A stretch of 64,000 nucleotides of DNA from Sedimentisphaerales bacterium. Its GTDB lineage: Bacteria; Planctomycetota; Phycisphaerae; Sedimentisphaerales; Anaerobacaceae. Location of the stretch: assembly GCA_016931715.1 (NCBI GenBank), contig JAFGEF010000040.1, forward strand, positions 1-64,000, written 5' to 3'. The notes under the pieces were generated by a model. That model did not search any database. It saw nothing but the letters and a program-made list of their open reading frames with translations, and was not told where the DNA came from. The position numbers were made by a program, and so were the translations under genes. Positions 1 through 64,000 of the stretch are shown piece after piece (the first letter of the stretch is position 1; each line of letters begins with the position of its first letter).

Positions 1-87
1 CGCGATACGGATGAGAAAGAAAGTCGCGGGCAAGATGCCCGCGATACGGATGAGAAAGAAAGTCGCGGGCAAGATGCCCGCGATACG
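1..87 (+). repeat. 39-bp tandem repeat of a GC-rich palindrome, in frame in valS
   Basis: Two complete 39-bp units start at bases 1 and 40, with a partial third at 79-87. The core of each unit is an inverted repeat with arms GTCGCGGGC and GCCCGCGA(C/T) around AAGAT. Because 39 is a multiple of three, each unit adds 13 residues (R-D-T-D-E-K-E-S-R-G-Q-D-A) without breaking the valS frame. The array may continue left of the window. Confidence 0.9.
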
Positions 88-2490
88 ATTAAATACATTA
101 CAGTTGCAACAACAAGACCTGAAACTATGCTTGGCGATACAGCGGTCGCGATGAATCCGAGCGATCCGAGAGCTGAATTTCTGGTTGGCAAACAAGTTCG
201 CCTCCCGATTGTTGGACGTATTATTCCTATCATCGCCGATGAACACGTGGTCCTGCCTGACCCTAACAGCGAAGACGAAAAAGCTAAATTCTCAACGGGC
301 TTTTTGAAAGTTACTCCAGCGCATGATCCGGACGATTATGCTATCGGCCAGAGGCACAATCTCGATATAATCAATATCATGGCGCCGGACGGCTCAATCA
401 GCGACAAGTTCGGCTGGACAGACTGGGAAAATATCAAGAATCCCGATGTCGAAAATCTTATCGGCATGGACCGGTTCGAGGCTCGCGAAGCAGTCGTCGA
501 ATGGTTCCGCCAGGAAAATCTGCTCGAAGAGGTTCGTGAATATGCCCATGAAGTTGGACACAGCTACCGAAGCCATGTTCCAATAGAGCCGTACTTGTCA
601 GACCAGTGGTATATTGCAGTTAAAAAACCAATTGAACGTGTCGATGGTGGTGTCGCGGGCGTCCCGCCCGCGGGCAAAAATGAAAACGCGGGCAAGATGC
701 CCGCGACACTTATTGAGGGTACTGATGTGCCGGTAAATTCTCTGGCAGGTTTTGCACTGAAACCATTGCTTGACGGCAGACTGCGATTTATCCCCGAACG
801 TTATGCTCAAACCTATAAAACCTGGATTGAAAACCTTCGTGACTGGCCCATCAGCCGCCAATTATGGTGGGGACACCAGATTCCAGTATGGAGTAGCCCA
901 ATACTAGCTGGATTTGTTGAACCAGATGGTGACTTTAACGCTTTCCTTCAAAAATTGAATGACTGGGAAAAGCAGGAAAGAGTCGCTGTCATTAATCGTC
1001 CACGTTTCGGATATGGACATGATGATCAACTTAAAGAATATCCTTCATGGTTTATATGTGTAGCTCATTCTGATGATATTGAAATCGTTGAGGCTATTGA
1101 AAAACAAGGCTTCACCAGGGATACCGACGTTCTTGATACTTGGTTTTCGTCGGCGTTATGGCCGTTTAGCACGTTAGGCTGGCCGGAAGATACTATCGAG
1201 CTTAAAAACTTTTATCCTGGAAATGTCCTCTGTACTGCTCGCGAAATTATTACGCTCTGGGTATCGCGCATGGTAATGATGGGACAATACTGTGCAGGTG
1301 ACATACCGTTCAGTGATGTATATATCCACGCGATGATACAGGATGGACAGGGACGCAAGATGTCAAAAAGTCTCGGCAATGGAATCGATCCGCTCGTTGC
1401 AATAGATAGTCACGGCGCGGATGCGATGCGATTTACCCTGGCGGATATGACAACAGATACACAGGATATAAGAATGCCTGTTGCGCAGATGATACTTCCT
1501 GACGGCCGGCAGGCAAATACTTCGCCGAAATTCGATATTGGCAGGAACTTCTGCAACAAGCTCTGGAACGCTTCGCGATTTGCGATGATGAATCTCGAAG
1601 GCACAGACCCTGTGAAATTCGAAGCTTCAAAGATGGATATTACCGACAAATGGATTCTTTCGAGACTTTCAAAAACAGTTTCCGAAGTAACACAGTCTCT
1701 TGACAATTTCAAATTCAGTGAGCCTTTATCGAGTTTGTACAGGTTTTTCTGGAACGATTTTTGCGACTGGTACCTCGAATGGACTAAGTCCCGAATGCAG
1801 GATGAGCAGAAAAAGCCAATTGCGCAAAATGTGCTCGCGTTTGTTCTGGACCAGATTTTGAGACTGCTTCATCCTTTTATCCCATTTATTACAGAAGGAA
1901 TATTCCAGAAATTAAATGAAATCGCGCCGGCAAGAAAACTTAAAGGTCTGGCAGATGCAGAAAACGCAGAAGCTCTGGTAGCCGCAAGATGGCCTCAATT
2001 ATCAAATTCGTTTGTTAATGAAAAAGTCGAAGGCGAAATTATAATTATTCAGAATCTTGCTCATGCTGTCAGGGACATCGAGAATAAATATAATGTAACG
2101 AAGGCAGACGAAGTTTCTGCAAACGCACAGGATGTTATTGCAAATATGCTGAACGAGAATGCCGAGCTGATTTGTTCTTCTGCATATGTCAAAAATTTCA
2201 TCGCAGGATCCGGTGTTTCCAAGCCTGATAAATCAGCCGCAGCTATTGTCGGAGATATACAGGTTTATGTGCATAATATGATAGATGTCGAGGCGGAAAA
2301 GAGCAGGCTCGAAAAACAGAAACAGCAGATAGAAAAAGCCAAACAGGCCGCCGAAGCAAAGCTGGCAAACGAAAATTTCGTTTCCAAAGCCAGGCCGGAA
2401 GTTGTCGCGCAGGCAAGAGAAAAACTCAGCCAGCTTACAGAGCAGCTTGAAACAGTGATGAAGCATCTTTCGGAATTAGAACACAGTTAA
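1..2490 (+). CDS. valS: Valine--tRNA ligase, 5' end outside the window
   Basis: Charges tRNA-Val with valine in the cytoplasm and edits mischarged threonine. The frame is open to the left edge; 829 codons are visible and the N-terminal HIGH half is missing. Visible signatures are the CP1 editing-domain motif TTRPETMLGD (around base 106-135), SRQLWWGHQIPVW before the second half of the Rossmann fold, DVLDTWFSSALWPFSTLGW, the KMSKS loop (K-M-S-K-S near base 1360) and a C-terminal coiled-coil arm rich in Lys/Glu/Gln. Two stretches do not belong to the family: a 13-residue tandem repeat at bases 1-87, just before the editing motif, and about 35 extra residues around bases 640-735 between SDQWYI and the FIPERY strand. 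Both coincide with a GC-rich palindromic repeat that is read through in frame. Product assignment is very secure. Confidence 0.96.
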   Translation, partial: RDTDEKESRGQDARDTDEKESRGQDARDTIKYITVATTRPETMLGDTAVAMNPSDPRAEFLVGKQVRLPIVGRIIPIIADEHVVLPDPNSEDEKAKFSTGFLKVTPAHDPDDYAIGQRHNLDIINIMAPDGSISDKFGWTDWENIKNPDVENLIGMDRFEAREAVVEWFRQENLLEEVREYAHEVGHSYRSHVPIEPYLSDQWYIAVKKPIERVDGGVAGVPPAGKNENAGKMPATLIEGTDVPVNSLAGFALKPLLDGRLRFIPERYAQTYKTWIENLRDWPISRQLWWGHQIPVWSSPILAGFVEPDGDFNAFLQKLNDWEKQERVAVINRPRFGYGHDDQLKEYPSWFICVAHSDDIEIVEAIEKQGFTRDTDVLDTWFSSALWPFSTLGWPEDTIELKNFYPGNVLCTAREIITLWVSRMVMMGQYCAGDIPFSDVYIHAMIQDGQGRKMSKSLGNGIDPLVAIDSHGADAMRFTLADMTTDTQDIRMPVAQMILPDGRQANTSPKFDIGRNFCNKLWNASRFAMMNLEGTDPVKFEASKMDITDKWILSRLSKTVSEVTQSLDNFKFSEPLSSLYRFFWNDFCDWYLEWTKSRMQDEQKKPIAQNVLAFVLDQILRLLHPFIPFITEGIFQKLNEIAPARKLKGLADAENAEALVAARWPQLSNSFVNEKVEGEIIIIQNLAHAVRDIENKYNVTKADEVSANAQDVIANMLNENAELICSSAYVKNFIAGSGVSKPDKSAAAIVGDIQVYVHNMIDVEAEKSRLEKQKQQIEKAKQAAEAKLANENFVSKARPEVVAQAREKLSQLTEQLETVMKHLSELEHS
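652..707 (+). repeat. Second in-frame palindromic repeat insertion in valS
   Basis: Bounded by GTCGCGGGC (652-660) and its reverse complement GCCCGCGAC (699-707), with inner palindromes GCGGGCGTCCCGCCCGC and GCGGGCAAGATGCCCGC. It belongs to the same family as the array at the left edge but is read in another phase, giving residues like AGVPPAGK and AGKMPA. It lies in a surface-loop position of ValRS and leaves the frame intact. Confidence 0.88.
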
Positions 2491-2540
2491 TAAATGGGTC
2501 GTATATAATCTAACAGAATTTTTATAAAGACGGTGCAATA

Positions 2541-2936
2541 ATGGAAGTGGAAGCGGAATTATCACGCATAATTATAAACGAAATGTCTGACCAGCAGATA
2601 ATCGTTCTCAAGGAGCGGGACGGGGAGCGGAGCTTTCCAATCGTAATTGGTATAGTCGAGATTTTCGCAATAGACCGGCGGCTGAAAGGCATTAAGCCGG
2701 CAAGACCTATGACACATGATTTGCTGGCAAATATTATCGAGGACCTCGGCGCAAAAATCGAAAAGATAGTCATAAACGACCTTCGACACCACGTGTTTTT
2801 CGCAAGAATCCATTTAAGACTCAATAATCATTCTGTTGTAGTGGATTCTCGCCCTTCCGATGCCATCGCTATCGGTGCTGCTACAAATGCACCTATTTTT
2901 GTGGCTGATCATGTTTTTGAGCAGGCTTGCCAGTAA
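2541..2936 (+). CDS. DUF151 bifunctional nuclease family protein
   Basis: 131 residues, the usual length of a single-domain DUF151 (bifunctional nuclease, BFN) protein. Family features are the N-terminal beta strands ending in an L-K-E-R-D-G-E-R-S-F-P-I-V-I-G run, the central helix with A-R-P-M-T-H-D-L-L, and the C-terminal R-P-S-D-A-I-A-I-G-A signature followed by a strand into the last helix. Bacterial members are small soluble proteins with reported DNase/RNase activity; the physiological role is usually unknown. It starts 50 bases after valS and may be cotranscribed with it. Its last 44 bases overlap the 3' end of lspA on the opposite strand, so the two coding ends are antisense to each other. 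Confidence 0.88.
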   Translation: MEVEAELSRIIINEMSDQQIIVLKERDGERSFPIVIGIVEIFAIDRRLKGIKPARPMTHDLLANIIEDLGAKIEKIVINDLRHHVFFARIHLRLNNHSVVVDSRPSDAIAIGAATNAPIFVADHVFEQACQ

Positions 2937-3459
2937 AAAACGTTGAAATAATCAGCAAACCAACTCCGATAGAGAGCAGGCTGTCTGCAACGTTAAAGGT
3001 CGGCCAGTGAATATCGTGATAATAGACATCAATAAAATCGCGCACTAAGCCGTCATTGAAAAACCTGTCGTATAAATTACCCGAAACTCCCGCAGCAAAA
3101 AAACCCATCGCAGCATGAATAATTTTCGGTTGTCTGCCGCTAAAAAGAAAAACCACTATAATTGCAATCAATGCTATACTTGCAACAGAAACCAATAATA
3201 TGGATTTACCAGAAAATATACCCCATGCGGCGCCGTTATTCTGCGCTTTTATCAATTGTAAAAAACCATCAATAATACTGTAAGCTTCATGGTCTTCCAG
3301 CCAGTTAAAAACCGCCCTCTTACTCCATAAATCGAATGCAAGACCCAAAAAAGCCAAAGGCCAGAAAATAAGATGAGCCTTTAAATCCGGCATTATAGAT
3401 TTCCATTTATGCAAAAAAGTTACCTCCGGATTTGTTTTGCCTGCTATAGATTGTTCCAT
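2893..3459 (-). CDS. lspA: Lipoprotein signal peptidase (signal peptidase II)
   Basis: Inner-membrane aspartyl protease that removes the signal peptide of prolipoproteins after diacylglyceryl transfer. It has 188 residues, slightly longer than typical because of an N-terminal cytoplasmic extension of about 25 residues. Four membrane spans are visible. The conserved N-N-G-A-A-W-G segment follows the first periplasmic loop. The two catalytic aspartates sit in V-R-D-F-I-D-V-Y and F-N-V-A-D-S. The upstream gene on this strand lies beyond 3.5 kb, so it is probably monocistronic. The 3' end overlaps the DUF151 gene convergently by 44 bases. Confidence 0.95.
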   Translation of the reverse strand: MEQSIAGKTNPEVTFLHKWKSIMPDLKAHLIFWPLAFLGLAFDLWSKRAVFNWLEDHEAYSIIDGFLQLIKAQNNGAAWGIFSGKSILLVSVASIALIAIIVVFLFSGRQPKIIHAAMGFFAAGVSGNLYDRFFNDGLVRDFIDVYYHDIHWPTFNVADSLLSIGVGLLIISTFFTGKPAQKHDQPQK

Positions 3460-3645
3460 AAATACTCTCTAATGCTAAAGATACGCTATAAATCATTTAA
3501 GCTCAGCTTCGGGATTATATCACAGTAAGAGCATCTGTCAAAAACTTTTATCACAAAACTATCTTTATTACCAATCGAACTGAACACTCTTGAAATAATT
3601 GACAGATTCAATGCAATTCTATATCATATTGCGAATAACTTAGAC

Positions 3646-3738
3646 CCTCTAACAAAAAGAATCGTGTCGCGGGCATCTTGCCCGCGAAATATTACCGGGA
3701 TGACAATGCTGCATCTTAAAAATTCATTTTGTTAGAGG
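3646..3738. repeat. MITE-like 93-bp element with nested inverted repeats
   Basis: The outer arms are CCTCTAACAAAAAGAAT (3646-3662) and ATTCATTTTGTTAGAGG (3722-3738), a 17-bp inverted repeat with one mismatch. Between them lies another copy of the valS-type palindrome, GTCGCGGGC / GCCCGCGA, at 3666-3688. It occupies most of the 330-base gap between the divergent lspA and gpmI. No target-site duplication was evident by eye, so mobility is inference. The rest of the gap (3460-3645) holds nothing I can name beyond the upstream region of lspA. Confidence 0.6.
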
Positions 3739-3757
3739 CTCTTGGATTGTTTACTTT

Positions 3758-3782
3758 AGACGAGGCAATGCCTCGTCTTTTA
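3758..3782 (+). terminator. Terminator- or attenuator-like hairpin in the gpmI leader
   Basis: AGACGAGGC (3758-3766) pairs perfectly with GCCTCGTCT (3770-3778) across a 3-base AAT loop and is followed by TTTATT. It lies only about 30 bases before the gpmI start. It could end read-through from upstream or act as an attenuator of gpmI; no gene on the + strand ends close upstream. Confidence 0.5.
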
Positions 3783-3810
3783 TTGTCTTTTGCACAAAAG
3801 AAAGGTTTTT

Positions 3811-5385
3811 ATGGCAAAAAAGAATGTAGAACTGAAAAACAAACCATATGTTCTAATTATAAGAGACGGGTGGGGCTACAATCCAAATCCGGCAGAGGAC
3901 AATTATAACGCTATCAAGTGCGCGAATACTCCTGTTGATGACATGCTTATGTCAGATTACCCAAATTGCCTAATCCATACAAGCGGCGAAGATGTCGGAC
4001 TGCCGGATGGTACTATGGGCAACAGCGAAGTAGGCCATCAGAATATAGGTGCAGGAAGAATTGTTCCGCAGGAATCTGTGAGACTAAGCCATACTATCAA
4101 AGACGGCTCATTCTTTAAAAATGAAGAATTTCTTAAAATGATTGAATTCGTGAAAAAAAATAACGGAAAAATGCACGTCATGGGATTATGCAGCGATATC
4201 GGCGTACATTCACTGCTGTATCACCTCTACGGCCTGCTCGAACTTGCAAAACGAAATGACCTGAAACAGGTTTTCATCCACGCCTTCACAGATGGCAGAG
4301 ACTCTCCTCCCGACAGCGGAGCAGGATATATCGCAGACATCGAGAAAAAAGCCAAAGAAATTGGCGTCGGAACAATCGCATCGGTTATGGGAAGATTTTA
4401 CGCTATGGATCGCGACAGCAGATGGGACAGGGTGCAGAAAGCCTACGAGTGCATGAGATTCGGTAAAGGCAACAAAGCCAAAAGTGCAGCCGAAGCAATC
4501 GCCGAGAGCTACAAAAACGCAGTTACCGATGAATTTATAGAGCCGACCAGTATCGTCAACGAAAATAATGAGCCGGTTGCCATAATAAGTGACGGCGACG
4601 GCGTAATCTTTTTCAATTTCCGTGGGGACAGGCCCCGCGAAATTACTCGGGCTTTTGTTTCGCCCGACTTCAAAGACTTTCCACGAACAACGAAAGCGGA
4701 AATCTATTTTGTTTGCATGACTGAATATGATTCCTCGATTTCCGTGCCTGTGGCTTTCCCGAAACCGCCCAAAATGAAAAACATACTCGGTGGATACTGG
4801 GGCTCACTCGGCCTCAAACAATTCCGCTGTGCGGAGACTGAAAAATATGCGCATGTAACATTCTTTTTCAACGATTATAACGAGAAACCATTCCCCGGCG
4901 AAGACAGGCAAATTGTTCCATCGCCGCGTGTTCGCACATACGACCTCAAGCCGGAGATGAGCGCTTATGAAGTCTGTGATGTAGTTCTCGAAAGACTCGA
5001 ATCGAACAAATACGATGTAATGGTAATCAATTTTGCCAATCCTGATATGGTGGGTCATACAGGCGTATTATCAGCAGCGGTAAAAGCCGCTGAAGCAGTA
5101 GATCAATGCGTAGGAAAGATTCTCGATAAAGTCAAGTCGCTTGGCGGAGCGGCTTTAATTACCGCCGACCACGGCAACTTCGAGAAAATGTGGGACTTTG
5201 ATACTAATCAGCCTTTCACCAGCCATACGACCGGTGATGTGCCGCTGATTATTTTCGACGAGCGAAATAAAACAGGGAAACTCCGCAGCGACGGCAGATT
5301 AGCAGACATCGGACCTACTATGCTCGAAATGATGGGCATTCCCAAACCAAAAGAAATGACCGGACAGTCATTATTCGAAAAATAA
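3811..5385 (+). CDS. gpmI: 2,3-bisphosphoglycerate-independent phosphoglycerate mutase
   Basis: Interconverts 3- and 2-phosphoglycerate in glycolysis and gluconeogenesis through a phosphoserine on a two-manganese centre. 524 residues from the chosen ATG, normal for the alkaline-phosphatase-superfamily form. Signatures in order are the catalytic serine in G-T-M-G-N-S-E-V-G-H, H-A-F-T-D-G-R-D and M-G-R-F-Y-A-M-D-R-D in the transferase domain, F-N-F-R-G-D-R-P-R-E, N-P-D-M-V-G-H-T-G and T-A-D-H-G-N-F-E in the phosphatase domain. The ATG at 3811 is preferred over an in-frame TTG at 3790 because AAAGG (3801-3805) lies five bases before it. A hairpin stands directly upstream. Confidence 0.96.
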   Translation: MAKKNVELKNKPYVLIIRDGWGYNPNPAEDNYNAIKCANTPVDDMLMSDYPNCLIHTSGEDVGLPDGTMGNSEVGHQNIGAGRIVPQESVRLSHTIKDGSFFKNEEFLKMIEFVKKNNGKMHVMGLCSDIGVHSLLYHLYGLLELAKRNDLKQVFIHAFTDGRDSPPDSGAGYIADIEKKAKEIGVGTIASVMGRFYAMDRDSRWDRVQKAYECMRFGKGNKAKSAAEAIAESYKNAVTDEFIEPTSIVNENNEPVAIISDGDGVIFFNFRGDRPREITRAFVSPDFKDFPRTTKAEIYFVCMTEYDSSISVPVAFPKPPKMKNILGGYWGSLGLKQFRCAETEKYAHVTFFFNDYNEKPFPGEDRQIVPSPRVRTYDLKPEMSAYEVCDVVLERLESNKYDVMVINFANPDMVGHTGVLSAAVKAAEAVDQCVGKILDKVKSLGGAALITADHGNFEKMWDFDTNQPFTSHTTGDVPLIIFDERNKTGKLRSDGRLADIGPTMLEMMGIPKPKEMTGQSLFEK

Positions 5386-5391
5386 AATTCG

Positions 5392-5994
5392 ATGGGAAAA
5401 AAAATAAAACCAACTTGCTTTATAATTGCAGGTCCAAACGGTGCTGGAAAAACTACATTTGCATTACGATATCTGCCTCAGACAGCAGGCTGTAAAAACT
5501 TTATTAACGCAGATTTTCTTGCATACGGCTTATCACCTTTCGATTCATTAGCGGCTCAATACAAAGCAAGCGAAATTTTTCTTCGTGAGATATATGCAAA
5601 TATAGAAAAGCGAGTCGATTTCGCTTTTGAAACAACTTTGGCCGGACGCAGTCAAATCAATCTTCTCAAAAAACTCAGAGAAGATGACTGGCAAATATTC
5701 TTGTTTTTCCTATGGTTACCAGATGCAGCCTTTTCCATGAATCGTATTCGCGAAAGGGTAAAGCAAGGGGGGCATGATATTCCAGATGATACAATATTTC
5801 GCCGTTTTCCCCGTGTTATGCATAATTTTATAAAGATTTACATACCTCTTTGTGATAAAATATTTTGTTATGATAATTCAGGATCAGAGCCGGTTATAGT
5901 TTTTGTGAAAGATGAAAATGGACAAAAAATTTCTAACAACAATATGTATGATAGAATTATAGAGTGTGCTAATGGTTACAAAAGAAACCCTTAA
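5392..5994 (+). CDS. Zeta-toxin-like P-loop kinase
   Basis: 200 residues. A P-loop G-P-N-G-A-G-K-T-T sits at residues 14-22 after one hydrophobic strand, followed by F-I-N-A-D-F and F-A-F-E-T-T-L-A-G-R, the pattern of small zeta-toxin-like ATPases. Classical zeta toxins phosphorylate UDP-N-acetylglucosamine; chromosomal relatives of this compact form are mostly uncharacterised. The gene starts six bases after gpmI with no clear Shine-Dalgarno and overlaps the next small gene by 23 bases. That overlap and a basic partner protein suggest a two-gene toxin-antitoxin-like module. Fold assignment is secure; the toxin role is inference. Confidence 0.8.
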   Translation: MGKKIKPTCFIIAGPNGAGKTTFALRYLPQTAGCKNFINADFLAYGLSPFDSLAAQYKASEIFLREIYANIEKRVDFAFETTLAGRSQINLLKKLREDDWQIFLFFLWLPDAAFSMNRIRERVKQGGHDIPDDTIFRRFPRVMHNFIKIYIPLCDKIFCYDNSGSEPVIVFVKDENGQKISNNNMYDRIIECANGYKRNP

Positions 5995-6148
5995 AATGGC
6001 GCTTCTTGGAAAAAATTGTCTTAGAAAAGCAGTATGCGAAGAATTTAAGAAAAAGGCATTGCTGGGTCAGTATGTCATTATAAGCCGCAACGGAAAAGCC
6101 TGCCGCATTCCGGCTAAAGAAGCTCTGAAAATGGCAAAGGCCAAATAA
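5972..6148 (+). CDS. Small basic protein, putative partner of the zeta-like kinase
   Basis: 58 residues from the ATG at 5972 (an in-frame GTG lies at 5966). Lysine-rich, with a C-terminal Q-Y-V-I-I-S-R-N-G-K segment followed by R-I-P-A-K-E-A. Short proteins ending in a strand of this 'isrnGk..ripa' type often sit beside zeta-like kinases, from my recollection of such loci. It overlaps the kinase gene, so translation is probably coupled. Antitoxin function is a guess from position. The next gene begins 11 bases after its stop. Confidence 0.6.
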   Translation: MVTKETLKMALLGKNCLRKAVCEEFKKKALLGQYVIISRNGKACRIPAKEALKMAKAK

Positions 6149-6159
6149 TCTTTTAAATA

Positions 6160-6465
6160 ATGATGATTGATTTAGAGGAACAATATTTAGACGAAATCAA
6201 ACAGATTCTCGCAGACAAAGTACCAGACTGCGAAGTTCGAGTTTTTGGTTCACGCATAGAAGGCAAAGCAAAAAAGTTTTCCGACCTCGACCTTGCTCTT
6301 GTAGGAAAAGACAAATTGGACTGGCGAAAAATAGAATTGCTCAAAGACGCTTTTTCAGCATCCGATATTCCAATCATCGTAGATGTAATTGACTTTAACG
6401 CAATATCAGACGAGTTCAGAAAAATTATCGAAAAAAACTACGAAATCATTCAAATGAGAAAATGA
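6160..6465 (+). CDS. MNT-type minimal nucleotidyltransferase
   Basis: 101 residues of the pol-beta-superfamily minimal nucleotidyltransferase type. The active-site signature F-G-S-R-I-E-G-K followed by S-D-L-D-L-A-L is intact, with a further acidic strand I-I-V-D-V-I-D. MNT proteins of this size usually act as antitoxins that AMPylate or otherwise block a HEPN RNase toxin encoded next door. Here the adjacent gene overlaps by an ATGA junction but is cut to 30 codons, so this MNT may have lost its partner. It is the third gene of a run that begins at 5392. Confidence 0.85.
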   Translation: MMIDLEEQYLDEIKQILADKVPDCEVRVFGSRIEGKAKKFSDLDLALVGKDKLDWRKIELLKDAFSASDIPIIVDVIDFNAISDEFRKIIEKNYEIIQMRK

Positions 6466-6554
6466 ATTTCGAAAAGGAACTTATGGAAAACAGTATCGAT
6501 GCCTACTACTACCGCCAGACACAAAGCAGCGTTATTTTTCCGGTAACGCTTTAG
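6462..6554 (+). pseudogene. Truncated partner of the + strand nucleotidyltransferase (30 codons)
   Basis: An ATG overlaps the upstream TGA (ATGA). The frame encodes M-N-F-E-K-E-L-M-E-N-S-I-D-A-Y-Y-Y-R-Q and stops at 6552-6554, just inside the 3' end of the opposing HEPN gene. The tight overlap suggests this was the start of the HEPN-like partner and that the inverted module to its right replaced the rest. Bases 6474-6503 match mutL 7386-7415 at 28 of 30 positions in the same reading frame, so a mutL-derived fragment is an alternative origin. Confidence 0.5.
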
Positions 6555-6957
6555 ATATATCTTTGATAAAGATATCATGAACGTCTCTGATCTTTTCCAG
6601 CAACGGAGCAATTCTTTCTTCGTCGACATCAAATGAATACGCATGGCTGAAAAAATGCCTAAAACTTAAATATTCCTTAAGCATATCAGATGTTTTGCGG
6701 GAAATAATTTTATTAGCAACACAAATTTCAACCAAGTCTATATGCCATGACGGCCCCTGTGGAATTTTCAACGATCTGGAGATAATTAATTGTTTGAAAA
6801 CATTCTCAATACCATTGTAGAAATTATGAAGAAGTGCGGCTACTTCCGCCAGTTCCAGTGCAGACAAGTCTTTTTAGCGATCCAGTTGAGGCAAATCTCC
6901 AAGAACACGCTCAATGTTTTCAAGCTCTGCTTCGATTTTTTCTCTCGTGTTAGCCAT
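6532..6957 (-). pseudogene. HEPN-domain (HepT-like) RNase gene with an in-frame stop codon
   Basis: Reading leftwards from the ATG at 6957, 27 codons (M-A-N-T-R-E-K-I-E-A-E-L...) are followed by TAA at 6876-6874. The same frame then continues with L-S-A-L-E-L-A-E-V-A-A-L-L-H-N-F-Y-N-G-I for a further 111 residues. The HEPN RNase motif Rx4H is present as R-H-F-F-S-H, so the toxin core is intact. A TTG at 6867-6865, two codons after the stop, could reinitiate translation, so the gene may be attenuated rather than dead. The ATG overlaps the end of the upstream MNT gene by eight bases, the usual MNT-HEPN arrangement. Confidence 0.75.
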
Positions 6958-7216
6958 AGATTGGAACACCGTCCCTTTTGACTATCGCATTAAATCTTGT
7001 ATCCTTTGAAAGGTCGATAAGATCAACTGGTTTTGACAAGCGAAACATCAGATCTCCATAGAACTCGAAGAATCGCCTTGGTTCTATACCAATTACACCC
7101 AAATCGATATCTCTTGATTCCTGAGATTCGGTGCTCGAACCAAATAAAAGAATCTTATGCACGCCATAGCTGCGAGCAAGCGAAGATATAATTTCTTTGT
7201 CTTTTTCTGTAATCAT
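6950..7216 (-). CDS. MNT-type nucleotidyltransferase, partner of the interrupted HEPN gene
   Basis: 88 residues, starting at the ATG at 7216 with AAGGA a few bases upstream. The catalytic signature F-G-S-S-T-E-S followed by S-R-D-I-D-L-G-V is intact. A later strand gives P-V-D-L-I-D-L, and the end R-D-G-V-P-I-Y is typical of MntA-like antitoxins. It is the first gene of a two-gene unit with the HEPN gene and is transcribed divergently from mutL. It is quite different in sequence from the + strand MNT at 6160, so the two modules are independent acquisitions rather than a duplication. Confidence 0.85.
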   Translation of the reverse strand: MITEKDKEIISSLARSYGVHKILLFGSSTESQESRDIDLGVIGIEPRRFFEFYGDLMFRLSKPVDLIDLSKDTRFNAIVKRDGVPIYG

Positions 7217-7235
7217 AAAATTATCCTTATTTTCG

Positions 7236-7263
7236 ATTTTAACCAAACTGAATACTTTTGCAA
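7236..7263 (-). promoter_or_regulatory. Promoter for the minus-strand MNT/HEPN pair
   Basis: On the minus strand TTGCAA (7263-7258), a 16-base spacer and TAAAAT (7241-7236) stand about 20 bases before the MNT start codon. It lies within the leader region of the divergent mutL. Confidence 0.4.
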
Positions 7264-7301
7264 TAGAAATTTGGCCATTAACCTTGTACAATGAAAGGCC
7301 T

Positions 7302-9095
7302 ATGGGACAGATAGAGTTACTTGACCAGAATATGATAAACATGATAGCCGCAGGCGAAGTCATTGAGCGACCCGCCAGTGTGGTCAAGGAACTTATGGAA
7401 AACAGCATCGACGCCGGAGCGACTAAAATAATTGTAACAATCGAAGATGGCGGTCGAAAACTAATATCCATCACTGATAACGGCTGCGGCATGGACGCCG
7501 ACGACCTCGCCAAAGCGTTCGAGCCGCACGCTACCAGTAAAATCAAAACCAGCAAGGACCTGCTGGCAATATCAACCCTGGGTTTTCGCGGTGAAGCACT
7601 GGCAAGTATTGCTTCGATAGCACAGGTTAAAGCGGCAAGCAGGTTAAAAGGTTCGAACTCAGCCAACGTTATCGAAATCGATTGCGGAAGCAAAACTACC
7701 GTAAGCCCATGCAGCGCAGATTACGGAACCACGATTCAGGTAAGAGATATTTTTTACAAACTGCCCGCCCGCAGAAAATTTCTGCGAACAGCCAATACCG
7801 AAATGGGACATATAACCGAGCAGTTCATCCGAATCGCTCTTGCTAATGGAAACCTGGATCTGACCTTAATACATAATAACAGGGAAATCTATCGCCTGCT
7901 TGAAACGGACAGTCTCCGCCAGCGAATCGCGACTCTTTTTCCATCACCTTCGGGAAGTATCTCCGATGAATTGATAGAAGCCCAAAGCAGCGAAAAAGCT
8001 TTGCAGATTTACGCTCTTATGGGCAGACCTGAGATTTCCAGGACGAGCAATAAGTTTCAATATATATTTCTTAACGGCCGCTTCATTCACGATAAATTCA
8101 TTTCGCACGCAATTAAAGAAGCATATCGCGGCCTGTTGGAGCCGAACAGGTTCCCGGTTGTTTTTTTATTTATTAAGATGCCTCACGAAGACTATGATGT
8201 CAATGTGCATCCTACGAAAAATGAAGTGCGCTTTTACAACGCCAACCTTGTACATTCGCAAATACTCGGGGCATTGAGAGAGAAACTTTTGGGAACGAAT
8301 CTGCATACTCCCGCTCAATTGCCTTCTGCCGGTGAGCATAACACTTTTTCCCGCGCAAGGCCAGTACGGGATCAGAAAATAGCTGATGCTATGGCGGAGT
8401 TTTTTAAGAAGCATCGCCCAGCCCAAAGCCAGCCTCAGTTTAAATTCAAACATAGTCCTGCTGTTTCCGGCCATAACAGGCCTTCGGCGGAATTTGAAGT
8501 ACACGTCCCCCCTGCCGCACAATCAGACAGGAAGTTCATACAGATACACGACAGTTTCATCGTAGCACAAACTGACGATGGTTTTGTCCTTATCGACCAG
8601 CACGCATTGCACGAGCGGATTATGTATGAAGCATTATGCAAGCGCGTGCGCGAGAGCAGGCTGCAATCGCAAAAACTTTTAATGCCTGAAAGCTTCGAAG
8701 TCACTGAGGCACAGGCAGAGATGCTTGAAAACAATTCGGAACTTATAGAAAAGCTTGGAATCGAGCTTGTTCCATTTGCGCCGAGGACAATGGCAATACA
8801 GGCATTTCCGACCCTGCTTGCAAAAGCCGAGCCGCTCGATTTTATCCAGGACCTCATAGAGATACTGGAAAACAAGCAGGCGGATATTGATTCCGACAGG
8901 CTTCTCGAAGAAATTCTGGACATGGCGGCGTGCAAAGCAGCTATTAAAGCGGGACAGAAATTAACACCGAGCGAGATAGAACAATTGCTCGCTGATAAAG
9001 AAAGCGTGGATTGTTCGAGCCGCTGCCCGCACGGAAGACCGACTACAATTGAATTTTCGATAAGTGAACTGGAAAAGCAGTTCAAGAGAACATGA
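7302..9095 (+). CDS. mutL: DNA mismatch repair protein MutL
   Basis: GHKL ATPase that couples MutS mismatch recognition to strand incision. 597 residues. N-terminal motifs are A-A-G-E-V-I-E-R-P-A-S-V-V-K-E-L near residues 16-31, D-N-G-C-G-M, P-H-A-T-S-K-I and L-G-F-R-G-E-A-L. The C-terminal dimerisation domain carries D-Q-H-A-L-H-E-R-I-M-Y-E near residue 433, A-C-K-A-A-I-K-A-G-Q and C-P-H-G-R-P near 573. These are the metal-binding endonuclease motifs, so this is a nicking MutL of the non-MutH type. The ATG at 7302 is chosen because GAAAGG precedes it and the family begins M-x-x-I-x-x-L; the frame is open further upstream. It overlaps the next gene by four bases (ATGA). Confidence 0.97.
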   Translation: MGQIELLDQNMINMIAAGEVIERPASVVKELMENSIDAGATKIIVTIEDGGRKLISITDNGCGMDADDLAKAFEPHATSKIKTSKDLLAISTLGFRGEALASIASIAQVKAASRLKGSNSANVIEIDCGSKTTVSPCSADYGTTIQVRDIFYKLPARRKFLRTANTEMGHITEQFIRIALANGNLDLTLIHNNREIYRLLETDSLRQRIATLFPSPSGSISDELIEAQSSEKALQIYALMGRPEISRTSNKFQYIFLNGRFIHDKFISHAIKEAYRGLLEPNRFPVVFLFIKMPHEDYDVNVHPTKNEVRFYNANLVHSQILGALREKLLGTNLHTPAQLPSAGEHNTFSRARPVRDQKIADAMAEFFKKHRPAQSQPQFKFKHSPAVSGHNRPSAEFEVHVPPAAQSDRKFIQIHDSFIVAQTDDGFVLIDQHALHERIMYEALCKRVRESRLQSQKLLMPESFEVTEAQAEMLENNSELIEKLGIELVPFAPRTMAIQAFPTLLAKAEPLDFIQDLIEILENKQADIDSDRLLEEILDMAACKAAIKAGQKLTPSEIEQLLADKESVDCSSRCPHGRPTTIEFSISELEKQFKRT

Positions 9096-10012
9096 TGAAA
9101 AAAGACTGGAAGACTATTTTTCGTTTCCATTTTATTGGGCTTGGTTTATTCATATTAATAGGTGTTTTAATCCCCTTTTTTGTAAATCATAGGCAATCAA
9201 CCAGAGGATTACATCATACGTTAGATAATCCACAACGCATAGTATCACTTGCCCCGGATATAACTGAAATTCTTTTTGCTCTCGGGCTCGGAGATAAAAT
9301 TATCGCGGTTTCAGACGACAGCGATTATCCTCCTGAAGCAGCAAATAAACACAAGGTCGGGACATTCTGGAAACCAGGTACGGAAGCGATTATCACGATG
9401 AAACCTGATTTGGTTATTACTCAATGGTTTGCCGAGCAGAAATCCGTTGCAGATACATTACAAAAGCTTGGTTATAATGTGCTTGTTCTATCAATGCAAA
9501 AATTCCGTGAATTGCCTGAAGTAATAAATAAAATTGGAATTGCTGCGGGTGTTCAGGAGAGGGCGGAACAGCTTTCCAGTGACATAGAGAACAAAATAAA
9601 TGGACTGAAGTTGAAATATAATAGAAATGAAAAGATAAAAGTTTTATGGGTGATTGAAGAAGAACCTCTGCGAGTTGCAGGAAGAAATACTTTTTTGAAT
9701 GAAATGCTCGAAGCCGCAGGCGGAGAAAATGCTATCGGAAATACTTTTCAGCAATATCCGTCAATATCATCCGAAGAGATTCTTTCGTGCGGCGCCGAAG
9801 TAATAATACAATCTGCAATGAGCAAAGAAAATATCGAATCTCAGCAAAAACGTGCCGAGCTTTTCTGGAGCAGGTATCCAATTTTACCTGCTGTAAAAAA
9901 TAAAAGAATTTATGTATTATATTCGGATACTCTTTTAAGGCTCGGACCAAGATTGCCGGAAGGAATTGAAATTATAGCTGATTGTCTTTACAAGAATGAT
10001 TCTGAAAAATAA
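9092..10012 (+). CDS. ABC importer substrate-binding protein (BtuF/FecB type)
   Basis: 306 residues. An N-terminal hydrophobic span (about residues 14-32, no lipobox cysteine) anchors or exports it. Two Rossmann-like lobes are joined by one long helix, the class III binding-protein fold. Fold cues are R-I-V-S-L-A-P-D-I-T-E-I-L-F-A-L-G-L-G, K-V-G-T-F-W-K-P-G-T-E-A-I and K-P-D-L-V-I-T. It starts inside the mutL stop codon and is followed nine bases later by the permease. Members bind corrinoids, ferric siderophores or haem; the ligand cannot be read from the sequence. The TonB operon 10 kb downstream supplies the matching outer-membrane step. Confidence 0.88.
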   Translation: MMKKDWKTIFRFHFIGLGLFILIGVLIPFFVNHRQSTRGLHHTLDNPQRIVSLAPDITEILFALGLGDKIIAVSDDSDYPPEAANKHKVGTFWKPGTEAIITMKPDLVITQWFAEQKSVADTLQKLGYNVLVLSMQKFRELPEVINKIGIAAGVQERAEQLSSDIENKINGLKLKYNRNEKIKVLWVIEEEPLRVAGRNTFLNEMLEAAGGENAIGNTFQQYPSISSEEILSCGAEVIIQSAMSKENIESQQKRAELFWSRYPILPAVKNKRIYVLYSDTLLRLGPRLPEGIEIIADCLYKNDSEK

Positions 10013-10021
10013 TATAAATAA

Positions 10022-11056
10022 ATGCCTAAAACTCTGACAAAAAAACGAATGATAATTAATATAATAATCAGCCTTGTTGTATTGCTGATTGTAATAAATA
10101 TTTGTACAGTGACAGGGACACGAAGCATTTCTTTGTCAAATGTATTAAAAGGTCCTGGACTCGAACCCGGTGACAATATTGATTATGAAATTTTCTCTGT
10201 GCGAATTTCGAGAGTCTTACTCGGCGTATTTGTCGGAGCGGCGCTGGCTTGTTCCGGCGCTGTTTTGCAGGCAATATTGAAAAATCCTTTGGCAGATCCG
10301 TATATACTCGGCATATCAAGCGGCGCGGGTCTCGGCGCGGTAATAGCAATGTTACTTCCGGGAATCAGCCTGAGTTTTCTCGGAGGTCTTCCCATCGCGG
10401 CGTTTGCATTCACCGGTGCGATTATCACTGTTAGCCTGGTATGGTCCATAGGCTATTTCACAGGCAGGTCACAAGTCACTTCCCTGCTTCTTGCAGGAGT
10501 AGTAATCAACGCCTTTTTTTCGGCAGTGATTATGTTAATGACACTAATCGTAAAAACCGAACAGCTTCGCTCGACCATGTACTGGCTTATGGGCAATATC
10601 CCTGAAAAACAGGAATCATTTCTGCTTCTATCATGCGGAACTTTTGTTATTCTCGGAATTATCATACTATGGAGAATTTCAAATAATCTAAATATTATCA
10701 CTTTAGGTGAATACGAATCAAAAGGACTGGGCATAGATACAGAAAAAACCAAAATTGTCGCTTTTTCCTTTGCGGCTTTCATAACCGCAATTGCTGTCAG
10801 TCTAAGCGGGCTTATCGGATTTGTCGGTCTGATAGTTCCTCACGCAATAAGACTTATATTTGGTCCTGATCACAGGCAATTAATACCGTTAAGTGCGATA
10901 TATGGCGGAATATTCCTCGTAATTTCTGATACAATTGCAAGAACAGCTTTCGGACAGGAACAATTGCCGGTCGGAGTAATAACAGCAGTAATTGGCGGGC
11001 CATTTTTCTTAATACTTCTTGCAAGATATACACGGAAAGTCAGTTTGATGAAATGA
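10022..11056 (+). CDS. ABC importer permease (BtuC/FecCD family)
   Basis: 344 residues with about ten membrane spans, the standard FecCD size. Family marks are R-I-S-R-V-L-L-G-V-F-V-G-A-A-L-A near residue 60, L-K-N-P-L-A-D-P-Y-I-L-G-I-S-S-G-A just after, G-F-V-G-L-I-V-P-H-A-I-R in the coupling-helix region contacting the ATPase, and the C-terminal G-Q-E-Q-L-P-V-G-V-I-T-A-V-I-G-G-P-F-F segment. It forms the homodimeric channel for the substrate delivered by the preceding binding protein. Its stop overlaps the start of the ATPase gene (ATGA), so stoichiometry is probably set by translational coupling. Confidence 0.95.
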   Translation: MPKTLTKKRMIINIIISLVVLLIVINICTVTGTRSISLSNVLKGPGLEPGDNIDYEIFSVRISRVLLGVFVGAALACSGAVLQAILKNPLADPYILGISSGAGLGAVIAMLLPGISLSFLGGLPIAAFAFTGAIITVSLVWSIGYFTGRSQVTSLLLAGVVINAFFSAVIMLMTLIVKTEQLRSTMYWLMGNIPEKQESFLLLSCGTFVILGIIILWRISNNLNIITLGEYESKGLGIDTEKTKIVAFSFAAFITAIAVSLSGLIGFVGLIVPHAIRLIFGPDHRQLIPLSAIYGGIFLVISDTIARTAFGQEQLPVGVITAVIGGPFFLILLARYTRKVSLMK

Positions 11057-11844
11057 ACATTATTGAAGTTGAAAATCTCGGTTTCGATTACGGGCAGAAA
11101 ACAATCCTTCAAAAAGTATGTATTAACATTAATAAAGGCACTTTTTTGGGAATAATCGGACCCAACGGAGCAGGGAAAACCACCCTTCTCAATCTGCTAT
11201 GCGGCCTGCTGAAACCAAAAACAGGCTCGATACAAATTGATTCCAAATCAATAGAATCTTATCACGTAAAGGAGCTTGCAAGAAAAATCGCCGTTGTCAG
11301 ACAGGAATTTGTTCCCGTATTCGATTTTTCTGTAACCGAGATAGTCTCGATGGCAAGAACGCCATATTTAGGCTCGTTCGCCTTCCCAACTGAAAGTGAC
11401 AGGCAGATTATAGTCGAATCTCTTGAGCTTACAGATACTGCGCAATTCGCAGACAGATTGCTTGGCAGCCTCAGCGGCGGTGAACGACAGAGAGTATTTA
11501 TTGCTCGCGCTCTTGCTCAAAATACACCTATCCTGCTTCTGGACGAACCGACCAGCTTTTTGGATATGAAACATCAGGTAGGCATATATGACCTGCTTAA
11601 AAATGCACAATTTAGGCAATATAAAACGATTATAGCAGTTACACATGATATTAACCTCGCCGCTCAATATTGCGATGAAATACTCCTGCTTTTTCCGGAC
11701 CAAAACTACAAATTCGGCTCTCCAAAAGAAGTGTTGGTACAGGAGCAAATCTCAAAAGTTTTCGGTGTTGAGGTTATGAAAGGTGAAATTTCGGAAAAAA
11801 TCTTTTTTATACCAAAAGGGAATTATATTAAAAATAATAAATAA
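11053..11844 (+). CDS. ABC importer ATP-binding protein (BtuD/FecE family)
   Basis: 263 residues. Walker A is G-P-N-G-A-G-K-T-T near residue 37, the Q-loop sits in V-V-R-Q-E, the signature is L-S-G-G-E-R-Q-R-V, Walker B plus catalytic Glu is I-L-L-L-D-E-P-T, and the H-loop is A-V-T-H-D. It drives uptake through the permease encoded immediately upstream. The C-terminal tail after the H-loop (G-S-P-K-E-V-L and the segment around F-G-V-E-V) is typical of iron- and corrinoid-chelate importers. Last gene of the importer operon; 211 AT-rich bases follow before the dksA-like gene. Confidence 0.95.
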   Translation: MNIIEVENLGFDYGQKTILQKVCININKGTFLGIIGPNGAGKTTLLNLLCGLLKPKTGSIQIDSKSIESYHVKELARKIAVVRQEFVPVFDFSVTEIVSMARTPYLGSFAFPTESDRQIIVESLELTDTAQFADRLLGSLSGGERQRVFIARALAQNTPILLLDEPTSFLDMKHQVGIYDLLKNAQFRQYKTIIAVTHDINLAAQYCDEILLLFPDQNYKFGSPKEVLVQEQISKVFGVEVMKGEISEKIFFIPKGNYIKNNK

Positions 11845-11976
11845 ACCTCAAAAAAACGGTCTATAACAATCAATATATCTACTTACAGCACAAACACTTA
11901 CATAAAATAATTACATATTTTCCGGTTTCTTTCTTCCATATATTTTATAAGTCTTTTATAAACTTTAAGATGCAGC

Positions 11977-12005
11977 TATACAGAATAGAAAAAATATGTT
12001 ACAAT
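11977..12005 (+). promoter_or_regulatory. Promoter upstream of the dksA-like gene
   Basis: TATACA (11977-11982), 17 bases, TACAAT (12000-12005). The -10 box falls inside the longer open frame that would start at 11996, which supports the internal GTG at 12056 as the true start. Confidence 0.4.
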
Positions 12006-12055
12006 ATTCTTTCTGTATAGAATTGAGCTTTTTATACAAGAAAGGTGAAGAAAAG

Positions 12056-12508
12056 GTGGCATTAAAACGAAAAAGACCTACGAGAGAGAAAGTAAGTTCC
12101 ACCCGGACTAAAGTGAAAAGTCTTTCTGCATCTGACTTAAAGCATTTCCAGCAGGTATTATTGGAAAAACGAAAAGAGCTATTGAGAAACGTATCACATA
12201 TAGAAAATGGAGTATTAAAAACAGCTCAGGAAACCGGGGATTTATCCAATATGCCTATCCATATGGCAGACCTCGGAAGCGATAACTTCGAACAGGATCT
12301 TGCTATCGGATTAATGGATGGTGAAAGAAAGATCCTCCATGAAATAGATGAAGCGCTCGACCGTATCGAGAAAAAAAACTATGGTATCTGCCTTGGCACA
12401 GGCAAACCCATTTCAAGAGCACGACTTGAAGCGCAGCCATGGGCTAAATATTCCGTAGATTATGCCAGAAAACTGGAAAATGGACTGGCTATCGAACTGG
12501 AAAAATAA
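12056..12508 (+). CDS. DksA/TraR-family protein with a degenerate zinc finger
   Basis: 150 residues from the GTG at 12056, which follows AAAGGTGA by seven bases. A basic N-terminal tail leads into a long coiled-coil helix pair (about residues 30-110) with the acidic tip region near D-L-G-S-D-N-F-E-Q-D. The C-terminal part follows the DksA finger layout, Y-G-I-C-L-G-T-G-K-P-I-S-R-A-R-L-E-A-Q-P-W, but only the first of the four zinc cysteines remains. DksA-type proteins bind the RNA polymerase secondary channel and work with ppGpp; cysteine-poor variants keep activity without zinc in some bacteria. yacG follows eight bases later. Confidence 0.85.
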   Translation: MALKRKRPTREKVSSTRTKVKSLSASDLKHFQQVLLEKRKELLRNVSHIENGVLKTAQETGDLSNMPIHMADLGSDNFEQDLAIGLMDGERKILHEIDEALDRIEKKNYGICLGTGKPISRARLEAQPWAKYSVDYARKLENGLAIELEK

Positions 12509-12516
12509 AAAATCAT

Positions 12517-12735
12517 ATGGAAAGTACCTGTCCTATTTGTCATAAAACCATTAAATCGACAAGTCAGGAAAAAAATGGAGCGGAAAAATATTTCCCCTTC
12601 TGCTCTGAAAGATGCAAACTCATCGATTTAGGCACCTGGCTGGATGCTGATTATAAAATTATTTCCCCTCAAAAATCCAGGGAAAACGACCAGGATTTTG
12701 ATATATCCCGGGATGACTCCGACAATCCTGACTGA
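12517..12735 (+). CDS. yacG: DNA gyrase inhibitor YacG family zinc protein
   Basis: 72 residues. It carries the YacG zinc ribbon C-P-I-C near residue 5 and F-C-S-E-R-C-K-L-I-D-L-G-T-W around residue 30, four cysteines binding one zinc. A low-complexity acidic tail with many Asp and Ser follows. The E. coli homologue binds GyrB and blocks DNA binding by gyrase. It is eight bases downstream of the dksA-like gene and surely cotranscribed. Confidence 0.9.
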   Translation: MESTCPICHKTIKSTSQEKNGAEKYFPFCSERCKLIDLGTWLDADYKIISPQKSRENDQDFDISRDDSDNPD

Positions 12736-12882
12736 ACTTTTGCAAAACTCTTATTCTTATACAAATCACCAAAAAATACCGAAAAAATAGTTGAAATCTT
12801 CTGATAATTCATTATACCTATTAAATAATATTTACCAGGTAGCTAAAAAGAAGAGTTTGTAACCTTTTTGAAAGGATGCAAT

Positions 12883-14199
12883 ATGGCCGGAGGTAACCAG
12901 GTATCGATAGTATTTGAAGATATTCTTTTTCTTAAAATATTCAGAGCTTTTCGTATGGCAATCCAGCCTACCAAGCTCATAATCACATCCGCGGCACTGT
13001 CGCTGATTTGCCTGTCAGGCTGGATTATGGATTTCAGCAAAACAGTTGCGGTAGTTCGTGACAGCAATAATAAAATTATCCTTACAGAACTACAGGTATA
13101 TACGACACACAAAGACACTCGTGCAGGGATAGAACGACTCCGTGAAAGCGGGCAGCGCAGCGGCGTATTCAGAATACTTTGGGGTTCAGCCGCATCTAAC
13201 TTTAAAAATGCCGTAAACTTCGTTTACATGCACAATGTCTTGGGTGTTGTAAGCTGTATAAGCAGCTTTTTCAAATCACTGGAATGGGCACTAAAGTACC
13301 ATTATATATACTGCGCTGTATTTTTCATAATAGTGCTTGCAGTTATGTCTGCTGCAGGGGGCGCAATTTGCCGTATAGCGGCCTTGCAGAACGCACAGGG
13401 CGAAAAACCCGGCATGACCGAAGCTATACGATTCAGCACAAAAAGATTCAAGAGCCTGTTCGCGGCGCCGCTCGTACCGGTTTTTATCATTCTCGTCATC
13501 GGTATGCTCATATTTATCACTGGACTGCTGGGCAATATACCATTAGTCGGCGAAATAATAATTGGTCTCGGCATGCCGGTCGTTTTGTTTGCAGGAACTA
13601 TAATTGCGGTCGTTCTTATAGGAGCATTTGCAGGTTTTAACCTGATGTTCCCTGCAGTCGCCTATGACGGCTCGGACAGTTTCGATTCGATAAGCCGCTC
13701 CTTCAGTTATGTCTATGCAAGACCATGGAGAATGCTTTTATATACATCCGTTGCAGCAATTTACGGTTCTATCTGCTACACATTTGTCCGTGTTGTTGCA
13801 TTTTTGGCTTTGTCTGTCGCACGCGCATTTTTACAGATTGTGATTTGGACAGACAACAGCAGCGGCCAGGTCAATAAGCTTGATGCTATCTGGCCCAGAC
13901 CGACACCTATAAACTTTTACGATTCCGCCGCTGTTTCTGCTTCAACAACGCCCGAAAAAATTTCAGCCGCACTCATTTACTTCTTCGTACTTGTCATTAT
14001 TGGCTTAGTGGTCTCTTTCATTATCAGCTTTTATTTTTCCGCAAATACGATTATCTACTCGCTCCTGCGAAACAAAGTTGATAACACCGCCATTGACGAT
14101 GTTTATACATACCATAACGAAAAAGACACCGAGGCGGATATTCCAGAACCCATCAAAGACAATAAACAATCCAAATCCGACTCCGAACCAGAAGATTGA
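12883..14199 (+). CDS. Multi-spanning membrane protein of unknown function
   Basis: 438 residues from the ATG at 12883, with AAAGGA at 12871-12876. Hydrophobic spans occur near residues 30-50, 115-125, 140-160, 190-210, 215-250, 285-305 and 370-395, separated by a soluble loop at about 50-110. The C-terminus is a charged Asp/Glu/Lys tail. The sequence G-F-N-L-M-F-P-A-V-A-Y-D-G followed by S-I-S-R-S-F-S-Y-V near residue 270 resembles proteins with a multi-helical membrane domain of the DUF975/YesL-like kind, but I do not recognise a family with certainty. A run of about 130 AT-rich bases separates it from yacG. Confidence 0.75.
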   Translation: MAGGNQVSIVFEDILFLKIFRAFRMAIQPTKLIITSAALSLICLSGWIMDFSKTVAVVRDSNNKIILTELQVYTTHKDTRAGIERLRESGQRSGVFRILWGSAASNFKNAVNFVYMHNVLGVVSCISSFFKSLEWALKYHYIYCAVFFIIVLAVMSAAGGAICRIAALQNAQGEKPGMTEAIRFSTKRFKSLFAAPLVPVFIILVIGMLIFITGLLGNIPLVGEIIIGLGMPVVLFAGTIIAVVLIGAFAGFNLMFPAVAYDGSDSFDSISRSFSYVYARPWRMLLYTSVAAIYGSICYTFVRVVAFLALSVARAFLQIVIWTDNSSGQVNKLDAIWPRPTPINFYDSAAVSASTTPEKISAALIYFFVLVIIGLVVSFIISFYFSANTIIYSLLRNKVDNTAIDDVYTYHNEKDTEADIPEPIKDNKQSKSDSEPED

Positions 14200-14219
14200 C
14201 CCTGACTCTACAATCGTTC

Positions 14220-14253
14220 TTGACACAAAATGGGAAAAAAATCATTGTGTCAA
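14220..14253. terminator. Inverted repeat between convergent genes
   Basis: TTGACACAA (14220-14228) and TTGTGTCAA (14245-14253) are perfect complements with a 16-base A-rich loop. It lies between the membrane-protein gene and the convergent carboxylesterase gene, so a bidirectional terminator is likely, though the T-tracts are weak. Confidence 0.4.
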
Positions 14254-14287
14254 AATGTCCCTGAAGCCATTTTCCTCATAGACAGGT

Positions 14288-15856
14288 CTATTTTGCCCAA
14301 GCATCTCCTTCCGGTGTTCTTCGCCACTCGAAATAGGCATCCAAACTTTTGAGCGATTCAGCACTTGGTACGGGTCCGGTATGCGGTGTCTTGCTGAAAT
14401 ACATCACCAGAGGTTTAGCGTCACTGAAAGCAGGCCATTCAGGAACACCTTCACCATTGGGATTGCCGTACCTTGCAAAATTCGTCCAATATACAGCCAT
14501 TGCTTCCGATATATCCTGATCCGCCTTTGTAACCTGCTGATTCGAAGTATTGAGATGCTGGAAGACATACGCTACATCTTGACCGTGTGGGGAGCCGCGA
14601 TCAGCTTGAGGTGAACCTTCCGGATACTCGGGATGCTGATCAAAATAGTAATAATACACTTTTGATTTTCCCATCTTTGACTGAAGTCTTGCCCATATCC
14701 ACGTATGCCAACCGAATGCCGAATCACGAGCCAGGTCACGCGCAGTCTTTGGTGGTGTGCCTGAACCGGAAGGATAGGCTTTTATAAGTTCGTCTGCAAA
14801 TTTACCATATCGTGACTTTACACCTTCGATATAAGCTTCTGAAGTTCGTGGCGGTGAAAAACTTGCGCCTTCGTCGGAGTTGTAACCCACAAGAATCGGA
14901 GTATCATTAAATTTGCCTGCTTCATAAAGTTTGTATTGATCATCCGGAATCACATATCCATCGATAATCGGCCATGACATACCCAAACCACGGCCACCTG
15001 GAAGTTTATCGGCGGAAATTTTGCGTAATTCAGCAATAGATGAAATCCCAGCACTCTTAACATATGCTTCTCCGTCACGCTCTGCATCTGCCAGGCGTTT
15101 CTGGTTTTCGCCGGGATAAGTTGTTGGTCGCGGCGGTCCGAATGAGCCGCCGCTTTGTGAAATTGCACCATGAAAAAGTCCTTTGGCTAAAGGTGAAGCG
15201 CATAGCATACTGACTGCGATTCCACCGGCTGATTCACCGAAAATTGTCACTTTCTTCGGATCACCACCAAATTCCGCAATATTATCCTGAATCCATTGGA
15301 GACCTGCAATCATATCTAACAAGCCGTAATTGCCTGAAACTTTATTCGGATTTTCTGCACTCAATTCAGGATGCGCAAGAAATCCGAGTTGGCCAACTCG
15401 ATAGGCTATACTAACAAGCACAACACCCTTTTTAGCCAGATTCTCTCCACTGTAATTGCGTTCGGAAGTCGAACCTGCACCGAATCCGCCGCCGTATATC
15501 CAGACAAGAACTGGAATACGGTCGTTTGTGAATTTTGCCGGTGTCCAGATATTCAGGTACAGGCAATCTTCACTCTTTCCTGAAGGAGGATTTCCACCCT
15601 GAATTGGTCCGGGAGCAAATTTGGCTGCTTCCAACACTCCTTCCCATTTTTCAGCAGGTTGAGGGGCTTTCCATCTAAGGTCACCAACCGGTGGTTTGGC
15701 AAAAGGAATACCCTTAAAAACAAGTAATCCGTCTTCAGCAGTACCCTGTACCAACCCTTCCTTAACCTTTACGAGTGAGGTTTGAGGTTTCTGCACACTG
15801 ACGCATCCGGCAGTGATAAGAATACACATAATTATCAAAACAATTGCTTTTTTCAT
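14288..15856 (-). CDS. Carboxylesterase type B, predicted lipoprotein
   Basis: 522 residues from the ATG at 15856, chosen because it opens with a lipoprotein signal M-K-K-A-I-V-L-I-I-M-C-I-L-I-T-A-G-C (lipobox T-A-G-C). The alpha/beta-hydrolase catalytic triad is readable: nucleophile in F-G-E-S-A-G-G, acid in N-S-D-E-G-A, and histidine in G-S-P-H-G-Q-D. The family signature E-D-C-L-Y-L-N-I-W precedes the oxyanion-hole segment Y-G-G-G-F. Members hydrolyse p-nitrobenzyl and other esters. With the GH43 and CE1-like genes upstream on the same strand (gaps 43 and 28 bases) a role in removing acyl groups from plant polysaccharide is likely. Confidence 0.9.
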   Translation of the reverse strand: MKKAIVLIIMCILITAGCVSVQKPQTSLVKVKEGLVQGTAEDGLLVFKGIPFAKPPVGDLRWKAPQPAEKWEGVLEAAKFAPGPIQGGNPPSGKSEDCLYLNIWTPAKFTNDRIPVLVWIYGGGFGAGSTSERNYSGENLAKKGVVLVSIAYRVGQLGFLAHPELSAENPNKVSGNYGLLDMIAGLQWIQDNIAEFGGDPKKVTIFGESAGGIAVSMLCASPLAKGLFHGAISQSGGSFGPPRPTTYPGENQKRLADAERDGEAYVKSAGISSIAELRKISADKLPGGRGLGMSWPIIDGYVIPDDQYKLYEAGKFNDTPILVGYNSDEGASFSPPRTSEAYIEGVKSRYGKFADELIKAYPSGSGTPPKTARDLARDSAFGWHTWIWARLQSKMGKSKVYYYYFDQHPEYPEGSPQADRGSPHGQDVAYVFQHLNTSNQQVTKADQDISEAMAVYWTNFARYGNPNGEGVPEWPAFSDAKPLVMYFSKTPHTGPVPSAESLKSLDAYFEWRRTPEGDAWAK

Positions 15857-15899
15857 AAGAATGGTTCCCTTCCATGTAAAACACAATCTTAATTATTCA

Positions 15900-17042
15900 T
15901 CAGGGGTTATATCTATCACCAAGCACAAGCTTGTCACCTGAGTCATCTATTTCATAAAACTGAGGTTTGCGACCTGTTCCTGCATCATGATGAACAATAA
16001 ACAATTTTTTACCTTCGAATGTTGTAAAGATCATACCATGGCCGGAATTATCACCTTTGAATGCCTTTTCTTCCTGAATCCATGGTCCCTTGATTGAGCC
16101 TGATTCGGAATAAGCAACTCCCTGAGCATAACGGTTCTCGCCCCAGCTCGACCATAACATTCCTAATTTCCCGGTTTTTGTTCTGAACATCTGCGGTCCA
16201 TCTGTTACCCAGCCCGGCATTTTCAAGCCAAATGTAGCTTCACCAATACTGTTCATCTCTTTGGACCATGCAGCTTCACTTGCACGGAAAATGGTAGTCG
16301 GTTCCGCAGTGCGTTTTGTCAAATCCTTTGTAAGCGGCATATATGCCATAGTTCCATCGATTAACTGTGTCCATTCGTGAACGATTACCATATACCATGT
16401 GCCATCTTCTTCATAGAGCGTACCGTCAATAATGTCCCAGTTTTTCGGTCCGAGACAAAAATCCTGTTCTTTAACTAATGGCGTATAAGGTCCTTCGACT
16501 TTATCTGAAACCAAAAGTTGTGTCTGATTTGTCGGTACATTGTAACGGCGTGGAACATTTTCAATCAGGTTGCTATGGTCACTGTATGTGCCGGCATAAT
16601 AATATTTATCACCAATTTTGAAAATCTCAGGAGCTGCTACAAAGAGTCCCTGCATCCATGTTCCAGAAAGGTCCGTAATTTGACCGGGAATTGATTCCCA
16701 TGTCTTTAAATCTTTGCTTTTATATAAACGACCGCCGCTGCCTGTGAGATAATAAGTTTTTGTCTCCTTATCAGGGTAAATAAATGGATCGCTCATAGAA
16801 AGTGCATCAAAAGAAACAGTCTGGCTTTGCTGCGCTGCACCTCTTCGCATCATAGGCATTTGAGGCATTTGTCCCTGGCCTCGGCCTCTTCTTGTACCTC
16901 CCGCTGGTGGTTGAAAACCGCCGAAGTTCCTCTGTCCCGGAGCAGCAGGAGGTGCCTGCTCACCCGGCTGAACCTGTGCATCGATTGTCTGTATCAAAAA
17001 GAAAGCTGCCAACAACACTGCCCAAAAATTTCTATTCTTCAT
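15900..17042 (-). CDS. Glycoside hydrolase family 43-like secreted protein
   Basis: 380 residues from the ATG at 17042, preceded by GGGAG. A signal peptide ends around A-Q after M-K-N-R-N-F-W-A-V-L-L-A-A-F. It is followed by a low-complexity Pro/Gly/Gln/Arg/Met linker (about residues 25-70) and then a five-bladed beta-propeller. GH43 cues are the base Asp in S-D-P-F-I-Y-P-D, repeated Y-Y-L-T-G / W-Y-M-V-I blade strands, and the late S-G-H-G-M-I-F-T plus I-V-H-H-D-A-G metal-site region. GH43 enzymes act on arabinoxylan, xylan or arabinan. It sits between two esterase genes in one minus-strand operon. Confidence 0.85.
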   Translation of the reverse strand: MKNRNFWAVLLAAFFLIQTIDAQVQPGEQAPPAAPGQRNFGGFQPPAGGTRRGRGQGQMPQMPMMRRGAAQQSQTVSFDALSMSDPFIYPDKETKTYYLTGSGGRLYKSKDLKTWESIPGQITDLSGTWMQGLFVAAPEIFKIGDKYYYAGTYSDHSNLIENVPRRYNVPTNQTQLLVSDKVEGPYTPLVKEQDFCLGPKNWDIIDGTLYEEDGTWYMVIVHEWTQLIDGTMAYMPLTKDLTKRTAEPTTIFRASEAAWSKEMNSIGEATFGLKMPGWVTDGPQMFRTKTGKLGMLWSSWGENRYAQGVAYSESGSIKGPWIQEEKAFKGDNSGHGMIFTTFEGKKLFIVHHDAGTGRKPQFYEIDDSGDKLVLGDRYNP

Positions 17043-17070
17043 AATAATAATTTCTCCCTTCAAAAAAATA

Positions 17071-18252
17071 TTAGTTCTTTCTCCAAAGGTTAGGCAGAAA
17101 ACGGTAATAAAGCAGGTGACGCCATGTCGCCCAGTCATGGCCGCCATTTCCACCTGCATAATACTCGTGCTCGATCTTATGATTTGTAAGAGCATCATGT
17201 AAAGCCGTGCAGCGAGCGCCCATAGGACCTTTAGCTTCCGACGTGCCCTGCCCGACAAATAAATAATCGACTTTATCATTTACATTCGGGTCGTTGAGGA
17301 AACTCTTAATTGTTGTCTCACAGTTCGTATCGCCGGCACTGAGGATTCCAAAATTCGCGAAAAGGTCAAGACTCCTGAATCCGACAAACATGGAATGACG
17401 ACCGCCCATCGATAATCCCGATATAGCCCGGCCTTTTGGATTCTTGATTACACTATATTCACTTTCAACAAGCGGAATCACATGCTTGCGCATTTCCTGT
17501 TCGAATAAATCGAAAGTTAACTCAACATGCTGAGGATGATTTCGGTGAATAACCTGATTATTAGGAATAGCGATTATCATCGGTACAGCTTTGCCTTCCG
17601 CCAGGAGATTATCCATCATGAAATTCGCACGACCATCATATATCCAGTTCGAAGGAAGGTCGCCACTCCCACCGACAAGATAGAGAACCGGATAGGTTTT
17701 ATTGCGGTCGTATCCCGGAGGAGTATAAACATAAAGCTCACGCTCTCCCTTAGTGACACCCGAATGATAAACATGACGTGTCACATTACCGTGCGGAACA
17801 TTTTTTGCATCGTAATATGCAGGACCATCGCCATGTACGACTAATTGACTATATGGCGGCATAGCGGTAAAACCTGCAATTGTATTACTTGGATCGGCCA
17901 TTTGTACACCATCGACATTGAAATAATAAATGTACATGTCCGGCTTAAGAGGACCAACCGTAAGTGTCCATATACCATCTTCACCTTTTGTAAACGGTAC
18001 TGAACGGCCTGATTGACCAAGACCTGTCATAATTGCTACTCCGGTGAGTTGTACACTTTTCGCTTCAGGTGCTCTGAGCCGGAACGTAACTGTCATATCG
18101 TCACGTACTTCAGGCGAAATAAGCGGAGCACTGAATGGAGTAAGATTATCAGTGTTCTTCTGAGGATTGTAATCCAGGTTTACATTAGCCTGTTGTGCCA
18201 AAGCAAAAGACGGCATTATCAGGCACAAAAAAGCAAGACAAGTACGATTCAT
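17071..18252 (-). CDS. Esterase D/feruloyl-esterase-like enzyme with N-terminal immunoglobulin-like domain
   Basis: 393 residues from the ATG at 18252, which has GGAGG eight bases upstream. A signal peptide ends near A-L-A-Q-Q. Residues about 45-135 form an early-set (CBM48-like) domain, and residues 145-390 an alpha/beta hydrolase of CE1/esterase D type. The nucleophile lies in G-L-S-M-G-G and the histidine in G-G-H-D-W-A-T-W. This two-domain layout matches feruloyl and acetyl-xylan esterases found with GH43/GH10 genes in Bacteroidota and Planctomycetota. It is the first gene of the operon that continues with the GH43 and carboxylesterase genes. Confidence 0.9.
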   Translation of the reverse strand: MNRTCLAFLCLIMPSFALAQQANVNLDYNPQKNTDNLTPFSAPLISPEVRDDMTVTFRLRAPEAKSVQLTGVAIMTGLGQSGRSVPFTKGEDGIWTLTVGPLKPDMYIYYFNVDGVQMADPSNTIAGFTAMPPYSQLVVHGDGPAYYDAKNVPHGNVTRHVYHSGVTKGERELYVYTPPGYDRNKTYPVLYLVGGSGDLPSNWIYDGRANFMMDNLLAEGKAVPMIIAIPNNQVIHRNHPQHVELTFDLFEQEMRKHVIPLVESEYSVIKNPKGRAISGLSMGGRHSMFVGFRSLDLFANFGILSAGDTNCETTIKSFLNDPNVNDKVDYLFVGQGTSEAKGPMGARCTALHDALTNHKIEHEYYAGGNGGHDWATWRHLLYYRFLPNLWRKN

Positions 18253-18454
18253 AATTCGAGCCTCCATAATAAATTTTCGACTTGGGATATTTGGTATATA
18301 CTCTAAAATAGGATATTCTTATCTAATATCAACAAACTTACGAAAATAATCCATCTTTTTGTTTATATAATATGAACAATCTTATCGAAATCACCCGAAA
18401 TATTCAAGAATTCTTTTCGCCGGATTGTTTATGAAATCCTTTGAATAATCCATC

Positions 18455-18484
18455 TTAAGATAGTTTCTAACCTGTTGATATAAT
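18455..18484 (+). promoter_or_regulatory. Promoter of the CapD-type gene, close to the start codon
   Basis: TTAAGA (18455-18460), 18-base spacer, TATAAT (18479-18484). The -10 box ends seven bases before the GTG at 18492, so the message would be leaderless or nearly so. Confidence 0.4.
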
Positions 18485-18491
18485 TAAGGTT

Positions 18492-20477
18492 GTGGTTAAT
18501 CGTATGCTTTATAATGACGATAAAATCCGTATGGTTGAAATACAGGCACAAACTGCGCCGAAAGGCAGGGATAGAATTGAGACAGTTTTTCCGGCACTCC
18601 CCCCGGCGATCCTGCTTCGCTTTCGCAAGCCGCTAATCATCCTGGCTCATACATTTGTCTTCGCGGCTGCGCTGATGCTCTCATTCCTGGTTATACACAA
18701 TATGCAGTTCAAAAAAGCATGGTTAATTGACCTGTATCCCACGTTAATCCTGTTTTTTCTGGCTGTAAAACTCACTGTTTTCGGACTTTTCAAGCAATAC
18801 CAGGGCTGGTGGCGATACGTCGGCATATCCGATTTACTCGGGATCGCACGCGCATCCCTGACCAGCACACTGATGATAGTCGCTGTATGGTTCGCACTTG
18901 GTTATACGAACTTCGCACGCAACTATCTGCCAATCGGAATGGAAGAACCCGCAGAAGGTGTTTGCATGGCGGATTTGTTCATTACTATAATGCTCCTGGC
19001 GGGCATGAGAATGATATGCAGGTTGTACTACGAAGCATCGCAAACTGTTGAAACAGGCAGGCTCAAACGATTCCTCATTGTCGGAGCGGGCAACGCAGGC
19101 GAATCGCTCATTCGCGAAATACATCGGATGCGCGAAGTGCAATACGAGATTATCGGTCTTATCGATGACGACCCGGCCAAACAGGGTACACATATTCATG
19201 GGATTCCGGTAATTGGCACAGTAGAGCAATTGCCGCTAATTTGCAGCGAGCAAAAAATCGATGAAATCGCAATAGCTATGCCGTCAGCTACCCGAAAACA
19301 GCTCAGGCGAGTAATACAAGTCTGCGAAGGCACGAAAATCAGGTTCCGCACTGTCCCTTCTATAACAGATATAGCATCTGGAAAATTACGCGTTTCACAG
19401 ATACGCGATGTCGATATTAACGACCTTCTTGGCAGAGAGGAAGTACAGCTCGAACTGGATTCCATCGAAGCATTCGCCAAAGGCAAGGTGATTCTTGTTA
19501 CCGGTGCAGGAGGCTCAATCGGCTCTGAAATGTGCAGGCAGTTGTGTCACTTCAAGCCCAAACTGCTTCTCCTCGTTGAGCAGGCTGAAAATCCGCTGTT
19601 TTATATCGAGCGCGAGCTGCAAAAAGATTTTCCATGCGTTCGCGTAGAGCCGCTTATCTGCGATATTACAGATAAAACACACATAGAAATGATTTTTAAT
19701 AAGTACAGGCCGGAAGTAGTAATTCATGCGGCTGCTCATAAGCATGTGCCTTTAATGGAGATTAATCCATCGCAGGCTATAAAAAATAATGTCTTCGGAA
19801 CCATGATGGTCGCAGATGCTTCGGAAAAGTTCGGCACAGTAAATTTCGTTATGATAAGCACAGACAAGGCGGTTAATCCGACAAGCATTATGGGTTCATC
19901 AAAACGTATTGCGGAGATGTATATTCAGGACCTCAGCAGAACGAGTAAAACAAATTTCGTTACCGTGCGTTTCGGCAATGTGCTTGGCTCCGAAGGCTCG
20001 GTTGTCCCGATTTTCAAAAAGCAGATAGCCGAAGGAGGACCGGTTACTGTCACGCACCCTGAGATGAAACGCTACTTCATGACGATACCGGAAGCCAGCA
20101 AGCTCGTACTTCAGGCCGCAACGATGGGTAAAGGAGGCGAGATATTTGTACTGGAGATGGGCGAGCCTGTAAAAATAGTTGACCTCGCACGAGAACTTAT
20201 TACCCTTAGCGGCTTCAGTCCGGAAGAAGATATCGAAATCAGATTCACAAATCCCCGCCAGGGTGAAAAACTATTCGAGGAACTTTCCATCGAAGGTGAG
20301 GATATGCAAAGAACCAGGCACCCGAAAATCAGTATCTGGAAAAACATGCCGATAGACAGGGATAAGCTTCGTGCAGGAATAAATGAACTTCTAACAATCG
20401 CCGATTCCGAAAATTCCAAACATATAATCCAAAAAATCAAATCCCTCGTCCCGGAATATTCAAACAACTGCCGCTAA
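18492..20477 (+). CDS. CapD/PglF/WbpM-type nucleotide-sugar 4,6-dehydratase, membrane-bound
   Basis: 661 residues. Four N-terminal membrane helices (about residues 45-185) are followed by a CoA-binding-like Rossmann domain (F-L-I-V-G-A-G-N-A-G, near 195) and a C-terminal extended SDR domain with V-T-G-A-G-G-S-I-G-S-E near 336. The SDR part has A-A-A-H-K-H-V-P-L-M-E and S-T-D-K-A-V-N-P-T, the PglF/WbpM form in which the usual YxxxK tyrosine is replaced. The family converts UDP-GlcNAc to a 4-keto-6-deoxy sugar for capsule, O-antigen or glycan synthesis. No further glycan genes follow directly. The start is uncertain: GTG 18492, or ATG 18504; neither has a well-placed Shine-Dalgarno. Confidence 0.92.
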   Translation: MVNRMLYNDDKIRMVEIQAQTAPKGRDRIETVFPALPPAILLRFRKPLIILAHTFVFAAALMLSFLVIHNMQFKKAWLIDLYPTLILFFLAVKLTVFGLFKQYQGWWRYVGISDLLGIARASLTSTLMIVAVWFALGYTNFARNYLPIGMEEPAEGVCMADLFITIMLLAGMRMICRLYYEASQTVETGRLKRFLIVGAGNAGESLIREIHRMREVQYEIIGLIDDDPAKQGTHIHGIPVIGTVEQLPLICSEQKIDEIAIAMPSATRKQLRRVIQVCEGTKIRFRTVPSITDIASGKLRVSQIRDVDINDLLGREEVQLELDSIEAFAKGKVILVTGAGGSIGSEMCRQLCHFKPKLLLLVEQAENPLFYIERELQKDFPCVRVEPLICDITDKTHIEMIFNKYRPEVVIHAAAHKHVPLMEINPSQAIKNNVFGTMMVADASEKFGTVNFVMISTDKAVNPTSIMGSSKRIAEMYIQDLSRTSKTNFVTVRFGNVLGSEGSVVPIFKKQIAEGGPVTVTHPEMKRYFMTIPEASKLVLQAATMGKGGEIFVLEMGEPVKIVDLARELITLSGFSPEEDIEIRFTNPRQGEKLFEELSIEGEDMQRTRHPKISIWKNMPIDRDKLRAGINELLTIADSENSKHIIQKIKSLVPEYSNNCR

Positions 20478-20520
20478 GTGTCGAGGGCGTCCCGCACTCG
20501 GTTAATTCAATGCGCAGGCG
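20478..20520. repeat. Degenerate copies of GC-rich palindromic repeats
   Basis: GTGTCGAGGGCGTCCCGC at 20478-20495 is a near copy of the valS insert at 651-668. It is followed by GCAGGCGAGACGTCTGC (20501-20517), a second palindromic motif of the same style. They begin immediately after the CapD-type stop codon. Confidence 0.55.
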
Positions 20521-20645
20521 AGACGTCTGCGGCACAGAATACAACTTGACAAAGCCTAATCTATTTTTTCGATATTTATCAATAACTTTTTATACCCGCA
20601 GAAACATTAAAAAAGCCAATAATCAAAAATACATTATTACAATAA

Positions 20646-20674
20646 TTGACAATTTCGGGAAATGAATCTAATAT
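20646..20674 (+). promoter_or_regulatory. Sigma-70-type promoter of the TonB operon
   Basis: TTGACA (20646-20651), a 17-base spacer and TAATAT (20669-20674). Transcription would begin near 20681, exactly where a structured leader starts, about 100 bases before the first gene. Confidence 0.6.
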
Positions 20675-20680
20675 CTAAAT

Positions 20681-20780
20681 CAGGTAAAGTGCCGCAGACA
20701 AGGTTTCCCTGTAAAAGAGGCGGCTTTGTAAGCAGCCAGGATGTGCAAGATAACATAAAAATCATGGAGAATATAAGGAA
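20681..20780 (+). promoter_or_regulatory. Structured 5' leader of the TonB operon, possible riboswitch
   Basis: GCCGC (20691-20695) can pair with GCGGC (20720-20724), enclosing a small hairpin ACAAGG/CCCTGT. An alternative stem, GGCT (20722-20725) with AGCC (20734-20737), uses the same bases, so the two are mutually exclusive. The GCCACTG box of cobalamin riboswitches is absent, and I do not recognise another class. A switch function is inference. Confidence 0.4.
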
Positions 20781-21659
20781 ATGGCATTAATTACGTTCTT
20801 AAAATTACTTATTAAACCATCAATTATATTCTTTATTATAGCAGTTTTAACCGGACACAGTTTTGCCGTGTCAGCAGCAATGGACCCCAATGCAATCCGC
20901 CAGACAAATAATCACACCGTGCTTTCTGAGAGTTTGGAAGAATTGATTCAACAACTGAGACAGGAACGTTCAGACTATTACACACAGAAAACGCAATATG
21001 ACATGCAAATTCAAAAAGCACGTGAAAACCATAATATACTAAAAGACGAACTTGATGAGCTTCGAGAGCAGGAAACTGAATTAAACGAGCAGATTCTGAA
21101 GTATCAAGATGAAGTTGAAAAGATCAAAAAACAGCTTGTATTAAAAACGACGCTGGAAAACGTTCTTCAAGAACAGATTAAGCCGTTTCTTGCAAATGAG
21201 CGAACTGCGATTATGGAGGGAATTCCATACAAGCAGCAGGAACGACTTGAGAGGCTCGAAGCAGCACAAGGTGACGTTAATGAGCCAAACAGTACCACAG
21301 CGGCTGACCGGATGGAACATACCTGGAGCTATGCACTTGAAGAACTTCGCATCGGACGTTCTTCTGAAACCTATACAGCGCGGGCAAAAACTGGTGATAA
21401 TATTCTGCCTTATGCCAGGTATTTCCGCGTGGGCAGCAGAATCCTGGGCTATGTAACCGAAGACGGCAAACATACGGCAATGTGGCTGTCACTTCCAAAC
21501 CAGAATGAGTTCTCTGTTATTAATGATAAAAATCAGTCTCAACAGGTACGCAAAGCGGTAGAAATTCTCGATCATCAACAAGCGCTTGAGTTAATTATGC
21601 TGCCTGTTTCTTTAATGCCTGCAAAAGCAGAGGAGGATAACTCCAATGCGGCAAATTAA
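20781..21659 (+). CDS. DUF3450-like coiled-coil periplasmic protein of the TonB system
   Basis: 292 residues. An N-terminal hydrophobic signal (residues 8-30) is followed by a long coiled coil (about 45-125) rich in Glu, Gln and Lys, then a globular C-terminal region with Y-A-R-Y-F-R-V-G-S-R-I-L-G-Y-V-T and an A-M-W-L strand. This layout and the position in front of a TtpC-like ExbB match DUF3450 proteins of TonB2-type clusters in marine gammaproteobacteria. The gene overlaps the next by 14 bases. It probably acts in the periplasm with the long ExbB paralogue. Confidence 0.8.
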   Translation: MALITFLKLLIKPSIIFFIIAVLTGHSFAVSAAMDPNAIRQTNNHTVLSESLEELIQQLRQERSDYYTQKTQYDMQIQKARENHNILKDELDELREQETELNEQILKYQDEVEKIKKQLVLKTTLENVLQEQIKPFLANERTAIMEGIPYKQQERLERLEAAQGDVNEPNSTTAADRMEHTWSYALEELRIGRSSETYTARAKTGDNILPYARYFRVGSRILGYVTEDGKHTAMWLSLPNQNEFSVINDKNQSQQVRKAVEILDHQQALELIMLPVSLMPAKAEEDNSNAAN

Positions 21660-23157
21660 ACAAAGATGCAGAAAAAACAGCGGGTTAAACTTCTCCCTGC
21701 TGTCAGTATTGTTCCTCCTGGTTGTATTATTCATAGAACCTGTTTTCTCATCGGACTCAAATGACTTCGAAAATAAGCTTCAAATTGCCATCGAACAGGC
21801 TCAAAACGAGCTGAACGCAGAGAGAGCCAGAATTCAAAAAGAACTGGAAGCACAGAAAAACGAATTGAGGCAGATTGCAGAAGAACGCAAGAGCCTTTCC
21901 GATGAGATCGTTGAGCGAAAAATCTCTATTGCCAAAAAACAAAACGAGATACAGCAAATTCGCAAACAAAGAGAAACTCTCTGGACCGAACAAATACAAT
22001 TTCAGAAAGATATTATTCATATTCAATCAATTTGCGCAGATGCAAAGACAGAACTTGCTGAACTACTGGACATGCTGCCTGCATCCGAAAATAGTTCGAG
22101 CCAAAAAAAGCTTCTGGCAAAACTCAACGACTTGCCGGCCCAGGACTCATTCTATACTGCAATTCCTTCTCTGTTTCAGCTTATCGAATCACTTCTGATT
22201 GAAAGCCGAACGGCAGCGATTTATTCAGCCGATATTATGGACTCGCAGGGACATTTCCAGAATGTGCGCATGATTCGTATAGGCCAGAACATGTATGCTT
22301 ATTATATTCCGGATTCACAGAGAGCCGCGATAGCGATTTCCGACCCTTATCAGCAAGGCGGCTTTCGCTGGTATGAAAATCTTGATAAGAACATGAAACA
22401 ATCGATTACCCGTGCGATTAAAAAACCAATAAATTCTAAAGAAATCTTTATTCTTCCAATTGATGTTACGGGAACCATAACTGCAGCGACAAATCTTTCC
22501 GATAAGTCACTCAAGGAACGTTTCCATTCAGGCGGTATTGTAATGTATCCGTTAGTTGTTGTCGCTTTATGGCTGCTGGTTCTCATTTCCGAGCGATTTT
22601 TCACCCTGATGCGTGAAAGCAGACATTCTCTGCAATTCTGTGAGCAGATACTTGAATTGTGCAGTGAAGACAATTTCGATAAAGCCGAGCAAATAGCTGA
22701 TAAAAGAAAAAGTATTGTCTGGCGAATTCTGAAAGTCTGCCTGGCGAATCGACACAAACCTCCTTCTGTAATGGATGATGCAATTCAAGAGGCATTTCTG
22801 CACGAGCTGCCAAAATTAGAGAGATTTCTGCCATCCATACGCATGCTCTCTGCAATTGCTCCCATGCTCGGCCTGCTTGGTACAGTTACAGGTATTATTT
22901 CAACTTTCGATATGATTACGATTGTCGGCGGGGGTAAGCCCCAATTGTTGGCAGGAGGCATATCAGAAGCTCTTATTACTACAGCGGCGGGACTGATTAT
23001 CGCAATCCCCGGCTTGCTGGCATATAGTTTTTTGTCTGGCAGAATTGAACGTCTTATCGCAGACGCAGAACGATTCGCGGCGAGTCTTTCCAACATTCTA
23101 AAACATGAACAGTCTGCATCCGAAGCAAAGGCTAAAAAAAACAATGGCAATAACTGA
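21646..23157 (+). CDS. TtpC-like MotA/TolQ/ExbB protein with long periplasmic N-terminus
   Basis: 503 residues, over twice the length of ordinary ExbB. A signal or anchor helix at about 17-35 is followed by a coiled coil (45-130) and a periplasmic domain resembling the DUF3450 protein before it (F-Q-N-V-R-M-I-R-I-G-Q-N-M-Y-A-Y-Y). The ExbB domain starts near 285 with three membrane helices; its conserved core reads S-A-I-A-P-M-L-G-L-L-G-T-V-T-G-I-I. TtpC proteins are required for TonB2 function in Vibrio. It overlaps both neighbours, which indicates translational coupling. Confidence 0.9.
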   Translation: MRQIKQRCRKNSGLNFSLLSVLFLLVVLFIEPVFSSDSNDFENKLQIAIEQAQNELNAERARIQKELEAQKNELRQIAEERKSLSDEIVERKISIAKKQNEIQQIRKQRETLWTEQIQFQKDIIHIQSICADAKTELAELLDMLPASENSSSQKKLLAKLNDLPAQDSFYTAIPSLFQLIESLLIESRTAAIYSADIMDSQGHFQNVRMIRIGQNMYAYYIPDSQRAAIAISDPYQQGGFRWYENLDKNMKQSITRAIKKPINSKEIFILPIDVTGTITAATNLSDKSLKERFHSGGIVMYPLVVVALWLLVLISERFFTLMRESRHSLQFCEQILELCSEDNFDKAEQIADKRKSIVWRILKVCLANRHKPPSVMDDAIQEAFLHELPKLERFLPSIRMLSAIAPMLGLLGTVTGIISTFDMITIVGGGKPQLLAGGISEALITTAAGLIIAIPGLLAYSFLSGRIERLIADAERFAASLSNILKHEQSASEAKAKKNNGNN

Positions 23158-23713
23158 ATCACTTACTGATTTGTTTTCAAGAGGCGGACCTGTGATGTTT
23201 GTCATCGCGGGAGTGTCACTTGCAGCATGGTTTGTGTCTTTAAGAGCATGGCTATTGTCAGGTTATTTACTCAGAAAAATTCAAAAATTAAGTCAAGCAG
23301 AACGGATTTCAAACCATTCAGACAAAACTTACGACTTTCATGTATTCTCTTTAACGACCCAAACTGCAAAAATCGGCAGCAGCATGTGTTTGGCAGGCAC
23401 ACTCGCAAATGTACTGCCTCTTCTCGGACTTTTGGGAACAGTGCTGGGAATGCTCATGAGCTTTGAAGTAATACAAACCTACGGCAGAAGCCAGCCGCAG
23501 CTATTGGCAGGCGGCATAAGCCAGGCGCTTATTACTACTCAGGCCGGGCTTTGGACTGCCCTGCCGGTTTTCTTTTTTCATCATATAATAAAACGCAGAA
23601 TGCGGCTGATTAATAACGGAACTGAAATATTGCTTCATGTAATACAGCAAACAGATGGAAATAAAAAGTTCAGCGTCACGCCTCGAAATAAAAGATATTC
23701 CGGAGGGCATTAA
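23144..23713 (+). CDS. exbB: MotA/TolQ/ExbB proton channel protein, short form
   Basis: 189 residues from the ATG at 23144 (an in-frame ATG also lies at 23105, inside the previous gene). Three membrane helices; the channel-forming core L-P-L-L-G-L-L-G-T-V-L-G-M-L and A-L-I-T-T-Q-A-G-L are clear. It should form the pentameric proton channel with ExbD that powers TonB. It overlaps exbD by one base. A second, longer ExbB-like protein is encoded just before it, as in TonB2/TtpC systems. Confidence 0.92.
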   Translation: MAITESLTDLFSRGGPVMFVIAGVSLAAWFVSLRAWLLSGYLLRKIQKLSQAERISNHSDKTYDFHVFSLTTQTAKIGSSMCLAGTLANVLPLLGLLGTVLGMLMSFEVIQTYGRSQPQLLAGGISQALITTQAGLWTALPVFFFHHIIKRRMRLINNGTEILLHVIQQTDGNKKFSVTPRNKRYSGGH

Positions 23714-24126
23714 TGTTTAAATCTGTCCGAACAAAAAAACTTTTTATCGAACAGGCAGAGATACAAATGACACCTCTGATTGATATGGTTTTCATTCTGC
23801 TGATTTTCTTTGTCGTGACAACAAGCTTTGTTTCTGAGACAGGTTTGAATATTCAAAGACCACAATCCAGCTCATCAGAAACACTGCCGCATGACAATCT
23901 TACGATTGAAATTGATGCCGCTGGAAGAATCACTATCGACAGTCAGCGAGTAGGTCTGTTATCAATCAGGTCATTCCTGCAAAAAAGACTGAGGCTGGAA
24001 CCGAAATTAGCAGTTGTCCTCGCAGCAGATAAAACTATTTCAGTCGATAGAGTAGTGAGCGTTATGGACGAGGTACGGGCAGCGGGAATTAATGAAGTCG
24101 CATTAGCGACTATAGAGAAAAATTAA
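23713..24126 (+). CDS. exbD: Biopolymer transport protein ExbD
   Basis: 137 residues. A single N-terminal membrane helix carries the essential aspartate in M-T-P-L-I-D-M-V-F-I-L-L-I-F-F, followed by a periplasmic domain with L-A-V-V-L-A-A-D-K-T. It partners the ExbB proteins to transmit proton-motive force to TonB. The ATG overlaps the stop of the preceding exbB. Confidence 0.95.
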   Translation: MFKSVRTKKLFIEQAEIQMTPLIDMVFILLIFFVVTTSFVSETGLNIQRPQSSSSETLPHDNLTIEIDAAGRITIDSQRVGLLSIRSFLQKRLRLEPKLAVVLAADKTISVDRVVSVMDEVRAAGINEVALATIEKN

Positions 24127-24132
24127 CGATAT

Positions 24133-24855
24133 ATGCAGGTTAAAAATACTAAAAAATTGTTTGCTGCCGGTCACAAATGCATATTAAGCTGCCTTGCTGT
24201 TATTGTAGCTATATGTGGAAACTTGATGATATTCTGCCTCCTTGCAGCCGCCAAAACGACACCACCTTTAAATTATACTGTGAAATCTGAACCAATGCGC
24301 ATTATCAGTCTGGAAAAACCATCTCCGGCAAGTCCGGAACAGGCAGACCAGAAAATAATAACTGATATTGTCCTGCTTAATGCGAAATCATCAGATATGG
24401 AATTGCCAGAGCCTGCTCCGGAAAGCTTTGCTTCAGAGTTTTCCCGCTTAGCCGAAAGGGTTGAGGATGTGACATTTGAATTGCCAGGACTTCCTGTTTT
24501 CTCTTCCTCCATGTCACTTCAAATACCGGCAGAAGACATACCTGCCGGCATTACTGTAAGGGTACTATCTGCTTCGCAGGCAGATATATCGCCTATCAAA
24601 ACGGCTGGCGCTGTGCCGCAATATCCGCAGTGGGCGAGACGAAATAAATTAGAAGGCACAGTAATATTAAGATTTATCGTAACTGAAAAAGGAAATATCG
24701 AGAATATCAATATCAGTGAAATAGATGGTGACGAACGTTTTGGCACAGAAGCTTTGCAGGCTGTCAGCCAATGGCGTTTCAGCCCGGCAATAAAAGCCGG
24801 AAAACCAGTGTCATGCTGGTGCTTTCAAAAAATAAATTTCAGGTTCTCTCGTTAA
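24133..24855 (+). CDS. tonB: TonB energy transducer
   Basis: 240 residues. An N-terminal membrane helix (about 15-38) is followed by a Pro/Glu-poor periplasmic linker and a C-terminal TonB domain beginning near residue 155. That domain has P-Q-Y-P-Q-W-A-R-R-N-K-L-E-G-T-V-I-L-R-F and ends with W-R-F-S-P-A-I-K-A-G-K-P-V. It couples the ExbB/ExbD motor to TonB-dependent receptors. It starts six bases after exbD; the linker lacks the long Pro-Lys repeats of enteric TonB, as in TonB2-type proteins. Confidence 0.93.
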   Translation: MQVKNTKKLFAAGHKCILSCLAVIVAICGNLMIFCLLAAAKTTPPLNYTVKSEPMRIISLEKPSPASPEQADQKIITDIVLLNAKSSDMELPEPAPESFASEFSRLAERVEDVTFELPGLPVFSSSMSLQIPAEDIPAGITVRVLSASQADISPIKTAGAVPQYPQWARRNKLEGTVILRFIVTEKGNIENINISEIDGDERFGTEALQAVSQWRFSPAIKAGKPVSCWCFQKINFRFSR

Positions 24856-24864
24856 GGATTGATT

Positions 24865-25908
24865 ATGTCTGTTATGAAAATAATTTCCATACTTCTGATA
24901 TTTTTTATTTGCCTTACATGCTCAGCAAACGCAAAAGAGAACGCCGAATCTGGCTATGAAGCATTTAAAAAAGGTGATTTCAAAAAAGCGCTCGAGTATT
25001 ACAAGCTCACAATAAACAACGAATCCGCAGTTAAAGTTAATGAAATATGGATTGCACGCTGTATGATTGAGCTTGAGCAATGGATTCAGGCAGAATCAAT
25101 CCTGCTCGAACAATTGCGGCGAGAACCTGAAAATACTATTAAGCTTGAGCTTCTTGCCTATGTCTTTAATAAGCAGGGAAACTGGACGGGAATAATAAAT
25201 ATTTATCGCGAACTTATAAATATCGAGCCTCAAAACATCTCATATCGTATTACACTTGCCAAGATGCTGATGAATCAGGGACAAAATGAGCAGGCAATTG
25301 ATACGCTCGAATTTGCACGGCGAATAAATATAAGCCCGGATGCTCAAATATATCGCCTGCTTGCTGATTTATATTTGGCAGAAGGTATGCATAGAGAAGC
25401 CGCACAATGTTATGAAAAAATTATCAATGTTTTAGATAATGCAGCCGTGGAAGATTACTATCGGCTGGGAATTGCTTTTTTTCAAACTGGTGATTTGATT
25501 TCCTCAGAGGAAGCCTTCAAACATATGCAAAAAACTAATCCTGACGACTTCAGGGCTGATTTGTACCTCGGCCATGTCATTGCCCAGTCAGGCCGAATTG
25601 ATGAAGCTCAGGCTTACTATAAAGATGCTGTGAAGAAGAATCCAAAATCGATAGAAAGCCTGGAAGCCCTCGCCGCCCTGCAGATAAAAAACAAACATTA
25701 CACTGACGCCGCCTCTAATTATGCAAAAGCAGTCGCGATGGGTGACAATAAGCCGCATGTTTATTACAATTATATTTTTTCTTTAATGAAGGAAAAAGAC
25801 TATGCGAGTGCAAGAGAGGCAATTAAAAAAGCTATTGCCGAATACCCTTCAGACGAAAAAATCAGACGTCTTCTTGACCAGCATATCAAAGAGAATTCCT
25901 CAGAATGA
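24865..25908 (+). CDS. TPR-repeat periplasmic protein of the TonB operon
   Basis: 347 residues from the ATG at 24865, with AAGGA at 24854-24858. A signal peptide (M-K-I-I-S-I-L-L-I-F-F-I-C-L-T-C-S-A-N-A) precedes about eight tetratricopeptide repeats filling the rest of the protein. TPR proteins close TonB2/TtpC gene clusters in several phyla and are thought to assist the complex; their precise role is unknown. It follows tonB by nine bases and is the last gene before a 150-base gap and the receptor gene. Confidence 0.88.
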   Translation: MSVMKIISILLIFFICLTCSANAKENAESGYEAFKKGDFKKALEYYKLTINNESAVKVNEIWIARCMIELEQWIQAESILLEQLRREPENTIKLELLAYVFNKQGNWTGIINIYRELINIEPQNISYRITLAKMLMNQGQNEQAIDTLEFARRINISPDAQIYRLLADLYLAEGMHREAAQCYEKIINVLDNAAVEDYYRLGIAFFQTGDLISSEEAFKHMQKTNPDDFRADLYLGHVIAQSGRIDEAQAYYKDAVKKNPKSIESLEALAALQIKNKHYTDAASNYAKAVAMGDNKPHVYYNYIFSLMKEKDYASAREAIKKAIAEYPSDEKIRRLLDQHIKENSSE

Positions 25909-26058
25909 TATGACAGTTGCGGCGTAAAAAATATTGAAATTTCACAAAAAAATATTCTCGTCTTTTTACAATTCCTGTATAATGCCATTCCAATGGAAAT
26001 CGAGCATTCGTTCTAAAGCCGAAACATTAAGTTTTAAGAATTTTGGGAGTAAAGAGCT

Positions 26059-28251
26059 GTGAATAAAATTTTAAGGAAATCGGCAATTACATTCATAATA
26101 TTACTAATATTCTGCATCTTATCGGACATAATATACGCAAACACTGACGATAACAAAAGCGATCCAAATTACACGGCTTATTTGGATGATATTGTCGTCA
26201 CACCTACCGGCAGCGAAGAAAGTGTGTTCGAATCCATCAGGTCGATGACAGTCGCCGATATCGATGTAATTGAAAGCAAAAACCAATTATCGTTACTGGA
26301 CACGCTCGATGACAGAATCGGAATCTGGATTGAAAAGAGGACAACAACCACCTCAGACCCCGTGATTAGAGGACTTTCAGGCGGAAACCTTCTTGCAATG
26401 ATAGACAGAAATACGCTGACAACATTATGGGGAGAAGGAGGATTTGCAGGAGATGACATGTATGGCAAAATTGACGCAGAGTCTATCGCGAGAATCGAGG
26501 TTGTGCGCGGACCATCGTCTGTATTATACGGAAGCAATGCTTTGGGCGGCGTAATCAATTTTATCACGAGAGATTCACCTTTTGATTATACAGAATCAGG
26601 ATATAAATTCGGCGGTCGTATCAAAGGTTCATACGGAAGCGCAGCGGATTACCAGATGGGACGCATTGAAACATGGGGCGCAACCCCCTACTCACGCTTT
26701 ATCATGGGCTTCAGTGCTCGCGACATCGACAACACACGAGCAGGTGGAGATTCAGGAGTGCTCGACCCGTCGGGAGGAAGAGACCACAGTTTCGATATAA
26801 AAACAGAATTCAAACTGGATGAAGGACGCTATTTTGATTTCGGTTCTCAGTTTATGCGAAGGCCTGAAGTCTATCGTTATTATCGTGCCACCCAGGTAAA
26901 TGAGAATTATCGAGACGGGATTTCACTCGGGTATAGAGACTACACGCTGAAATCTTTGGATAAATTCGAATGGCGGGGCTATTACCAGAATAAAAAGGAT
27001 ATACGAAGATGGCTTGGTACAGATATGGAAGGAGTTGCTCTTTGGGATACATATTCATCTGACATACAAATTAATAAGATAGTCGAAAATGACCACGAAT
27101 TAACAGCAGGTCTGCATTATCAAAAGGATATAGCCGAAAGCCCTGATGATGAGCAATTCACAATTACAACCGCGGCAACAGGCGAGCAAAAGGCATCTCC
27201 CGATACCGACTGGGACAATATAGGTTTCTTTATCCAGGACCAGTGGAGCATGACTTCCCGCACTAAACTGACAGGAAGCTTCCGTTACGACCATTTCAGG
27301 TTCAAAGCAGATGATAATGTGTTCTATACAATTCCAGGTTCTACCGCCGCTGAAAATGCTGCAACAACAGACCCCGGAACTTTTACGGAACATGCTTATA
27401 CCGGCGGACTGGGTATGCTCTATGAACTAAACGAACGATGGAATGTTTCAGGTTCATGGTTTAGAGGCTATCGCCTGTTCCCGCCCAGTTTTGGTTTGCG
27501 GCAGACAGGTTACGGCCTGCTTGCGCCAAATGAGCTTCTGGACCCTGTTACTGGTGATACGTTCGAGCTAACAACAAAGATAAAAGGCGACATCGTCAGT
27601 ACAACGCTGACAGGATATTATACAGATTTCGATAATTTTCAGCAGCCCGTACCGGGATCATACAATAGTATGACTTCCTATGATTTCGATGGAAGCGGAA
27701 CTATTGATTCTGACGAGAATATATATGTAAACGCCGCAAACGGCGATGCTTATGTAGAGGGAATTGAGCTTGAGTGCGAAGTTAAGCTTGGTTCGATATT
27801 CGAGAATATAGAAGGCTGGCGTGTTTTCGGCGGATTCATGTGGAACTACGGCAAGATGCAATTCCCGGGCACAGAAGAGGAACCTTTGCGCCATACACAT
27901 CCGGCCAGAGGCTTATTCAGGATTCGTTATGATGACCCAAAACCTGAAAATAAATGGTGGGCGGAATTTGCTACAGATATGGTTAGAAAATATGACCAGA
28001 TAAGCAATTCAAGATTAACCAGTGATGTAGGGTTTAAAGTTGACCCCCAGGACTCATCTTCGTCTTTGGTTCGAGATTACGGCCTGCCGGGATATACTGT
28101 TTATGATCTGCGATTCGGTTACAATTTCAAACCAAATATGAAAATGACTCTCGGAATAGAAAATATATTCAATAAATTCTATCGAACCGCCCACAGCAGA
28201 ATGGACGCACAGGGAAGAAACCTGCTGATTTCTATGGAATACATGTTTTAG
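26059..28251 (+). CDS. TonB-dependent outer-membrane receptor
   Basis: 730 residues from a GTG that has GGGAG upstream. A signal peptide ends near Y-A-N. A TonB-box-like D-D-I-V-V-T-P-T follows near residue 42, then the plug domain (R-G-L-S-G-G-N-L-L-A-M-I and V-R-G-P-S-S-V-L-Y-G-S-N-A-L-G-G-V). A 22-strand barrel ends with the terminal phenylalanine. The closing strand Y-N-F-K-P-N-M-K-M-T-L-G-I-E-N-I-F-N-K is typical. The plug is closest in style to BtuB/FepA-type receptors. An Asp-rich loop D-F-D-G-S-G-T-I-D-S-D-E near residue 545 looks like an EF-hand calcium site. A TATAAT at 25978-25983 may give it its own promoter. Confidence 0.95.
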   Translation: MNKILRKSAITFIILLIFCILSDIIYANTDDNKSDPNYTAYLDDIVVTPTGSEESVFESIRSMTVADIDVIESKNQLSLLDTLDDRIGIWIEKRTTTTSDPVIRGLSGGNLLAMIDRNTLTTLWGEGGFAGDDMYGKIDAESIARIEVVRGPSSVLYGSNALGGVINFITRDSPFDYTESGYKFGGRIKGSYGSAADYQMGRIETWGATPYSRFIMGFSARDIDNTRAGGDSGVLDPSGGRDHSFDIKTEFKLDEGRYFDFGSQFMRRPEVYRYYRATQVNENYRDGISLGYRDYTLKSLDKFEWRGYYQNKKDIRRWLGTDMEGVALWDTYSSDIQINKIVENDHELTAGLHYQKDIAESPDDEQFTITTAATGEQKASPDTDWDNIGFFIQDQWSMTSRTKLTGSFRYDHFRFKADDNVFYTIPGSTAAENAATTDPGTFTEHAYTGGLGMLYELNERWNVSGSWFRGYRLFPPSFGLRQTGYGLLAPNELLDPVTGDTFELTTKIKGDIVSTTLTGYYTDFDNFQQPVPGSYNSMTSYDFDGSGTIDSDENIYVNAANGDAYVEGIELECEVKLGSIFENIEGWRVFGGFMWNYGKMQFPGTEEEPLRHTHPARGLFRIRYDDPKPENKWWAEFATDMVRKYDQISNSRLTSDVGFKVDPQDSSSSLVRDYGLPGYTVYDLRFGYNFKPNMKMTLGIENIFNKFYRTAHSRMDAQGRNLLISMEYMF

Positions 28252-28373
28252 TATTAAAAAACTTATTGATACATATATTAATCATTTGTAAAACAAAGCC
28301 AATTTCACTGTTTTGCCCCGCTTTCCATATTCTGTATGATTCAAATGAAATTCTAAATTTATTCAGAACTCAA

Positions 28374-28402
28374 TTGATATTACAGCAAAAACCATGTAGA
28401 AT
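28374..28402 (+). promoter_or_regulatory. Promoter of serA
   Basis: TTGATA (28374-28379), 17-base spacer, TAGAAT (28397-28402). The predicted start of transcription leaves a leader of under 40 bases with GGAG at 28436-28439. The rest of the gap 28252-28373 shows nothing definite. Confidence 0.5.
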
Positions 28403-28446
28403 ACGACCTTAAAATGTAAAAACATATTATTTTTTGGAGCATGGAT

Positions 28447-30036
28447 ATGATAAAGATACTAATAACAGACAAACTTGCAAAAGAAGGAATAGATATAATT
28501 AAAGCTGCCGAAGACGTCGAACCAGTCGTAAAAACCGGTATCAGCGAGGACGAACTTGCCAATATTATCGGTGAATATGACGGCCTGATAATCCGAAGCG
28601 ATACGAAAGTTACTCCAAAGGTACTATCCAAGCCTGGTAAATTCAAAGCAGTCGCCAGAGCCGGTGTCGGTGTGGATAATATTGACGTCAAAGAAGCCAC
28701 ACGGAAGGGAATTCTTGTAATGAATACCCCCGGCGGCAATACGCTCAGCGCAGCAGAGCATACAATGGCGCTGATACTTGCCATGAGCCGTAATGTCGTA
28801 CAGGCCTGCAACAGCCTGAAAAGCGGCGCCTGGGACAGGAAAAAATACACTGGTAACCAGTTGAACAATAAAGTGCTCGGTCTGATTGGGCTGGGAAGAA
28901 TCGGTATGGCAGTAGCAAAAATGGCACAGGGTTTCAACATGAAAATCATAGGATACGACCCATTTGCCGCGCCGACAGATGCCGAAAAACTCGGAATTGA
29001 GATAACTGATAATCTCGAACGGATTTTCAGGGAATCGGATTTCATCAGTCTGCATGTACCGAAAAATGAGCAGACTTTAAATATGATAGATGCCAAACAG
29101 ATTGAGATGATGAAGCCTACTGTACGCCTGGTAAACTGTGCAAGAGGCGGAATCATCAACGAGGATGCCCTTTACGATGCACTCTCGAAGAAGCGTATTG
29201 CCGGTGCTGCCCTGGATGTATTCCCGAAGGAACCGCCGGAAAATAAACGATTTACCGAATGCGAGAATTGCATTGTTACGCCGCACCTCGGAGCAAGCAC
29301 AGAGGAAGCACAAATCGAAGTAGCTGTAGAAGCCGCTCAAATCATGATAGACGCGCTCAAAGGCGGACCGATTCGAAACGCTATCAATGCACCATCAACT
29401 TCCGGAGTCCTGCCTCCGATGGTTGGTAAGTTCGCAGAGCTTGCAAGGAGAATCGGCATTCTTTTAAGTACTATTGCCACCGGGCACATTAAAAAAGTCA
29501 GCGTACAGTATCGCGGCTCTATCGCTGAAATGGCAGTCGAGCCTGTAACGCTGAACTTCGCTATCGGCCTGCTGCAGAAACATTTCGAAATGCCGCTCAA
29601 TATGGTCAATACTCCTGTTCTGGCAAAGGAACGCGGAATAAGCATAGACGAGATGAAAAACACAGACATCAAGGATGTCGCGGCAAGCTTCAGCGCCAAA
29701 GTAGTCACCGATAAAGTGACAAGGACAGTGACAGGCTCGATATTCGGAGGCTCACTGCTGAGGATTTTTGAAATTGACGGCTTCAATATCGAAGTAACCC
29801 CGCAAGGCACAGTGCTTGTTATTTTCAACGACGACAAGCCGGGTGTTATCGGCGCAGTCGGCACAGTTTGCGGGAATCACAATATTAATATCTGCACTAT
29901 GGGCGTAGGTCAGAAACCGGCGGAGCATAAGGCTATGCTCGCGGTCAGCCTCGACAAAGAGCCGAAGCCCGAAGCATTCGATGAACTAAGCAAACTGGAT
30001 TTCGTGAATGAGATTTATGTCTGCAAACTTGATTAA
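28447..30036 (+). CDS. serA: D-3-phosphoglycerate dehydrogenase
   Basis: First step of serine synthesis, oxidising 3-phosphoglycerate with NAD. 529 residues, the long type with catalytic, intervening (ASB) and C-terminal ACT domains. Seen are the nucleotide-binding G-L-G-R-I-G near residue 147, A-R-G-G-I-I-N-E with the active-site Arg, H-L-G-A-S-T-E-E-A-Q with the catalytic His, and the ACT domain from about 455 (D-D-K-P-G-V-I-G). The ATG at 28447 is preferred over 28441 because GGAG lies at a proper seven-base distance. The phosphohexomutase gene follows directly. Confidence 0.96.
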   Translation: MIKILITDKLAKEGIDIIKAAEDVEPVVKTGISEDELANIIGEYDGLIIRSDTKVTPKVLSKPGKFKAVARAGVGVDNIDVKEATRKGILVMNTPGGNTLSAAEHTMALILAMSRNVVQACNSLKSGAWDRKKYTGNQLNNKVLGLIGLGRIGMAVAKMAQGFNMKIIGYDPFAAPTDAEKLGIEITDNLERIFRESDFISLHVPKNEQTLNMIDAKQIEMMKPTVRLVNCARGGIINEDALYDALSKKRIAGAALDVFPKEPPENKRFTECENCIVTPHLGASTEEAQIEVAVEAAQIMIDALKGGPIRNAINAPSTSGVLPPMVGKFAELARRIGILLSTIATGHIKKVSVQYRGSIAEMAVEPVTLNFAIGLLQKHFEMPLNMVNTPVLAKERGISIDEMKNTDIKDVAASFSAKVVTDKVTRTVTGSIFGGSLLRIFEIDGFNIEVTPQGTVLVIFNDDKPGVIGAVGTVCGNHNINICTMGVGQKPAEHKAMLAVSLDKEPKPEAFDELSKLDFVNEIYVCKLD

Positions 30037-30054
30037 TTGCATAATAACACAATT

Positions 30055-31425
30055 ATGACAGAGCAACTAATAATCAGCGTAAGCGGAATGCGCGGCATCA
30101 TAGGTGAAAATCTTACCGCGCCGATAGCCGTAGAATACGGCTGCGCTTTCGGGACATTTCTTAAAAGAAATAATCCTGAATCCAAACTTAATGTTTGCAT
30201 CGGAATGGATTCCCGCCCGAGCGGCTGCATGCTCAAGACAGCGGTTACTGCCGGATTGACTTCAGTCGGTATAGATGTTATCGATTTGGGACTTGTCACT
30301 ACCCCAAGTGTTGGCGTTTCACTGAGAGAACTTGGCTGCGCGGGCGGGGTAATTATTACCGCTTCGCACAATCCGATTCGATACAACGGCATCAAATTAC
30401 TGCTCGATAACGGCATGGCTCCGTCTCCTGAATCCGCAGAACTAATCAGAAAATACTTCCTCGACAAGAATGTCACTTACAGCGATTCTGTCAGTTGCGG
30501 GAAGATGATTTGTGACAACCAGGCAGATGAAAGGCATATCAGCAAAGTCCTTGCAATAATAGATAAGAATCTTATAGCCTCAAAAAAATTCAAAATTGCA
30601 CTGGATAGTGTCAACGGTGCAGGCGGGCCAATAACAAAAAAACTGTTATCAAAACTCGGATGCGAAGTTTTTGCGATAAACTGCGAACCAACAGGCATTT
30701 TCGCTCACACTCCTGAACCTACAGCAGAAAACTTAAAAGGTTTCTGTGAAGCAGTAAAAACCGGCAAAACCGATATTGGTTTTGCACAGGATCCGGACGC
30801 AGACAGACTGGCAATAGTCGATGAAAATGGAAATTATCTTGGTGAGGAATACACTCTGGCTCTTGCGGCAAAATATATACTGAGTAAGAGAGCTGGTGAC
30901 GCCGCAGCGAATCTTTCAACATCAAGGATGATTGACGACATCGCCGCAAAATCCGGCAGCCATGTTTTTCGTACTCCTGTCGGTGAAGCGAACGTGGCAG
31001 CAGCAATGATTGAGCATAATTGCATTATAGGCGGCGAAGGTAACGGCGGCGTAATAGATTTGCGAGTTGGACCCGTCAGAGACAGCCTGACAGGAATTGC
31101 TCTTGTCTTGCAAATGATGGCAGAAACGGGAAAACCAATCAGCCAACTGGCAGGTGACATAAATCACTATTGCATGATTAAGGAAAAATTTGCCGCTGAT
31201 AAAAATCTGGCGCAGAAAATATTCGATGCGGCTAAAATAACTTTTTCACAGGCAAAAGTCGATTCATCCGACGGATACCGCTTCGATTTCGACGACGCAT
31301 GGCTGCATATCAGGTCAAGCAATACCGAGCCTGTGGTGCGCGTCATTGCAGAAGCAGCAGATCGAAACTCCGCTGATAAATATATCAATGCTGTTCTAAA
31401 AATACGGAACAGCATCCTGGGGTAA
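30055..31425 (+). CDS. Alpha-D-phosphohexomutase (phosphoglucosamine/phosphomannomutase type)
   Basis: 456 residues in four domains. The phosphoserine loop is T-A-S-H-N-P, the metal loop D-P-D-A-D-R, the sugar-specificity loop G-E-G-N-G-G-V, and the phosphate-binding loop R-S-S-N-T-E-P. The specificity loop GEGNGG resembles archaeal-type GlmM/PMM proteins rather than E. coli GlmM, so the substrate (glucosamine-, mannose- or glucose-phosphate) is not fixed by sequence alone. An in-frame TTG just after the serA stop (30037) is an alternative start; neither has an obvious Shine-Dalgarno. The CDF gene follows three bases after its stop. Confidence 0.88.
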   Translation: MTEQLIISVSGMRGIIGENLTAPIAVEYGCAFGTFLKRNNPESKLNVCIGMDSRPSGCMLKTAVTAGLTSVGIDVIDLGLVTTPSVGVSLRELGCAGGVIITASHNPIRYNGIKLLLDNGMAPSPESAELIRKYFLDKNVTYSDSVSCGKMICDNQADERHISKVLAIIDKNLIASKKFKIALDSVNGAGGPITKKLLSKLGCEVFAINCEPTGIFAHTPEPTAENLKGFCEAVKTGKTDIGFAQDPDADRLAIVDENGNYLGEEYTLALAAKYILSKRAGDAAANLSTSRMIDDIAAKSGSHVFRTPVGEANVAAAMIEHNCIIGGEGNGGVIDLRVGPVRDSLTGIALVLQMMAETGKPISQLAGDINHYCMIKEKFAADKNLAQKIFDAAKITFSQAKVDSSDGYRFDFDDAWLHIRSSNTEPVVRVIAEAADRNSADKYINAVLKIRNSILG

Positions 31426-31428
31426 AAA

Positions 31429-32328
31429 ATGATTTCGGATAAAAGAGAAATCAGCGAGATAAAAATTAAAACTGTTACATATATAGGAATGTGTGTAAAC
31501 AGCGGTCTTTCCCTGATAAAGATTATAATCGGCTATCTGGCAGGTTCACTTGCATTAATTGCTGACGGCATTCATTCGCTTTCAGACTTGGCTACGGATT
31601 TAGCGGTGCTTCTGGGAGTTCGTATCGGCTCAAAACAGGCCGACAGCAGTCACCCTTATGGTCATGGCCGCGCCGAAACTTTTGCAGGCGGGTTTGTCGC
31701 CCTGATTTTAATCTTTGTCGGAGGAATAATGATTTACTATGCGACTATTGCAATCGCAAAAGACGAAGTGACTAAACCTAATTACGCTGTCTTAATTGCA
31801 GCGATTCTTTCTGTTGTTGCCAAAGAATGGCTGTATCGAGCTACAAAAAAAATTGCCGTCGAATCTCACAGCCCGTCTGTATATGCGAATGCATGGCATC
31901 ATCGCAGTGACGCATTCAGTTCCGTAGCAGTCGTAATAGGATTCATAACTCTCGTATTCGGCTTTTCACATGGTGACCAGGTTGCTGCAATCGCAGTAGG
32001 TCTGATGATTATATGGATTGGAATAAAAGTAATTAGCGATACATTCAGGGAACTGACAGAAGGCTCAATTGATAATGAGACAATAGAAATGATAAAAAAT
32101 ATTATCAATGCAGACTCGTCAATACAGCACTGGCATCAATTGCGCAGCCGAACGGTAGGCAGGGAAGTTTTTCTTGATGTGCATATTCTTGTCGATCCCG
32201 AGTTGAATGTAGCCGCCGCTCACGACATTTCCGAGAACCTCGAAAAATCACTGGAAAAGCAGATTAGCAGACCGATTAATATAACCGTTCATATCGAGCC
32301 GGACATACCGGAAATGCGGAAGGAATAG
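31429..32328 (+). CDS. Cation diffusion facilitator family metal exporter
   Basis: 299 residues with six membrane helices and a C-terminal cytoplasmic metallochaperone-like domain. Transport-site residues are visible in A-D-G-I-H-S-L-S-D-L in helix 2 (the H/D pair) and H-H-R-S-D-A-F-S-S in helix 5. A soluble loop with D-S-S-H-P-Y-G-H-G-R-A-E-T sits between helices 2 and 3. Such proteins export Zn, Fe, Co or Mn in exchange for protons. Probably cotranscribed with the phosphohexomutase gene. Confidence 0.93.
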   Translation: MISDKREISEIKIKTVTYIGMCVNSGLSLIKIIIGYLAGSLALIADGIHSLSDLATDLAVLLGVRIGSKQADSSHPYGHGRAETFAGGFVALILIFVGGIMIYYATIAIAKDEVTKPNYAVLIAAILSVVAKEWLYRATKKIAVESHSPSVYANAWHHRSDAFSSVAVVIGFITLVFGFSHGDQVAAIAVGLMIIWIGIKVISDTFRELTEGSIDNETIEMIKNIINADSSIQHWHQLRSRTVGREVFLDVHILVDPELNVAAAHDISENLEKSLEKQISRPINITVHIEPDIPEMRKE

Positions 32329-32429
32329 ATAAACAGGCATTACCAGACTCCTTAAATAAGAAACAAGTAAGCCTGATTACCCGATATTTTTTCATTAGAA
32401 TTAAATACGAACTGATATTGAAATGCTTA

Positions 32430-32840
32430 TTAATATTCAGAACTTTCTACGCAGCAGTTATGATGAAGGTTCAGGATTCTTTTTAGAATATCTGATCTGC
32501 TGATTAGTCCCACAACTCTTCCATTCGATGTTACGGGAACTCGTCTAATTGAATTTTGCATCATACAGGAGCATATATCCTCGACACATTCGTCCTGTTC
32601 GAAATGAATTGCCGGCTGAGTCATAAATTCACTTACCGGCTTATCTTTTTCATCCTCGTAGGTATAAAGTAATCTTAATACGTCCTGTTCCGAGAGAATC
32701 CCGACAAGTGAAGAGTCATTTTCGATCACAGGAATACCTGTGATGCTGTTTGTCACCATAAGATCGATAGCATCGAAAACAGGTGTATTTTTGTTAATGC
32801 AGATTACCTGCACAGTCATTATATCTTTCGCTAAAAGCAT
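32430..32840 (-). CDS. Tandem CBS-domain protein
   Basis: 136 residues made of two CBS motifs: V-F-D-A-I-D-L-M with I-T-G-I-P-V-I-E in the first, and V-P-V-T-S-N-G-R-V-V-G-L-I-S-R-S-D-I in the second. CBS pairs bind adenine nucleotides and act as sensors. Here no enzyme domain is attached. It starts 20 bases after fliS on the same strand, with AAAGGA upstream, so it is probably the last gene of the flagellin operon; that link to motility is unusual. The C-terminus has a short His/Cys-containing tail. Confidence 0.88.
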   Translation of the reverse strand: MLLAKDIMTVQVICINKNTPVFDAIDLMVTNSITGIPVIENDSSLVGILSEQDVLRLLYTYEDEKDKPVSEFMTQPAIHFEQDECVEDICSCMMQNSIRRVPVTSNGRVVGLISRSDILKRILNLHHNCCVESSEY

Positions 32841-32860
32841 TATTTAATCCTTTCCGTTAT

Positions 32861-33220
32861 TTATCCGGAAATAGCTTTCCAGCTTTGATTCAGTTCTTCC
32901 ATTAAGCCTATGACATCACGAATCATTTGAGGGTCACGTTTTATATTAGCCTCATTCAAACGTAGATTCATAAAAGAATACAGCTTATGAAGATTGGATG
33001 CAATTTCGCCGCCAGCTTCCATATCAAGAACGGCATTAAGCTCATTAATTATATCCTGTGCTTTAATAATATATTGCCCCTTTGCCTGATAATTTCCCGC
33101 CTGCAGTTCATTGATTGCCAGCTTGAGGAACTTAATCGCACCTTCATAAAGCAGAACAATAATTCTTCCTCTGCTTTGTGTAGTAACTGCATTTTCCTGA
33201 TATGCCCCGATTCCCTTCAT
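32861..33220 (-). CDS. fliS: Flagellar secretion chaperone FliS
   Basis: 119 residues, a four-helix bundle with the FliS opening A-Y-Q-E-N-A-V-T-T-Q-S-R-G and L-L-Y-E-G-A-I-K-F-L. It holds flagellin unfolded in the cytoplasm until export by the flagellar type III apparatus. It lies 120 bases downstream of the flagellin gene on the same strand; no fliD is adjacent. A long imperfect hairpin occupies the gap to fliC. Confidence 0.92.
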   Translation of the reverse strand: MKGIGAYQENAVTTQSRGRIIVLLYEGAIKFLKLAINELQAGNYQAKGQYIIKAQDIINELNAVLDMEAGGEIASNLHKLYSFMNLRLNEANIKRDPQMIRDVIGLMEELNQSWKAISG

Positions 33221-33273
33221 GGTTTCTTTCCGATATTAATGTTTATGATAGACTTTGTGTTTATGACTTTGCA

Positions 33274-33309
33274 GGGAGACATCTGAATTTTCCGATTCAG
33301 ACATCTCCC
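33274..33309 (-). terminator. Long imperfect hairpin between fliC and fliS
   Basis: GGGAGACATCTGAAT (33274-33288) faces ATTCAGACATCTCCC (33295-33309), a stem of about 15 pairs with two mismatches and a 6-base loop. No T-tract follows on the minus strand, so it may be an mRNA-stabilising 3' structure for fliC or a partial terminator that lowers fliS expression. Confidence 0.45.
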
Positions 33310-33342
33310 CTTCAAGCCATTATATATTGAAAGCTTCTGCTA

Positions 33343-34158
33343 TTAACCCAGAAGGCTTAGCGCCATTTGAGGTACAGAATTAGCTTGTGCCAACATAGAA
33401 ACACCGGCCTGTGCCAACACCTGTGTCCTGGTCATTGCTGCCATTTCCGTAGCAACATCAACATCGGAAATACGTGATTCAGCAGCCTGCAGATTCTCTG
33501 TCTGGTTATTGATAACCGATATTGTGCTTTCGAGACGGTTCATCTTGTATCCGAACCTTGCACGAGCGGTATCCTTTGCAGTAATTGCTGCAGCAACTGT
33601 TGCAAGGGCAGACTGAGCAGCTTGCACAGAACTAATACCAGCAGTGTCAAGACTAAGAGCACTGCTTGTTACATTACAGCCTGATATTTCAACCACATCT
33701 GTAGTTGCGGCGCCAAACTGAATCGCTATGGAAGCTGAAGCGCTATTGAGCAGTTCGTTGCCGTTGAACGAAGTAGCATTGGCGATACGATTGATTTCAG
33801 CAGCCATTTCAGTAAATTCATTATCCATAATTAAACGCTGCTCATTAGAATATGAACCAGTTGCGGCTTGCTCTGCTAACTGTTTCATACGAATCAGAGC
33901 TTCATCTATTGTACCCATTGCTCCTTCGAAGGTCTGCAACATACTAATGCCATCCATAGCGTTGCGTGCACCCTGCTGCAACACAGCAATATCTGCACGC
34001 ATCAACTCACGAACAGCCAGACCTGCCGCATCGTCTTTTGCACTATTAATGCGCAAACCGGATGACAGCCTTTCGACAGACTGGGATAATTTATCATAGC
34101 TGCTTCCCAGGTGTCGTGCAGCATTTGCTGCCATAATGTTGTTCTTAATTGCTAACAT
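33343..34158 (-). CDS. fliC: Flagellin
   Basis: 271 residues, a minimal flagellin with D0 and D1 helices and almost no D2/D3 region. The N-terminal part has S-V-E-R-L-S-S-G-L-R-I-N-S-A-K-D-D-A-A-G-L, and the C-terminal part has R-I-S-D-V-D-V-A-T-E-M-A and Q-V-L-A-Q-A-G-V-S-M-L-A-Q-A-N. Subunits are exported and polymerise into the filament. AAGGAG stands before the ATG and a sigma-28-type promoter about 115 bases upstream. FliS, its chaperone, is encoded next. Confidence 0.96.
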   Translation of the reverse strand: MLAIKNNIMAANAARHLGSSYDKLSQSVERLSSGLRINSAKDDAAGLAVRELMRADIAVLQQGARNAMDGISMLQTFEGAMGTIDEALIRMKQLAEQAATGSYSNEQRLIMDNEFTEMAAEINRIANATSFNGNELLNSASASIAIQFGAATTDVVEISGCNVTSSALSLDTAGISSVQAAQSALATVAAAITAKDTARARFGYKMNRLESTISVINNQTENLQAAESRISDVDVATEMAAMTRTQVLAQAGVSMLAQANSVPQMALSLLG

Positions 34159-34271
34159 ATCATAGACTCCTTAAAAAATTTATTGTATTTTTTTGGGACT
34201 TATCACAAGCCGCAAACATCTACATCGATACATGCGATGAATTAATCAAATAAGTCTGCTAACAAAACAAA

Positions 34272-34298
34272 TTATCGAGCGTAATATGCGATACTTAA
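34272..34298 (-). promoter_or_regulatory. Sigma-28 (FliA) promoter of the flagellin gene
   Basis: On the minus strand TTAAGTAT (34298-34291), exactly 11 bases, then CTCGATAA (34279-34272). This matches the TAAAGTTT-N11-GCCGATAA consensus at six of eight positions in each half. It implies a leader of about 105 bases. Confidence 0.6.
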
Positions 34299-34494
34299 GT
34301 AATTTCTTTTTTGGAAAATGCCTAAAAATTGCTGGACCGGTAATTTTATAGAAATCATAATAGATAATTCAGGAAATATGAGTAATATATTTAAAATAAT
34401 ATTGAGGTTTTAGTTGATAATATAAACAAAAATATATAATATCGATATAATATTATATTATCGGACGCATTAAATTCAGAAGAGTCAAATAAAC
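34299..34494. other. AT-rich intergenic stretch between fliC and DUF4186
   Basis: Divergent upstream region with runs of A/T and a palindromic stretch around ATATCGATAT (34438-34447). A weak + strand promoter for the DUF4186 gene may be TTGATA (34414-34419), 15 bases, TATAAT (34435-34440). No gene is visible. Confidence 0.35.
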
Positions 34495-34839
34495 ATGGAA
34501 CAATTATTTTACAGGCTGGCCAAATCAAAGTTCCGAAGCAGATTCAGGCTTAATAAAAAAGAGTTACAGTATCTGCATGATAAAGGATTATCCGTTATAG
34601 AGCAGCATGCACGTGACTTTATAAAGGAACGCCTTGCTCCTGCATTACCAAAAAATGATGGAAAGCAGACACCAATGAGGAACCATCCTGTTTTCGTAGC
34701 TCAACATGCAACTGCTACGTGCTGCAGAAAGTGTCTTGCAAAATGGCACGGAATCAAGATAGGGCTGTCGCTTACTCAACAACAGTCAGATTATATTGTT
34801 TCAGTGATAATGTACTGGCTGAAGGAATACAATGAATGA
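34495..34839 (+). CDS. DUF4186 family protein
   Basis: 114 residues. Diagnostic segments are S-K-F-R-S-R-F-R-L near residue 12, N-D-G-K-Q-T-P-M-R-N-H-P-V-F-V-A-Q-H-A-T-A-T-C and C-L-A-K-W-H-G-I. Conserved His and two Cys pairs suggest a metal-binding site. The family is short, widespread and uncharacterised. It stands alone on the + strand, converging on the cyclotransferase-fusion gene 64 bases away. Confidence 0.88.
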   Translation: MEQLFYRLAKSKFRSRFRLNKKELQYLHDKGLSVIEQHARDFIKERLAPALPKNDGKQTPMRNHPVFVAQHATATCCRKCLAKWHGIKIGLSLTQQQSDYIVSVIMYWLKEYNE

Positions 34840-34903
34840 TGTGATAACGGAAACTTTGCTGATTTATGCAAATAAGCACTTATATAACTTGTATGAATCA
34901 AAA

Positions 34904-36898
34904 TTAAGAACCGGAAGTTTCCTGTATTTTTTCAATCTGCTGATTGAACATTCTAAGCTGCATATCAATGGCAGTAATCGCCCATTCAATATAATGCATT
35001 TCGTGAGCCGGTTTGTGATGCCCCTCGTTGAGAAGTCCGTCATGTACGGCCTTGAGAAACGTATTTATCGTATGCGTACTGATTTTATCGGGCTTTAGAG
35101 ACCATTTCTTCAGAAGATCGAAATCTTCGCGCAGCTTCTTCGACGAATTTAACTGCTCGGCTGTCAAATAATCACCCGGATTGATAGACAACTGAAGCCC
35201 TTTAAGGCACATAATCAGAGGCTCATAGTTAGCTCTTTCATCCAGCCTTATAAATTTATACTGCTGAACATACGTTGTCACCTGGGCGGGAATCCTTTCG
35301 CCAATATCATCTGAAGGCATATACCACTTTCGTTTATTGGTCCTGGCAAAAACAAGCTCCTCTTTTACCCTTTCATCCCCCTGGAGAGTTCCGCGTACTT
35401 TTTGTATTGCCTTGCTATCCGGCGGTTTTGTTATTTCATCGTAAACCATCCTTGTCACCCAGAGTCTCCCGGCACCTTTTAATTCAGGTCCGCCGCCAAG
35501 AGCCAGCAGGCATTTTGCAAAACCCAGAGGCAAAACTTTTTGTTTTCCCACCTGCCTTTTACGCATTTGAAATGAAAGATGCAAACTGTGTGTAGGGACA
35601 TTATAAAAACTGATGATTTCGTGTATTAATTGATTAAGAAGCCATGGAGCCGAAGTCGCAGGACGGGATAATTCTCCTGCTAAATTTAGCCTTCCGGGCG
35701 CAAGCTCCAAAAAGCCGCTGCGGCGCTCCCTGCCGGCTGAGCCGGAATGATCATCAATATATCCGCCGAGCTTCCATGATAATACATCCAATCCGAAATC
35801 ACAGAAGTATTTAAAGCCGTCATATATCGGGTCATGGGCTTTTGAAATGCTTCTTTTTGGCTCCACGGCCGCTGGTCCGAGATTGCTAAGCTCGATTTCC
35901 AGACCCAGAGGGATAAGACCAAACTTAAGATTCGAGCGAATCAGATTCAGCCTGGTGCTGACAACACGGCGATCAAACAAATCTCTTGCTGCGCGCACTC
36001 CGTATTTTACATAATCTATCAAATCGTTTTTCGTGTACGGCAGCTTCCGAAGACAATCATTAAGAATCATATCAACCGCGGTGCTGTTGAAATTAATAAT
36101 TTGCATTGCCGCAAGCAAACTGACCGACCGGCTGAAATATCTTTTAGAGTTCCGCATATTTTCCAGCTCAAAACGATACTGAGTTTGAATATGTTCGTCA
36201 AGCTGATTGAGCAGAACCTGCTTAACAACAAGAGCAAGGTAATTTTTAATAAAAGGCACTGCCTGCGGGTCATCATATAAATGCTTTATTGACGGGCGAG
36301 GCCTGTCAAGCTCGCGTTCGAGATAATAGTCACTGACTGCATCCGAGCGATAATGACTTATCACAAGGTCACGCTCGGTAGTAGCAAGAAGCTCCCTGTC
36401 GGCACGGCGCTCAGCTTCGGCATCAGCAGATCTCTCGCCCGGGCGGGTGCGCTTTTTAATGAAGCTTTCAATGCGTTTTCGCAGCCACAGCTCATGAATC
36501 AGGTTGACATGGAACCTGTCGCCAAAACGTTTTTTCATCGAATCATGAGAAACCAGGAAAGCCTGTGCTTTCACCGGCCCGTCTGCCGTATTGATGCGTA
36601 CGCTCTCTCTTTGGTATCGCTGACCTTCATACTTGTCTATCACCGCCATAGCATCGGAAGGTACATCGTAAATCACAAGTCCCTCTATTCTTGATGATTC
36701 AGAAGCTACCGCATAAAAATAAACATTGTCAGGACTCACTCTCCTGTAACCCTGTAAAAATGCAGGCTCCGCCAAAAGAACATCACCGCTGTCAATCTTA
36801 GCCGCTTTCCTTGAAAAATCCAGTCCGCAGACAGACTGAAATATTTTGTGATCACGCAAAGACCCATAAACAAACAGGTTCACTTTTTTTTTACTCAT
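34904..36898 (-). CDS. Gamma-glutamylcyclotransferase (AIG2-like) fused to a putative GS-fold amidoligase
   Basis: 664 residues. Residues 1-135 are an AIG2/GGCT-like domain: F-V-Y-G-S-L-R at 9-15 and the catalytic-type glutamate in D-K-Y-E-G (E91). A charged linker (140-180, rich in Arg/Glu) leads to a large C-terminal region that I read as an amidoligase of the glutamine-synthetase/GCS-like fold. It has G-L-E-I-E-L (332-337, the metal-binding GxExE pattern), F-L-E-L-A-P-G (397-402) and H-S-L-H-L-S-F (437-443). Amidoligases and AIG2-type cyclotransferases are known to co-occur in gene neighbourhoods that make or edit gamma-glutamyl peptides. The second assignment rests on motifs only and could be wrong. 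Last gene of a minus-strand run after GT2 and GT-C genes. Confidence 0.7.
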   Translation of the reverse strand: MSKKKVNLFVYGSLRDHKIFQSVCGLDFSRKAAKIDSGDVLLAEPAFLQGYRRVSPDNVYFYAVASESSRIEGLVIYDVPSDAMAVIDKYEGQRYQRESVRINTADGPVKAQAFLVSHDSMKKRFGDRFHVNLIHELWLRKRIESFIKKRTRPGERSADAEAERRADRELLATTERDLVISHYRSDAVSDYYLERELDRPRPSIKHLYDDPQAVPFIKNYLALVVKQVLLNQLDEHIQTQYRFELENMRNSKRYFSRSVSLLAAMQIINFNSTAVDMILNDCLRKLPYTKNDLIDYVKYGVRAARDLFDRRVVSTRLNLIRSNLKFGLIPLGLEIELSNLGPAAVEPKRSISKAHDPIYDGFKYFCDFGLDVLSWKLGGYIDDHSGSAGRERRSGFLELAPGRLNLAGELSRPATSAPWLLNQLIHEIISFYNVPTHSLHLSFQMRKRQVGKQKVLPLGFAKCLLALGGGPELKGAGRLWVTRMVYDEITKPPDSKAIQKVRGTLQGDERVKEELVFARTNKRKWYMPSDDIGERIPAQVTTYVQQYKFIRLDERANYEPLIMCLKGLQLSINPGDYLTAEQLNSSKKLREDFDLLKKWSLKPDKISTHTINTFLKAVHDGLLNEGHHKPAHEMHYIEWAITAIDMQLRMFNQQIEKIQETSGS

Positions 36899-36987
36899 AA
36901 ATCTTTCTATCGTGATTCGTGGTTTGTGATTGAGATTTGTAATTCAATTCCCGATATACGTGTCACTATTCACCATACACGAACTTT

Positions 36988-37743
36988 TCAGTTTCCGCCG
37001 CGGATTTTTTTGTGTAACTTAAATAACTCCTTAAACGCACGAAGAATTACCCATGGATTAGCGCCGGTCTGCACTCCGGCTGCACGCGGGTAATGATTCA
37101 CACCTTTTTGAGTAATTTTATACCCTTTTCCGGACGCCCTCGCCAGAATCTCCGTATCGATAAGAGCGCCGGTGCTTGAAAGTTTAATATTATCGAATAT
37201 TTCTCTTTTGTATAACTTGAAGGCACAATCGATATCACGAATTCTCAGGCCAAAGAGCGTGCATACGAGCTTTGTCCAGCACCATGCGTTAATTTTTCGA
37301 ATCAGGCTGTCCCGGCGTTTTATGCGATAACAGCTTACAATATCATAATGTTCCATCAGAGGCAGCAGCGGGGGCAGTTCTTTTAAATCGAATTGACCGT
37401 CACCGTCTGTATAAAAAACATATTCTTTGGATGCAGCCTTAAAACCGGACTGCAGCGCTGCTCCATACCCGAGATTCCTGGGATGGTGAATCGCTTTTAC
37501 TCTTTTGTCCTTTCGGGACAGCTCATCAGCTATTTGACCTGTTTTATCTGCGCTGCCGTCATTGACTATAATAATTTCAAAATCCAAATCGAGCTTATTT
37601 AATACTTCAAACGCCTGTTCAGCAGTGCGAGCAACATTCCCCTCCTCATTATAACATGGGAAAAAAACGCTTAGAGATTTTACAGCCTGCTGGTTACAAG
37701 AGGAGTCACCTGTCCGGGATTTATGGCCATAATCTTCGACCAT
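36988..37743 (-). CDS. Family 2 glycosyltransferase (polyprenyl-phosphate mannose/glucose synthase type)
   Basis: 251 residues. GT-A fold with F-F-P-C-Y-N-E-E-G, V-N-D-G-S-A-D-K-T and the metal-binding D-G-D-G-Q-F-D in place of DxD. No C-terminal membrane anchor is seen, as in Dpm1-like enzymes that transfer mannose or glucose to a polyprenyl phosphate. It lies six bases after a GT-C-like membrane protein that could use such a lipid-linked sugar, so the two plausibly act in sequence at the inner membrane. GGTGG precedes the start codon. Confidence 0.92.
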   Translation of the reverse strand: MVEDYGHKSRTGDSSCNQQAVKSLSVFFPCYNEEGNVARTAEQAFEVLNKLDLDFEIIIVNDGSADKTGQIADELSRKDKRVKAIHHPRNLGYGAALQSGFKAASKEYVFYTDGDGQFDLKELPPLLPLMEHYDIVSCYRIKRRDSLIRKINAWCWTKLVCTLFGLRIRDIDCAFKLYKREIFDNIKLSSTGALIDTEILARASGKGYKITQKGVNHYPRAAGVQTGANPWVILRAFKELFKLHKKIRGGN

Positions 37744-37749
37744 ATAATG

Positions 37750-40425
37750 TCACCACCTTTTTTCCATTCCTATTCTTCTAAGCTCGCTTAAACAAAAATT
37801 ACGCTGAGTATCATAAGTATTTTTTAAATCTTCATTTTTCTGTAAAACTGCTGCCTGTGCCAAGTAATAATTCGCCAATCTCGCTGCTTCTACCTTAAGA
37901 CGATAGCCATCGATTTTTCTCCATTCTTCGTGTTTTTCGTCAAAATTTTTAGCATACTCTTCGCAGAACTCTCTGACATCGCTGCGTAATTCCGCAAACC
38001 TGGCGGCATCAAGAATTAATGCTAAAATCGGAGCAGGAGAAGGATTGGCTTGAAACGCCAGTTTAGCATCCTTCAAACCCTGTTCTTTATCCTTCAACAT
38101 CGGCTCATACACCAGTAATTTATGAGCGCGGTTAAGATTCGCATGATATTCATCAGGATATATAGTCTCGCCTGTAAGAATACCATCGTAAAGTTTCTTG
38201 CCCTGCGGCGTCCTGATATCAACCAGCAGCTTTTGCTTGTCATTAAAGAAAACAAGTCTCCAAAACTCATGAAGCTCAAGCGACTTGAATGTATAGTAAG
38301 AGGAAGATTTTTCAGGATCCGGGTCATTAAAAATACTGGCCGGCATCAGCATCGTCCACACATTGCGTTTTCTAAGCTGCTCATCCATAAACTCGCCGAT
38401 TTCCTTAAAATCGTCTTCTGTAAGTACCAGGTTCCTGATTTTTGCCTCTCTGAGAATTCTCTGTGTTATTTCTCCTCCTGCCAGTATATAAGACCATTCG
38501 TCAAAAGTCACTCGATTATATGCAGCCTGCGCCCTGCCATCCATAAATAACTGAAGAGGCGTGAATCCATTAGAATCCGGCTCCTGTCCCCAGGCAATAA
38601 AACCGCCCTCGGTCCAGTAGTTAAACATTTTCCCCTCCAATTTATTATCTTTTATAAACTTCATAGTATAGAAGGGTTTTGCATCAGAAGCCGTCATCCT
38701 CATAAAAACAGAACTGAATTTCGGATCATTGGGCCACGGGTCAAGATAGACACACTTAAATTTCAAACCCCACCATGTCCCGAAAAATATAACAGCCAAA
38801 GCGCCAGCGGCAATAAATGTATGCTGAAGATTTCGCGGCATCTCAGGAATGACAAATTTTCCGCCCATAACAAAATTATGCCTGGCTGAAACAACATGAA
38901 TCAGTTGAGTCAAAAACATCGCAGCAATCGGGCATCCCGCAACGCCGGCTATCGGTATGAACCTGCGTGACCGAATAGCCATATAAATAGTCAGAGCCGC
39001 TATAATTATCATAACAATATCAATATGGGGCCACTGAAAACTGCCGGAATCGTTCTTTTTCCGACGAGGATACCGGCTGTCAGAACCGGGAACAAATATC
39101 ATGGCTAAAAACCAGCCGATAAATACAACACTTATAATGATAAACATTAATAAAAACGGTACTGCAGTACCGACAGGATTAGTCCAGTCAAACGCCGGAT
39201 GCCATTCATGAATGTCACGCCATCTCTCGGCATTTTTGCTTACACTGATAACAAAGGTATGAGTCAGGTTTGTCAGGTGGAAAGGATTTAATAAAATAGA
39301 AGCCAAAAAAGCAGCGATAAATGCCCCGATTGAATGATACACACCTTTCCAGCCCACAGAGACCAGCCTGTTCTTGAAAAAAATAAGGGTAATATCTAAT
39401 ACGACCAGCAAAATGGTAAACAGGAATAACGCTAATACAGTCGAAGTCTTAATTTTCACTTCCGGATCGTCTGGCACTGCTTTGGCGATTACAAAAAATA
39501 AAAAAGGCCATGCGGCAATATTGTATAAAATCGCTGTCCATTTTCGATTGAGACAGGTAAGCAAGTGCAGCCCGATAAACGGAATCATCATAATAAATAC
39601 ATATATATAACCGCCATGAACATTGCACCAGAAAACAACCAATGGAACGATAAGCCATATATACAATTTATTTCGATATAACGTCAGTGCGAGAATGAGC
39701 AGAAAAACCGCAACAAGCATATTTGAGAAACCAGCCGGACGAATATCGAGAAAAGACCTGCCGATAAACAGTGCAAAACATGAAAAAACAACCGCCAAAA
39801 ACCGATTTGCTCCAATTATCCGGGAGACGTAATAAACACAAATCACCGTAATAATATAAATTACGAATTTCCAATAAACCAAAGCATTGGACGTAAAGCT
39901 AACACCGTCTGCATATGAAGATTGAGGGACCAGCTTATAAAAAATAACATGCGTAAGCCAGTTCTGATTGATCCAGCCTGTCGAGTGAATCCACTTTACA
40001 AAAGATTTTTCCCACTGGGGCCAGTTTTCGAAATTTGCGCATTTATCAGCCCACCATCTCATTAGCGAATATTTCATTCCGCTTTCATATCCCGCATCTC
40101 TTCTAAGAGCATTGGCGTATTCAGTCATTGTTTCTACTGTCGGTCCTGCTTTATGTGAATTTGCACTGAAAGGCTCGACTGTATTCACGCCGTGATTTGC
40201 GAAATGACGCCCGCATGCCATTGCCACCCATGTATCACCGGCGGCAACCATATGCGTACAGGCATGAAATGTAAAAATAAGCATAGCTATCCAGCCCAAA
40301 ATCATAGGCCAGCCGGCAAATGCTTCACGTATCGCAGGTTTTACAGGTTCTTCTGCGTTCACGGGATTATTTGCTTCCTGTGCTCCCTGTGGATTATTTT
40401 GTTTTCTCTTTGCAGATTTATTCAT
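37750..40425 (-). CDS. Large GT-C-like membrane protein, possible lipid-linked-sugar glycosyltransferase
   Basis: 891 residues. A polar N-terminal 35 residues is followed by about a dozen membrane helices (to residue 560) and a soluble C-terminal domain of about 330 residues with helical-repeat character. The first external loop has G-D-T-W-V-A-M-A-C-G-R-H and later N-Q-N-W-L-T-H, the loop pattern seen in GT-C proteins of the PMT/ArnT-like clan found widely in planctomycetes. Catalytic identity is not proven. It directly precedes the GT2 gene (six bases), and the sigma/anti-sigma pair lies 140 bases upstream on the same strand. Confidence 0.75.
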   Translation of the reverse strand: MNKSAKRKQNNPQGAQEANNPVNAEEPVKPAIREAFAGWPMILGWIAMLIFTFHACTHMVAAGDTWVAMACGRHFANHGVNTVEPFSANSHKAGPTVETMTEYANALRRDAGYESGMKYSLMRWWADKCANFENWPQWEKSFVKWIHSTGWINQNWLTHVIFYKLVPQSSYADGVSFTSNALVYWKFVIYIITVICVYYVSRIIGANRFLAVVFSCFALFIGRSFLDIRPAGFSNMLVAVFLLILALTLYRNKLYIWLIVPLVVFWCNVHGGYIYVFIMMIPFIGLHLLTCLNRKWTAILYNIAAWPFLFFVIAKAVPDDPEVKIKTSTVLALFLFTILLVVLDITLIFFKNRLVSVGWKGVYHSIGAFIAAFLASILLNPFHLTNLTHTFVISVSKNAERWRDIHEWHPAFDWTNPVGTAVPFLLMFIIISVVFIGWFLAMIFVPGSDSRYPRRKKNDSGSFQWPHIDIVMIIIAALTIYMAIRSRRFIPIAGVAGCPIAAMFLTQLIHVVSARHNFVMGGKFVIPEMPRNLQHTFIAAGALAVIFFGTWWGLKFKCVYLDPWPNDPKFSSVFMRMTASDAKPFYTMKFIKDNKLEGKMFNYWTEGGFIAWGQEPDSNGFTPLQLFMDGRAQAAYNRVTFDEWSYILAGGEITQRILREAKIRNLVLTEDDFKEIGEFMDEQLRKRNVWTMLMPASIFNDPDPEKSSSYYTFKSLELHEFWRLVFFNDKQKLLVDIRTPQGKKLYDGILTGETIYPDEYHANLNRAHKLLVYEPMLKDKEQGLKDAKLAFQANPSPAPILALILDAARFAELRSDVREFCEEYAKNFDEKHEEWRKIDGYRLKVEAARLANYYLAQAAVLQKNEDLKNTYDTQRNFCLSELRRIGMEKRW

Positions 40426-40567
40426 TTTTTATTCTTCCATTATTTATCGTGAATCGTGAATTATGCTCTGCTAACCGTAATATTAATCACGAAGCATAAA
40501 TACTATATTATAGCTTCTTCTATATATCGTCAAGGATAAGGTTAAAGGTTGAAATATGCCCTAAATA

Positions 40568-40990
40568 TTAAAACACATTATTGGAAGCTATTTGACGCTC
40601 CCAATTCGTTAATATCACACTTTCCCTTTCAATATTCAGACGCGGCAGATTGTAATTAATCAGGTTTGTATCCTGTATAAAAGAATCATTCAAATCGTTC
40701 GGATTATTAATTCCCTCATGCGGGATATGTGGAGATATGGAAGGCCCGATATTTATTATGATTATTACAACCAATATCAAAACAATCGCGGCGCTCGCAC
40801 CATAACCCCATATTCCAAACCTCTGCCGGATCGGATGCACATAAACATTTTTGTTTGGTTCTCTCGGAATTGCATCGAGAAGTTTTGCTTTTAATGTCAC
40901 TGGGACATCCAACTCACCTATGGATCGCAATTTAGCTTTTAGTGATTTTAACGTAACTTCGTCCTTATTGAAATTCTGATTTTCTTTCAT
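40568..40990 (-). CDS. Putative anti-sigma factor, single-span membrane protein
   Basis: 140 residues from the ATG at 40990, two bases after the sigma factor's stop codon and preceded by AGGAT. A short cytoplasmic region (1-60) holds the sequence S-L-K-A-K-L-R-S-I-G-E-L-D-V-P-V-T-L-K. One membrane helix lies at about 78-98, and the periplasmic part is polar. No HxxxCxxC zinc motif is present, so it is not a ZAS-type anti-sigma factor. The call rests on position and topology. Confidence 0.6.
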   Translation of the reverse strand: MKENQNFNKDEVTLKSLKAKLRSIGELDVPVTLKAKLLDAIPREPNKNVYVHPIRQRFGIWGYGASAAIVLILVVIIIINIGPSISPHIPHEGINNPNDLNDSFIQDTNLINYNLPRLNIERESVILTNWERQIASNNVF

Positions 40991-40992
40991 GA

Positions 40993-41544
40993 TTATATCC
41001 TGCCAGATAAAATTTTTCTTAATTTTATTATCGCCTGATTTGTTCGCCATTTAATCGTTCCGACCGGCTCCATCAACACACTTTCCATTTCACGATAGCT
41101 AAGACCCTGAATATAATGCAGTACAATTACGGCATATTCCGCCGGTTCTAATTTCTGCATTGCTTCAAATATAATTCGTGAATACTCATCTTTCGTTATA
41201 ATCTTTAATGGATCCGAATCCGTTTGCGTTGCGAATGACTTTTCCCTGAATTCATCTGCTAATGCAGAACTCTGTCTGGATTTTCGTTCCGAGTCAAGAA
41301 ACTTATTGTATGCAATTCGATACAGCCATGTCTTTAGAGACGCCTGCTGCTTATAACCGTTAATATTAGCCCATGCAGAGGTGAAAGTATCCTGGGTCAA
41401 ATCTTCTGCGGCATTCTTGTCACCGCAAAGATATGCAAGAAAGCTGAAGACAGACTTATAATATTGACATATTACAGCCTCAAAGGCTTCCGGTTCGCCC
41501 TTTCTGATACCACGTAAAATGTGTCTTTCAAGCCCTTGCAGCAC
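40993..41544 (-). CDS. ECF-type RNA polymerase sigma factor
   Basis: 183 residues from a GTG with GGAG six bases upstream. Region 2 has Y-K-S-V-F-S-F-L-A-Y-L-C-G-D, D-L-T-Q-D-T-F-T-S-A-W and L-K-T-W-L-Y-R-I-A-Y-N. Region 4 has L-S-Y-R-E-M-E-S-V-L and G-T-I-K-W-R-T-N-Q-A. It probably controls its own operon in response to an envelope signal relayed by the membrane protein encoded next. The glycosyltransferase and amidoligase-fusion genes downstream on the same strand are candidate targets. Confidence 0.92.
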   Translation of the reverse strand: MLQGLERHILRGIRKGEPEAFEAVICQYYKSVFSFLAYLCGDKNAAEDLTQDTFTSAWANINGYKQQASLKTWLYRIAYNKFLDSERKSRQSSALADEFREKSFATQTDSDPLKIITKDEYSRIIFEAMQKLEPAEYAVIVLHYIQGLSYREMESVLMEPVGTIKWRTNQAIIKLRKILSGRI

Positions 41545-41652
41545 TCATTTCTCCAAATAGATAAGTTTGTATCCTTTACTAATAATATAGACGAATCAGA
41601 GTGCGCAGGTGTTTGCAAAAAAAGAAAAATTATCTAAAAATCTGCAAAATCA

Positions 41653-41811
41653 GTTACAGAACTAATGTTCTGTAACTTAACAAATGAAGGGTGTCATTCT
41701 GAGTGTGCCGTAAGGTATCCCTAAGGGAAAACGAAGAATCCGGGCATCGATAGCCAGATGTTTCGCCTTTCGGCTCAACATGACAACTTATCATATTAAG
41801 TATTACAGAAC
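41653..41811. repeat. Nested inverted-repeat element of the GTCATTCTGAG type
   Basis: Innermost arms: GTCATTCTGAG (41692-41702) against CTCAACATGAC (about 41774-41784), with internal CGAAGAATC and TTTCGCCTTTCGGCTCAAC. Outer arms: GTTCTGTAACTTAA (41667-41680) against TTAAGTATTACAGAAC (41796-41811). A perfect 10-bp palindrome GTTACAGAAC/GTTCTGTAAC sits at 41653-41676. It fills the gap between the sigma factor and aminotransferase genes. Sequences of this kind are dispersed in many bacterial genomes as non-coding mobile or REP-like elements. Confidence 0.65.
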
Positions 41812-41842
41812 CAGGCTATAGCAGAAAATATAGATAATTTTA

Positions 41843-43030
41843 TCAGCTTAGCCATTTTTCGATTCTATCCAAACCTTTGGTAATCTGCTCAAGTGAACAG
41901 GCAAAACTTAAACGCACATTATTGTCACATCCAAACGCATTACCGGGCACTAATGCGACATTTGCCTGCTCCAAAAGCGCTTGTGCGAAATTCATACTGT
42001 CTGTTATTTTTACACCGCCGATTTCACGCCCAAAATGGCCTGAAACATCAGGAAAACAGTAAAATGCCCCGGTCGGTTCCGAGCATTCGAGGCCCTTGAT
42101 TGCATTGAGACGTTCAGCCATATACTTGCCCCGGCGTTCAAATTCCAGTCTCATTTTTTCTATGGTCGGGCCGGCCTGTTCGCCCAGAGCAGCTATCGCC
42201 GCATATTGGGCAAAAGTAACCGGATTGCTGGTCATGTGATCCTGCAGACGACTCATCGCCTTAATTACATCGAGCGGTCCGGCGGTATAACCAAGGCGCC
42301 AGCCAGTCATGGAAAATGCCTTGCTGAAGCCGTTCATTGTCAGTGTTCTTTCAAATGCATCCTTGCTCACTGACGCAAAACTCACAAATTTCGTATCGCC
42401 ATAAACAAGCTTTTCGTACATTTCATCCGAAATAACGCTCACATTCGTTCCTTCAAGAACCTGTGCAAGCGCCGTTTGCTCATCAGGTGTATAAGTAAAA
42501 CCACCCGGATTATTTGGAGAATTCAGCACAAACATAGCTGTTTTTTTCTTTATTGCCTTTTTCAACTGAGCCGGGGTAATTTTATAACCGGTACTCTTAT
42601 CAGTTTGAATAATCTTTGGAGTTGCACCGGCAAGCTTTATCGCCTCTACGTATGTTACCCAGTACGGCGCCGGCAGAATCACCTCATCACCCGGGTCAAG
42701 AACAGCCTGCATCGCCTCATAAACCGAGTGTTTTCCTCCTATATTGACAACAACCTGATTAGGACTGTAGGCCAGAGCATTATCTTTTTGAAGCTTTTGA
42801 GCAATTGCAGTCCGCAACTCGATGATACCGGCTGCAGGTGTATATTTGGTTTTTCCGGCTTTTAAAGCTGCTATGGCGGCATCTTTGATATAGTCTGGCG
42901 TATCAAAATCGGGTTCTCCTGCGCCAAAACCTACTACATCTACACCTTTGGCTTTCAATTCCTGCGCACGCGCAGTTACCGCTATTGTAGCTGAAGGAGG
43001 CACATTTTGTGCTCTTTTGCTTACTTTCAT
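41843..43030 (-). CDS. Class I aspartate/aromatic aminotransferase (PLP)
   Basis: 395 residues, the subgroup I-beta size. Seen in order are the substrate-loop motif G-A-G-E-P-D-F-D-T-P, the P-Y-W-V-T-Y aromatic stacking segment, N-S-P-N-N-P-G-G, the S-D-E-M-Y-E strand with the pyridine-binding Asp, the Schiff-base lysine in S-G-F-S-K-A-F-S-M-T-G-W-R-L-G-Y, and R-L-S-F-A-C for the alpha-carboxylate Arg. Probably aspartate aminotransferase, though prephenate or other substrates are possible. AAAGGA precedes the ATG. Confidence 0.94.
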   Translation of the reverse strand: MKVSKRAQNVPPSATIAVTARAQELKAKGVDVVGFGAGEPDFDTPDYIKDAAIAALKAGKTKYTPAAGIIELRTAIAQKLQKDNALAYSPNQVVVNIGGKHSVYEAMQAVLDPGDEVILPAPYWVTYVEAIKLAGATPKIIQTDKSTGYKITPAQLKKAIKKKTAMFVLNSPNNPGGFTYTPDEQTALAQVLEGTNVSVISDEMYEKLVYGDTKFVSFASVSKDAFERTLTMNGFSKAFSMTGWRLGYTAGPLDVIKAMSRLQDHMTSNPVTFAQYAAIAALGEQAGPTIEKMRLEFERRGKYMAERLNAIKGLECSEPTGAFYCFPDVSGHFGREIGGVKITDSMNFAQALLEQANVALVPGNAFGCDNNVRLSFACSLEQITKGLDRIEKWLS

Positions 43031-43070
43031 ATTTTTTCTATCCTTTCTGTGTTAGTATCTATTTTTCACA

Positions 43071-43100
43071 TTATTAAAGCAGAATAATATGCAGAGTCAA
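43071..43100 (-). promoter_or_regulatory. Promoter of the aminotransferase gene
   Basis: Minus strand TTGACT (43100-43095), 18 bases, TAATAA (43076-43071), about 40 bases before the start codon. Confidence 0.4.
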
Positions 43101-43169
43101 GAAAATTGATATGCTCCTGAAAAACGGCTTCCATTGATGGCATACAAAGAAAAACGATTGTTAAATCTA

Positions 43170-43198
43170 TTGACATAAACACTTGTAATTGCTAATCT
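43170..43198 (+). promoter_or_regulatory. Promoter abutting the lipoprotein gene
   Basis: TTGACA (43170-43175), 17 bases, TAATCT (43193-43198). The ATG at 43206 is seven bases after the -10 box and has no Shine-Dalgarno, so a leaderless message is likely. Confidence 0.6.
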
Positions 43199-43205
43199 TA
43201 ACTAT

Positions 43206-44045
43206 ATGATACGAGTCATTCAAATAGCGGTTTTGATTGTTTTGTGTTTTTTACTTATAAGCTGCACGCCTAAGTCTGATAATAATTTCCCTGACAATAT
43301 TAACATTAAGGATTTAGCGCCAATAAATGTAGATGGTTCTCCTAAAACAAATAAACTTAAAACTATTAATTTTGACCTACAGATATTAGAAATACCTGTT
43401 GAAAACTTCAGCAAGTTAGGTGAAATCCGCAGAATACTTAACGTTAGGCCGATCAAATTCAATAATTACCTGGCATTCAGCGCTAATTCGTTTTCTGCTT
43501 ACAATGGCAAATTTCAGACTTTAAGGAATGTTTTTGACCTTTTGCAAATTGCCGGAGCCAAAAATATTACAAGCATGGGGATTTTTCTTCTGGATGGAGG
43601 AACAGATGATGTTGTGGTAAAAAAATTAGCACAAATGCAGACTGTTTCTTTCAATTCCCTCAAAGGCGATGAAGAATCAGTGCGAGTTGGACCTCCGGGA
43701 GTTATCGCAATGCACATCAAAGCTGAAAAGGTGGCTTCTTTAGACGATTCCGCCGCAGTTACTATATGCCCATTTTTTATATCAAATACTATATCCCAAT
43801 TTAACCTCATAAATAAGCAGCGTGATTTTCCCTTCACATCAACCGCATTGCAAATGAATATGGTTCCCGGTGATTTCATTTTACTGGCCCCGGAAAGATA
43901 CATTAGTGATCAATCCACTTTGTCCGGCGTATTTTTCAGCAATCCCGATGGAAATATGTTTTATACCTACGATGAAAGTAAACACCCTGAACACAAACCT
44001 TCGTTCAGAGTTTATCTGCTCACCTGCATTGGTATGAATATTTAA
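43206..44045 (+). CDS. Lipoprotein of unknown function
   Basis: 279 residues. The signal M-I-R-V-I-Q-I-A-V-L-I-V-L-C-F-L-L-I-S-C has a lipobox L-I-S-C, so the mature protein is lipid-anchored. The rest is a soluble alpha/beta-looking protein without a motif I recognise. The middle region (L-R-N-V-F-D-L-L-Q-I-A-G-A-K and I-F-L-L-D-G-G-T-D-D) and the absence of repeats suggest one globular domain. It begins a run with a DUF362 gene (21 bases on) and a phosphatase gene. Confidence 0.75.
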   Translation: MIRVIQIAVLIVLCFLLISCTPKSDNNFPDNINIKDLAPINVDGSPKTNKLKTINFDLQILEIPVENFSKLGEIRRILNVRPIKFNNYLAFSANSFSAYNGKFQTLRNVFDLLQIAGAKNITSMGIFLLDGGTDDVVVKKLAQMQTVSFNSLKGDEESVRVGPPGVIAMHIKAEKVASLDDSAAVTICPFFISNTISQFNLINKQRDFPFTSTALQMNMVPGDFILLAPERYISDQSTLSGVFFSNPDGNMFYTYDESKHPEHKPSFRVYLLTCIGMNI

Positions 44046-44066
44046 ATAAGAGTATTACGACTTAAG

Positions 44067-45047
44067 ATGAATCCAATAGTAACATTAACAAAATGCAGCG
44101 ATTATAATACAAAAACAGTTGCTCACTGCCTGGAAAAACATTTTTCGCTTCAGGGGGGTCTTTCAAAATTTATCAGGCACGGTGACACGGTTTTGCTCAA
44201 ACCGAATTTTTTGACACCCGGGCCGCGAAGTGCAGCGGTACAAACCGACCCGGCAATTATTATTGAAACCGCGCGCTTGCTTAAAGATTTCGGCGCTAAA
44301 CCTTTTGTTGCTGATTCCCCTGCATGGAGTGATGTTTTTGCCTGTGCAAAGGCGCTGGAACTGGAAGAGCCTCTGAAAAAACTTGGAGTCCCGATAAAAC
44401 AGCTTAACAAACCGAAAACGTATCTCATAGGAACAAGCGATACAAAAGTTGGAATAAGCACTGTCGCTCTCGATGCAGACGCGATTATAAATCTTCCGAA
44501 ATTCAAAACTCACCAGCAGCTTGCTGCAACTTTCGCAGTGAAGAACATGTTCGGCTGTGTCAGCGGAAAAAGAAAAGCGATTATGCATTTCATAAAAGGG
44601 AACAGCAGCAACGAGTTTTGTGAGCTTCTTATTAATATATTTCAATTTCTTAATCCGGTCATTACAATAATCGACGCAGTGACAGTTATGGATGGTCCTG
44701 GACCGATTCACGGCAGGGCAAGACCTTTAGGCTGGATTATCGGCGGAACTGACCCTATAGCTCTGGAGATAATATGTGCCATGCTCGTTGACTTTGAACC
44801 GACGGCTATACCGATTATTGAAACTGCGAAACAGCTTAATTTCGGGTGCCAGGATTTTGAAAAAATACAAATCCTCGGCGATGAATTCCCAAAAAATATT
44901 TGTACGGACTTTCAGCCGGCAAAACAGATTCCTATCAGATTCACATTGCCGCGGGTCTGCAAAAGCATATGCAAACAAATCTGGCTTATTACAAAAGAGA
45001 CTATACAAAAATATCATGATTATAAATCTAAAAAAGCAAAATCCTGA
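44067..45047 (+). CDS. DUF362 domain protein
   Basis: 326 residues. Fold marks of DUF362 are V-L-L-K-P-N-F-L-T-P-G near residue 43, I-N-L-P-K-F-K-T-H near 148, V-K-N-M-F-G-C-V-S-G and A-V-T-V-M-D-G-P-G-P. The ferredoxin-like cysteine clusters that many relatives carry at the C-terminus are absent, so this is a cluster-free form. Function of the family is unknown. It ends two bases before the phosphatase gene. Confidence 0.9.
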   Translation: MNPIVTLTKCSDYNTKTVAHCLEKHFSLQGGLSKFIRHGDTVLLKPNFLTPGPRSAAVQTDPAIIIETARLLKDFGAKPFVADSPAWSDVFACAKALELEEPLKKLGVPIKQLNKPKTYLIGTSDTKVGISTVALDADAIINLPKFKTHQQLAATFAVKNMFGCVSGKRKAIMHFIKGNSSNEFCELLINIFQFLNPVITIIDAVTVMDGPGPIHGRARPLGWIIGGTDPIALEIICAMLVDFEPTAIPIIETAKQLNFGCQDFEKIQILGDEFPKNICTDFQPAKQIPIRFTLPRVCKSICKQIWLITKETIQKYHDYKSKKAKS

Positions 45048-45049
45048 TT

Positions 45050-45754
45050 ATGGAAAACTCTGAAAAAACAAGTAAAAAGACATCACAAAAAATAAGACCA
45101 AAAACACTTCGCCTGTTTTCATTCATTTGCTTTTGCCTTATAATTATCTTCTCAGCCTGCAAATGTCCCCGTGTAAGCTACACCGGAAAATATGTAATTG
45201 ATATTATCAGGAAAAAAGACCCGTACGTCAGGGCAACCGATAATCCCGGCTTGGCGCAGAAAATGGACCTGCCGGGTGTGCCCAATCTGCACAAAGTCTC
45301 CGATAGCTTATATCGAGGCGCACAACCAACCGAAGAAGGAATGAAAGAATTGAAAAAAATGGGCGTTAAAACAATAATAAATTTACGTTCCATTCATTCT
45401 GACCGTGATGAGTTAAAGGATGTTGATTTAGCCTGTGAGCATATTAAAATGACAACTTCAAAACCAAAAAGCGAAGATATAGTAAGCTTTTTGAATATTG
45501 TCACTGATAGTAATAACGCACCTGTTTTCGTGCATTGCCATTATGGCGCAGACAGAACAGGTACTATGTGTGCAATTTACCGAATTATAGTACAGGGCTG
45601 GACTAAAGAAGATGCGCTTGAGGAAATGACAAAAGGCGGCTTCGGATTCCATAGTATCTGGGGAAACTTACCCAATTTTGTGCGAAAGCTCGATATAGAA
45701 GAAATAAAGCAAAAAGCCGGACTCAAAGAAAAAACCGATAAGGCGACACCTTAG
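45050..45754 (+). CDS. Dual-specificity/tyrosine phosphatase-like membrane-anchored protein
   Basis: 234 residues. A basic N-terminus and one hydrophobic helix (about 20-38), then a cysteine in F-S-A-C-K-C that could be a lipobox. The phosphatase domain follows with the substrate-entry segment D-S-L-Y-R-G-A-Q-P-T near residue 87 and the active-site loop V-H-C-H-Y-G-A-D-R-T-G-T near 165. The HCxxGxxR(S/T) loop is complete, so catalysis is expected. This R-G-A-Q-P type occurs in many periplasmic phosphatases. Coupled tightly to the DUF362 gene. Confidence 0.9.
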   Translation: MENSEKTSKKTSQKIRPKTLRLFSFICFCLIIIFSACKCPRVSYTGKYVIDIIRKKDPYVRATDNPGLAQKMDLPGVPNLHKVSDSLYRGAQPTEEGMKELKKMGVKTIINLRSIHSDRDELKDVDLACEHIKMTTSKPKSEDIVSFLNIVTDSNNAPVFVHCHYGADRTGTMCAIYRIIVQGWTKEDALEEMTKGGFGFHSIWGNLPNFVRKLDIEEIKQKAGLKEKTDKATP

Positions 45755-45781
45755 CTTTTTCTTAAAATATTCACAATTTTC

Positions 45782-45811
45782 TTGCCCTGCTTTACCAGGA
45801 AATGCTATAAT
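45782..45811 (+). promoter_or_regulatory. Extended -10 promoter of the HEAT-repeat gene
   Basis: TTGCCC (45782-45787), 18 bases, TATAAT (45806-45811) preceded by TGC, an extended -10. AAGGGA at 45829-45834 serves the TTG start at 45841. Confidence 0.6.
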
Positions 45812-45840
45812 CATTTCGATATTTTTTAAGGGAACAGAAA

Positions 45841-47400
45841 TTGAAGAAAAGCCTGCTTTTGCAAATCTTTCTTTGGGAAGTAATATTCTTCCAAACTGTC
45901 TCAGGAACGAATTCCGGTGAGGATGAGGAATACGACCTTACTTTAAAAATTAATTGCCCTGTAAAAAACCTTCAGGTTGGCGATGAAATTCCTATAGTAT
46001 TCACTATAACCAATAACGATTCACTTGATTACCAATATATAAATCGAAATTACGACCGAAGCGGCCGTATTATGGAATACCAGCTTTTAGCACAAAAAAA
46101 AGACGGGGGAAAAGTTCCTGATCCCAGAGAAAATGTTCAACCTGGAATTGGTGGTGGATTATCAGGAGAAGCAATAATAAGCAAAGGGCAATCCTTTAAC
46201 GTTACTGTAGCTTTAAATCGCTGGGCATTAATAAAGAAGCCGGGCAAATATACTGTAACGGGAATTTATACTTATAGCATAGAAGACAAAAATGCGAGAA
46301 CCATTCCTGACACAATAACAATGAAAACAATCGAAGTTAAGTCAAAGCCTATAGAGATAGAGATTAAATATCGCAGTTCCAAGCAGATGGGAAAATACAT
46401 CGAATCACTTCAGAAAGAGTTGAAACAATACCCGGCATCCAATGATTGGGAAATTCAAAAGAAAAGAGAAACAATTATCTTGAAGCTGGATTACACTTGT
46501 GACAAACGAATCATCCCGACTCTGGTAGATTTGATTTATTTAAACCAGCATAATAATGATGTATTTTGGGCAATGGAAGGATTCAGATGCTATCTTCCAA
46601 AAACACCTGAAATAAGAAATCAGCTTTTAGATACCTTAAGAAAACGAGGATTTGAAGGTGGAATTGCTTCTGTTCTTGAATCATATAATTGCGACGAATC
46701 CATTTTTAAAGAGATCTTAATTAAAGCATTAAATTCAGACAATCCTGATATTATATTAGACGCCGTTTTAATCGCCCAAAATCACCCTTCTAACGAGATT
46801 ACACCTTTGGTAATTGCTGTTGCAAAAGGAAGAACGCCAAACAATCCAAAAGTGAGTATTTCTCAAATTGCCCGAGAACGTGCTATGTACGCATTAGCTC
46901 ACAATCGAACTGATGAGGTAGTTGAAGCGTTAAATGAATTAAAAAATGATCCTAACAACAGAATTAATAAAGCCGCTCATAGTGCTATCGAACAAGCATA
47001 CACAATACACCCAATCTATCCTGAAAAGACAGATGAAGAATATACAGCTATGTTAATACCCATAGCAATGAATCCGAATCATCCCTACAGGATGGCTTTA
47101 ACTATGGAAATACTTAGAACCAGAACCGAAGAAGGAGTTGAGGCTATTAAGAAACTCTTAGAAAATCCGGAGTTGAATATACCTATTGTGGAAACTGATT
47201 CGGGTGTAAAAGCTATCAGAGATCTTCTAAGAAGTCCCGATAAAAAACAACGAACTATAATAGCAGAGCATATCGAATTTACTTACAAGACAAAGCCAGG
47301 TCGAGCTTTTAAAAAAGATGATTTTCCAGATGAGTTTCAGGAAAGACTTGAAAAAAGGAAAAGTGGAATCATCGAAAGAATTAAAAGCTGGGAAAACTAA
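45841..47400 (+). CDS. Exported HEAT-repeat protein with N-terminal beta-sandwich
   Basis: 519 residues from a TTG start supported by AAGGGA seven bases upstream. A signal-like hydrophobic segment (residues 3-21) is followed by a beta-sandwich of about 130 residues (L-T-L-K-I-N-C-P-V-K-N-L-Q-V-G-D-E-I-P-I-V-F in the style of a bacterial Ig-like domain). Helical repeats of HEAT type run from about residue 190 to the end (R-A-M-Y-A-L-A-H-N-R-T-D-E-V-V-E-A-L). Similar exported proteins are abundant in planctomycetes and lack assigned functions. Confidence 0.75.
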   Translation: MKKSLLLQIFLWEVIFFQTVSGTNSGEDEEYDLTLKINCPVKNLQVGDEIPIVFTITNNDSLDYQYINRNYDRSGRIMEYQLLAQKKDGGKVPDPRENVQPGIGGGLSGEAIISKGQSFNVTVALNRWALIKKPGKYTVTGIYTYSIEDKNARTIPDTITMKTIEVKSKPIEIEIKYRSSKQMGKYIESLQKELKQYPASNDWEIQKKRETIILKLDYTCDKRIIPTLVDLIYLNQHNNDVFWAMEGFRCYLPKTPEIRNQLLDTLRKRGFEGGIASVLESYNCDESIFKEILIKALNSDNPDIILDAVLIAQNHPSNEITPLVIAVAKGRTPNNPKVSISQIARERAMYALAHNRTDEVVEALNELKNDPNNRINKAAHSAIEQAYTIHPIYPEKTDEEYTAMLIPIAMNPNHPYRMALTMEILRTRTEEGVEAIKKLLENPELNIPIVETDSGVKAIRDLLRSPDKKQRTIIAEHIEFTYKTKPGRAFKKDDFPDEFQERLEKRKSGIIERIKSWEN

Positions 47401-47416
47401 ACAAACTCTTACAACA

Positions 47417-47445
47417 TTGACATATATCGCATATTCGGCTATTAT
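47417..47445 (+). promoter_or_regulatory. Consensus promoter abutting tsaD
   Basis: TTGACA (47417-47422), 17-base spacer, TATTAT (47440-47445). Only eight bases separate the -10 box from the ATG and no Shine-Dalgarno is present. Confidence 0.65.
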
Positions 47446-47453
47446 CCTGCCCA

Positions 47454-48491
47454 ATGGAATCTAAATCTGTAAATATTTTGGGAATTGAAACAAGCTGTGA
47501 TGAAACCGCTGCTGCGATTGTTGCCGACGGCAGTATAGTTAAATCGTCAGTCGTGGCTTCTCAAACCAAACTTCACGAAAAATATGGCGGCGTAGTGCCT
47601 GAACTTGCCTCGCGTGAGCATGTTGAGAAAATATATCCCGTTATAAAAGAAGCTCTCGACCAGGCGCAGGTTACTAAAGATGATATAGACGCAATCGCAG
47701 TAGCGAATCAGCCCGGTCTTGCTATGGCGCTGGTAGTGGGAGTAACAGCCGCAAAGACGCTCAGCTTCGCATGGCAAAAGCCTCTTATCGCGATAAATCA
47801 TCTTCATGCGCATCTTCAATCTGCGATGCTCTCGGAACAGAATCTTGAATTGCCCGCGGTTGCGCTGGTCGTTTCCGGCGGACATACTTCGCTTTTCGAT
47901 TGTCAGTCTCCGCTTGAATTGACTCTCTTAGGTTCTACAATCGACGATGCCGCAGGCGAAGCATTCGACAAAGTCGCATCCATTTTAAGACTGTCCTATC
48001 CCGGCGGACCAAGCATAGAAAAAACAGCCAAAAACGGTAATCCCAAAGCAATAAATTTTCCTCGTACTTTGATTGCTCCCAATTCACTTGATTTTTCATT
48101 CAGCGGCTTAAAAACCGCCGTGCTGTATCATTGCAGAGGTCAGGACATGAAAGGTGAAAATACAGCCGATTCCATGAGCGAGCAGGAAATTGCAGATATT
48201 GCAGCTTCCTTCCAGGCGGCTGTTGTTGATGTCCTGGTCAAGAAGACAAAACGTGCCGCAGATAAAATCGGCGCAAAAACAGTACTTCTCGGAGGAGGTG
48301 TTGCAGCAAACAGTGCTTTGCGTGAAGCTTTGCAGAAGTCTTGCGATTCATCCAGGCCGCCAAGAAAGCTGTTGGCCGCACCTAAAAAATATTGCACCGA
48401 CAATGCTGTAATGGTTGCATCCCTGGCTTATCATAAGTTCAAAGCAGGTATATTTGCCGATTTGTCACTTGAGCCGAAGGCACACAGCTAA
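47454..48491 (+). CDS. tsaD: tRNA N6-adenosine threonylcarbamoyltransferase TsaD
   Basis: 345 residues. It transfers threonylcarbamoyl to A37 of ANN-decoding tRNAs, with TsaB/TsaE. ASKHA-fold marks are G-I-E-T-S-C-D-E-T-A-A-A-I-V at the N-terminus, the metal-binding N-H-L-H-A-H near residue 115, V-S-G-G-H-T-S-L and D-D-A-A-G-E-A-F-D-K. The C-terminal L-G-G-G-V-A-A-N and D-N-A-V-M-V-A complete the nucleotide and iron sites. Essential in most bacteria. Its promoter touches the start codon. Confidence 0.97.
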   Translation: MESKSVNILGIETSCDETAAAIVADGSIVKSSVVASQTKLHEKYGGVVPELASREHVEKIYPVIKEALDQAQVTKDDIDAIAVANQPGLAMALVVGVTAAKTLSFAWQKPLIAINHLHAHLQSAMLSEQNLELPAVALVVSGGHTSLFDCQSPLELTLLGSTIDDAAGEAFDKVASILRLSYPGGPSIEKTAKNGNPKAINFPRTLIAPNSLDFSFSGLKTAVLYHCRGQDMKGENTADSMSEQEIADIAASFQAAVVDVLVKKTKRAADKIGAKTVLLGGGVAANSALREALQKSCDSSRPPRKLLAAPKKYCTDNAVMVASLAYHKFKAGIFADLSLEPKAHS

Positions 48492-48536
48492 CTCTAACTG
48501 CCGGCCTCAAGATGCTGCAAATTACCATGCGTTTTT

Positions 48537-49877
48537 TTAAGTCGTACCTGATACTTTCGATTTTAGTACTCTTCCCGTCCAGATTATACCTATTGTTCCT
48601 GAAAGAATATCAGCCAGCAGCCGGCCGTAAAAAACACCTGAAAGCCCCATAGCAAGTGACCCGATTAATGACAGAGGAACCAACAAGACAAAAACCCGAA
48701 TCATATTCAATAGAGCAGATGTTAAAGGTTTGTGAATACCGGTCATGCAGAATCCGGAATATCTATGCGCTTCCATAAATCCATAACCAAAACAAGTAAT
48801 GCAGATATAACGTATTAATACGCGACGTACTTCCGCATCGTCGGAAAATAATAGTGCAACAGGTTTGATAATTACAAAGAACACACCCGCCATAACAATA
48901 CCGAAAGAAAGAGCGAAAAATATAGTTCCTTTTCTTACAGCCTGGATTCGGTCAAATCGTCCCGCGCCGAAATTCTGAGCAACAAAAGGCATTAACGACA
49001 TACCTACCGTCATTGGAATCATAAATGCAAACATTTCGATTCGTCCCGCAACTCCACATGCGGCCACAGCCGGATCGCCATAACCTGCCACAATTCGAAT
49101 AACAATCGCCGCTGAAAGAGGCGTAAGTACTGTACTCAGGACACCCGGGATTCCCATACGTAAAATCCTGCGCCAGGAAATAAAAATTCTCCTGAAGGTA
49201 AGCGAAGATTTTGTAAGCAATCTGTGCTTATGATGAACAATATATACAGACGCAGCCATTACGATTGTCTGCGATATAATCGTTGCCAGAGCCGCTCCCT
49301 GAATACCCATTGCCGGAAAATAAAAATGCCCGAAAATCATAACATAATCAAGAAAAATATTCAGCAATGTTCCGGAAACCATAAGAATACTGGCTTGTAC
49401 GGTTTCACCAGAACCGATAATGATATCGCAAATTAATATCTGAACACCCAGAAATACAATTCCGCTATACCATACGTACATGTATTTTCTGGTCAAGACA
49501 AGCACATCTCCTGTTGCGCCCAGACTTGAAAAAAGCCTGTTAACCGTTAAAAATCCGGCAATCAGAATCAGCAAGGAAATAGCAGAAATAAGAAACACTG
49601 CATGGGTAGTTAGTCTTGCGGCGGTTTTCTGTCTTTTTCCTCCCAGAGCATGTGCAACCAGAGCCATCGAACCAGTCGAAATTCCCCGCATGACAAAGCC
49701 CAGGAGCATTACAACAGGGAATGTATATGACATGGCGGCGAGATTATCTGTACCAAGACGAGAAACGAACCACGTATCCGTCAAATTGTATGCGTTCAAG
49801 GCAAAGGTCCCTGCTAACATTGGAACCGCCATATTAAGCATTGTTTCTAATACAGAATCCTTGACTAATTTTGACAT
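48537..49877 (-). CDS. MATE family efflux transporter
   Basis: 446 residues with 12 membrane helices in two similar halves. Signatures include M-L-A-G-T-F-A-L-N-A-Y-N-L-T-D-T-W-F-V in helix 1 and P-L-S-A-A-I-V-I-R at the start of the second half. Uses a Na+ or H+ gradient to export cationic compounds, or precursors in some clades. It converges on tsaD with a 45-base gap. A TATAAA lies seven bases before the ATG with no Shine-Dalgarno, possibly another leaderless start. Confidence 0.93.
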   Translation of the reverse strand: MSKLVKDSVLETMLNMAVPMLAGTFALNAYNLTDTWFVSRLGTDNLAAMSYTFPVVMLLGFVMRGISTGSMALVAHALGGKRQKTAARLTTHAVFLISAISLLILIAGFLTVNRLFSSLGATGDVLVLTRKYMYVWYSGIVFLGVQILICDIIIGSGETVQASILMVSGTLLNIFLDYVMIFGHFYFPAMGIQGAALATIISQTIVMAASVYIVHHKHRLLTKSSLTFRRIFISWRRILRMGIPGVLSTVLTPLSAAIVIRIVAGYGDPAVAACGVAGRIEMFAFMIPMTVGMSLMPFVAQNFGAGRFDRIQAVRKGTIFFALSFGIVMAGVFFVIIKPVALLFSDDAEVRRVLIRYICITCFGYGFMEAHRYSGFCMTGIHKPLTSALLNMIRVFVLLVPLSLIGSLAMGLSGVFYGRLLADILSGTIGIIWTGRVLKSKVSGTT

Positions 49878-50025
49878 AATTCGGTTTATATAGATAATTT
49901 CCGAGGATAGAAAATCGAAGTATCCTATTTCCTGCTGCGTACGTCACACAACAAAAGCGTGATTATAACTGTATATTATTATTATGCACACAAATTCTTA
50001 GAACATATCTATAATGAAATTCGTA

Positions 50026-50054
50026 TTGCACCCAAAACGCTGTTATGGTAGCAT
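50026..50054 (+). promoter_or_regulatory. Promoter of larB
   Basis: TTGCAC (50026-50031), 17 bases, TAGCAT (50049-50054) with an upstream TGG making an extended -10. It leads to a leader of about 55 bases with AGGAT before the ATG. Confidence 0.45.
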
Positions 50055-50117
50055 CTTTGATATGGTCGCTCTTTTTGCACATTTGAATTTAAACCAAAAA
50101 CAACAGGATAAGAACAA

Positions 50118-50900
50118 ATGCAGACAGAACAAATACAGAAATTATTAGAGCAGGTCAAAAACGGCCAACTGGAAATTGACCAGGCATTGGAAAAACTAAG
50201 GCATCTGCCATTCGAGGATTTGGGATTTGCATGTGTTGACCACCATCGCCAGATTCGCAGGGGATTTCCCGAAGTTATATATTGCCCGGGCAAAACTACA
50301 GAGCAGATTATCGAAATATTTGGAAGCTTAGCTGAGCGGGGAAATAACGTCCTTGCTACAAGAGCAGAACAGCATGTCTTCGATGCAATGGCCTCAACAA
50401 ACAGATTTCCAAATGCTCGCTATGAAAAATTAGCTCGCGCAATTGTTCTCGAACAAAAAGAGCTTACCAAATCAAAAAGCCTCCTACCAATAGTAACCGC
50501 AGGGACATCGGATATTCCCGTTGCCGCAGAAGCGCAAGTCACCGCAGAAATCATGGGGCAGCGCACAGAATTGATTTGCGACGTCGGAGTTGCCGGTCTG
50601 CACAGGCTTTTCAAACATGTGCCGAAACTTCAGCAGGCAAATGTCATAATTGTTGTCGCGGGAATGGAAGGAGCTTTAGCGAGCGTGCTTGGCGGCTTAG
50701 TAAGCTGCCCGGTAATCGCCGTCCCGACAAGCATAGGTTACGGCGCAAGTTTCCATGGACTTTCAGCGCTTCTTACAATGCTAAATAGCTGCGCATCAGG
50801 CATATCCGTAGTCAACATCGACAACGGCTTCTCAGCAGCAGTCACCGCAACTTTGATAAACAGAAAAATCGACGCGGCTTTAGATATGAAATCTGACTAA
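50118..50900 (+). CDS. larB: Nickel-pincer cofactor biosynthesis protein LarB
   Basis: 260 residues. LarB carboxylates nicotinic acid adenine dinucleotide at C5 and splits its phosphoanhydride, the first step of the nickel-pincer nucleotide. The N-terminal helical part carries D-H-H-R-Q-I-R-R-G-F-P-E-V-I-Y. The C-terminal PurE-like domain has T-A-G-T-S-D-I-P-V-A-A-E-A, D-V-G-V-A-G-L-H-R and V-V-A-G-M-E-G-A-L-A-S-V-L-G-G-L. larC and larE, and any lactate racemase homologue, are not in the window, so the pathway must be completed elsewhere. Confidence 0.94.
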   Translation: MQTEQIQKLLEQVKNGQLEIDQALEKLRHLPFEDLGFACVDHHRQIRRGFPEVIYCPGKTTEQIIEIFGSLAERGNNVLATRAEQHVFDAMASTNRFPNARYEKLARAIVLEQKELTKSKSLLPIVTAGTSDIPVAAEAQVTAEIMGQRTELICDVGVAGLHRLFKHVPKLQQANVIIVVAGMEGALASVLGGLVSCPVIAVPTSIGYGASFHGLSALLTMLNSCASGISVVNIDNGFSAAVTATLINRKIDAALDMKSD

Positions 50901-50929
50901 TATCAAATCTAAGGAATTGTTATCAAATA

Positions 50930-51169
50930 TCAGAATATTTCCTCTATTAAATCGGATTTATCCATCTTAAAATGGACTGCAACATCGCTTAAAATACTGC
51001 TTAATGTACCAATTTTAAGAGATTTATGATTCGGGATAGTAATATGATGAACGCCTTTTTGATCCGTAGTAAGACGCATATGACTACCAGTTTGTCGGGT
51101 TATTTCATAGCCGTATCTTTTAAGAAGTCCGGCAAGTTCCTTACCACTGATTTCCCGGGGCAATTTCAT
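50930..51169 (-). CDS. hicA: HicA-family toxin (mRNA interferase)
   Basis: 79 residues, the usual HicA size and double-stranded-RNA-binding-like fold. The family motif G-S-H-M-R-L contains the catalytic histidine. The segments G-K-E-L-A-G-L-L-K-R-Y-G-Y and I-P-N-H-K-S-L-K-I-G-T-L precede the last helix. It starts four bases inside the end of hicB, so expression follows the antitoxin. It is the second gene, so the order is antitoxin first. Confidence 0.93.
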   Translation of the reverse strand: MKLPREISGKELAGLLKRYGYEITRQTGSHMRLTTDQKGVHHITIPNHKSLKIGTLSSILSDVAVHFKMDKSDLIEEIF

Positions 51170-51372
51170 ATTGCAATCACTTCATCTTTTACAATGTGCA
51201 AATGAACAACTCGAGGAATTTCATTCTCATCAAAATGGCATTTTACTGCATCTTTGATGTTTTCCTTTAATTCATCGAGATTCTCGCCTTCAGTATAGAT
51301 TGAATTACCCGGAGATTTAGCGGTGTAGCCGCCCTCGTCCGATACCTCAACTATAAAAATAATTTCTTTCAT
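51166..51372 (-). CDS. hicB: HicB-family antitoxin, short form
   Basis: 68 residues from the ATG at 51372. It has the RNase-H-like HicB core I-F-I-V-E-V-S-D-E-G-G-Y-T-A-K-S-P and L-D-E-L-K-E-N-I-K-D-A-V, without a C-terminal DNA-binding domain, so autoregulation would need another factor or occur through the complex. An upstream in-frame ATG (51393) lies between the -35 and -10 boxes of the predicted promoter, so it cannot be the start of the main transcript. The -10 box ends six bases before the chosen ATG, giving a leaderless message. Confidence 0.88.
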   Translation of the reverse strand: MKEIIFIVEVSDEGGYTAKSPGNSIYTEGENLDELKENIKDAVKCHFDENEIPRVVHLHIVKDEVIAI

Positions 51373-51378
51373 ACTTAT

Positions 51379-51406
51379 ATTATAATCTCTCATATTTTCA
51401 TGTCAA
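51379..51406 (-). promoter_or_regulatory. Consensus promoter abutting hicB
   Basis: Minus strand TTGACA (51406-51401), 16 bases, TATAAT (51384-51379): both hexamers are perfect. The hicB ATG begins seven bases after the last -10 base. Confidence 0.75.
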
Positions 51407-51414
51407 ATCAATTA

Positions 51415-51443
51415 TTGACCATACAATATATAGATAGTAATAT
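51415..51443 (+). promoter_or_regulatory. Promoter of nnrD
   Basis: TTGACC (51415-51420), 17 bases, TAATAT (51438-51443), followed by AAAAGGAG before the ATG. It stands back to back with the hicBA promoter. Confidence 0.5.
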
Positions 51444-51464
51444 ATTTAATCAAAAGGAGCTTTT

Positions 51465-52325
51465 ATGCAGAAAATTGAAACTATACCAAAACTGAAGCCG
51501 AGAGCCGCTGATGCTCACAAGGGTGACTTCGGCAAGGTATGTATAATCGCAGGCAGTTTGGGAATGAGCGGAGCTGCGGCTCTTGCAGGCAGAAGCGCAC
51601 TGCGAGCGGGAGCGGGACTTGTGAGAGTTGCAGTGCCGAAAAGCATTCTGCCGATAGTCGCTTCTATTGAGCCGTGCTTTACAACGATTCCCCTGCCCGA
51701 AGATAATGAAGGACGAATAACTTCCAAAGCAATTAACAAGATTCTTGAAATCGTTAATGATAATGATGTTCTTGCTGTCGGTCCGGGTATGGGGACAAGC
51801 AGAGAGCTTCGTGCAATTCTTGAAGTACTTCTTGAACAGGAAAATTTGAAACTTGTTATAGATGCCGATGGACTGAATAATTTAGCAGCCATAAAAAACT
51901 GGCATAAAAAACTCAAGGCAAATCTGATTCTCACACCTCATCCGGGCGAAATGAAAAGATTATGGTCGGGACTTTTTCGAGAAAAGTTACCGGATGACAG
52001 GCAAGAACAGGCAGTCAAACTGGCTCAAATAACCAAATCAACTGTCGTGCTGAAAGGAGCGGGAACAATAGTCACTGATAGTGAAAAATATTACATTAAT
52101 TCAACTGGTAATCCGGGAATGGCGACTGCAGGTTCAGGCGATGTTTTAACCGGAGTAATAGCCGCCATGCTCGGCCAGGGACTCAGCAGCTTCGATGCGG
52201 CGGTTCTGGGCGTCTATATTCATGGGTTTGCCGGTGATTTAGCGGCGGAAAAACTCGGACAGGTCGCTATGATAACAACTGATATAATTGAAAATTTACC
52301 TTATGCGTTTAAAAAATCAGAATAA
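51465..52325 (+). CDS. nnrD: ADP-dependent NAD(P)H-hydrate dehydratase
   Basis: 286 residues, the stand-alone C-terminal (ribokinase-fold) half of YjeF; the epimerase half NnrE is not in the window. Repairs hydrated NAD(P)H using ADP. Motifs are G-D-F-G-K-V-C-I-I-A-G-S, G-P-G-M-G-T-S, I-D-A-D-G-L-N, L-T-P-H-P-G-E-M-K-R-L and the catalytic/phosphate loop G-M-A-T-A-G-S-G-D-V-L-T-G. AAAAGGAG gives a strong ribosome binding site. The AhpD-like gene follows 22 bases later. Confidence 0.95.
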   Translation: MQKIETIPKLKPRAADAHKGDFGKVCIIAGSLGMSGAAALAGRSALRAGAGLVRVAVPKSILPIVASIEPCFTTIPLPEDNEGRITSKAINKILEIVNDNDVLAVGPGMGTSRELRAILEVLLEQENLKLVIDADGLNNLAAIKNWHKKLKANLILTPHPGEMKRLWSGLFREKLPDDRQEQAVKLAQITKSTVVLKGAGTIVTDSEKYYINSTGNPGMATAGSGDVLTGVIAAMLGQGLSSFDAAVLGVYIHGFAGDLAAEKLGQVAMITTDIIENLPYAFKKSE

Positions 52326-52347
52326 TTTATTTGAAAGGGTATGATTA

Positions 52348-52692
52348 ATGTCACAGGAAATTAAAGAATATTTTGAAAAATTCAATACAGACTCTGCGAA
52401 AATGAAAGAACAAGCGCCAAATATGATGAATGGATTTGGTAATCTCTTTAGCAAAATAATGGCTGAAGGAGCATTAAAAACTTTCGAAAAAGAATTAATT
52501 GCGGTCGGGATTGCCGTAGCGATGCGCTGCGAACCGTGCATAAAGCTGCATGTAAAGAAATGTCTCGACGCAGGCGCAACAAAGGAGCATGTTCTTGAAG
52601 CGGCTGGTGTAGCCGTAATGATGGGAGGCGGTCCCGCATTTACACATATTCCTGTGGTTATGGACACTATTGAAACGGTACTTAATGAATAG
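52348..52692 (+). CDS. Carboxymuconolactone decarboxylase/AhpD-like protein
   Basis: 114 residues, all-helical. The redox-type C-E-P-C-I-K-L-H motif near residue 62 matches the AhpD/CMD family's CxxCxxxH active site, followed by A-G-A-T-K-E-H-V-L-E-A-A. Members act as alkyl-hydroperoxidases or thiol-disulfide partners; which one applies here cannot be decided. It is probably cotranscribed with nnrD, which would suit a metabolite-repair or stress role. Confidence 0.9.
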   Translation: MSQEIKEYFEKFNTDSAKMKEQAPNMMNGFGNLFSKIMAEGALKTFEKELIAVGIAVAMRCEPCIKLHVKKCLDAGATKEHVLEAAGVAVMMGGGPAFTHIPVVMDTIETVLNE

Positions 52693-52755
52693 TTATCCAT
52701 TTTAACATTTCTCAGTATAAAATTTGAAAATGTCAAAGCATGCCAAACTTATATT

Positions 52756-52786
52756 TTGTTACAAATCACAGCAAACTGGTTATAAT
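52756..52786 (+). promoter_or_regulatory. Promoter of the symporter gene
   Basis: A perfect TATAAT (52781-52786) with TTGTTA (52756-52761) 19 bases upstream, or TTACAA (52759-52764) at 16 bases. Leader about 60 bases; AAAGGA precedes the ATG. Confidence 0.45.
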
Positions 52787-52851
52787 ATTCTTTATCTGTT
52801 TTTAATAAATAGTTCTAATAAAGAACATTTTTAATTAGGAAAGGACATATT

Positions 52852-54909
52852 ATGGAATTTGGGATTCTTGATTTTGTGGTATTTTTTGGTTTTATCGCCG
52901 CAGTAATCACAATCGGGCTTTGGAAGAGCCGGAATGAAAAAACCAGTGAGGACTACTTCCTTGCCGGTCGCGGCCTGAAATGGTGGCTTATCGGCTTTTC
53001 ACTTATCGCTGCAAATATCTCTTCGGAACAATTAGTCGGTATGAGCGGCAATGCCGCAAGTCACGTCGGCCTGGCTATTGCCAGCTATGAATGGATGGCG
53101 GCTATTACACTGGTTGTTGTCGCATTCTGGTTTCTGCCTTATTTCCTGCGAGCAGGCATTTATACAATGCCTGAATTCCTCGAAGTACGTTACAATTCTA
53201 CAGCCCGTATTATTATGGCAATAGGTACTATCTTCCTGTATATGGTGCTTTTAGGTTCAGTGACATATTCCGGCGCACTGACAATCAGCACAATGGCGGC
53301 AAAGATGGATCCTGCCCGTGACATTTCTGTGGCACAGGCGGCGATTGTTATCGGTTTGATAGCGATGATATATGTAACCGCCGGAGGTCTGAAAGCATGT
53401 GCATGGGCGGACCTTATTCAGGGAAGCGCATTGATTATCGGCAGTGGAATTGTCATGCTGTACGCATTTAAAAAGCTCGGTTCAGCAACGGATGAGCTTG
53501 CATTTATCGAAAGTGTTAAAACCGGCGCAGTCGGAGTTAAAACTTTCACCCAGGATACAAGAGCAATTGACAGATTCTGGGAATTGAACAAAATAAGAAT
53601 GAATATGTTCCTGCCTTCCGATGACAAGGTTCTGCCCTGGACAGCACTTATCCTTGGCTTATGGATACCAAACTTCTATTATTGGGGTCTCAATCAATAC
53701 ATTACACAGCGAACATTAGCTTCTTCTTCACTCTCCGAAGGACAAAAAGGCATCGTATTTTCAGCTTTTATGAAGCTCCTGATTCCGTTTGTTGTTGTGA
53801 TTCCCGGAATTATCGCCTTCAACCTGTACTCAAAAGACATGAACAATCAATCGTCCGTTGATAACGCCTCGGTAATCGCAAAATACATGAAAGCCAATTC
53901 AGATACCGAGTTGGTTGAGATTGTAAAATCTCCGAATGCAGAAGCCATTGCATCCTGGGAACATAAAAAATTCATGTTAGCGGTGTACGCCGACGAAGAA
54001 TCAATGAAAACAGCTAAACTAAATAATCCGTTTGTCCTGCCTATAACACAAGCTAATTATGATAGCCTTACAGCAGCACAATACACAGTATTCGAATCGG
54101 ACGACAAGTCATGGACATCAGCTTTTCCAGCTTTAGCAGTGGAATTAAACGCATATAATTCTACTGTAAAGAATTCAGCCGATACAGCCAAAGCAACTGT
54201 AACAACTGAAAAATTTATTGCATACAAATACGATACTGCTCTTGGACAACTCCTCAGCGGCGTTCTCCCTCAAAAAGTTGGTTTGATAGGTTTTGTCCTG
54301 GCTGCTCTTCTCGGAGCTATTGTCAGTTCCCTTGCTGCGATGCTCAACGCCGCTTCGACCATTTTCACAATGGATATTTTCAAAAAATATATAAGCCCGA
54401 AAGCGGAACAGAAATCTATGGTCATGCTGGGAAGAATATGTGTCGTCGTTTTCACAGGCGTTGCAATCTGGCTGGCGCCGAAGCTGGGAGACCCGAAAAT
54501 CAGCAACAGTATTTTCACGATTATCCAGGAAGTACAGGGACTTCTTTCACCTGGTATTTTAGCGGTGTTTGCATTCGGCTTGATTGTGAAAAAGGCTCCT
54601 CCAATCGCAGGAGTCGCGGGATTATTGACGAACATCGTCTGCTACGGCGGCATGTACATGCTTGGCCGTTATCATATCGGTCCGGATATACAGTTCCTCA
54701 ATCGTATGGCAATTTGCTTCGGAATCGACCTTGTAGTAATGATTATCATTACCATGACAAAGCCCCTGGCTCAGCCGATTGTATTCGAGCATAAAACAAC
54801 TCTTGACCTTAAGTCCTCTAAAGGAGCTTTGGCGGCTGGTGTAGTCGTTGTGATTATTACGCTGGTACTGTATTACCTTTTCAGCCCGATTGGATTGCTG
54901 AAACCGTAA
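52852..54909 (+). CDS. Sodium:solute symporter (SSS/SGLT family) with an extra soluble loop
   Basis: 685 residues, 100-150 longer than typical SSS proteins. The N-terminal helices have S-E-D-Y-F-L-A-G-R-G-L-K-W-W and A-N-I-S-S-E-Q-L-V-G-M-S-G; the core has W-A-D-L-I-Q-G and N-Q-Y-I-T-Q-R. Residues about 325-460 form a hydrophilic stretch rich in Asn/Asp/Ser/Ala between I-I-A-F-N-L and the helix L-A-A-L-L-G-A-I-V-S-S-L-A-A-M-L-N. The spacing suggests a periplasmic loop expanded into a small domain. The A-A-M-L-N-A-A-S-T segment is the usual sodium-site helix. Likely sugar or organic-acid uptake; the substrate is unknown. A strong terminator follows. Confidence 0.9.
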   Translation: MEFGILDFVVFFGFIAAVITIGLWKSRNEKTSEDYFLAGRGLKWWLIGFSLIAANISSEQLVGMSGNAASHVGLAIASYEWMAAITLVVVAFWFLPYFLRAGIYTMPEFLEVRYNSTARIIMAIGTIFLYMVLLGSVTYSGALTISTMAAKMDPARDISVAQAAIVIGLIAMIYVTAGGLKACAWADLIQGSALIIGSGIVMLYAFKKLGSATDELAFIESVKTGAVGVKTFTQDTRAIDRFWELNKIRMNMFLPSDDKVLPWTALILGLWIPNFYYWGLNQYITQRTLASSSLSEGQKGIVFSAFMKLLIPFVVVIPGIIAFNLYSKDMNNQSSVDNASVIAKYMKANSDTELVEIVKSPNAEAIASWEHKKFMLAVYADEESMKTAKLNNPFVLPITQANYDSLTAAQYTVFESDDKSWTSAFPALAVELNAYNSTVKNSADTAKATVTTEKFIAYKYDTALGQLLSGVLPQKVGLIGFVLAALLGAIVSSLAAMLNAASTIFTMDIFKKYISPKAEQKSMVMLGRICVVVFTGVAIWLAPKLGDPKISNSIFTIIQEVQGLLSPGILAVFAFGLIVKKAPPIAGVAGLLTNIVCYGGMYMLGRYHIGPDIQFLNRMAICFGIDLVVMIIITMTKPLAQPIVFEHKTTLDLKSSKGALAAGVVVVIITLVLYYLFSPIGLLKP

Positions 54910-54942
54910 TTGTGTCTATAAACGCTAATTCAAACAGATTTC

Positions 54943-54974
54943 AGCCCTGCATCGAATGGTGCAGGGCTTTTTTA
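54943..54974 (+). terminator. Rho-independent terminator after the symporter gene
   Basis: AGCCCTGCA (54943-54951) pairs perfectly with TGCAGGGCT (54960-54968) over an 8-base loop, followed by TTTTTTA. Confidence 0.85.
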
Positions 54975-55102
54975 TTGGAGAAAATATTTGAGTTTTTCTA
55001 AAACTTGAGTATAGTAATACCTGTAAATAAGCGGATTGTTTGTTTATAGATTATGCTTAGCGAGGCTTTTTGAAAACTAACATTAAATTCGGGAGAAAAA
55101 AA

Positions 55103-56458
55103 ATGAATACCAAGACAAGTCTTAAAGTCTTAAGTGCCCTGCTGTTATTATCAATTGTTTGTACTATTTCTCAGGCTAAGTTTGTTATGCCACAGCCGGT
55201 TCCGGTTGATAGATTAATTGCAAATGCAACTGCATATATCAAAGAAAATCCTAAAGACGCGCAGGGATATTATATACTCGCGCGTATTAACTATTTGGCA
55301 TTTATAAATAAATCAACACAGGTGGCAGCATTTAGCGAAGGAAAAGACTCTCCGCCCAAAGTCGCAGAAAACTGGCAGGAACGTGGATATCAAAATAGTT
55401 TGCTCCCGGAACATGCCAGAAAACTCGCTGCAGAAGAATTAGGTTATTCATCTTATTCAGAAATACCACGGGAAGAAAGAAAAAAATTCCAGGAATTGTT
55501 TAACCAAAAAGCCGAACAACTCAGGAAAGAAAATTGGCAGCCGGAAAAAATTACCCAAAACAAGTTAATACAACATGTGACCGAATCTATCGATTATTTT
55601 AAGAAAGCAATAGAGCTTGATCCCAAAAATGGTTTATACCATCTCGGATTTGCCAGTTTATTGGAACAATATATCAATTATGTAAAAGAAACAGACTTAC
55701 GAGCCTTTCCTGAAGAATTTAGAAATATAATTCTCAACTATGCAGCGGATATTTATTACACAGCCTATAAGCTTTCAATAAAAGAAGACCTCAAGAACGA
55801 ACGAATACCTCTCGCCGGACTTCAAAGCCTGACAGGGTATGAAGCCGGGAACGCTTATATCCGTTTGATTGAGCAAGATAAAAATATTACAGAAGAACAA
55901 AAAAAGATATTAGCAGAAATACACAAAAATATTGACACAATCGCCAAATTACGCATAGGAGCAATCACTCCTATAGTTTTTTCATTTGAAATGTTGTTTT
56001 CTCCGACTGATTTACTTGATCGCAATTTGCAGATAAATTTTGATCTTGATGGTGATGGTGCAGCGGAATTGTGGCCATGGGTGAAACCTTCAACCGGGAT
56101 TCTTGTCTGGAACGAGGACGGCAAAAATGAAATTACTTCCGGCAGACAAATGTTCGGCTCTGTTACATGGTGGCTTTTCTTTAATGATGGCTATCACGCA
56201 CTCAATTGTCTTGATGATAACAGGGATGGCGCTTTGAACGGCAGTGAACTTGAAGGAATTTCAGTTTGGTTCGATACAAACTCCAATGGTAAATCAGAAC
56301 CGGTAGAAATAAAATCTCTTGATGAGCTTGGAATAATATCAATCTCGACCAAATCAACTTCCACAGAGAACGGCTGGCCGACAAACAAAACCGGCATAAA
56401 ACTTACAACCGGCAAAACAATCCCCACATACGACTGGATCGCATCACAAAAACCATAA
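55103..56458 (+). CDS. Secreted protein with TPR-like N-terminus and EF-hand-like calcium loops
   Basis: 451 residues from the ATG at 55103, with GGGAG seven bases upstream. A signal peptide ends at S-Q-A. A helical region with TPR-like helices (about 40-290) is followed by a C-terminal part with Asp-rich loops: N-F-D-L-D-G-D-G-A-A-E-L near residue 315, L-D-D-N-R-D-G-A-L-N-G-S-E-L-E near 375 and F-D-T-N-S-N-G-K-S-E near 395. These fit EF-hand or dockerin-like DxDxDG calcium sites. Function unknown; an extracellular or periplasmic calcium-binding role is inferred. The 160 bases upstream after the terminator show no clear promoter. Confidence 0.75.
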   Translation: MNTKTSLKVLSALLLLSIVCTISQAKFVMPQPVPVDRLIANATAYIKENPKDAQGYYILARINYLAFINKSTQVAAFSEGKDSPPKVAENWQERGYQNSLLPEHARKLAAEELGYSSYSEIPREERKKFQELFNQKAEQLRKENWQPEKITQNKLIQHVTESIDYFKKAIELDPKNGLYHLGFASLLEQYINYVKETDLRAFPEEFRNIILNYAADIYYTAYKLSIKEDLKNERIPLAGLQSLTGYEAGNAYIRLIEQDKNITEEQKKILAEIHKNIDTIAKLRIGAITPIVFSFEMLFSPTDLLDRNLQINFDLDGDGAAELWPWVKPSTGILVWNEDGKNEITSGRQMFGSVTWWLFFNDGYHALNCLDDNRDGALNGSELEGISVWFDTNSNGKSEPVEIKSLDELGIISISTKSTSTENGWPTNKTGIKLTTGKTIPTYDWIASQKP

Positions 56459-56588
56459 TATATTACTTTTCAAATAAATACCCTATAAGTAAAAGGTTGA
56501 TATTTACAGCCAGGTAATATATATTTGTGAGAGTTTAGTCTTTTTATCCGCTAAACGCTATTTCTTTACGCTATTTCGAGGATTTTAA

Positions 56589-57833
56589 ATGGAATTTTCA
56601 AAAGAAGAACGGGCAGCTATTGAGAAAATAAAGAAGCTTGCCAAAGAAAACAAAATCAATATATCAGGCGGCAAAATAAGAAGAACATCGTCACGCTTCT
56701 GCCTGGGAGTCGAGCATGGTGATTATAACGGCACTGAACTTTTCGGGGTCGGAACAGACCGGTTTATCTGGATGGCATATAAACCGAACGGAACGAATAT
56801 TGTAAGACTTTTCAGCGGAAATTTCCCAAAGGACGGAGTTGTCGAATTTAAACCTGGGAATGTACCTGAACCGAAATCACCTGATATTGCACATACCTGG
56901 GCAAGATTTCCATGGGGCGTGGATTACGTCCTCAGACGTGCCGGTCACAAACTCACAGAAGGTATTGACGGCGTAATCTATGGTAACATCCCGGGAGGCG
57001 GAATGAGCAGGTCGGCTTCTTTAAGTCTGAACCTGATTTTGTCACTTTTCGATGCGAACAGAATCGAGTTGAAAAACAAGATGGACATCGTTGACCTCGC
57101 ACAGGGGGTGGAAAATGATTATATAGGTTCGCCCTGCGGCAAACTCGACCAGATTATGATTCTTTTCGCGAAGGAAGGAATGGGAACATATTACAATCCT
57201 GCGAAAAGGTCTGTCGATTATATAAAACTCGGCAAAAAAGCCGAAGATTTCCGCATTGTTGTAATGGATACAGGTACCGAAAGGCCAGGCCTGGAAAAAT
57301 CAACATATAAAATCAGGCGAAGCGAATGTGAGGAGCTTGTTTCCTTACTGAAAAAATCAGGTTATAAAATATCATGCCTGGCCGATATTAAAAAACAGAA
57401 ACTTTGCGATGAAATAATCGCAAAATTCAGCAAAAAACACACAGATTTATGCCAAAGACTGAAATATATCTTCGACGCTCAGCAGAGGTTTTATGAAATG
57501 CTCAATGCCTGGAAATCAGGAGATATTGAGACTGTCGGAAGGATTTTCCGGGAAGATGGAATCGGGTTGCGTGACGAATATAAAATATCGGGACCGGAGC
57601 TTGAAACAATGTGTGACATTGTGCGAACTATTCCCGGTGTATTGGGAGAAAGGATGTTAGGCGGCGGTGACAAAGGTGCATCAGGCGCATTAGTACGACC
57701 TGAAAGCGTCAAAGCAGTCAGAAAAGCAGTCGATACCGCATACCCGAGAAGCAGGCCGGACTTTGCAGATAAATATGCAGTGCATGTATGTAAAATAGTT
57801 GACGGCGTTAAAGTTTTCAATGGATTATTATAA
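56589..57833 (+). CDS. GHMP-family kinase related to galactokinase
   Basis: 414 residues. GHMP motif 2 is present as G-N-I-P-G-G-G-M-S-R-S-A-S-L near residue 138 and motif 3 as M-L-G-G-G-D-K-G-A-S-G near 358. The N-terminal sugar-binding segment reads G-V-E-H-G-D-Y-N-G where galactokinase has GEHTDYN. Motif 2 has R in place of the usual second Ser (SRSAS rather than SSSAS). So a phosphosugar-forming kinase is likely, but the sugar may not be galactose. The gene overlaps or abuts pyrK depending on that start. Confidence 0.85.
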   Translation: MEFSKEERAAIEKIKKLAKENKINISGGKIRRTSSRFCLGVEHGDYNGTELFGVGTDRFIWMAYKPNGTNIVRLFSGNFPKDGVVEFKPGNVPEPKSPDIAHTWARFPWGVDYVLRRAGHKLTEGIDGVIYGNIPGGGMSRSASLSLNLILSLFDANRIELKNKMDIVDLAQGVENDYIGSPCGKLDQIMILFAKEGMGTYYNPAKRSVDYIKLGKKAEDFRIVVMDTGTERPGLEKSTYKIRRSECEELVSLLKKSGYKISCLADIKKQKLCDEIIAKFSKKHTDLCQRLKYIFDAQQRFYEMLNAWKSGDIETVGRIFREDGIGLRDEYKISGPELETMCDIVRTIPGVLGERMLGGGDKGASGALVRPESVKAVRKAVDTAYPRSRPDFADKYAVHVCKIVDGVKVFNGLL

Positions 57834-57858
57834 AGAACAGGAACATTTGCTTAATATG

Positions 57859-58806
57859 TCAGAACAAAGTTTATTACATACCAGGGGATTATTCGATGCG
57901 GTTGTTACAGCTCATAAACAAATTGGACTGAATTTTCACAAGCTTAAACTGACTTTTTCAGGCGAAGGCGCCAAAGCATTTGCCGCCTGTAAGCCCGGCC
58001 AATTTGCAGAATTGGATGCATCATCTGTCCCACTGCCTCCGGAGGAAAAAATTCCGGCAGAGCTTCTTGATGTTTCAGGACGAAATATTCTTTTAAGAAG
58101 ACCTTTCAGTTTTACAGATGTCACTGTACATGGCGATAAAACTATTGTCGATATTCTTTATTGTGTAGTCGGGCCGGCTACCCTTCGGCTTACAACAATG
58201 CAAACAGGTTCGGTGATAAGTGTGATCGGACCTTTAGGAAATGGATTTTATATTCCTAACGGTAAAAAATTTGCTCTCTTAATTGCCGGAGGAATGGGAA
58301 CGCCGCCATTACAGCATTTGGCAAAATTCCTCGCGACAAATCATCAGGACATTCAAGTTATAGTCTTTGCGGGCGCTAAATCGAAAATCGACCTGCCTAT
58401 TGACGGCAGATTAGATGAAATCTCAATGGAACTTGGTTTTTCACTTCCGGAATTTGCACGATATGGCATCGAATCGATAATAGCAACTGATGACGGTTCG
58501 ATTGGATATAAGGGTTTTATAACTGATTGTTTTATCCAATGGCTAAAAGAGAATAATTTATCCCCCAAAGATGTTATCATTTATGCCTGCGGTCCGGAGA
58601 AAATGCTTGCAAGAACGGCTAAAATCGCCCTGGAAAGAAAATTTGACTGCCAGGTAAGTATGGAACGAAGAATGGCATGCGGCACAGGTCTATGTCAGGG
58701 CTGCGCAGTCGAATGTAAATTACCTGATGCCGGCGGAAAAGTATATAAAATGTGCTGTCAGGATGGACCTGTTTTTAAGAGCAGTGAGATTGTTTTCGCT
58801 GATTAG
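57859..58806 (+). CDS. pyrK: Dihydroorotate dehydrogenase electron-transfer subunit-like protein
   Basis: 315 residues from the ATG at 57859; in-frame ATG 57820 and TTG 57799 lie upstream inside the GHMP gene. FAD domain with L-R-R-P-F-S-F (FAD-binding RxxS-type), NAD domain with I-A-G-G-M-G-T-P-P-L and Y-A-C-G-P-E-K-M-L, and a [2Fe-2S] motif in M-A-C-G-T-G-L-C-Q-G-C with a fourth Cys near residue 296 (M-C-C-Q-D-G-P-V-F). PyrK passes electrons from PyrD to NAD in pyrimidine synthesis. No pyrD adjoins it, so a role with another partner is possible. Its stop is one base from the convergent smc stop. Confidence 0.9.
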   Translation, partial: SEQSLLHTRGLFDAVVTAHKQIGLNFHKLKLTFSGEGAKAFAACKPGQFAELDASSVPLPPEEKIPAELLDVSGRNILLRRPFSFTDVTVHGDKTIVDILYCVVGPATLRLTTMQTGSVISVIGPLGNGFYIPNGKKFALLIAGGMGTPPLQHLAKFLATNHQDIQVIVFAGAKSKIDLPIDGRLDEISMELGFSLPEFARYGIESIIATDDGSIGYKGFITDCFIQWLKENNLSPKDVIIYACGPEKMLARTAKIALERKFDCQVSMERRMACGTGLCQGCAVECKLPDAGGKVYKMCCQDGPVFKSSEIVFAD

Positions 58807-58807
58807 C

Positions 58808-61800
58808 TTATGCTACAGCCGCAGTTTCTTCTTCGTATTCGCTGAATTTGACACTTATCTTCTTGCTCACACCACGTATCTGCATCGTAATTCCGAACAA
58901 GACACCGGCAACGCTCATCGTGCGCTTGGAGTGGGTAATGACTACAAAGTGCGATTCCTTCTGAAATTCCTGCAGAAGCATATTGAAACGTTCGTTGTTG
59001 GCTTCATCCAATGCTGCATCAACTTCGTCGAGGAAACAGAACGGCGAAGGTTTGCTTTTGAAAACTGCAAACAGCAATGCGAGCGCGGTCATAGACTTTT
59101 CACCGCCGCTGAGCAGTGATATGCTTCTTGTCTCTTTTCCCGGCGGCTTGGCGACAATTTCTACTCCGGCTTCGAGAATATCTTCGGAATCCTCGAGCAT
59201 TATATCGGCTTTGCCGCCGCCGAAAAGCTTACGGAATATTTCCTGGAAATTGCCCCTGATTTCATTGAAGGTTTCCTGGAATTTATCTCTGCTCTTTACA
59301 TTAAGCCGATTAATCAACTGCTGCAGTTGTCCCTTGCTGCTGTTCAAATCATGAACCTGGCTGCTCAAAAATTCCTGCCTTGTTTCGAGACTTTCCTGCT
59401 CCTCTATCGCGTCAACATTGACATTGCCCAGTCGTTCTATTTTGCTTCTAAGCTCGTTTATTTCCTCCTTTATCTGCTCCCAGTCAACTTCTGTACGTGT
59501 GTAATTCTGGTAGGACTGAACAAGGTCAATCTGCAACTGGTCACGAACTCTTTCCACTAAATCCTGCTGTTTGACCTGCAACTGACCAATTTCAATTTTC
59601 AAGTCGTTTATCTGCTGCTCAGTCTGCTCTTTCTCCGAACGTTTTACACGCAGGATTTCTTCTGCCTGGTCACGCTGCGAAACGAGCTTGTCAATTTCCA
59701 CACGCAATGAGCGGCTGTTTGTCTGGCATTTTTCCTTTTCGATGAATAATCCCGATACGCCGGCTTCGCAATTGAGAATATCTCTCTGGGCCGAAGCAAG
59801 CTGCTGAATGCAATTAGATATTTCTTCCCTGGCGGCCAGAGCGGCGGTATTATTTTCCTGTATCTGCTTTTGCATACTATTGATAATCTGCTGAGATGCC
59901 TTTCGCTGCTCGATTATCTGCCCAAGTGCAATCTTCAAATCAGTAAGCCTGCTTTCAAGCGTCTGACGATACTCTTTCTGCTCGGCATATGTTTTTTCCA
60001 GAAGCTCTATCTGCTTTGTTCTCTGCTGATTTACTTCTTCAAGCTCCTGTAATTTCTGTTTCGAATCGTACTCTTTCTGCACAGACTGGGCTATTTGCTC
60101 TGCCAGCATATCGATTTCGCCGGCAAGCAAAGGCACCTCCTGCCTGAGCCTTTTTATATTCTGCTCAGTCATTTCAAGCTTCGAGCCTACCTGCATTTTT
60201 TCGGTATTGGCTTCGTAAATCGCAGTTCGCAAGTCCTTGCACAATTTCTCAAGATGCTCACTTGCCTGGCTGTTTCGTTCAATCTGGTTTTCAAGAGCGG
60301 CTATTTCAGAACTGACGTTGTTAATAGTCTCCTGAAGCTGACGAAGCCTGCTTTTGCGCGAAATCAGACCGGTTGCTTTTCCTAAAGGACCAAGTTTTAC
60401 AATCCCGTCTGAGCCAAGAAATTCACCTTTCAGAGTGACAAAATTACACTCACCCTCGACCTTGCCGCATATCGCTATCGCATCTGAAATGGAATCGACT
60501 ATTAAGGTTTTTCCCAGCAGTTTCCAGACCAGCGGAGCATATTTGTTATCGAACTTTACAAACTCAACAAGCCTGCCTTTTACAGATGGGAATTCCGACC
60601 AGTTGTTCTTGTCCATAAACGGCCCGATTTGGTCAAGACAAATAAAATCAACGCGACCATCTATTTTTTCAATTTCCTCCCTGTCACCAAGCATTCTGCC
60701 AGTGCTGCTGGTTACAAGCGCATCAGTCAAACCTTCAAGAGCGGCTTCCACGGCATTGGCATATTCGATATCAGTCGTTATCATCTCAGCCAGCATCCCT
60801 TCGACATAATCAAACTTGCTGCTGTCCGCCGACCTTGTCTGCAATATGCTTTTAACTCCTGCTTTAAGTCCCTCGCATCGCCTTTCCATATCCGTCAGGA
60901 TTGCCAGCTCGCTGCTTATCGCGCTGCGAGTTTCCTTGCCTTGTGAAAGTCTCTTATTATCAACTGTGATTAAATTGTTCAGCTCTTCGACTTTGCTTCG
61001 TTTTGATTCCAGGCTGTTTTTCAAATCATCGAGGACTTTCTCGATGTCAACAGAACGCGCATCGTGCTGTGCTTTCTCAGTAAGAAGCTCCTCAAGCTCT
61101 TCACGGGCGGTTTGCGCCCTTCCCGCAAGACGCTCTTTCTGGCTGGAAAGATTATTTCGATAAACAGAAATACTCTGAACCTCATTATGAAGCTGCGCCG
61201 TCCTTCTTACAATATCTATAATTCCGGATTTTTCATCTTCCAGGTTCGCTTCGAGAGAGGCACACTCTGTATTAACTTCTTTAATGGTTTCCTGAAGCTC
61301 TTCGATCCTACCGCTTTTCTCTTGGATCATTTTTTCACAGCTTATAAGCTCATTTCTGTATTGTGACGTATTCTGCTCGAAGATGTTCATCTGTTCCTGT
61401 AATTTTTCGACTTTTTCCTGGGCTGAACCTCTTCTTTGCTGGAGTTCTGTCACTCTTGAGCGAAGGAAATCAATTCTCTGGACAAGCTGCTCGATTTTGC
61501 TGCGCACCGAAACAAGGCTGTTGCCGGCATGGTTTAATTTATGCTCTGTTTCTATGATATTCTCGCCAAGTGAGCTTATCAGGCTGTCATTTTGTGCAAC
61601 TTCCGAAGCTAAAAGGCCAAACTGCTCACTTATGCAGCCGTGCTGGTTTTCCTTCTCCTTAAATAAAGTGAGAATTTTATCATATTCAACAAGCGAGTAG
61701 TTCACCTGAAGCTCCTTGAGCCTCTGAGTATATTGCAGATAGTTCCTTGCCTTACCTGCCTGCAGCTTAACACTTCTGAGCCTTTTCTCAACTTCGCCTA

Positions 61801-62395
61801 AAATGTCAGCGAGCCTGAGAAGATTCTGTTCGGTTCGTTCCAGTTTTCGCAATGCTTCTTTTTTGTGGGCTTTATACTTGCTTATGCCGGCGGCTTCTTC
61901 AAATATGGACCTGCGATCGATTTTTGATGCGCTTACCAAATAATCTATCTGACCCTGTTCGAGAATAGAATATGCTTTAGTTCCTACACCGGTATCCATA
62001 AACAGCTCGCGGACATCCTTGAGACGGCATATTTTGTTGTTTATCCTGTATTCGCTTTCACCGCTTTTATAAATTTTCCGCGTCACTTCAATACGATCAC
62101 AGTCAACCTGGAGCTGCTGCTTGCCAATACCTTCAGGATTTGACAAAACTATTGTTACTTCGGCAGCGCCAAGTGGTTTTCTGCTTGTACTTCCGCCGAA
62201 AATCACATCTGCCATTTGCCCGCTGCGCAGGCTCTTGACAGACTGCTCACCAAGCACCCATTTTACTGCATCGACTACATTACTCTTGCCGCATCCGTTT
62301 GGACCGACAATAGCTGTTATCGGTGACTCAAAATTAAATTCCGTTTTATCTGCAAAGCTCTTAAATCCGTTTAGAACTATTTTTTCAAGTTTCAT
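58808..62395 (-). CDS. smc: Chromosome segregation protein SMC
   Basis: 1195 residues, the normal bacterial SMC length. N-terminal head with Walker A G-P-N-G-C-G-K-S-N near residue 32 and V-K-W-V-L-G-E-Q-S. Two long coiled coils (about 170-510 and 670-1020) surround a hinge domain at about 515-665 (D-Y-V-E-G-M-L-A-E-M-I). The C-terminal head has the signature L-L-S-G-G-E-K-S-M-T-A-L-A and Walker B C-F-L-D-E-V-D-A-A-L-D. It forms the condensin-like ring with ScpA/ScpB; those genes are not in the window. GGAT precedes the ATG. Confidence 0.97.
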   Translation of the reverse strand: MKLEKIVLNGFKSFADKTEFNFESPITAIVGPNGCGKSNVVDAVKWVLGEQSVKSLRSGQMADVIFGGSTSRKPLGAAEVTIVLSNPEGIGKQQLQVDCDRIEVTRKIYKSGESEYRINNKICRLKDVRELFMDTGVGTKAYSILEQGQIDYLVSASKIDRRSIFEEAAGISKYKAHKKEALRKLERTEQNLLRLADILGEVEKRLRSVKLQAGKARNYLQYTQRLKELQVNYSLVEYDKILTLFKEKENQHGCISEQFGLLASEVAQNDSLISSLGENIIETEHKLNHAGNSLVSVRSKIEQLVQRIDFLRSRVTELQQRRGSAQEKVEKLQEQMNIFEQNTSQYRNELISCEKMIQEKSGRIEELQETIKEVNTECASLEANLEDEKSGIIDIVRRTAQLHNEVQSISVYRNNLSSQKERLAGRAQTAREELEELLTEKAQHDARSVDIEKVLDDLKNSLESKRSKVEELNNLITVDNKRLSQGKETRSAISSELAILTDMERRCEGLKAGVKSILQTRSADSSKFDYVEGMLAEMITTDIEYANAVEAALEGLTDALVTSSTGRMLGDREEIEKIDGRVDFICLDQIGPFMDKNNWSEFPSVKGRLVEFVKFDNKYAPLVWKLLGKTLIVDSISDAIAICGKVEGECNFVTLKGEFLGSDGIVKLGPLGKATGLISRKSRLRQLQETINNVSSEIAALENQIERNSQASEHLEKLCKDLRTAIYEANTEKMQVGSKLEMTEQNIKRLRQEVPLLAGEIDMLAEQIAQSVQKEYDSKQKLQELEEVNQQRTKQIELLEKTYAEQKEYRQTLESRLTDLKIALGQIIEQRKASQQIINSMQKQIQENNTAALAAREEISNCIQQLASAQRDILNCEAGVSGLFIEKEKCQTNSRSLRVEIDKLVSQRDQAEEILRVKRSEKEQTEQQINDLKIEIGQLQVKQQDLVERVRDQLQIDLVQSYQNYTRTEVDWEQIKEEINELRSKIERLGNVNVDAIEEQESLETRQEFLSSQVHDLNSSKGQLQQLINRLNVKSRDKFQETFNEIRGNFQEIFRKLFGGGKADIMLEDSEDILEAGVEIVAKPPGKETRSISLLSGGEKSMTALALLFAVFKSKPSPFCFLDEVDAALDEANNERFNMLLQEFQKESHFVVITHSKRTMSVAGVLFGITMQIRGVSKKISVKFSEYEEETAAVA

Positions 62396-62491
62396 TTTCT
62401 ATCCTGTTGCTAACGTCCGGTAACTAACATTTTCACACTCACCTTAAACGTATTTTAGAAACACGTAATATAGTTATCGGTCGAAGGTTTG

Positions 62492-64000
62492 TTATTTCTT
62501 GACAATTAAGTCAATTTTTGGCATGGTTCCGGCGTGAAATTCTGCGTTTATAGCACCTTTATCACACATCTGCTTTAAAAGAGCTATTAAATCGCTGTAT
62601 GAAACACCCAAACCTCCACGAGTTCTCTGACCTTTTTCCGGCGGATCGTCACAAAGCGCATGAATAATGCTGTCAATCTCATTGGTGCACCTTATTTGTC
62701 CAGTCAAATCAGGTCTGTTGGGATATTTACGAGTTACAGTTACGTAATCCTGGTCAATTGGTGCAGTTATTGTTACTTCACCATTTTTCGACTGAATCGT
62801 AAATCCTTTATTACAATATATTGGCGAGCCAAACAAAACCACTTTAGGCTGGCCGCTTCGGGAAACATAAATTTCCTTTCTACCGGCCTGGGTAAGTTTC
62901 TCAACAAAAAAAACAGATGCTGATTCTGTCGGCCTTACAGCAATCGAGATATCGCGCAGCTTGCGTAATTGCTCATATGCAGCCAGTCGTATATTGAAAC
63001 TCTCATCTTTCAGCAATTCCAGCGCAAGAGTAGAAGCATCTAAGCTTCGCCCTGATTCAGTTACCGCCCGCAGAGCTTCGACACGATATGGTGAAAGCTT
63101 GTTCAGAACAATCTCTTTCAGAACGTTCATACCTTCATCACTTCTCAAATTCAACATGCATCTGGCCGCTCGAAGCCTGACATGCTCATCAGGTGATTTC
63201 AGTACACTATATAATTGACTAAGACATTGATTACCCATTGCCTCGAGAGCAATTTCACCTTCATCACTTTCCGGATTCTCAATCAGCTGTTTAATATGTT
63301 TAGTGATTCTTTCCTGATCATTTTGAGGCACGTCATAAACATACGTTGCCTTTAACAGCTCAATGAATTTTCCTCTTTGCTCCCTATATTTTGCCGGTAA
63401 TGCTACTTCTATCATACCAGCCCTGGCGGCTCTTGCAATATTGTCTCCAAAACGAAAATTCAACCGATTGCGAATGTTATTAGTAGCCTCAAAATCATTT
63501 TTCCCAAGAACAAGCCCGATAATATACTTGGCTTTAATATTACCGCCGCCCAGAATATAGCCGGTCCTTTTATCAATCGGTGACTCAGAAATATGGTCGG
63601 TAAAAACCGGACCTTCAACATCGGCCAGAATTTCAGTATTTATACCGAAACTGCCAACTATTTTCAGTTCACTGCGATATAACCAGCCGTTTTCAAGAGA
63701 TACCGTCTGAGTCCCCCGATAGGCTGTAACTTTTGAATCAAAATACGAATTACCTGAATCCTCAACAGGCAAAATCCCCTCGATTAACACAACTGCGGTA
63801 TTTAGACTGTTAATAAGATTATCAATGCTTATTTTGTCTTCACTTGATAGTTCCGATAATATAAATTGCGAAAGATATTGCCGAATCTCAGGCGGACATT
63901 CTGAAGAGCCTTTGCCATTAAGACCGCCAACTAATCCGACACCCTCGACCTGAACCGATTTAGGCGATATAATTTGCACTACAGAGCCTATAGTAACATC
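62492..64000 (-). CDS. FlgI-like (flagellar P-ring) protein with HEAT-repeat insertion, 5' end outside the window
   Basis: The frame is open to the right edge, so the start and signal peptide are missing; 502 codons are visible. The opening part resembles FlgI: V-Q-V-E-G-V-G-L-V-G-G-L-N-G-K-G-S-S, then F-G-D-N-I-A-R-A-A-R after an L-N-F-R pattern. Residues about 245-350 form HEAT-like helical repeats (H-V-R-L-R-A-A-R-C-M-L-N-L-R). The rest returns to a FlgI-like C-terminal style: a glycine-rich G-G-L-G-V-S-Y-S-D-L-I-A-L-L segment. FlgI forms the P ring around the flagellar rod; the HEAT insertion is unusual and may reflect a planctomycete-specific ring. Alternatively it is a FlgI paralogue of other function. 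Confidence 0.7.
   Translation of the reverse strand, partial: DVTIGSVVQIISPKSVQVEGVGLVGGLNGKGSSECPPEIRQYLSQFILSELSSEDKISIDNLINSLNTAVVLIEGILPVEDSGNSYFDSKVTAYRGTQTVSLENGWLYRSELKIVGSFGINTEILADVEGPVFTDHISESPIDKRTGYILGGGNIKAKYIIGLVLGKNDFEATNNIRNRLNFRFGDNIARAARAGMIEVALPAKYREQRGKFIELLKATYVYDVPQNDQERITKHIKQLIENPESDEGEIALEAMGNQCLSQLYSVLKSPDEHVRLRAARCMLNLRSDEGMNVLKEIVLNKLSPYRVEALRAVTESGRSLDASTLALELLKDESFNIRLAAYEQLRKLRDISIAVRPTESASVFFVEKLTQAGRKEIYVSRSGQPKVVLFGSPIYCNKGFTIQSKNGEVTITAPIDQDYVTVTRKYPNRPDLTGQIRCTNEIDSIIHALCDDPPEKGQRTRGGLGVSYSDLIALLKQMCDKGAINAEFHAGTMPKIDLIVKK

Follow-up and report, generated by a model that had tools for sequence, protein, structure and literature searches.

Can one bacterial polypeptide carry both an activity that makes gamma-glutamyl-type amide bonds and one that breaks them? 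The question is raised by a locus in a Sedimentisphaerales bacterium of the class Phycisphaerae, which we analyzed within a window of 64,000 nucleotides (contig JAFGEF010000040.1, positions 1 to 64,000). A preliminary description had proposed that a 664-residue protein encoded at 34904-36898 fuses a GGCT/AIG2 domain to a putative amidoligase of the glutamine synthetase (GS) fold. An open frame of 664 codons does occupy exactly these positions; it lies on the minus strand, which corrects the earlier account, and a plus-strand reading is ruled out by its many stops. The protein consists of a gamma-glutamyl cyclotransferase (GGCT) domain (residues 8-118), a helical stretch (~130-317), a domain that carries the motifs discussed below (~325-580) and a helical tail (587-662). 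The conserved stretch between the two domains was missing from the preliminary description; it forms helices in a low-confidence AlphaFold model, where its pLDDT reaches about 80. Coordinates of all features are collected in Table 1.

Table 1. Features of the fusion gene and its conserved neighbors, in positions of the window
Feature	Position	Strand	Basis
664-residue fusion protein, whole frame including stop	34904..36898	-	open frame, homologues, dN/dS
GGACT/AIG2 gamma-glutamyl cyclotransferase domain, residues 8-118	36545..36877	-	PF06094; AIG2 structures 2g0q, 2jqv by profile
YGSL substrate-loop motif, residues 11-14	36857..36868	-	38-member alignment
Glu91, presumed catalytic glutamate (YEG)	36626..36628	-	invariant in 38 members
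Conserved linker domain, residues 130-317, predicted helical	35948..36511	-	low-confidence model; conserved in alignment
Putative GS/amidoligase-like domain, residues ~325-580	35159..35926	-	motif order and spacing, low-confidence model; no profile match
G332-x-E334-x-E336 (G332-L-E-I-E336)	35891..35905	-	alignment, ordered pattern, f15 loss
W375 to D382-D383	35750..35776	-	alignment, ordered pattern, f15 loss
E398-L-A-P-G402 (E and G conserved, P not)	35693..35707	-	alignment, ordered pattern, f15 loss
H437-S-L-H440 (H437-x-x-H440)	35579..35590	-	alignment, ordered pattern, f15 loss
C-terminal helical tail, residues 587-662	34913..35140	-	model helices, pLDDT mostly 47-77
Family 2 glycosyltransferase	36988..37743	-	PF00535, E 3.2e-31
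891-residue unclassified protein, many hydrophobic stretches	37750..40425	-	no Pfam match; conserved upstream neighbor
Class I aminotransferase, further upstream in conserved string	41843..43030	-	PF00155, E 1.9e-77

The N-terminal part is a member of the GGACT/AIG2 family, as had been proposed, both by profile and by its conserved catalytic-type residues. PF06094 matches residues 8-118 with an E value of 6.8e-14 (52.9 bits, against a curated cut-off of 22.8) and matches all 38 members of our alignment (threshold E up to 1); a search of the organism's own genome returned a single PF06094 match, that of the fusion, at the same place. Tyr11 and Gly12 are invariant in the alignment, position 13 is Ser or Thr, and Glu91 lines up with the Glu-Gly of the Arabidopsis AIG2 structures. 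PHROGs gave a weak GGCT match and otherwise nothing. Cyclotransferase activity is predicted for this domain. Known members of the family are mostly single-domain proteins. The fusion shares with them the profile match above the cut-off, the YGSL loop and the glutamate of YEG, whereas here the domain makes up only the first fifth of the protein.

We then asked how widely the fusion is distributed. Full-length relatives of the same build are encoded by 41 of 61 related genomes, with the organism's own counted among the 41. A sample of 150 genomes of the class contained 37 with relatives, most of these again full length and of the same build; one (G157) showed a short match to the GGCT part only. 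Outside the order, identity falls to 33-41% over the whole length; named MAGs of Phycisphaerae and Sedimentisphaerales also carry relatives. When the C-terminal part was searched by itself as a profile, it matched 86 of 347 genomes of the class Phycisphaerae. With the exception of two truncated at contig ends, every match to the whole of this profile sits in a frame of at least 642 amino acids, and the C-terminal part was thus never found on its own. In the sampled Phycisphaerae the fusion is single copy and always full length. Among 343 genomes of a phylum sample, the only significant matches were in the organism's own genome and in five others from its order; an additional match (E 0.02) lies at chance level. 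An earlier search of 199 genomes of the phylum gave the same picture, and the fusion was not found in other classes within the Planctomycetota sample. Searches of phages and viral contigs gave no relative of the C-terminal part, and a search of plasmids gave no relative, which speaks against a mobile or phage origin.

These relatives, together with dN/dS values of ~0.06-0.10 in all three parts of the protein, rule out a chance frame, and an assembly artefact is ruled out because dozens of independent genomes carry the fusion in one frame. The dN/dS values (~0.10 for the GGCT domain, 0.06 for the middle and 0.07 for the C-terminal part, against a relative of 85% identity) are rough, coming from a single pair by the Nei-Gojobori method with dS above 1. 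Purifying selection is strong on each of the three parts. Across the 38 members, pairwise distances in the N-terminal part and those in the C-terminal part have a correlation of 0.93, the pattern that a single ancestral fusion would give; shared genome ancestry contributes to this figure.

What, then, is the rest of the protein? Pfam gave nothing significant in the 546 residues outside the GGACT/AIG2 domain, and residues 130-664 had no match in Pfam, NCBIfam, PHROG, PADLOC or PDB; the lack of a PADLOC match speaks against a defence system. Comparison with amidoligase and GCS profiles, which the preliminary description had put forward as a check, went against its proposal: Amidoligase_2 (PF12224) matched no fusion member at E up to 1, and nothing in the 61 related genomes, and GCS2 (PF04107) matched neither the fusion protein nor anything else in its own genome. 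As a side observation, GCS2 occurs in 9 of 61 sampled genomes of the class, none of which has the fusion; phylogeny confounds this pattern and we set it aside as evidence. By hhalign, Amidoligase_2 scored best of 16 families against the C-terminal profile, at a nonsignificant E of 0.016-0.03 (probability under 3%), and the best local alignment differed between runs. The positive control, GCS2 against Amidoligase_2, reached an E of only 0.0038 by hhalign and gave no clear score by HMMER. HMMER comparisons of the C-terminal region, amidoligases and GCS2 in both directions found nothing, the control pair being equally uninformative. Because this control is also weak, the sequence tests cannot exclude membership of the amidoligases.

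The motifs are more informative. All three that had been named, GxExE, E-L-x-P-G and H-x-L-H, are present, and in the 38-member alignment G332, E334, E336, W375, D382, E398, H437 and H440 are invariant or nearly so. Their conservation holds with two qualifications: Pro401 is replaced by Leu in many members, and two members lack most of the set. The order and spacing of GxExE, of W followed by D, of E and of His are those of Amidoligase_2 proteins, 14 of which we gathered from a planctomycete and phages. An ordered pattern, GxExE / W-x(3-9)-D / E / H-x-[HS], written after both alignments had been seen and thus post hoc, is present in 36 of the 38 fusions and in 13 of the 14 amidoligases; it is found in none of 375 neighboring proteins, in none of their 375 reversed copies, and in 266 of 200,000 shuffles of the window's fusion protein sequence. 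A stricter version with E-x-x-P and H-x-H was dropped when the amidoligases themselves failed it; in those proteins E and P are separated by three residues instead of two, and the proline was left out of the final pattern for that reason.

The fusion also departs from Amidoligase_2 in several respects. The first His of the family's H-x-H motif is kept (H440), whereas the second is Ser442; E-x-x-P, with its variable proline, stands in place of E-x-V-S-P; and the fusion is longer. The late G-T-x-E-x-R motif of the amidoligases was not found in register in the fusion alignment. A conserved Y-K-F-x-R-L ... N-Y-E-P-L-I block lies at the place of their late R-Y-x-x-x-N and G-T-x-E-x-R, in an alignment that is not clear. 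Because a profile match and the H-x-H motif were both looked for and not found, we do not file the C-terminal domain under Amidoligase_2.

A lineage in which the motifs have decayed provides a different kind of evidence. In both genomes of family f15 (L062 and L063), 17 of 18 otherwise invariant GGCT positions are unchanged, D382, F396, E398 and H440 are lost, and G332, E334 or E336 is lost in one or the other. The changes at invariant C-terminal positions affect 12 of 15 positions in the motif stretches, which we delimited after inspection, against 6 of 32 elsewhere (Fisher p about 1e-4); with only the three motifs of the preliminary description the figures are 6 of 8 against 12 of 39 (p about 0.03). 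The two genomes are related and perhaps represent one event. Judged from these replacements, the decay suggests a single site to which the motifs belong and with which the protein can dispense. It also bears on the idea that a GS-like C-terminal domain senses or binds a ligand, with no ligase activity of its own, and so regulates the cyclotransferase. That most of the remaining domain and the GGCT site survive in f15 while the motif residues are replaced would suit such a role, but the complete set of motifs persists in 36 of 38 members, seemingly more than ligand binding needs, and we consider it very unlikely.

Structure prediction gave limited further guidance. The mean pLDDT was 43.2 when the whole protein was modelled and 43.8 when only its C-terminal part (318-664) was, a low confidence that reflects the coverage of the AlphaFold runs, which rested on only 11 sequences. 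In the low-confidence model of 318-664, strands at 332-338, 372-381, 395-399 and 439-446 and helices at 361-367 and 418-431 place GxExE, W375-D382, E398 and H440 on or beside separate strands, with helices between. This order of strands and helices is the one expected for a GS-like ligase fold. Fold searches with the model returned no significant match.

How should these observations be weighed? The C-terminal region might be unrelated to amidoligases, a domain specific to the lineage that has a metal site of its own (a hydrolase, transferase or other) and short motifs that have converged on theirs; only the GGCT half would then belong to a known enzyme class. The want of any significant profile or fold match is consistent with this, as are the missing second His of H-x-H and the missing late motif. 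Convergence would nevertheless have to account for four motifs that follow the correct order and spacing, scarcely vary and disappeared together in a single lineage, and the silence of the sequence tests is weak evidence given how they performed on the control pair. We regard an unrelated domain as possible, if on the doubtful side. The proposal of an amidoligase half thus stands in part: motif order and spacing, the correlated loss in f15 and the predicted strand and helix order argue for it, and the unmatched PF12224 and GCS profiles argue against. A C-terminal domain that works like a GS-fold ligase is the most likely reading; counting all readings that include it, we rate it somewhat better than even.

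Comparison with known systems shows how such a ligase might be paired with a cyclotransferase. In butirosin biosynthesis, BtrJ, a ligase of the ATP-grasp type, adds a gamma-glutamate that BtrG, a GGCT-family enzyme, removes as 5-oxoproline. The fusion would share this pairing of a gamma-glutamyl ligase with a GGCT-family enzyme; it differs in being one protein instead of two and in its candidate ligase, which would be GS-like. Phages offer closer parallels. Geobacillus phage GR1 has amidoligase and GGCT genes side by side, and a single region of phage phiEco32 holds GGACT, ATP-grasp, glutamine amidotransferase, Amidoligase_2 and COOH-NH2_lig genes. A phage of a cultured deep-sea planctomycete carries amidoligase, glutathione synthase, GGCT and glutamine amidotransferase genes, a set discussed in terms of nitrogen and amino-acid metabolism (PMC10945688). 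Common to the fusion, the phiEco32-type cassette and the GR1 pair is a GGCT and an amidoligase, or candidate amidoligase, in one genetic unit. The phages, in contrast, use separate genes, whereas here there is one polypeptide, chromosomal and conserved in a lineage, and its locus lacks the adjoining ATP-grasp and amidotransferase partners of the phiEco32-type cassette. As far as we have searched, a scope outside which the 2009 amidoligase survey by Iyer and colleagues falls, the fusion is undescribed.

We also examined the gene neighborhood for hints of a substrate. A family 2 glycosyltransferase lies immediately upstream, 89 bases ahead of the fusion gene, an order kept in most f1 loci and in f3, f6 and f7. 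In these four families the fusion usually follows a string of class I aminotransferase, unclassified hydrophobic protein and glycosyltransferase; the string is absent at the f12 and f16 loci. An alanine racemase gene, the sole one in the tested f7 and f3 genomes, is the immediate upstream neighbor, on the same strand, at almost all f7 loci and at one f3 locus. The neighborhood varies between families, and no substrate or partner gene marks the locus; loosely, the context points to amino-acid and envelope metabolism and names no substrate.

Several other features of these loci were noted. Ala_racemase_C (PF00842) was unmatched in four f1 genomes (G000, G003, G013 and G019, the window's own among them), possibly through MAG incompleteness; D-Ala-D-Ala ligase-type domains are present in f1 genomes with no PF00842 match. 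In f16, a radical SAM gene often adjoins the fusion (L048, at 6667-7701, and L050, L055, L057, L059 and L065), with a weak Pfam score of 20.0 against a cut-off of 29.5. In the window, a DUF4186 gene (PF13811, E 1.3e-51; 34495-34839, plus strand) converges with the fusion gene, and FliS and flagellin genes (32861-34158, minus strand) adjoin the conserved gene string.

A further possibility is that the C-terminal domain is a GS-like ligase whose product is not the substrate of the GGCT domain, each activity having a bond of its own to act on, as in the modification of peptidoglycan or some other polymer of the envelope. The conserved string and the racemase would fit such an arrangement, as would the interpretation of phiEco32-type phage cassettes, which contain the same parts, as a means of peptidoglycan modification (PMC5498523). 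Against this, the string is absent in f12 and f16, and a neighborhood alone does not reveal a substrate. We think two separate bonds distinctly unlikely.

Our best reading, to which we give slightly less than an even chance, is that the protein is bifunctional, a gamma-glutamyl-type amide synthetase/cyclotransferase that corresponds in fused form to the separate-gene pairs of phages. The domain at ~325-580 would be a divergent glutamine-synthetase-like amidoligase in which the residues of GxExE, the Asp pair, E398 and H440 hold ATP and metal ions. It would activate a carboxylate as an acyl phosphate and then join an amine to it. The GGCT/AIG2 domain would open gamma-glutamyl amides by cyclizing the glutamyl part to 5-oxoproline, with Glu91 as the base, and the helical stretch 130-317 may position the two sites. 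Both sites, we infer, would act on the same bond, one half putting on and the other taking off a gamma-glutamyl-type group for amine protection, editing or recycling, most likely in cell-envelope or amino-acid metabolism. A bolder version, which we consider rather unlikely, is that the protein is the founding member of a new GS-like amidoligase family, found only fused to an opposing cyclotransferase and serving Phycisphaerae as a self-contained enzyme for adding and removing gamma-glutamyl groups.

Overall, this protein, which is conserved, under selection and present as a single copy in an environmental bacterial class, contains some 530 residues that have so far had no classification. Should its C-terminal half be a ligase, a single chain would unite enzymes that form and cleave the same type of bond, a rare arrangement. 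Family f15, with its decayed ligase site, would then be a natural control for the role of each half, and a gene pair known from phages would be tied to a chromosomal function.

Follow-up and report, generated by a model that had tools for sequence, protein, structure and literature searches.

A candidate glycosyl-transfer and amide-bond operon of the Sedimentisphaerales with a putatively inserted ECF sigma factor module

We describe a row of genes in the order Sedimentisphaerales (Planctomycetota) that joins two glycosyltransferases to a two-domain fusion protein. The row is real and old, and it is no chance arrangement. The window analyzed is a stretch of 64,000 nucleotides from a Sedimentisphaerales bacterium (assembly GCA_016931715.1, contig JAFGEF010000040.1, positions 1-64,000, forward strand). 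Our preferred explanation, which as a single joint judgement we hold to be slightly better than evenly probable, is that the row seen here is a local version of a glycosyl-transfer and amide-bond operon specific to this order, with an extracytoplasmic function (ECF) sigma/anti-sigma module inserted in this lineage. It is built on gene order, predicted folds, invariant candidate catalytic residues, a predicted promoter and a scar in relatives, all established at the level of sequences and structural models. Two families that Pfam does not cover, that of the GT-C membrane protein and that of the ligase-fold part of the fusion protein, thereby acquire a predicted fold, a set of invariant residues and a close genomic setting, which opens their functions to direct tests. 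The patchy sigma module with its scars would offer a view of a local ECF switch taking over part of an existing operon.

Gene order and conservation

Five consecutive minus-strand genes occupy positions 34904-41544 and are separated by gaps of 2, 142, 6 and 89 bases, in agreement with a preliminary description of this DNA. The boundary given there was incomplete, as it missed a further minus-strand gene at 41843-43030 that usually stands first in the row. This gene encodes an aspartate aminotransferase-like PLP enzyme of 395 aa, recognized by its match to 1j32 (E 1.8e-121) and by synteny. Across the Sedimentisphaerales, the order is aspartate aminotransferase, GT-C, GT2 and fusion gene, with alanine racemase joining between GT2 and the fusion gene in some families. 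When loci were collected by means of the fusion protein, a same-strand GT2 gene preceded the fusion gene in 66 of 67 testable cases and a GT-C gene did so in 49 of 51, which argues against a chance arrangement; conservation of order in related genomes was the test originally proposed for the row, and the row passed it. The aminotransferase was present in 35 of 48 testable loci gathered in the same way. In 22 of these 35 the aminotransferase and GT-C genes share an overlap of 16 or 13 nt, which would suit a single transcript, and most loci have short or negative gaps between row genes. Of 161 Sedimentisphaerales genomes, 120 carry the fusion gene (two of these matches are weak and partial); a sample of 240 Planctomycetota genomes from outside the order contained none. 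GT-C and GT2 were present in 56 and 54 of 61 relatives, respectively. Flagellin and FliS genes lie downstream only in the window and one near relative, and a link to flagellin glycosylation was dropped for that reason.

Such a neighborhood is no proof of one pathway. The aminotransferase and alanine racemase are housekeeping enzymes that may only share a transcript, and it is possible, though in our view doubtful, that the row holds two independent units on one transcript. One would comprise GT2 and GT-C and glycosylate an envelope component, and the other, made up of the aminotransferase, alanine racemase and the fusion protein, would serve peptidoglycan precursor or gamma-glutamyl metabolism. 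Consistent with this division, the aminotransferase and racemase are both amino-acid enzymes, and the presence of the racemase changes once on the tree, as that of a housekeeping passenger might. GT-C and GT2 also occur without the fusion gene in fetched members of three families (f2, f3 and f88), so glycosyl transfer does not need the fusion protein. Against it stand the short or negative gaps noted above and the fact that the fusion gene is almost never found apart from GT2. We therefore retain the single operon as the preferred reading.

The glycosyltransferase pair

The GT-C gene (37750..40425, minus strand) encodes a multi-pass membrane protein of 891 aa, as judged from a structure model and hydropathy. 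The model (pLDDT 82.6, pTM 0.84) predicts that residues 31-740, which span the membrane part and the soluble part, adopt an STT3/PglB/AglB-like fold, and that a TPR-like helical repeat follows at residues 755-891. Oligosaccharyltransferase (OST) chains aligned to residues 31-740 with Z scores of 15.3-21.6, and the earlier assignment as a GT-C protein with a soluble domain is thus borne out by a predicted fold match that covers both parts. Foldseek gave CeDPY19 as its best match; in Z score, however, DPY19 (15.6-16.5) and PMT (16.4-16.9) were lower than STT3. Sequence resemblance is slight: identity to STT3/PglB/AglB is about 10%, the window's protein has no Pfam family, and none of the Pfam matches of 48 members at E<=1 was to a GT-C family. 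The acceptor motif of STT3 is WWDYG; it is absent letter for letter from the GT-C protein, which carries NYWTEGG at 602-608 instead, with N602, W604, T605, E606, G607 and G608 found in 48/48 members. Unlike STT3/PglB/AglB, the protein has an additional TPR-like tail and adjoins a GT2 of the lipid-phosphate-sugar type, with no oligosaccharide assembly cluster. The DPY19 C-mannosyltransferases and PMT O-mannosyltransferases, also of GT-C type, draw on a lipid-phosphate monosaccharide, which fits the GT2 partner; their Z scores are about 16.

That partner, a polyprenyl-phosphate sugar synthase-like glycosyltransferase of 251 aa (36988..37743, minus strand; Pfam and phmmer), contains a GT2 domain above the Pfam cut-off (108.9 bits). 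Its phmmer matches include ArnC (E 1.9e-18), sll0501 (E 3.9e-16), which we take to be GtrB, and dolichol-phosphate-mannose (DPM) synthase (E 1.4e-11). These matches favor the original proposal of a lipid-linked-sugar synthase. The protein differs from all three in having no membrane segment by hydropathy, and its score falls under the ArnC equivalog cut-off.

From this pairing we infer that GT2 would charge polyprenyl phosphate, on the cytoplasmic side, with a sugar taken from a nucleotide donor, and that the STT3/DPY19/PMT-like GT-C protein would pick up the lipid-linked sugar on the outer side of the membrane and pass it to an acceptor. A protein would be the likeliest acceptor, given the fold match to protein glycosyltransferases over the membrane and soluble parts and the TPR-like tail.

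The predicted cyclotransferase-ligase fusion

The fusion gene (34904..36898, minus strand) encodes a 664-aa protein in which a gamma-glutamyl cyclotransferase domain (residues 3-129) is joined through a helical linker to a predicted carboxylate-amine ligase-fold domain (residues 326-664). The model has a pLDDT of 82.5, with weak stretches around residues 340-360 and 490-540. The N-terminal domain matched GGACT (PF06094) at 52.9 bits against a cut-off of 22.8, with GGACT matches at E<=1 in 55 of 56 members, and its predicted fold aligned to GGCT/GGACT chains with Z scores of 10.3-14.0 (2g0q, 14.0; human GGACT 3jud, 10.8). Y11, G12, S13 and E91, the last presumably the known catalytic glutamate of cyclotransferases, are invariant in 56/56 members. 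The domain thus resembles the GGCT/GGACT/AIG2 proteins, from which the fusion protein is set apart by its linker and ligase-fold domain.

For the C-terminal domain, a glutamine-synthetase/Pup-ligase/GCS fold is predicted at Z of about 10, with no known sequence family, and this fold match is the sole support for a ligase domain. Alignment of residues 326-664 with VIA-align gave Z scores of 10.8 for Dop (9cku), 10.5 for PafA, 10.2 for GshAB, 9.9 for YbdK, 9.8 for gamma-GCS and about 9 for glutamine synthetase, at rmsd 4.3-6.2; the fold was absent among the Foldseek matches listed and emerged on this realignment. E334, E336, D382, E398, H437, H440 and R551 are invariant in 56/56 members. By eye, an ExE motif, an acidic residue, E..P, a histidine pair and an arginine follow in the same order in the fusion protein and in an Amidoligase_2 member. 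Amidoligases have reportedly been the subject of a study by Iyer et al. in 2009. The preliminary description had called this domain an amidoligase, which sequence comparison did not support: no Pfam family, Amidoligase_2 (PF12224) included, matched the C-terminal part in 56 members, and Amidoligase_2 had no match in the window's own genome. An hhalign comparison of the C-terminal alignment with three Amidoligase_2 proteins was also negative, which is weak negative evidence given a shallow profile (Neff 2.3) and single-sequence templates. A PDB profile search with the fusion protein returned two GGCT-type plant proteins only and nothing for the C-terminal domain, and the Pup ligase/Dop profile (PF03136) matched in 0 of 61 relatives, the window's own genome included. 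The broader idea of an amide-bond enzyme fares better, since the predicted model supports a ligase fold fused to a cyclotransferase.

Hydropathy gave no membrane segment, so the fusion protein would act inside the cell, and a gamma-glutamylated surface polymer, as first suggested, is unsupported in that form. In the cytoplasm, the ligase domain would form, and the cyclotransferase domain break, a gamma-glutamyl or similar amide bond. The target may be a precursor that leads to the same product, or a linked amino-acid pool to which the aminotransferase and, in those families that have it, alanine racemase would contribute.

Forming and breaking such bonds has a precedent in butirosin synthesis, where a gamma-glutamyl group is added by a ligase and removed by a cyclotransferase (BtrJ/BtrG) in a protect/deprotect logic; those enzymes, however, are separate proteins with an ATP-grasp ligase in an antibiotic pathway. 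By extension, the fusion protein could be a single-chain write-and-erase gamma-glutamyl enzyme dedicated to an OST-like pathway, capping and uncapping an amine on a sugar or peptide precursor before the GT-C step, with an ECF switch inserted in several lineages. We regard this bolder version as unlikely. To our knowledge, a protect/deprotect step is not known in protein glycosylation, and a gamma-glutamyl step belonging to such a pathway would add a type of chemistry new to it.

Rather less is to be said for a protein that only removes gamma-glutamyl groups, its C-terminal domain being a hydrolase or binding domain on a glutamine-synthetase fold. Dop is a depupylase, a hydrolase on that fold, and it gave the best single match, tied with the ligase PafA; the cyclotransferase partner is a removing enzyme as well. 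Yet the remaining fold matches are mostly ligases and the acidic residues and histidines that a metal/ATP site would call for (E334, E336, D382, E398, H437 and H440) are invariant, and we consider a removing function decidedly unlikely beside the predicted ligase.

In the open-licence literature, as judged by title and abstract start, no paper on the operon or the fusion was found. In Phage-ZRK32, which infects a planctomycete, an amidoligase and a gamma-glutamylcyclotransferase are annotated as separate genes, for which nitrogen metabolism was proposed (PMC10945688). The two activities thus occur together in one genome, as in the fusion protein, but as separate phage genes, and no linked glycosyltransferases figure in the part of that account considered here (PMC10945688). 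Descent of the fusion gene from a phage or plasmid was rejected, with no match in the phage and plasmid collections or, under narrow search patterns, in viral contigs.

The sigma/anti-sigma module

The sigma gene (40993..41544, minus strand, GTG start) encodes an ECF sigma factor of 183 aa, identified by Pfam and its relatives, in which sigma-70 regions 2 and 4, and these alone, score above the Pfam cut-offs. Next to it lies a candidate anti-sigma gene (40568..40990, minus strand, ATG at 40990; 140 aa) that accompanies the sigma gene in relatives. Its product has one membrane segment by hydropathy (residues 67-85), no Pfam family and, by eye, no cysteine-bearing zinc motif (class I ZAS). The mechanical open reading frame of this gene, reaching to 41050, is over-long. 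A predicted ECF promoter, CAAACACCT-N13-CGTCTA (41588..41615, minus strand), lies 43 nt upstream of the GTG start of the sigma gene. Regions 2 and 4 only, an adjacent membrane protein and a putative autoregulatory promoter are the marks of an ECF factor with its cognate anti-sigma, and the surface-signal regulator originally proposed is supported in so far as the sigma gene has its own predicted promoter directly upstream.

All but one of 21 sigma loci (20 of 21) carry the promoter with <=2 mismatches, and 12 of 20 have an exact two-box word in common (<=4 in 20 shuffles). The pair is not the constant part of the row that it had seemed, as it stands there in only 18 of 161 Sedimentisphaerales genomes. 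In several relatives, a degraded remnant of the 3' end of the aminotransferase gene lies directly before GT-C, and the module was therefore probably inserted into an older aminotransferase/GT-C junction. Six of the 18 sigma loci show the scar clearly (0/300 shuffles), a seventh is likely to have it (3/300 shuffles), and in 11 it is absent or too decayed; in the window it was not found (score 16, reached by 270/300 shuffles). These shuffles kept letter pairs as blocks, not full dinucleotide content, and for 6 of the 18 loci, which had no own copy within reach, the search used the aminotransferase of the window as its query.

In this lineage, a putatively autoregulated module sits between the aminotransferase and GT-C genes, a position that would allow transcription of GT-C, GT2 and the fusion gene from the sigma promoter. 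We infer such read-through once a membrane signal inactivates the anti-sigma. Of the envelope modification under stress control envisaged earlier, sugar transfer is likely and a gamma-glutamyl step is predicted from the fold, whereas stress control appears to be a lineage-specific addition.

That the sigma factor instead heads a broader envelope-stress regulon to which the operon belongs is very unlikely, for all its conserved putative promoter directly upstream and its same place in 18 genomes, since it is absent there from most operon-bearing genomes, the scars suggest later insertion, the exact promoter occurs once in the 4.55-Mb genome, and exact sites away from the sigma gene numbered 9 in 39 genomes against 43 for a reversed-pattern control. 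As distal sites are no commoner than the control, no regulon outside the operon is claimed. Among sigma relatives elsewhere, two (L130 and L132) carry the predicted promoter and a distant one (L079) is without it; by sequence, the promoter goes with the sigma family and not with the operon.

Gene content and order of the row

The five consecutive minus-strand genes set out in the preliminary description agree in position and spacing with the ORF coordinates, and the best placement of the anti-sigma start (40990) leaves a 2-base gap to the sigma gene (40993-41544). Pfam matches comprised sigma regions 2 and 4, GT2 and a gamma-glutamyl cyclotransferase (GGACT) domain; no Pfam family was found for the GT-C protein, the anti-sigma protein (40568-40990) or the C-terminal half of the fusion protein.

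Synteny was analyzed in 40 fetched regions around the genes, with clustering of ORFs, and then in 80 loci from the genome collection. The row is a real and conserved operon that is specific to the order Sedimentisphaerales. Its genes run from aspartate aminotransferase (AAT; 41843-43030) through GT-C (37750-40425), GT2 (36988-37743) and an optional alanine racemase to the fusion gene (34904-36898). Counting testable loci only, GT2 is in the row at 66/67, GT-C at 49/51 and AAT at 35/48. At the other 13 loci AAT is missing from its expected place or there is little upstream DNA; under the 1.5 kb limit applied to this gene, some loci with a short upstream stretch were counted as lacking it. Of the 35 loci with AAT, 17 have a 16-nt overlap between AAT and GT-C and 5 have a 13-nt overlap. 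Exceptions are L153, where the fusion gene is present with GT2 and GT-C absent nearby, and L162, where an insert separates GT-C from GT2. Genes flanking AAT and the fusion gene are common to at most 14 of 41 clustered regions. Most members fetched from families f3, f4, f88 and f89 have alanine racemase; the gene is carried by 16 of 72 scored rows and shows one state change on the fusion tree. Members fetched from f2, f3 and f88 carry GT-C and GT2 but no fusion gene. Family f2 has a topoisomerase VI subunit A gene in the usual AAT place before GT-C (L109-L112; at L111 it lies at 3593-4681 on the minus strand and matches TOP6A-Spo11 Toprim with E 2.3e-60), here in a bacterial order.

Distribution among genomes

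The best 80 of 111 stretches encoding a relative carry Planctomycetota names (Phycisphaerae, Phycisphaerales, Sedimentisphaerales and Anaerohalosphaeraceae among them), and the closest among the matches listed is Sedimentisphaerales MAG Zod_Metabat.706 (fusion protein, 85% identity). At E<=1e-3 the fusion protein was found in 120/161 genomes of the order, a count that takes in two weak partial matches (G329 and G330), and in 50 of the 66 better genomes. Across the phylum sample it occurred in 4/246 genomes, all four within the order (0/240 outside), and a GT-C profile matched 6/246, one being a partial match outside the order. GT-C was found in 56 of 61 relatives and GT2 in 54 (E<=1e-40).

A glycosyltransfer unit and a predicted gamma-glutamyl amide enzyme

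A glycosyltransfer unit within the operon is well supported. Only two Foldseek matches to the predicted GT-C model fell under E 0.001, both to the C-mannosyltransferase DPY19. Upon realignment, human OST-A ranked top, at Z 21.6 across 447 residues; further OST chains, together with PglB and AglB, scored Z 15-21, and PMT and DPY19 near 16. Residues 755-891 form a helical-repeat tail (Z 7-9). GT2 matched ArnC, GtrB-type sll0501 and DPM synthase. Transfer across the membrane from a lipid-phosphate-sugar is the established logic of the DPM synthase and PMT/DPY19 families, which the GT2/GT-C pairing resembles, and GT2 and GT-C would carry out glycosyl transfer in this way. The GT-C fold suggests that the acceptor is a protein.

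The fusion protein is predicted to be a gamma-glutamyl amide enzyme. In its predicted model, residues 3-129 adopt a cyclotransferase fold and residues 326-664 a glutamine-synthetase/GCS/Pup-ligase fold (Z 7.1-10.8). Among the matches listed, every structure that aligns as far as the C-terminus is a member of that superfamily; sequence methods found no relation of this domain to it. Residues E334, E336, D382, E398, H437, H440, R551 and E91 are invariant in 56/56 sequences. The enzyme would combine one bond-making and one bond-breaking domain, both for gamma-glutamyl amides, recalling BtrJ/BtrG, a comparable pairing. Only gene linkage hints at a tie between this enzyme and the glycan.

The sigma module and its promoter

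The row had been proposed as a candidate stress-controlled envelope-modification system, a proposal that is half right. The regulatory switch is probably a later insertion. Because the overlap between AAT and GT-C is seen again in distantly related families, sigma and anti-sigma are most simply taken to have entered at this junction, probably leaving the old AAT end behind. A decayed AAT 3' end lies directly before GT-C in 6/18 carrier loci (0/300 shuffles each) and likely in a seventh (3/300); none was found in 11/18, the window included. On a quick fusion tree, sigma presence requires 7 changes (11 carriers and 34 non-carriers scored of 81 rows), a count that itself does not separate gain from loss.

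Sigma relatives (E<=1e-30) occur in 20/161 genomes, 18 of which have GT-C following within 2.5 kb. Upstream of sigma lies the motif CCAACACC-N13..15-CGTCTA; against 13 scored letters, 21 loci showed 0 mismatches in 12, 1 in 7, 2 in 1 and 4 in 1 distant relative. An exact two-box word is common to 12/20 sequences, as compared to at most 4 in mononucleotide shuffles, and the window site (41588-41615) is the sole exact one in 4,548,764 bases. Sigma relatives lying off the operon at L130 and L132 keep the same promoter sequence; thus the promoter travels with the sigma family. In carrier lineages this ECF promoter could drive sigma and anti-sigma, and predicted read-through over 142 bases in the window would extend its reach to GT-C, GT2 and the fusion gene.

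Surroundings in the window

The gap between AAT and sigma holds an interspersed-repeat-like stretch (41660-41810; TGTTGAGC...GAAACATCTGG...CTCAGAATGACA), the core of which has one copy within the window. A DUF362 gene (44067-45047) adjoins a plus-strand gene for a dual-specificity tyrosine phosphatase-like protein of the PTP-NADK family (45050-45754, E 8.3e-21). A plus-strand DUF4186 gene (34495-34839, E 1.3e-51) converges on the fusion gene. Minus-strand flagellin and FliS genes (32861-34158) lie directly downstream of the row; of the regions fetched, just one, from a near relative, has them there too.
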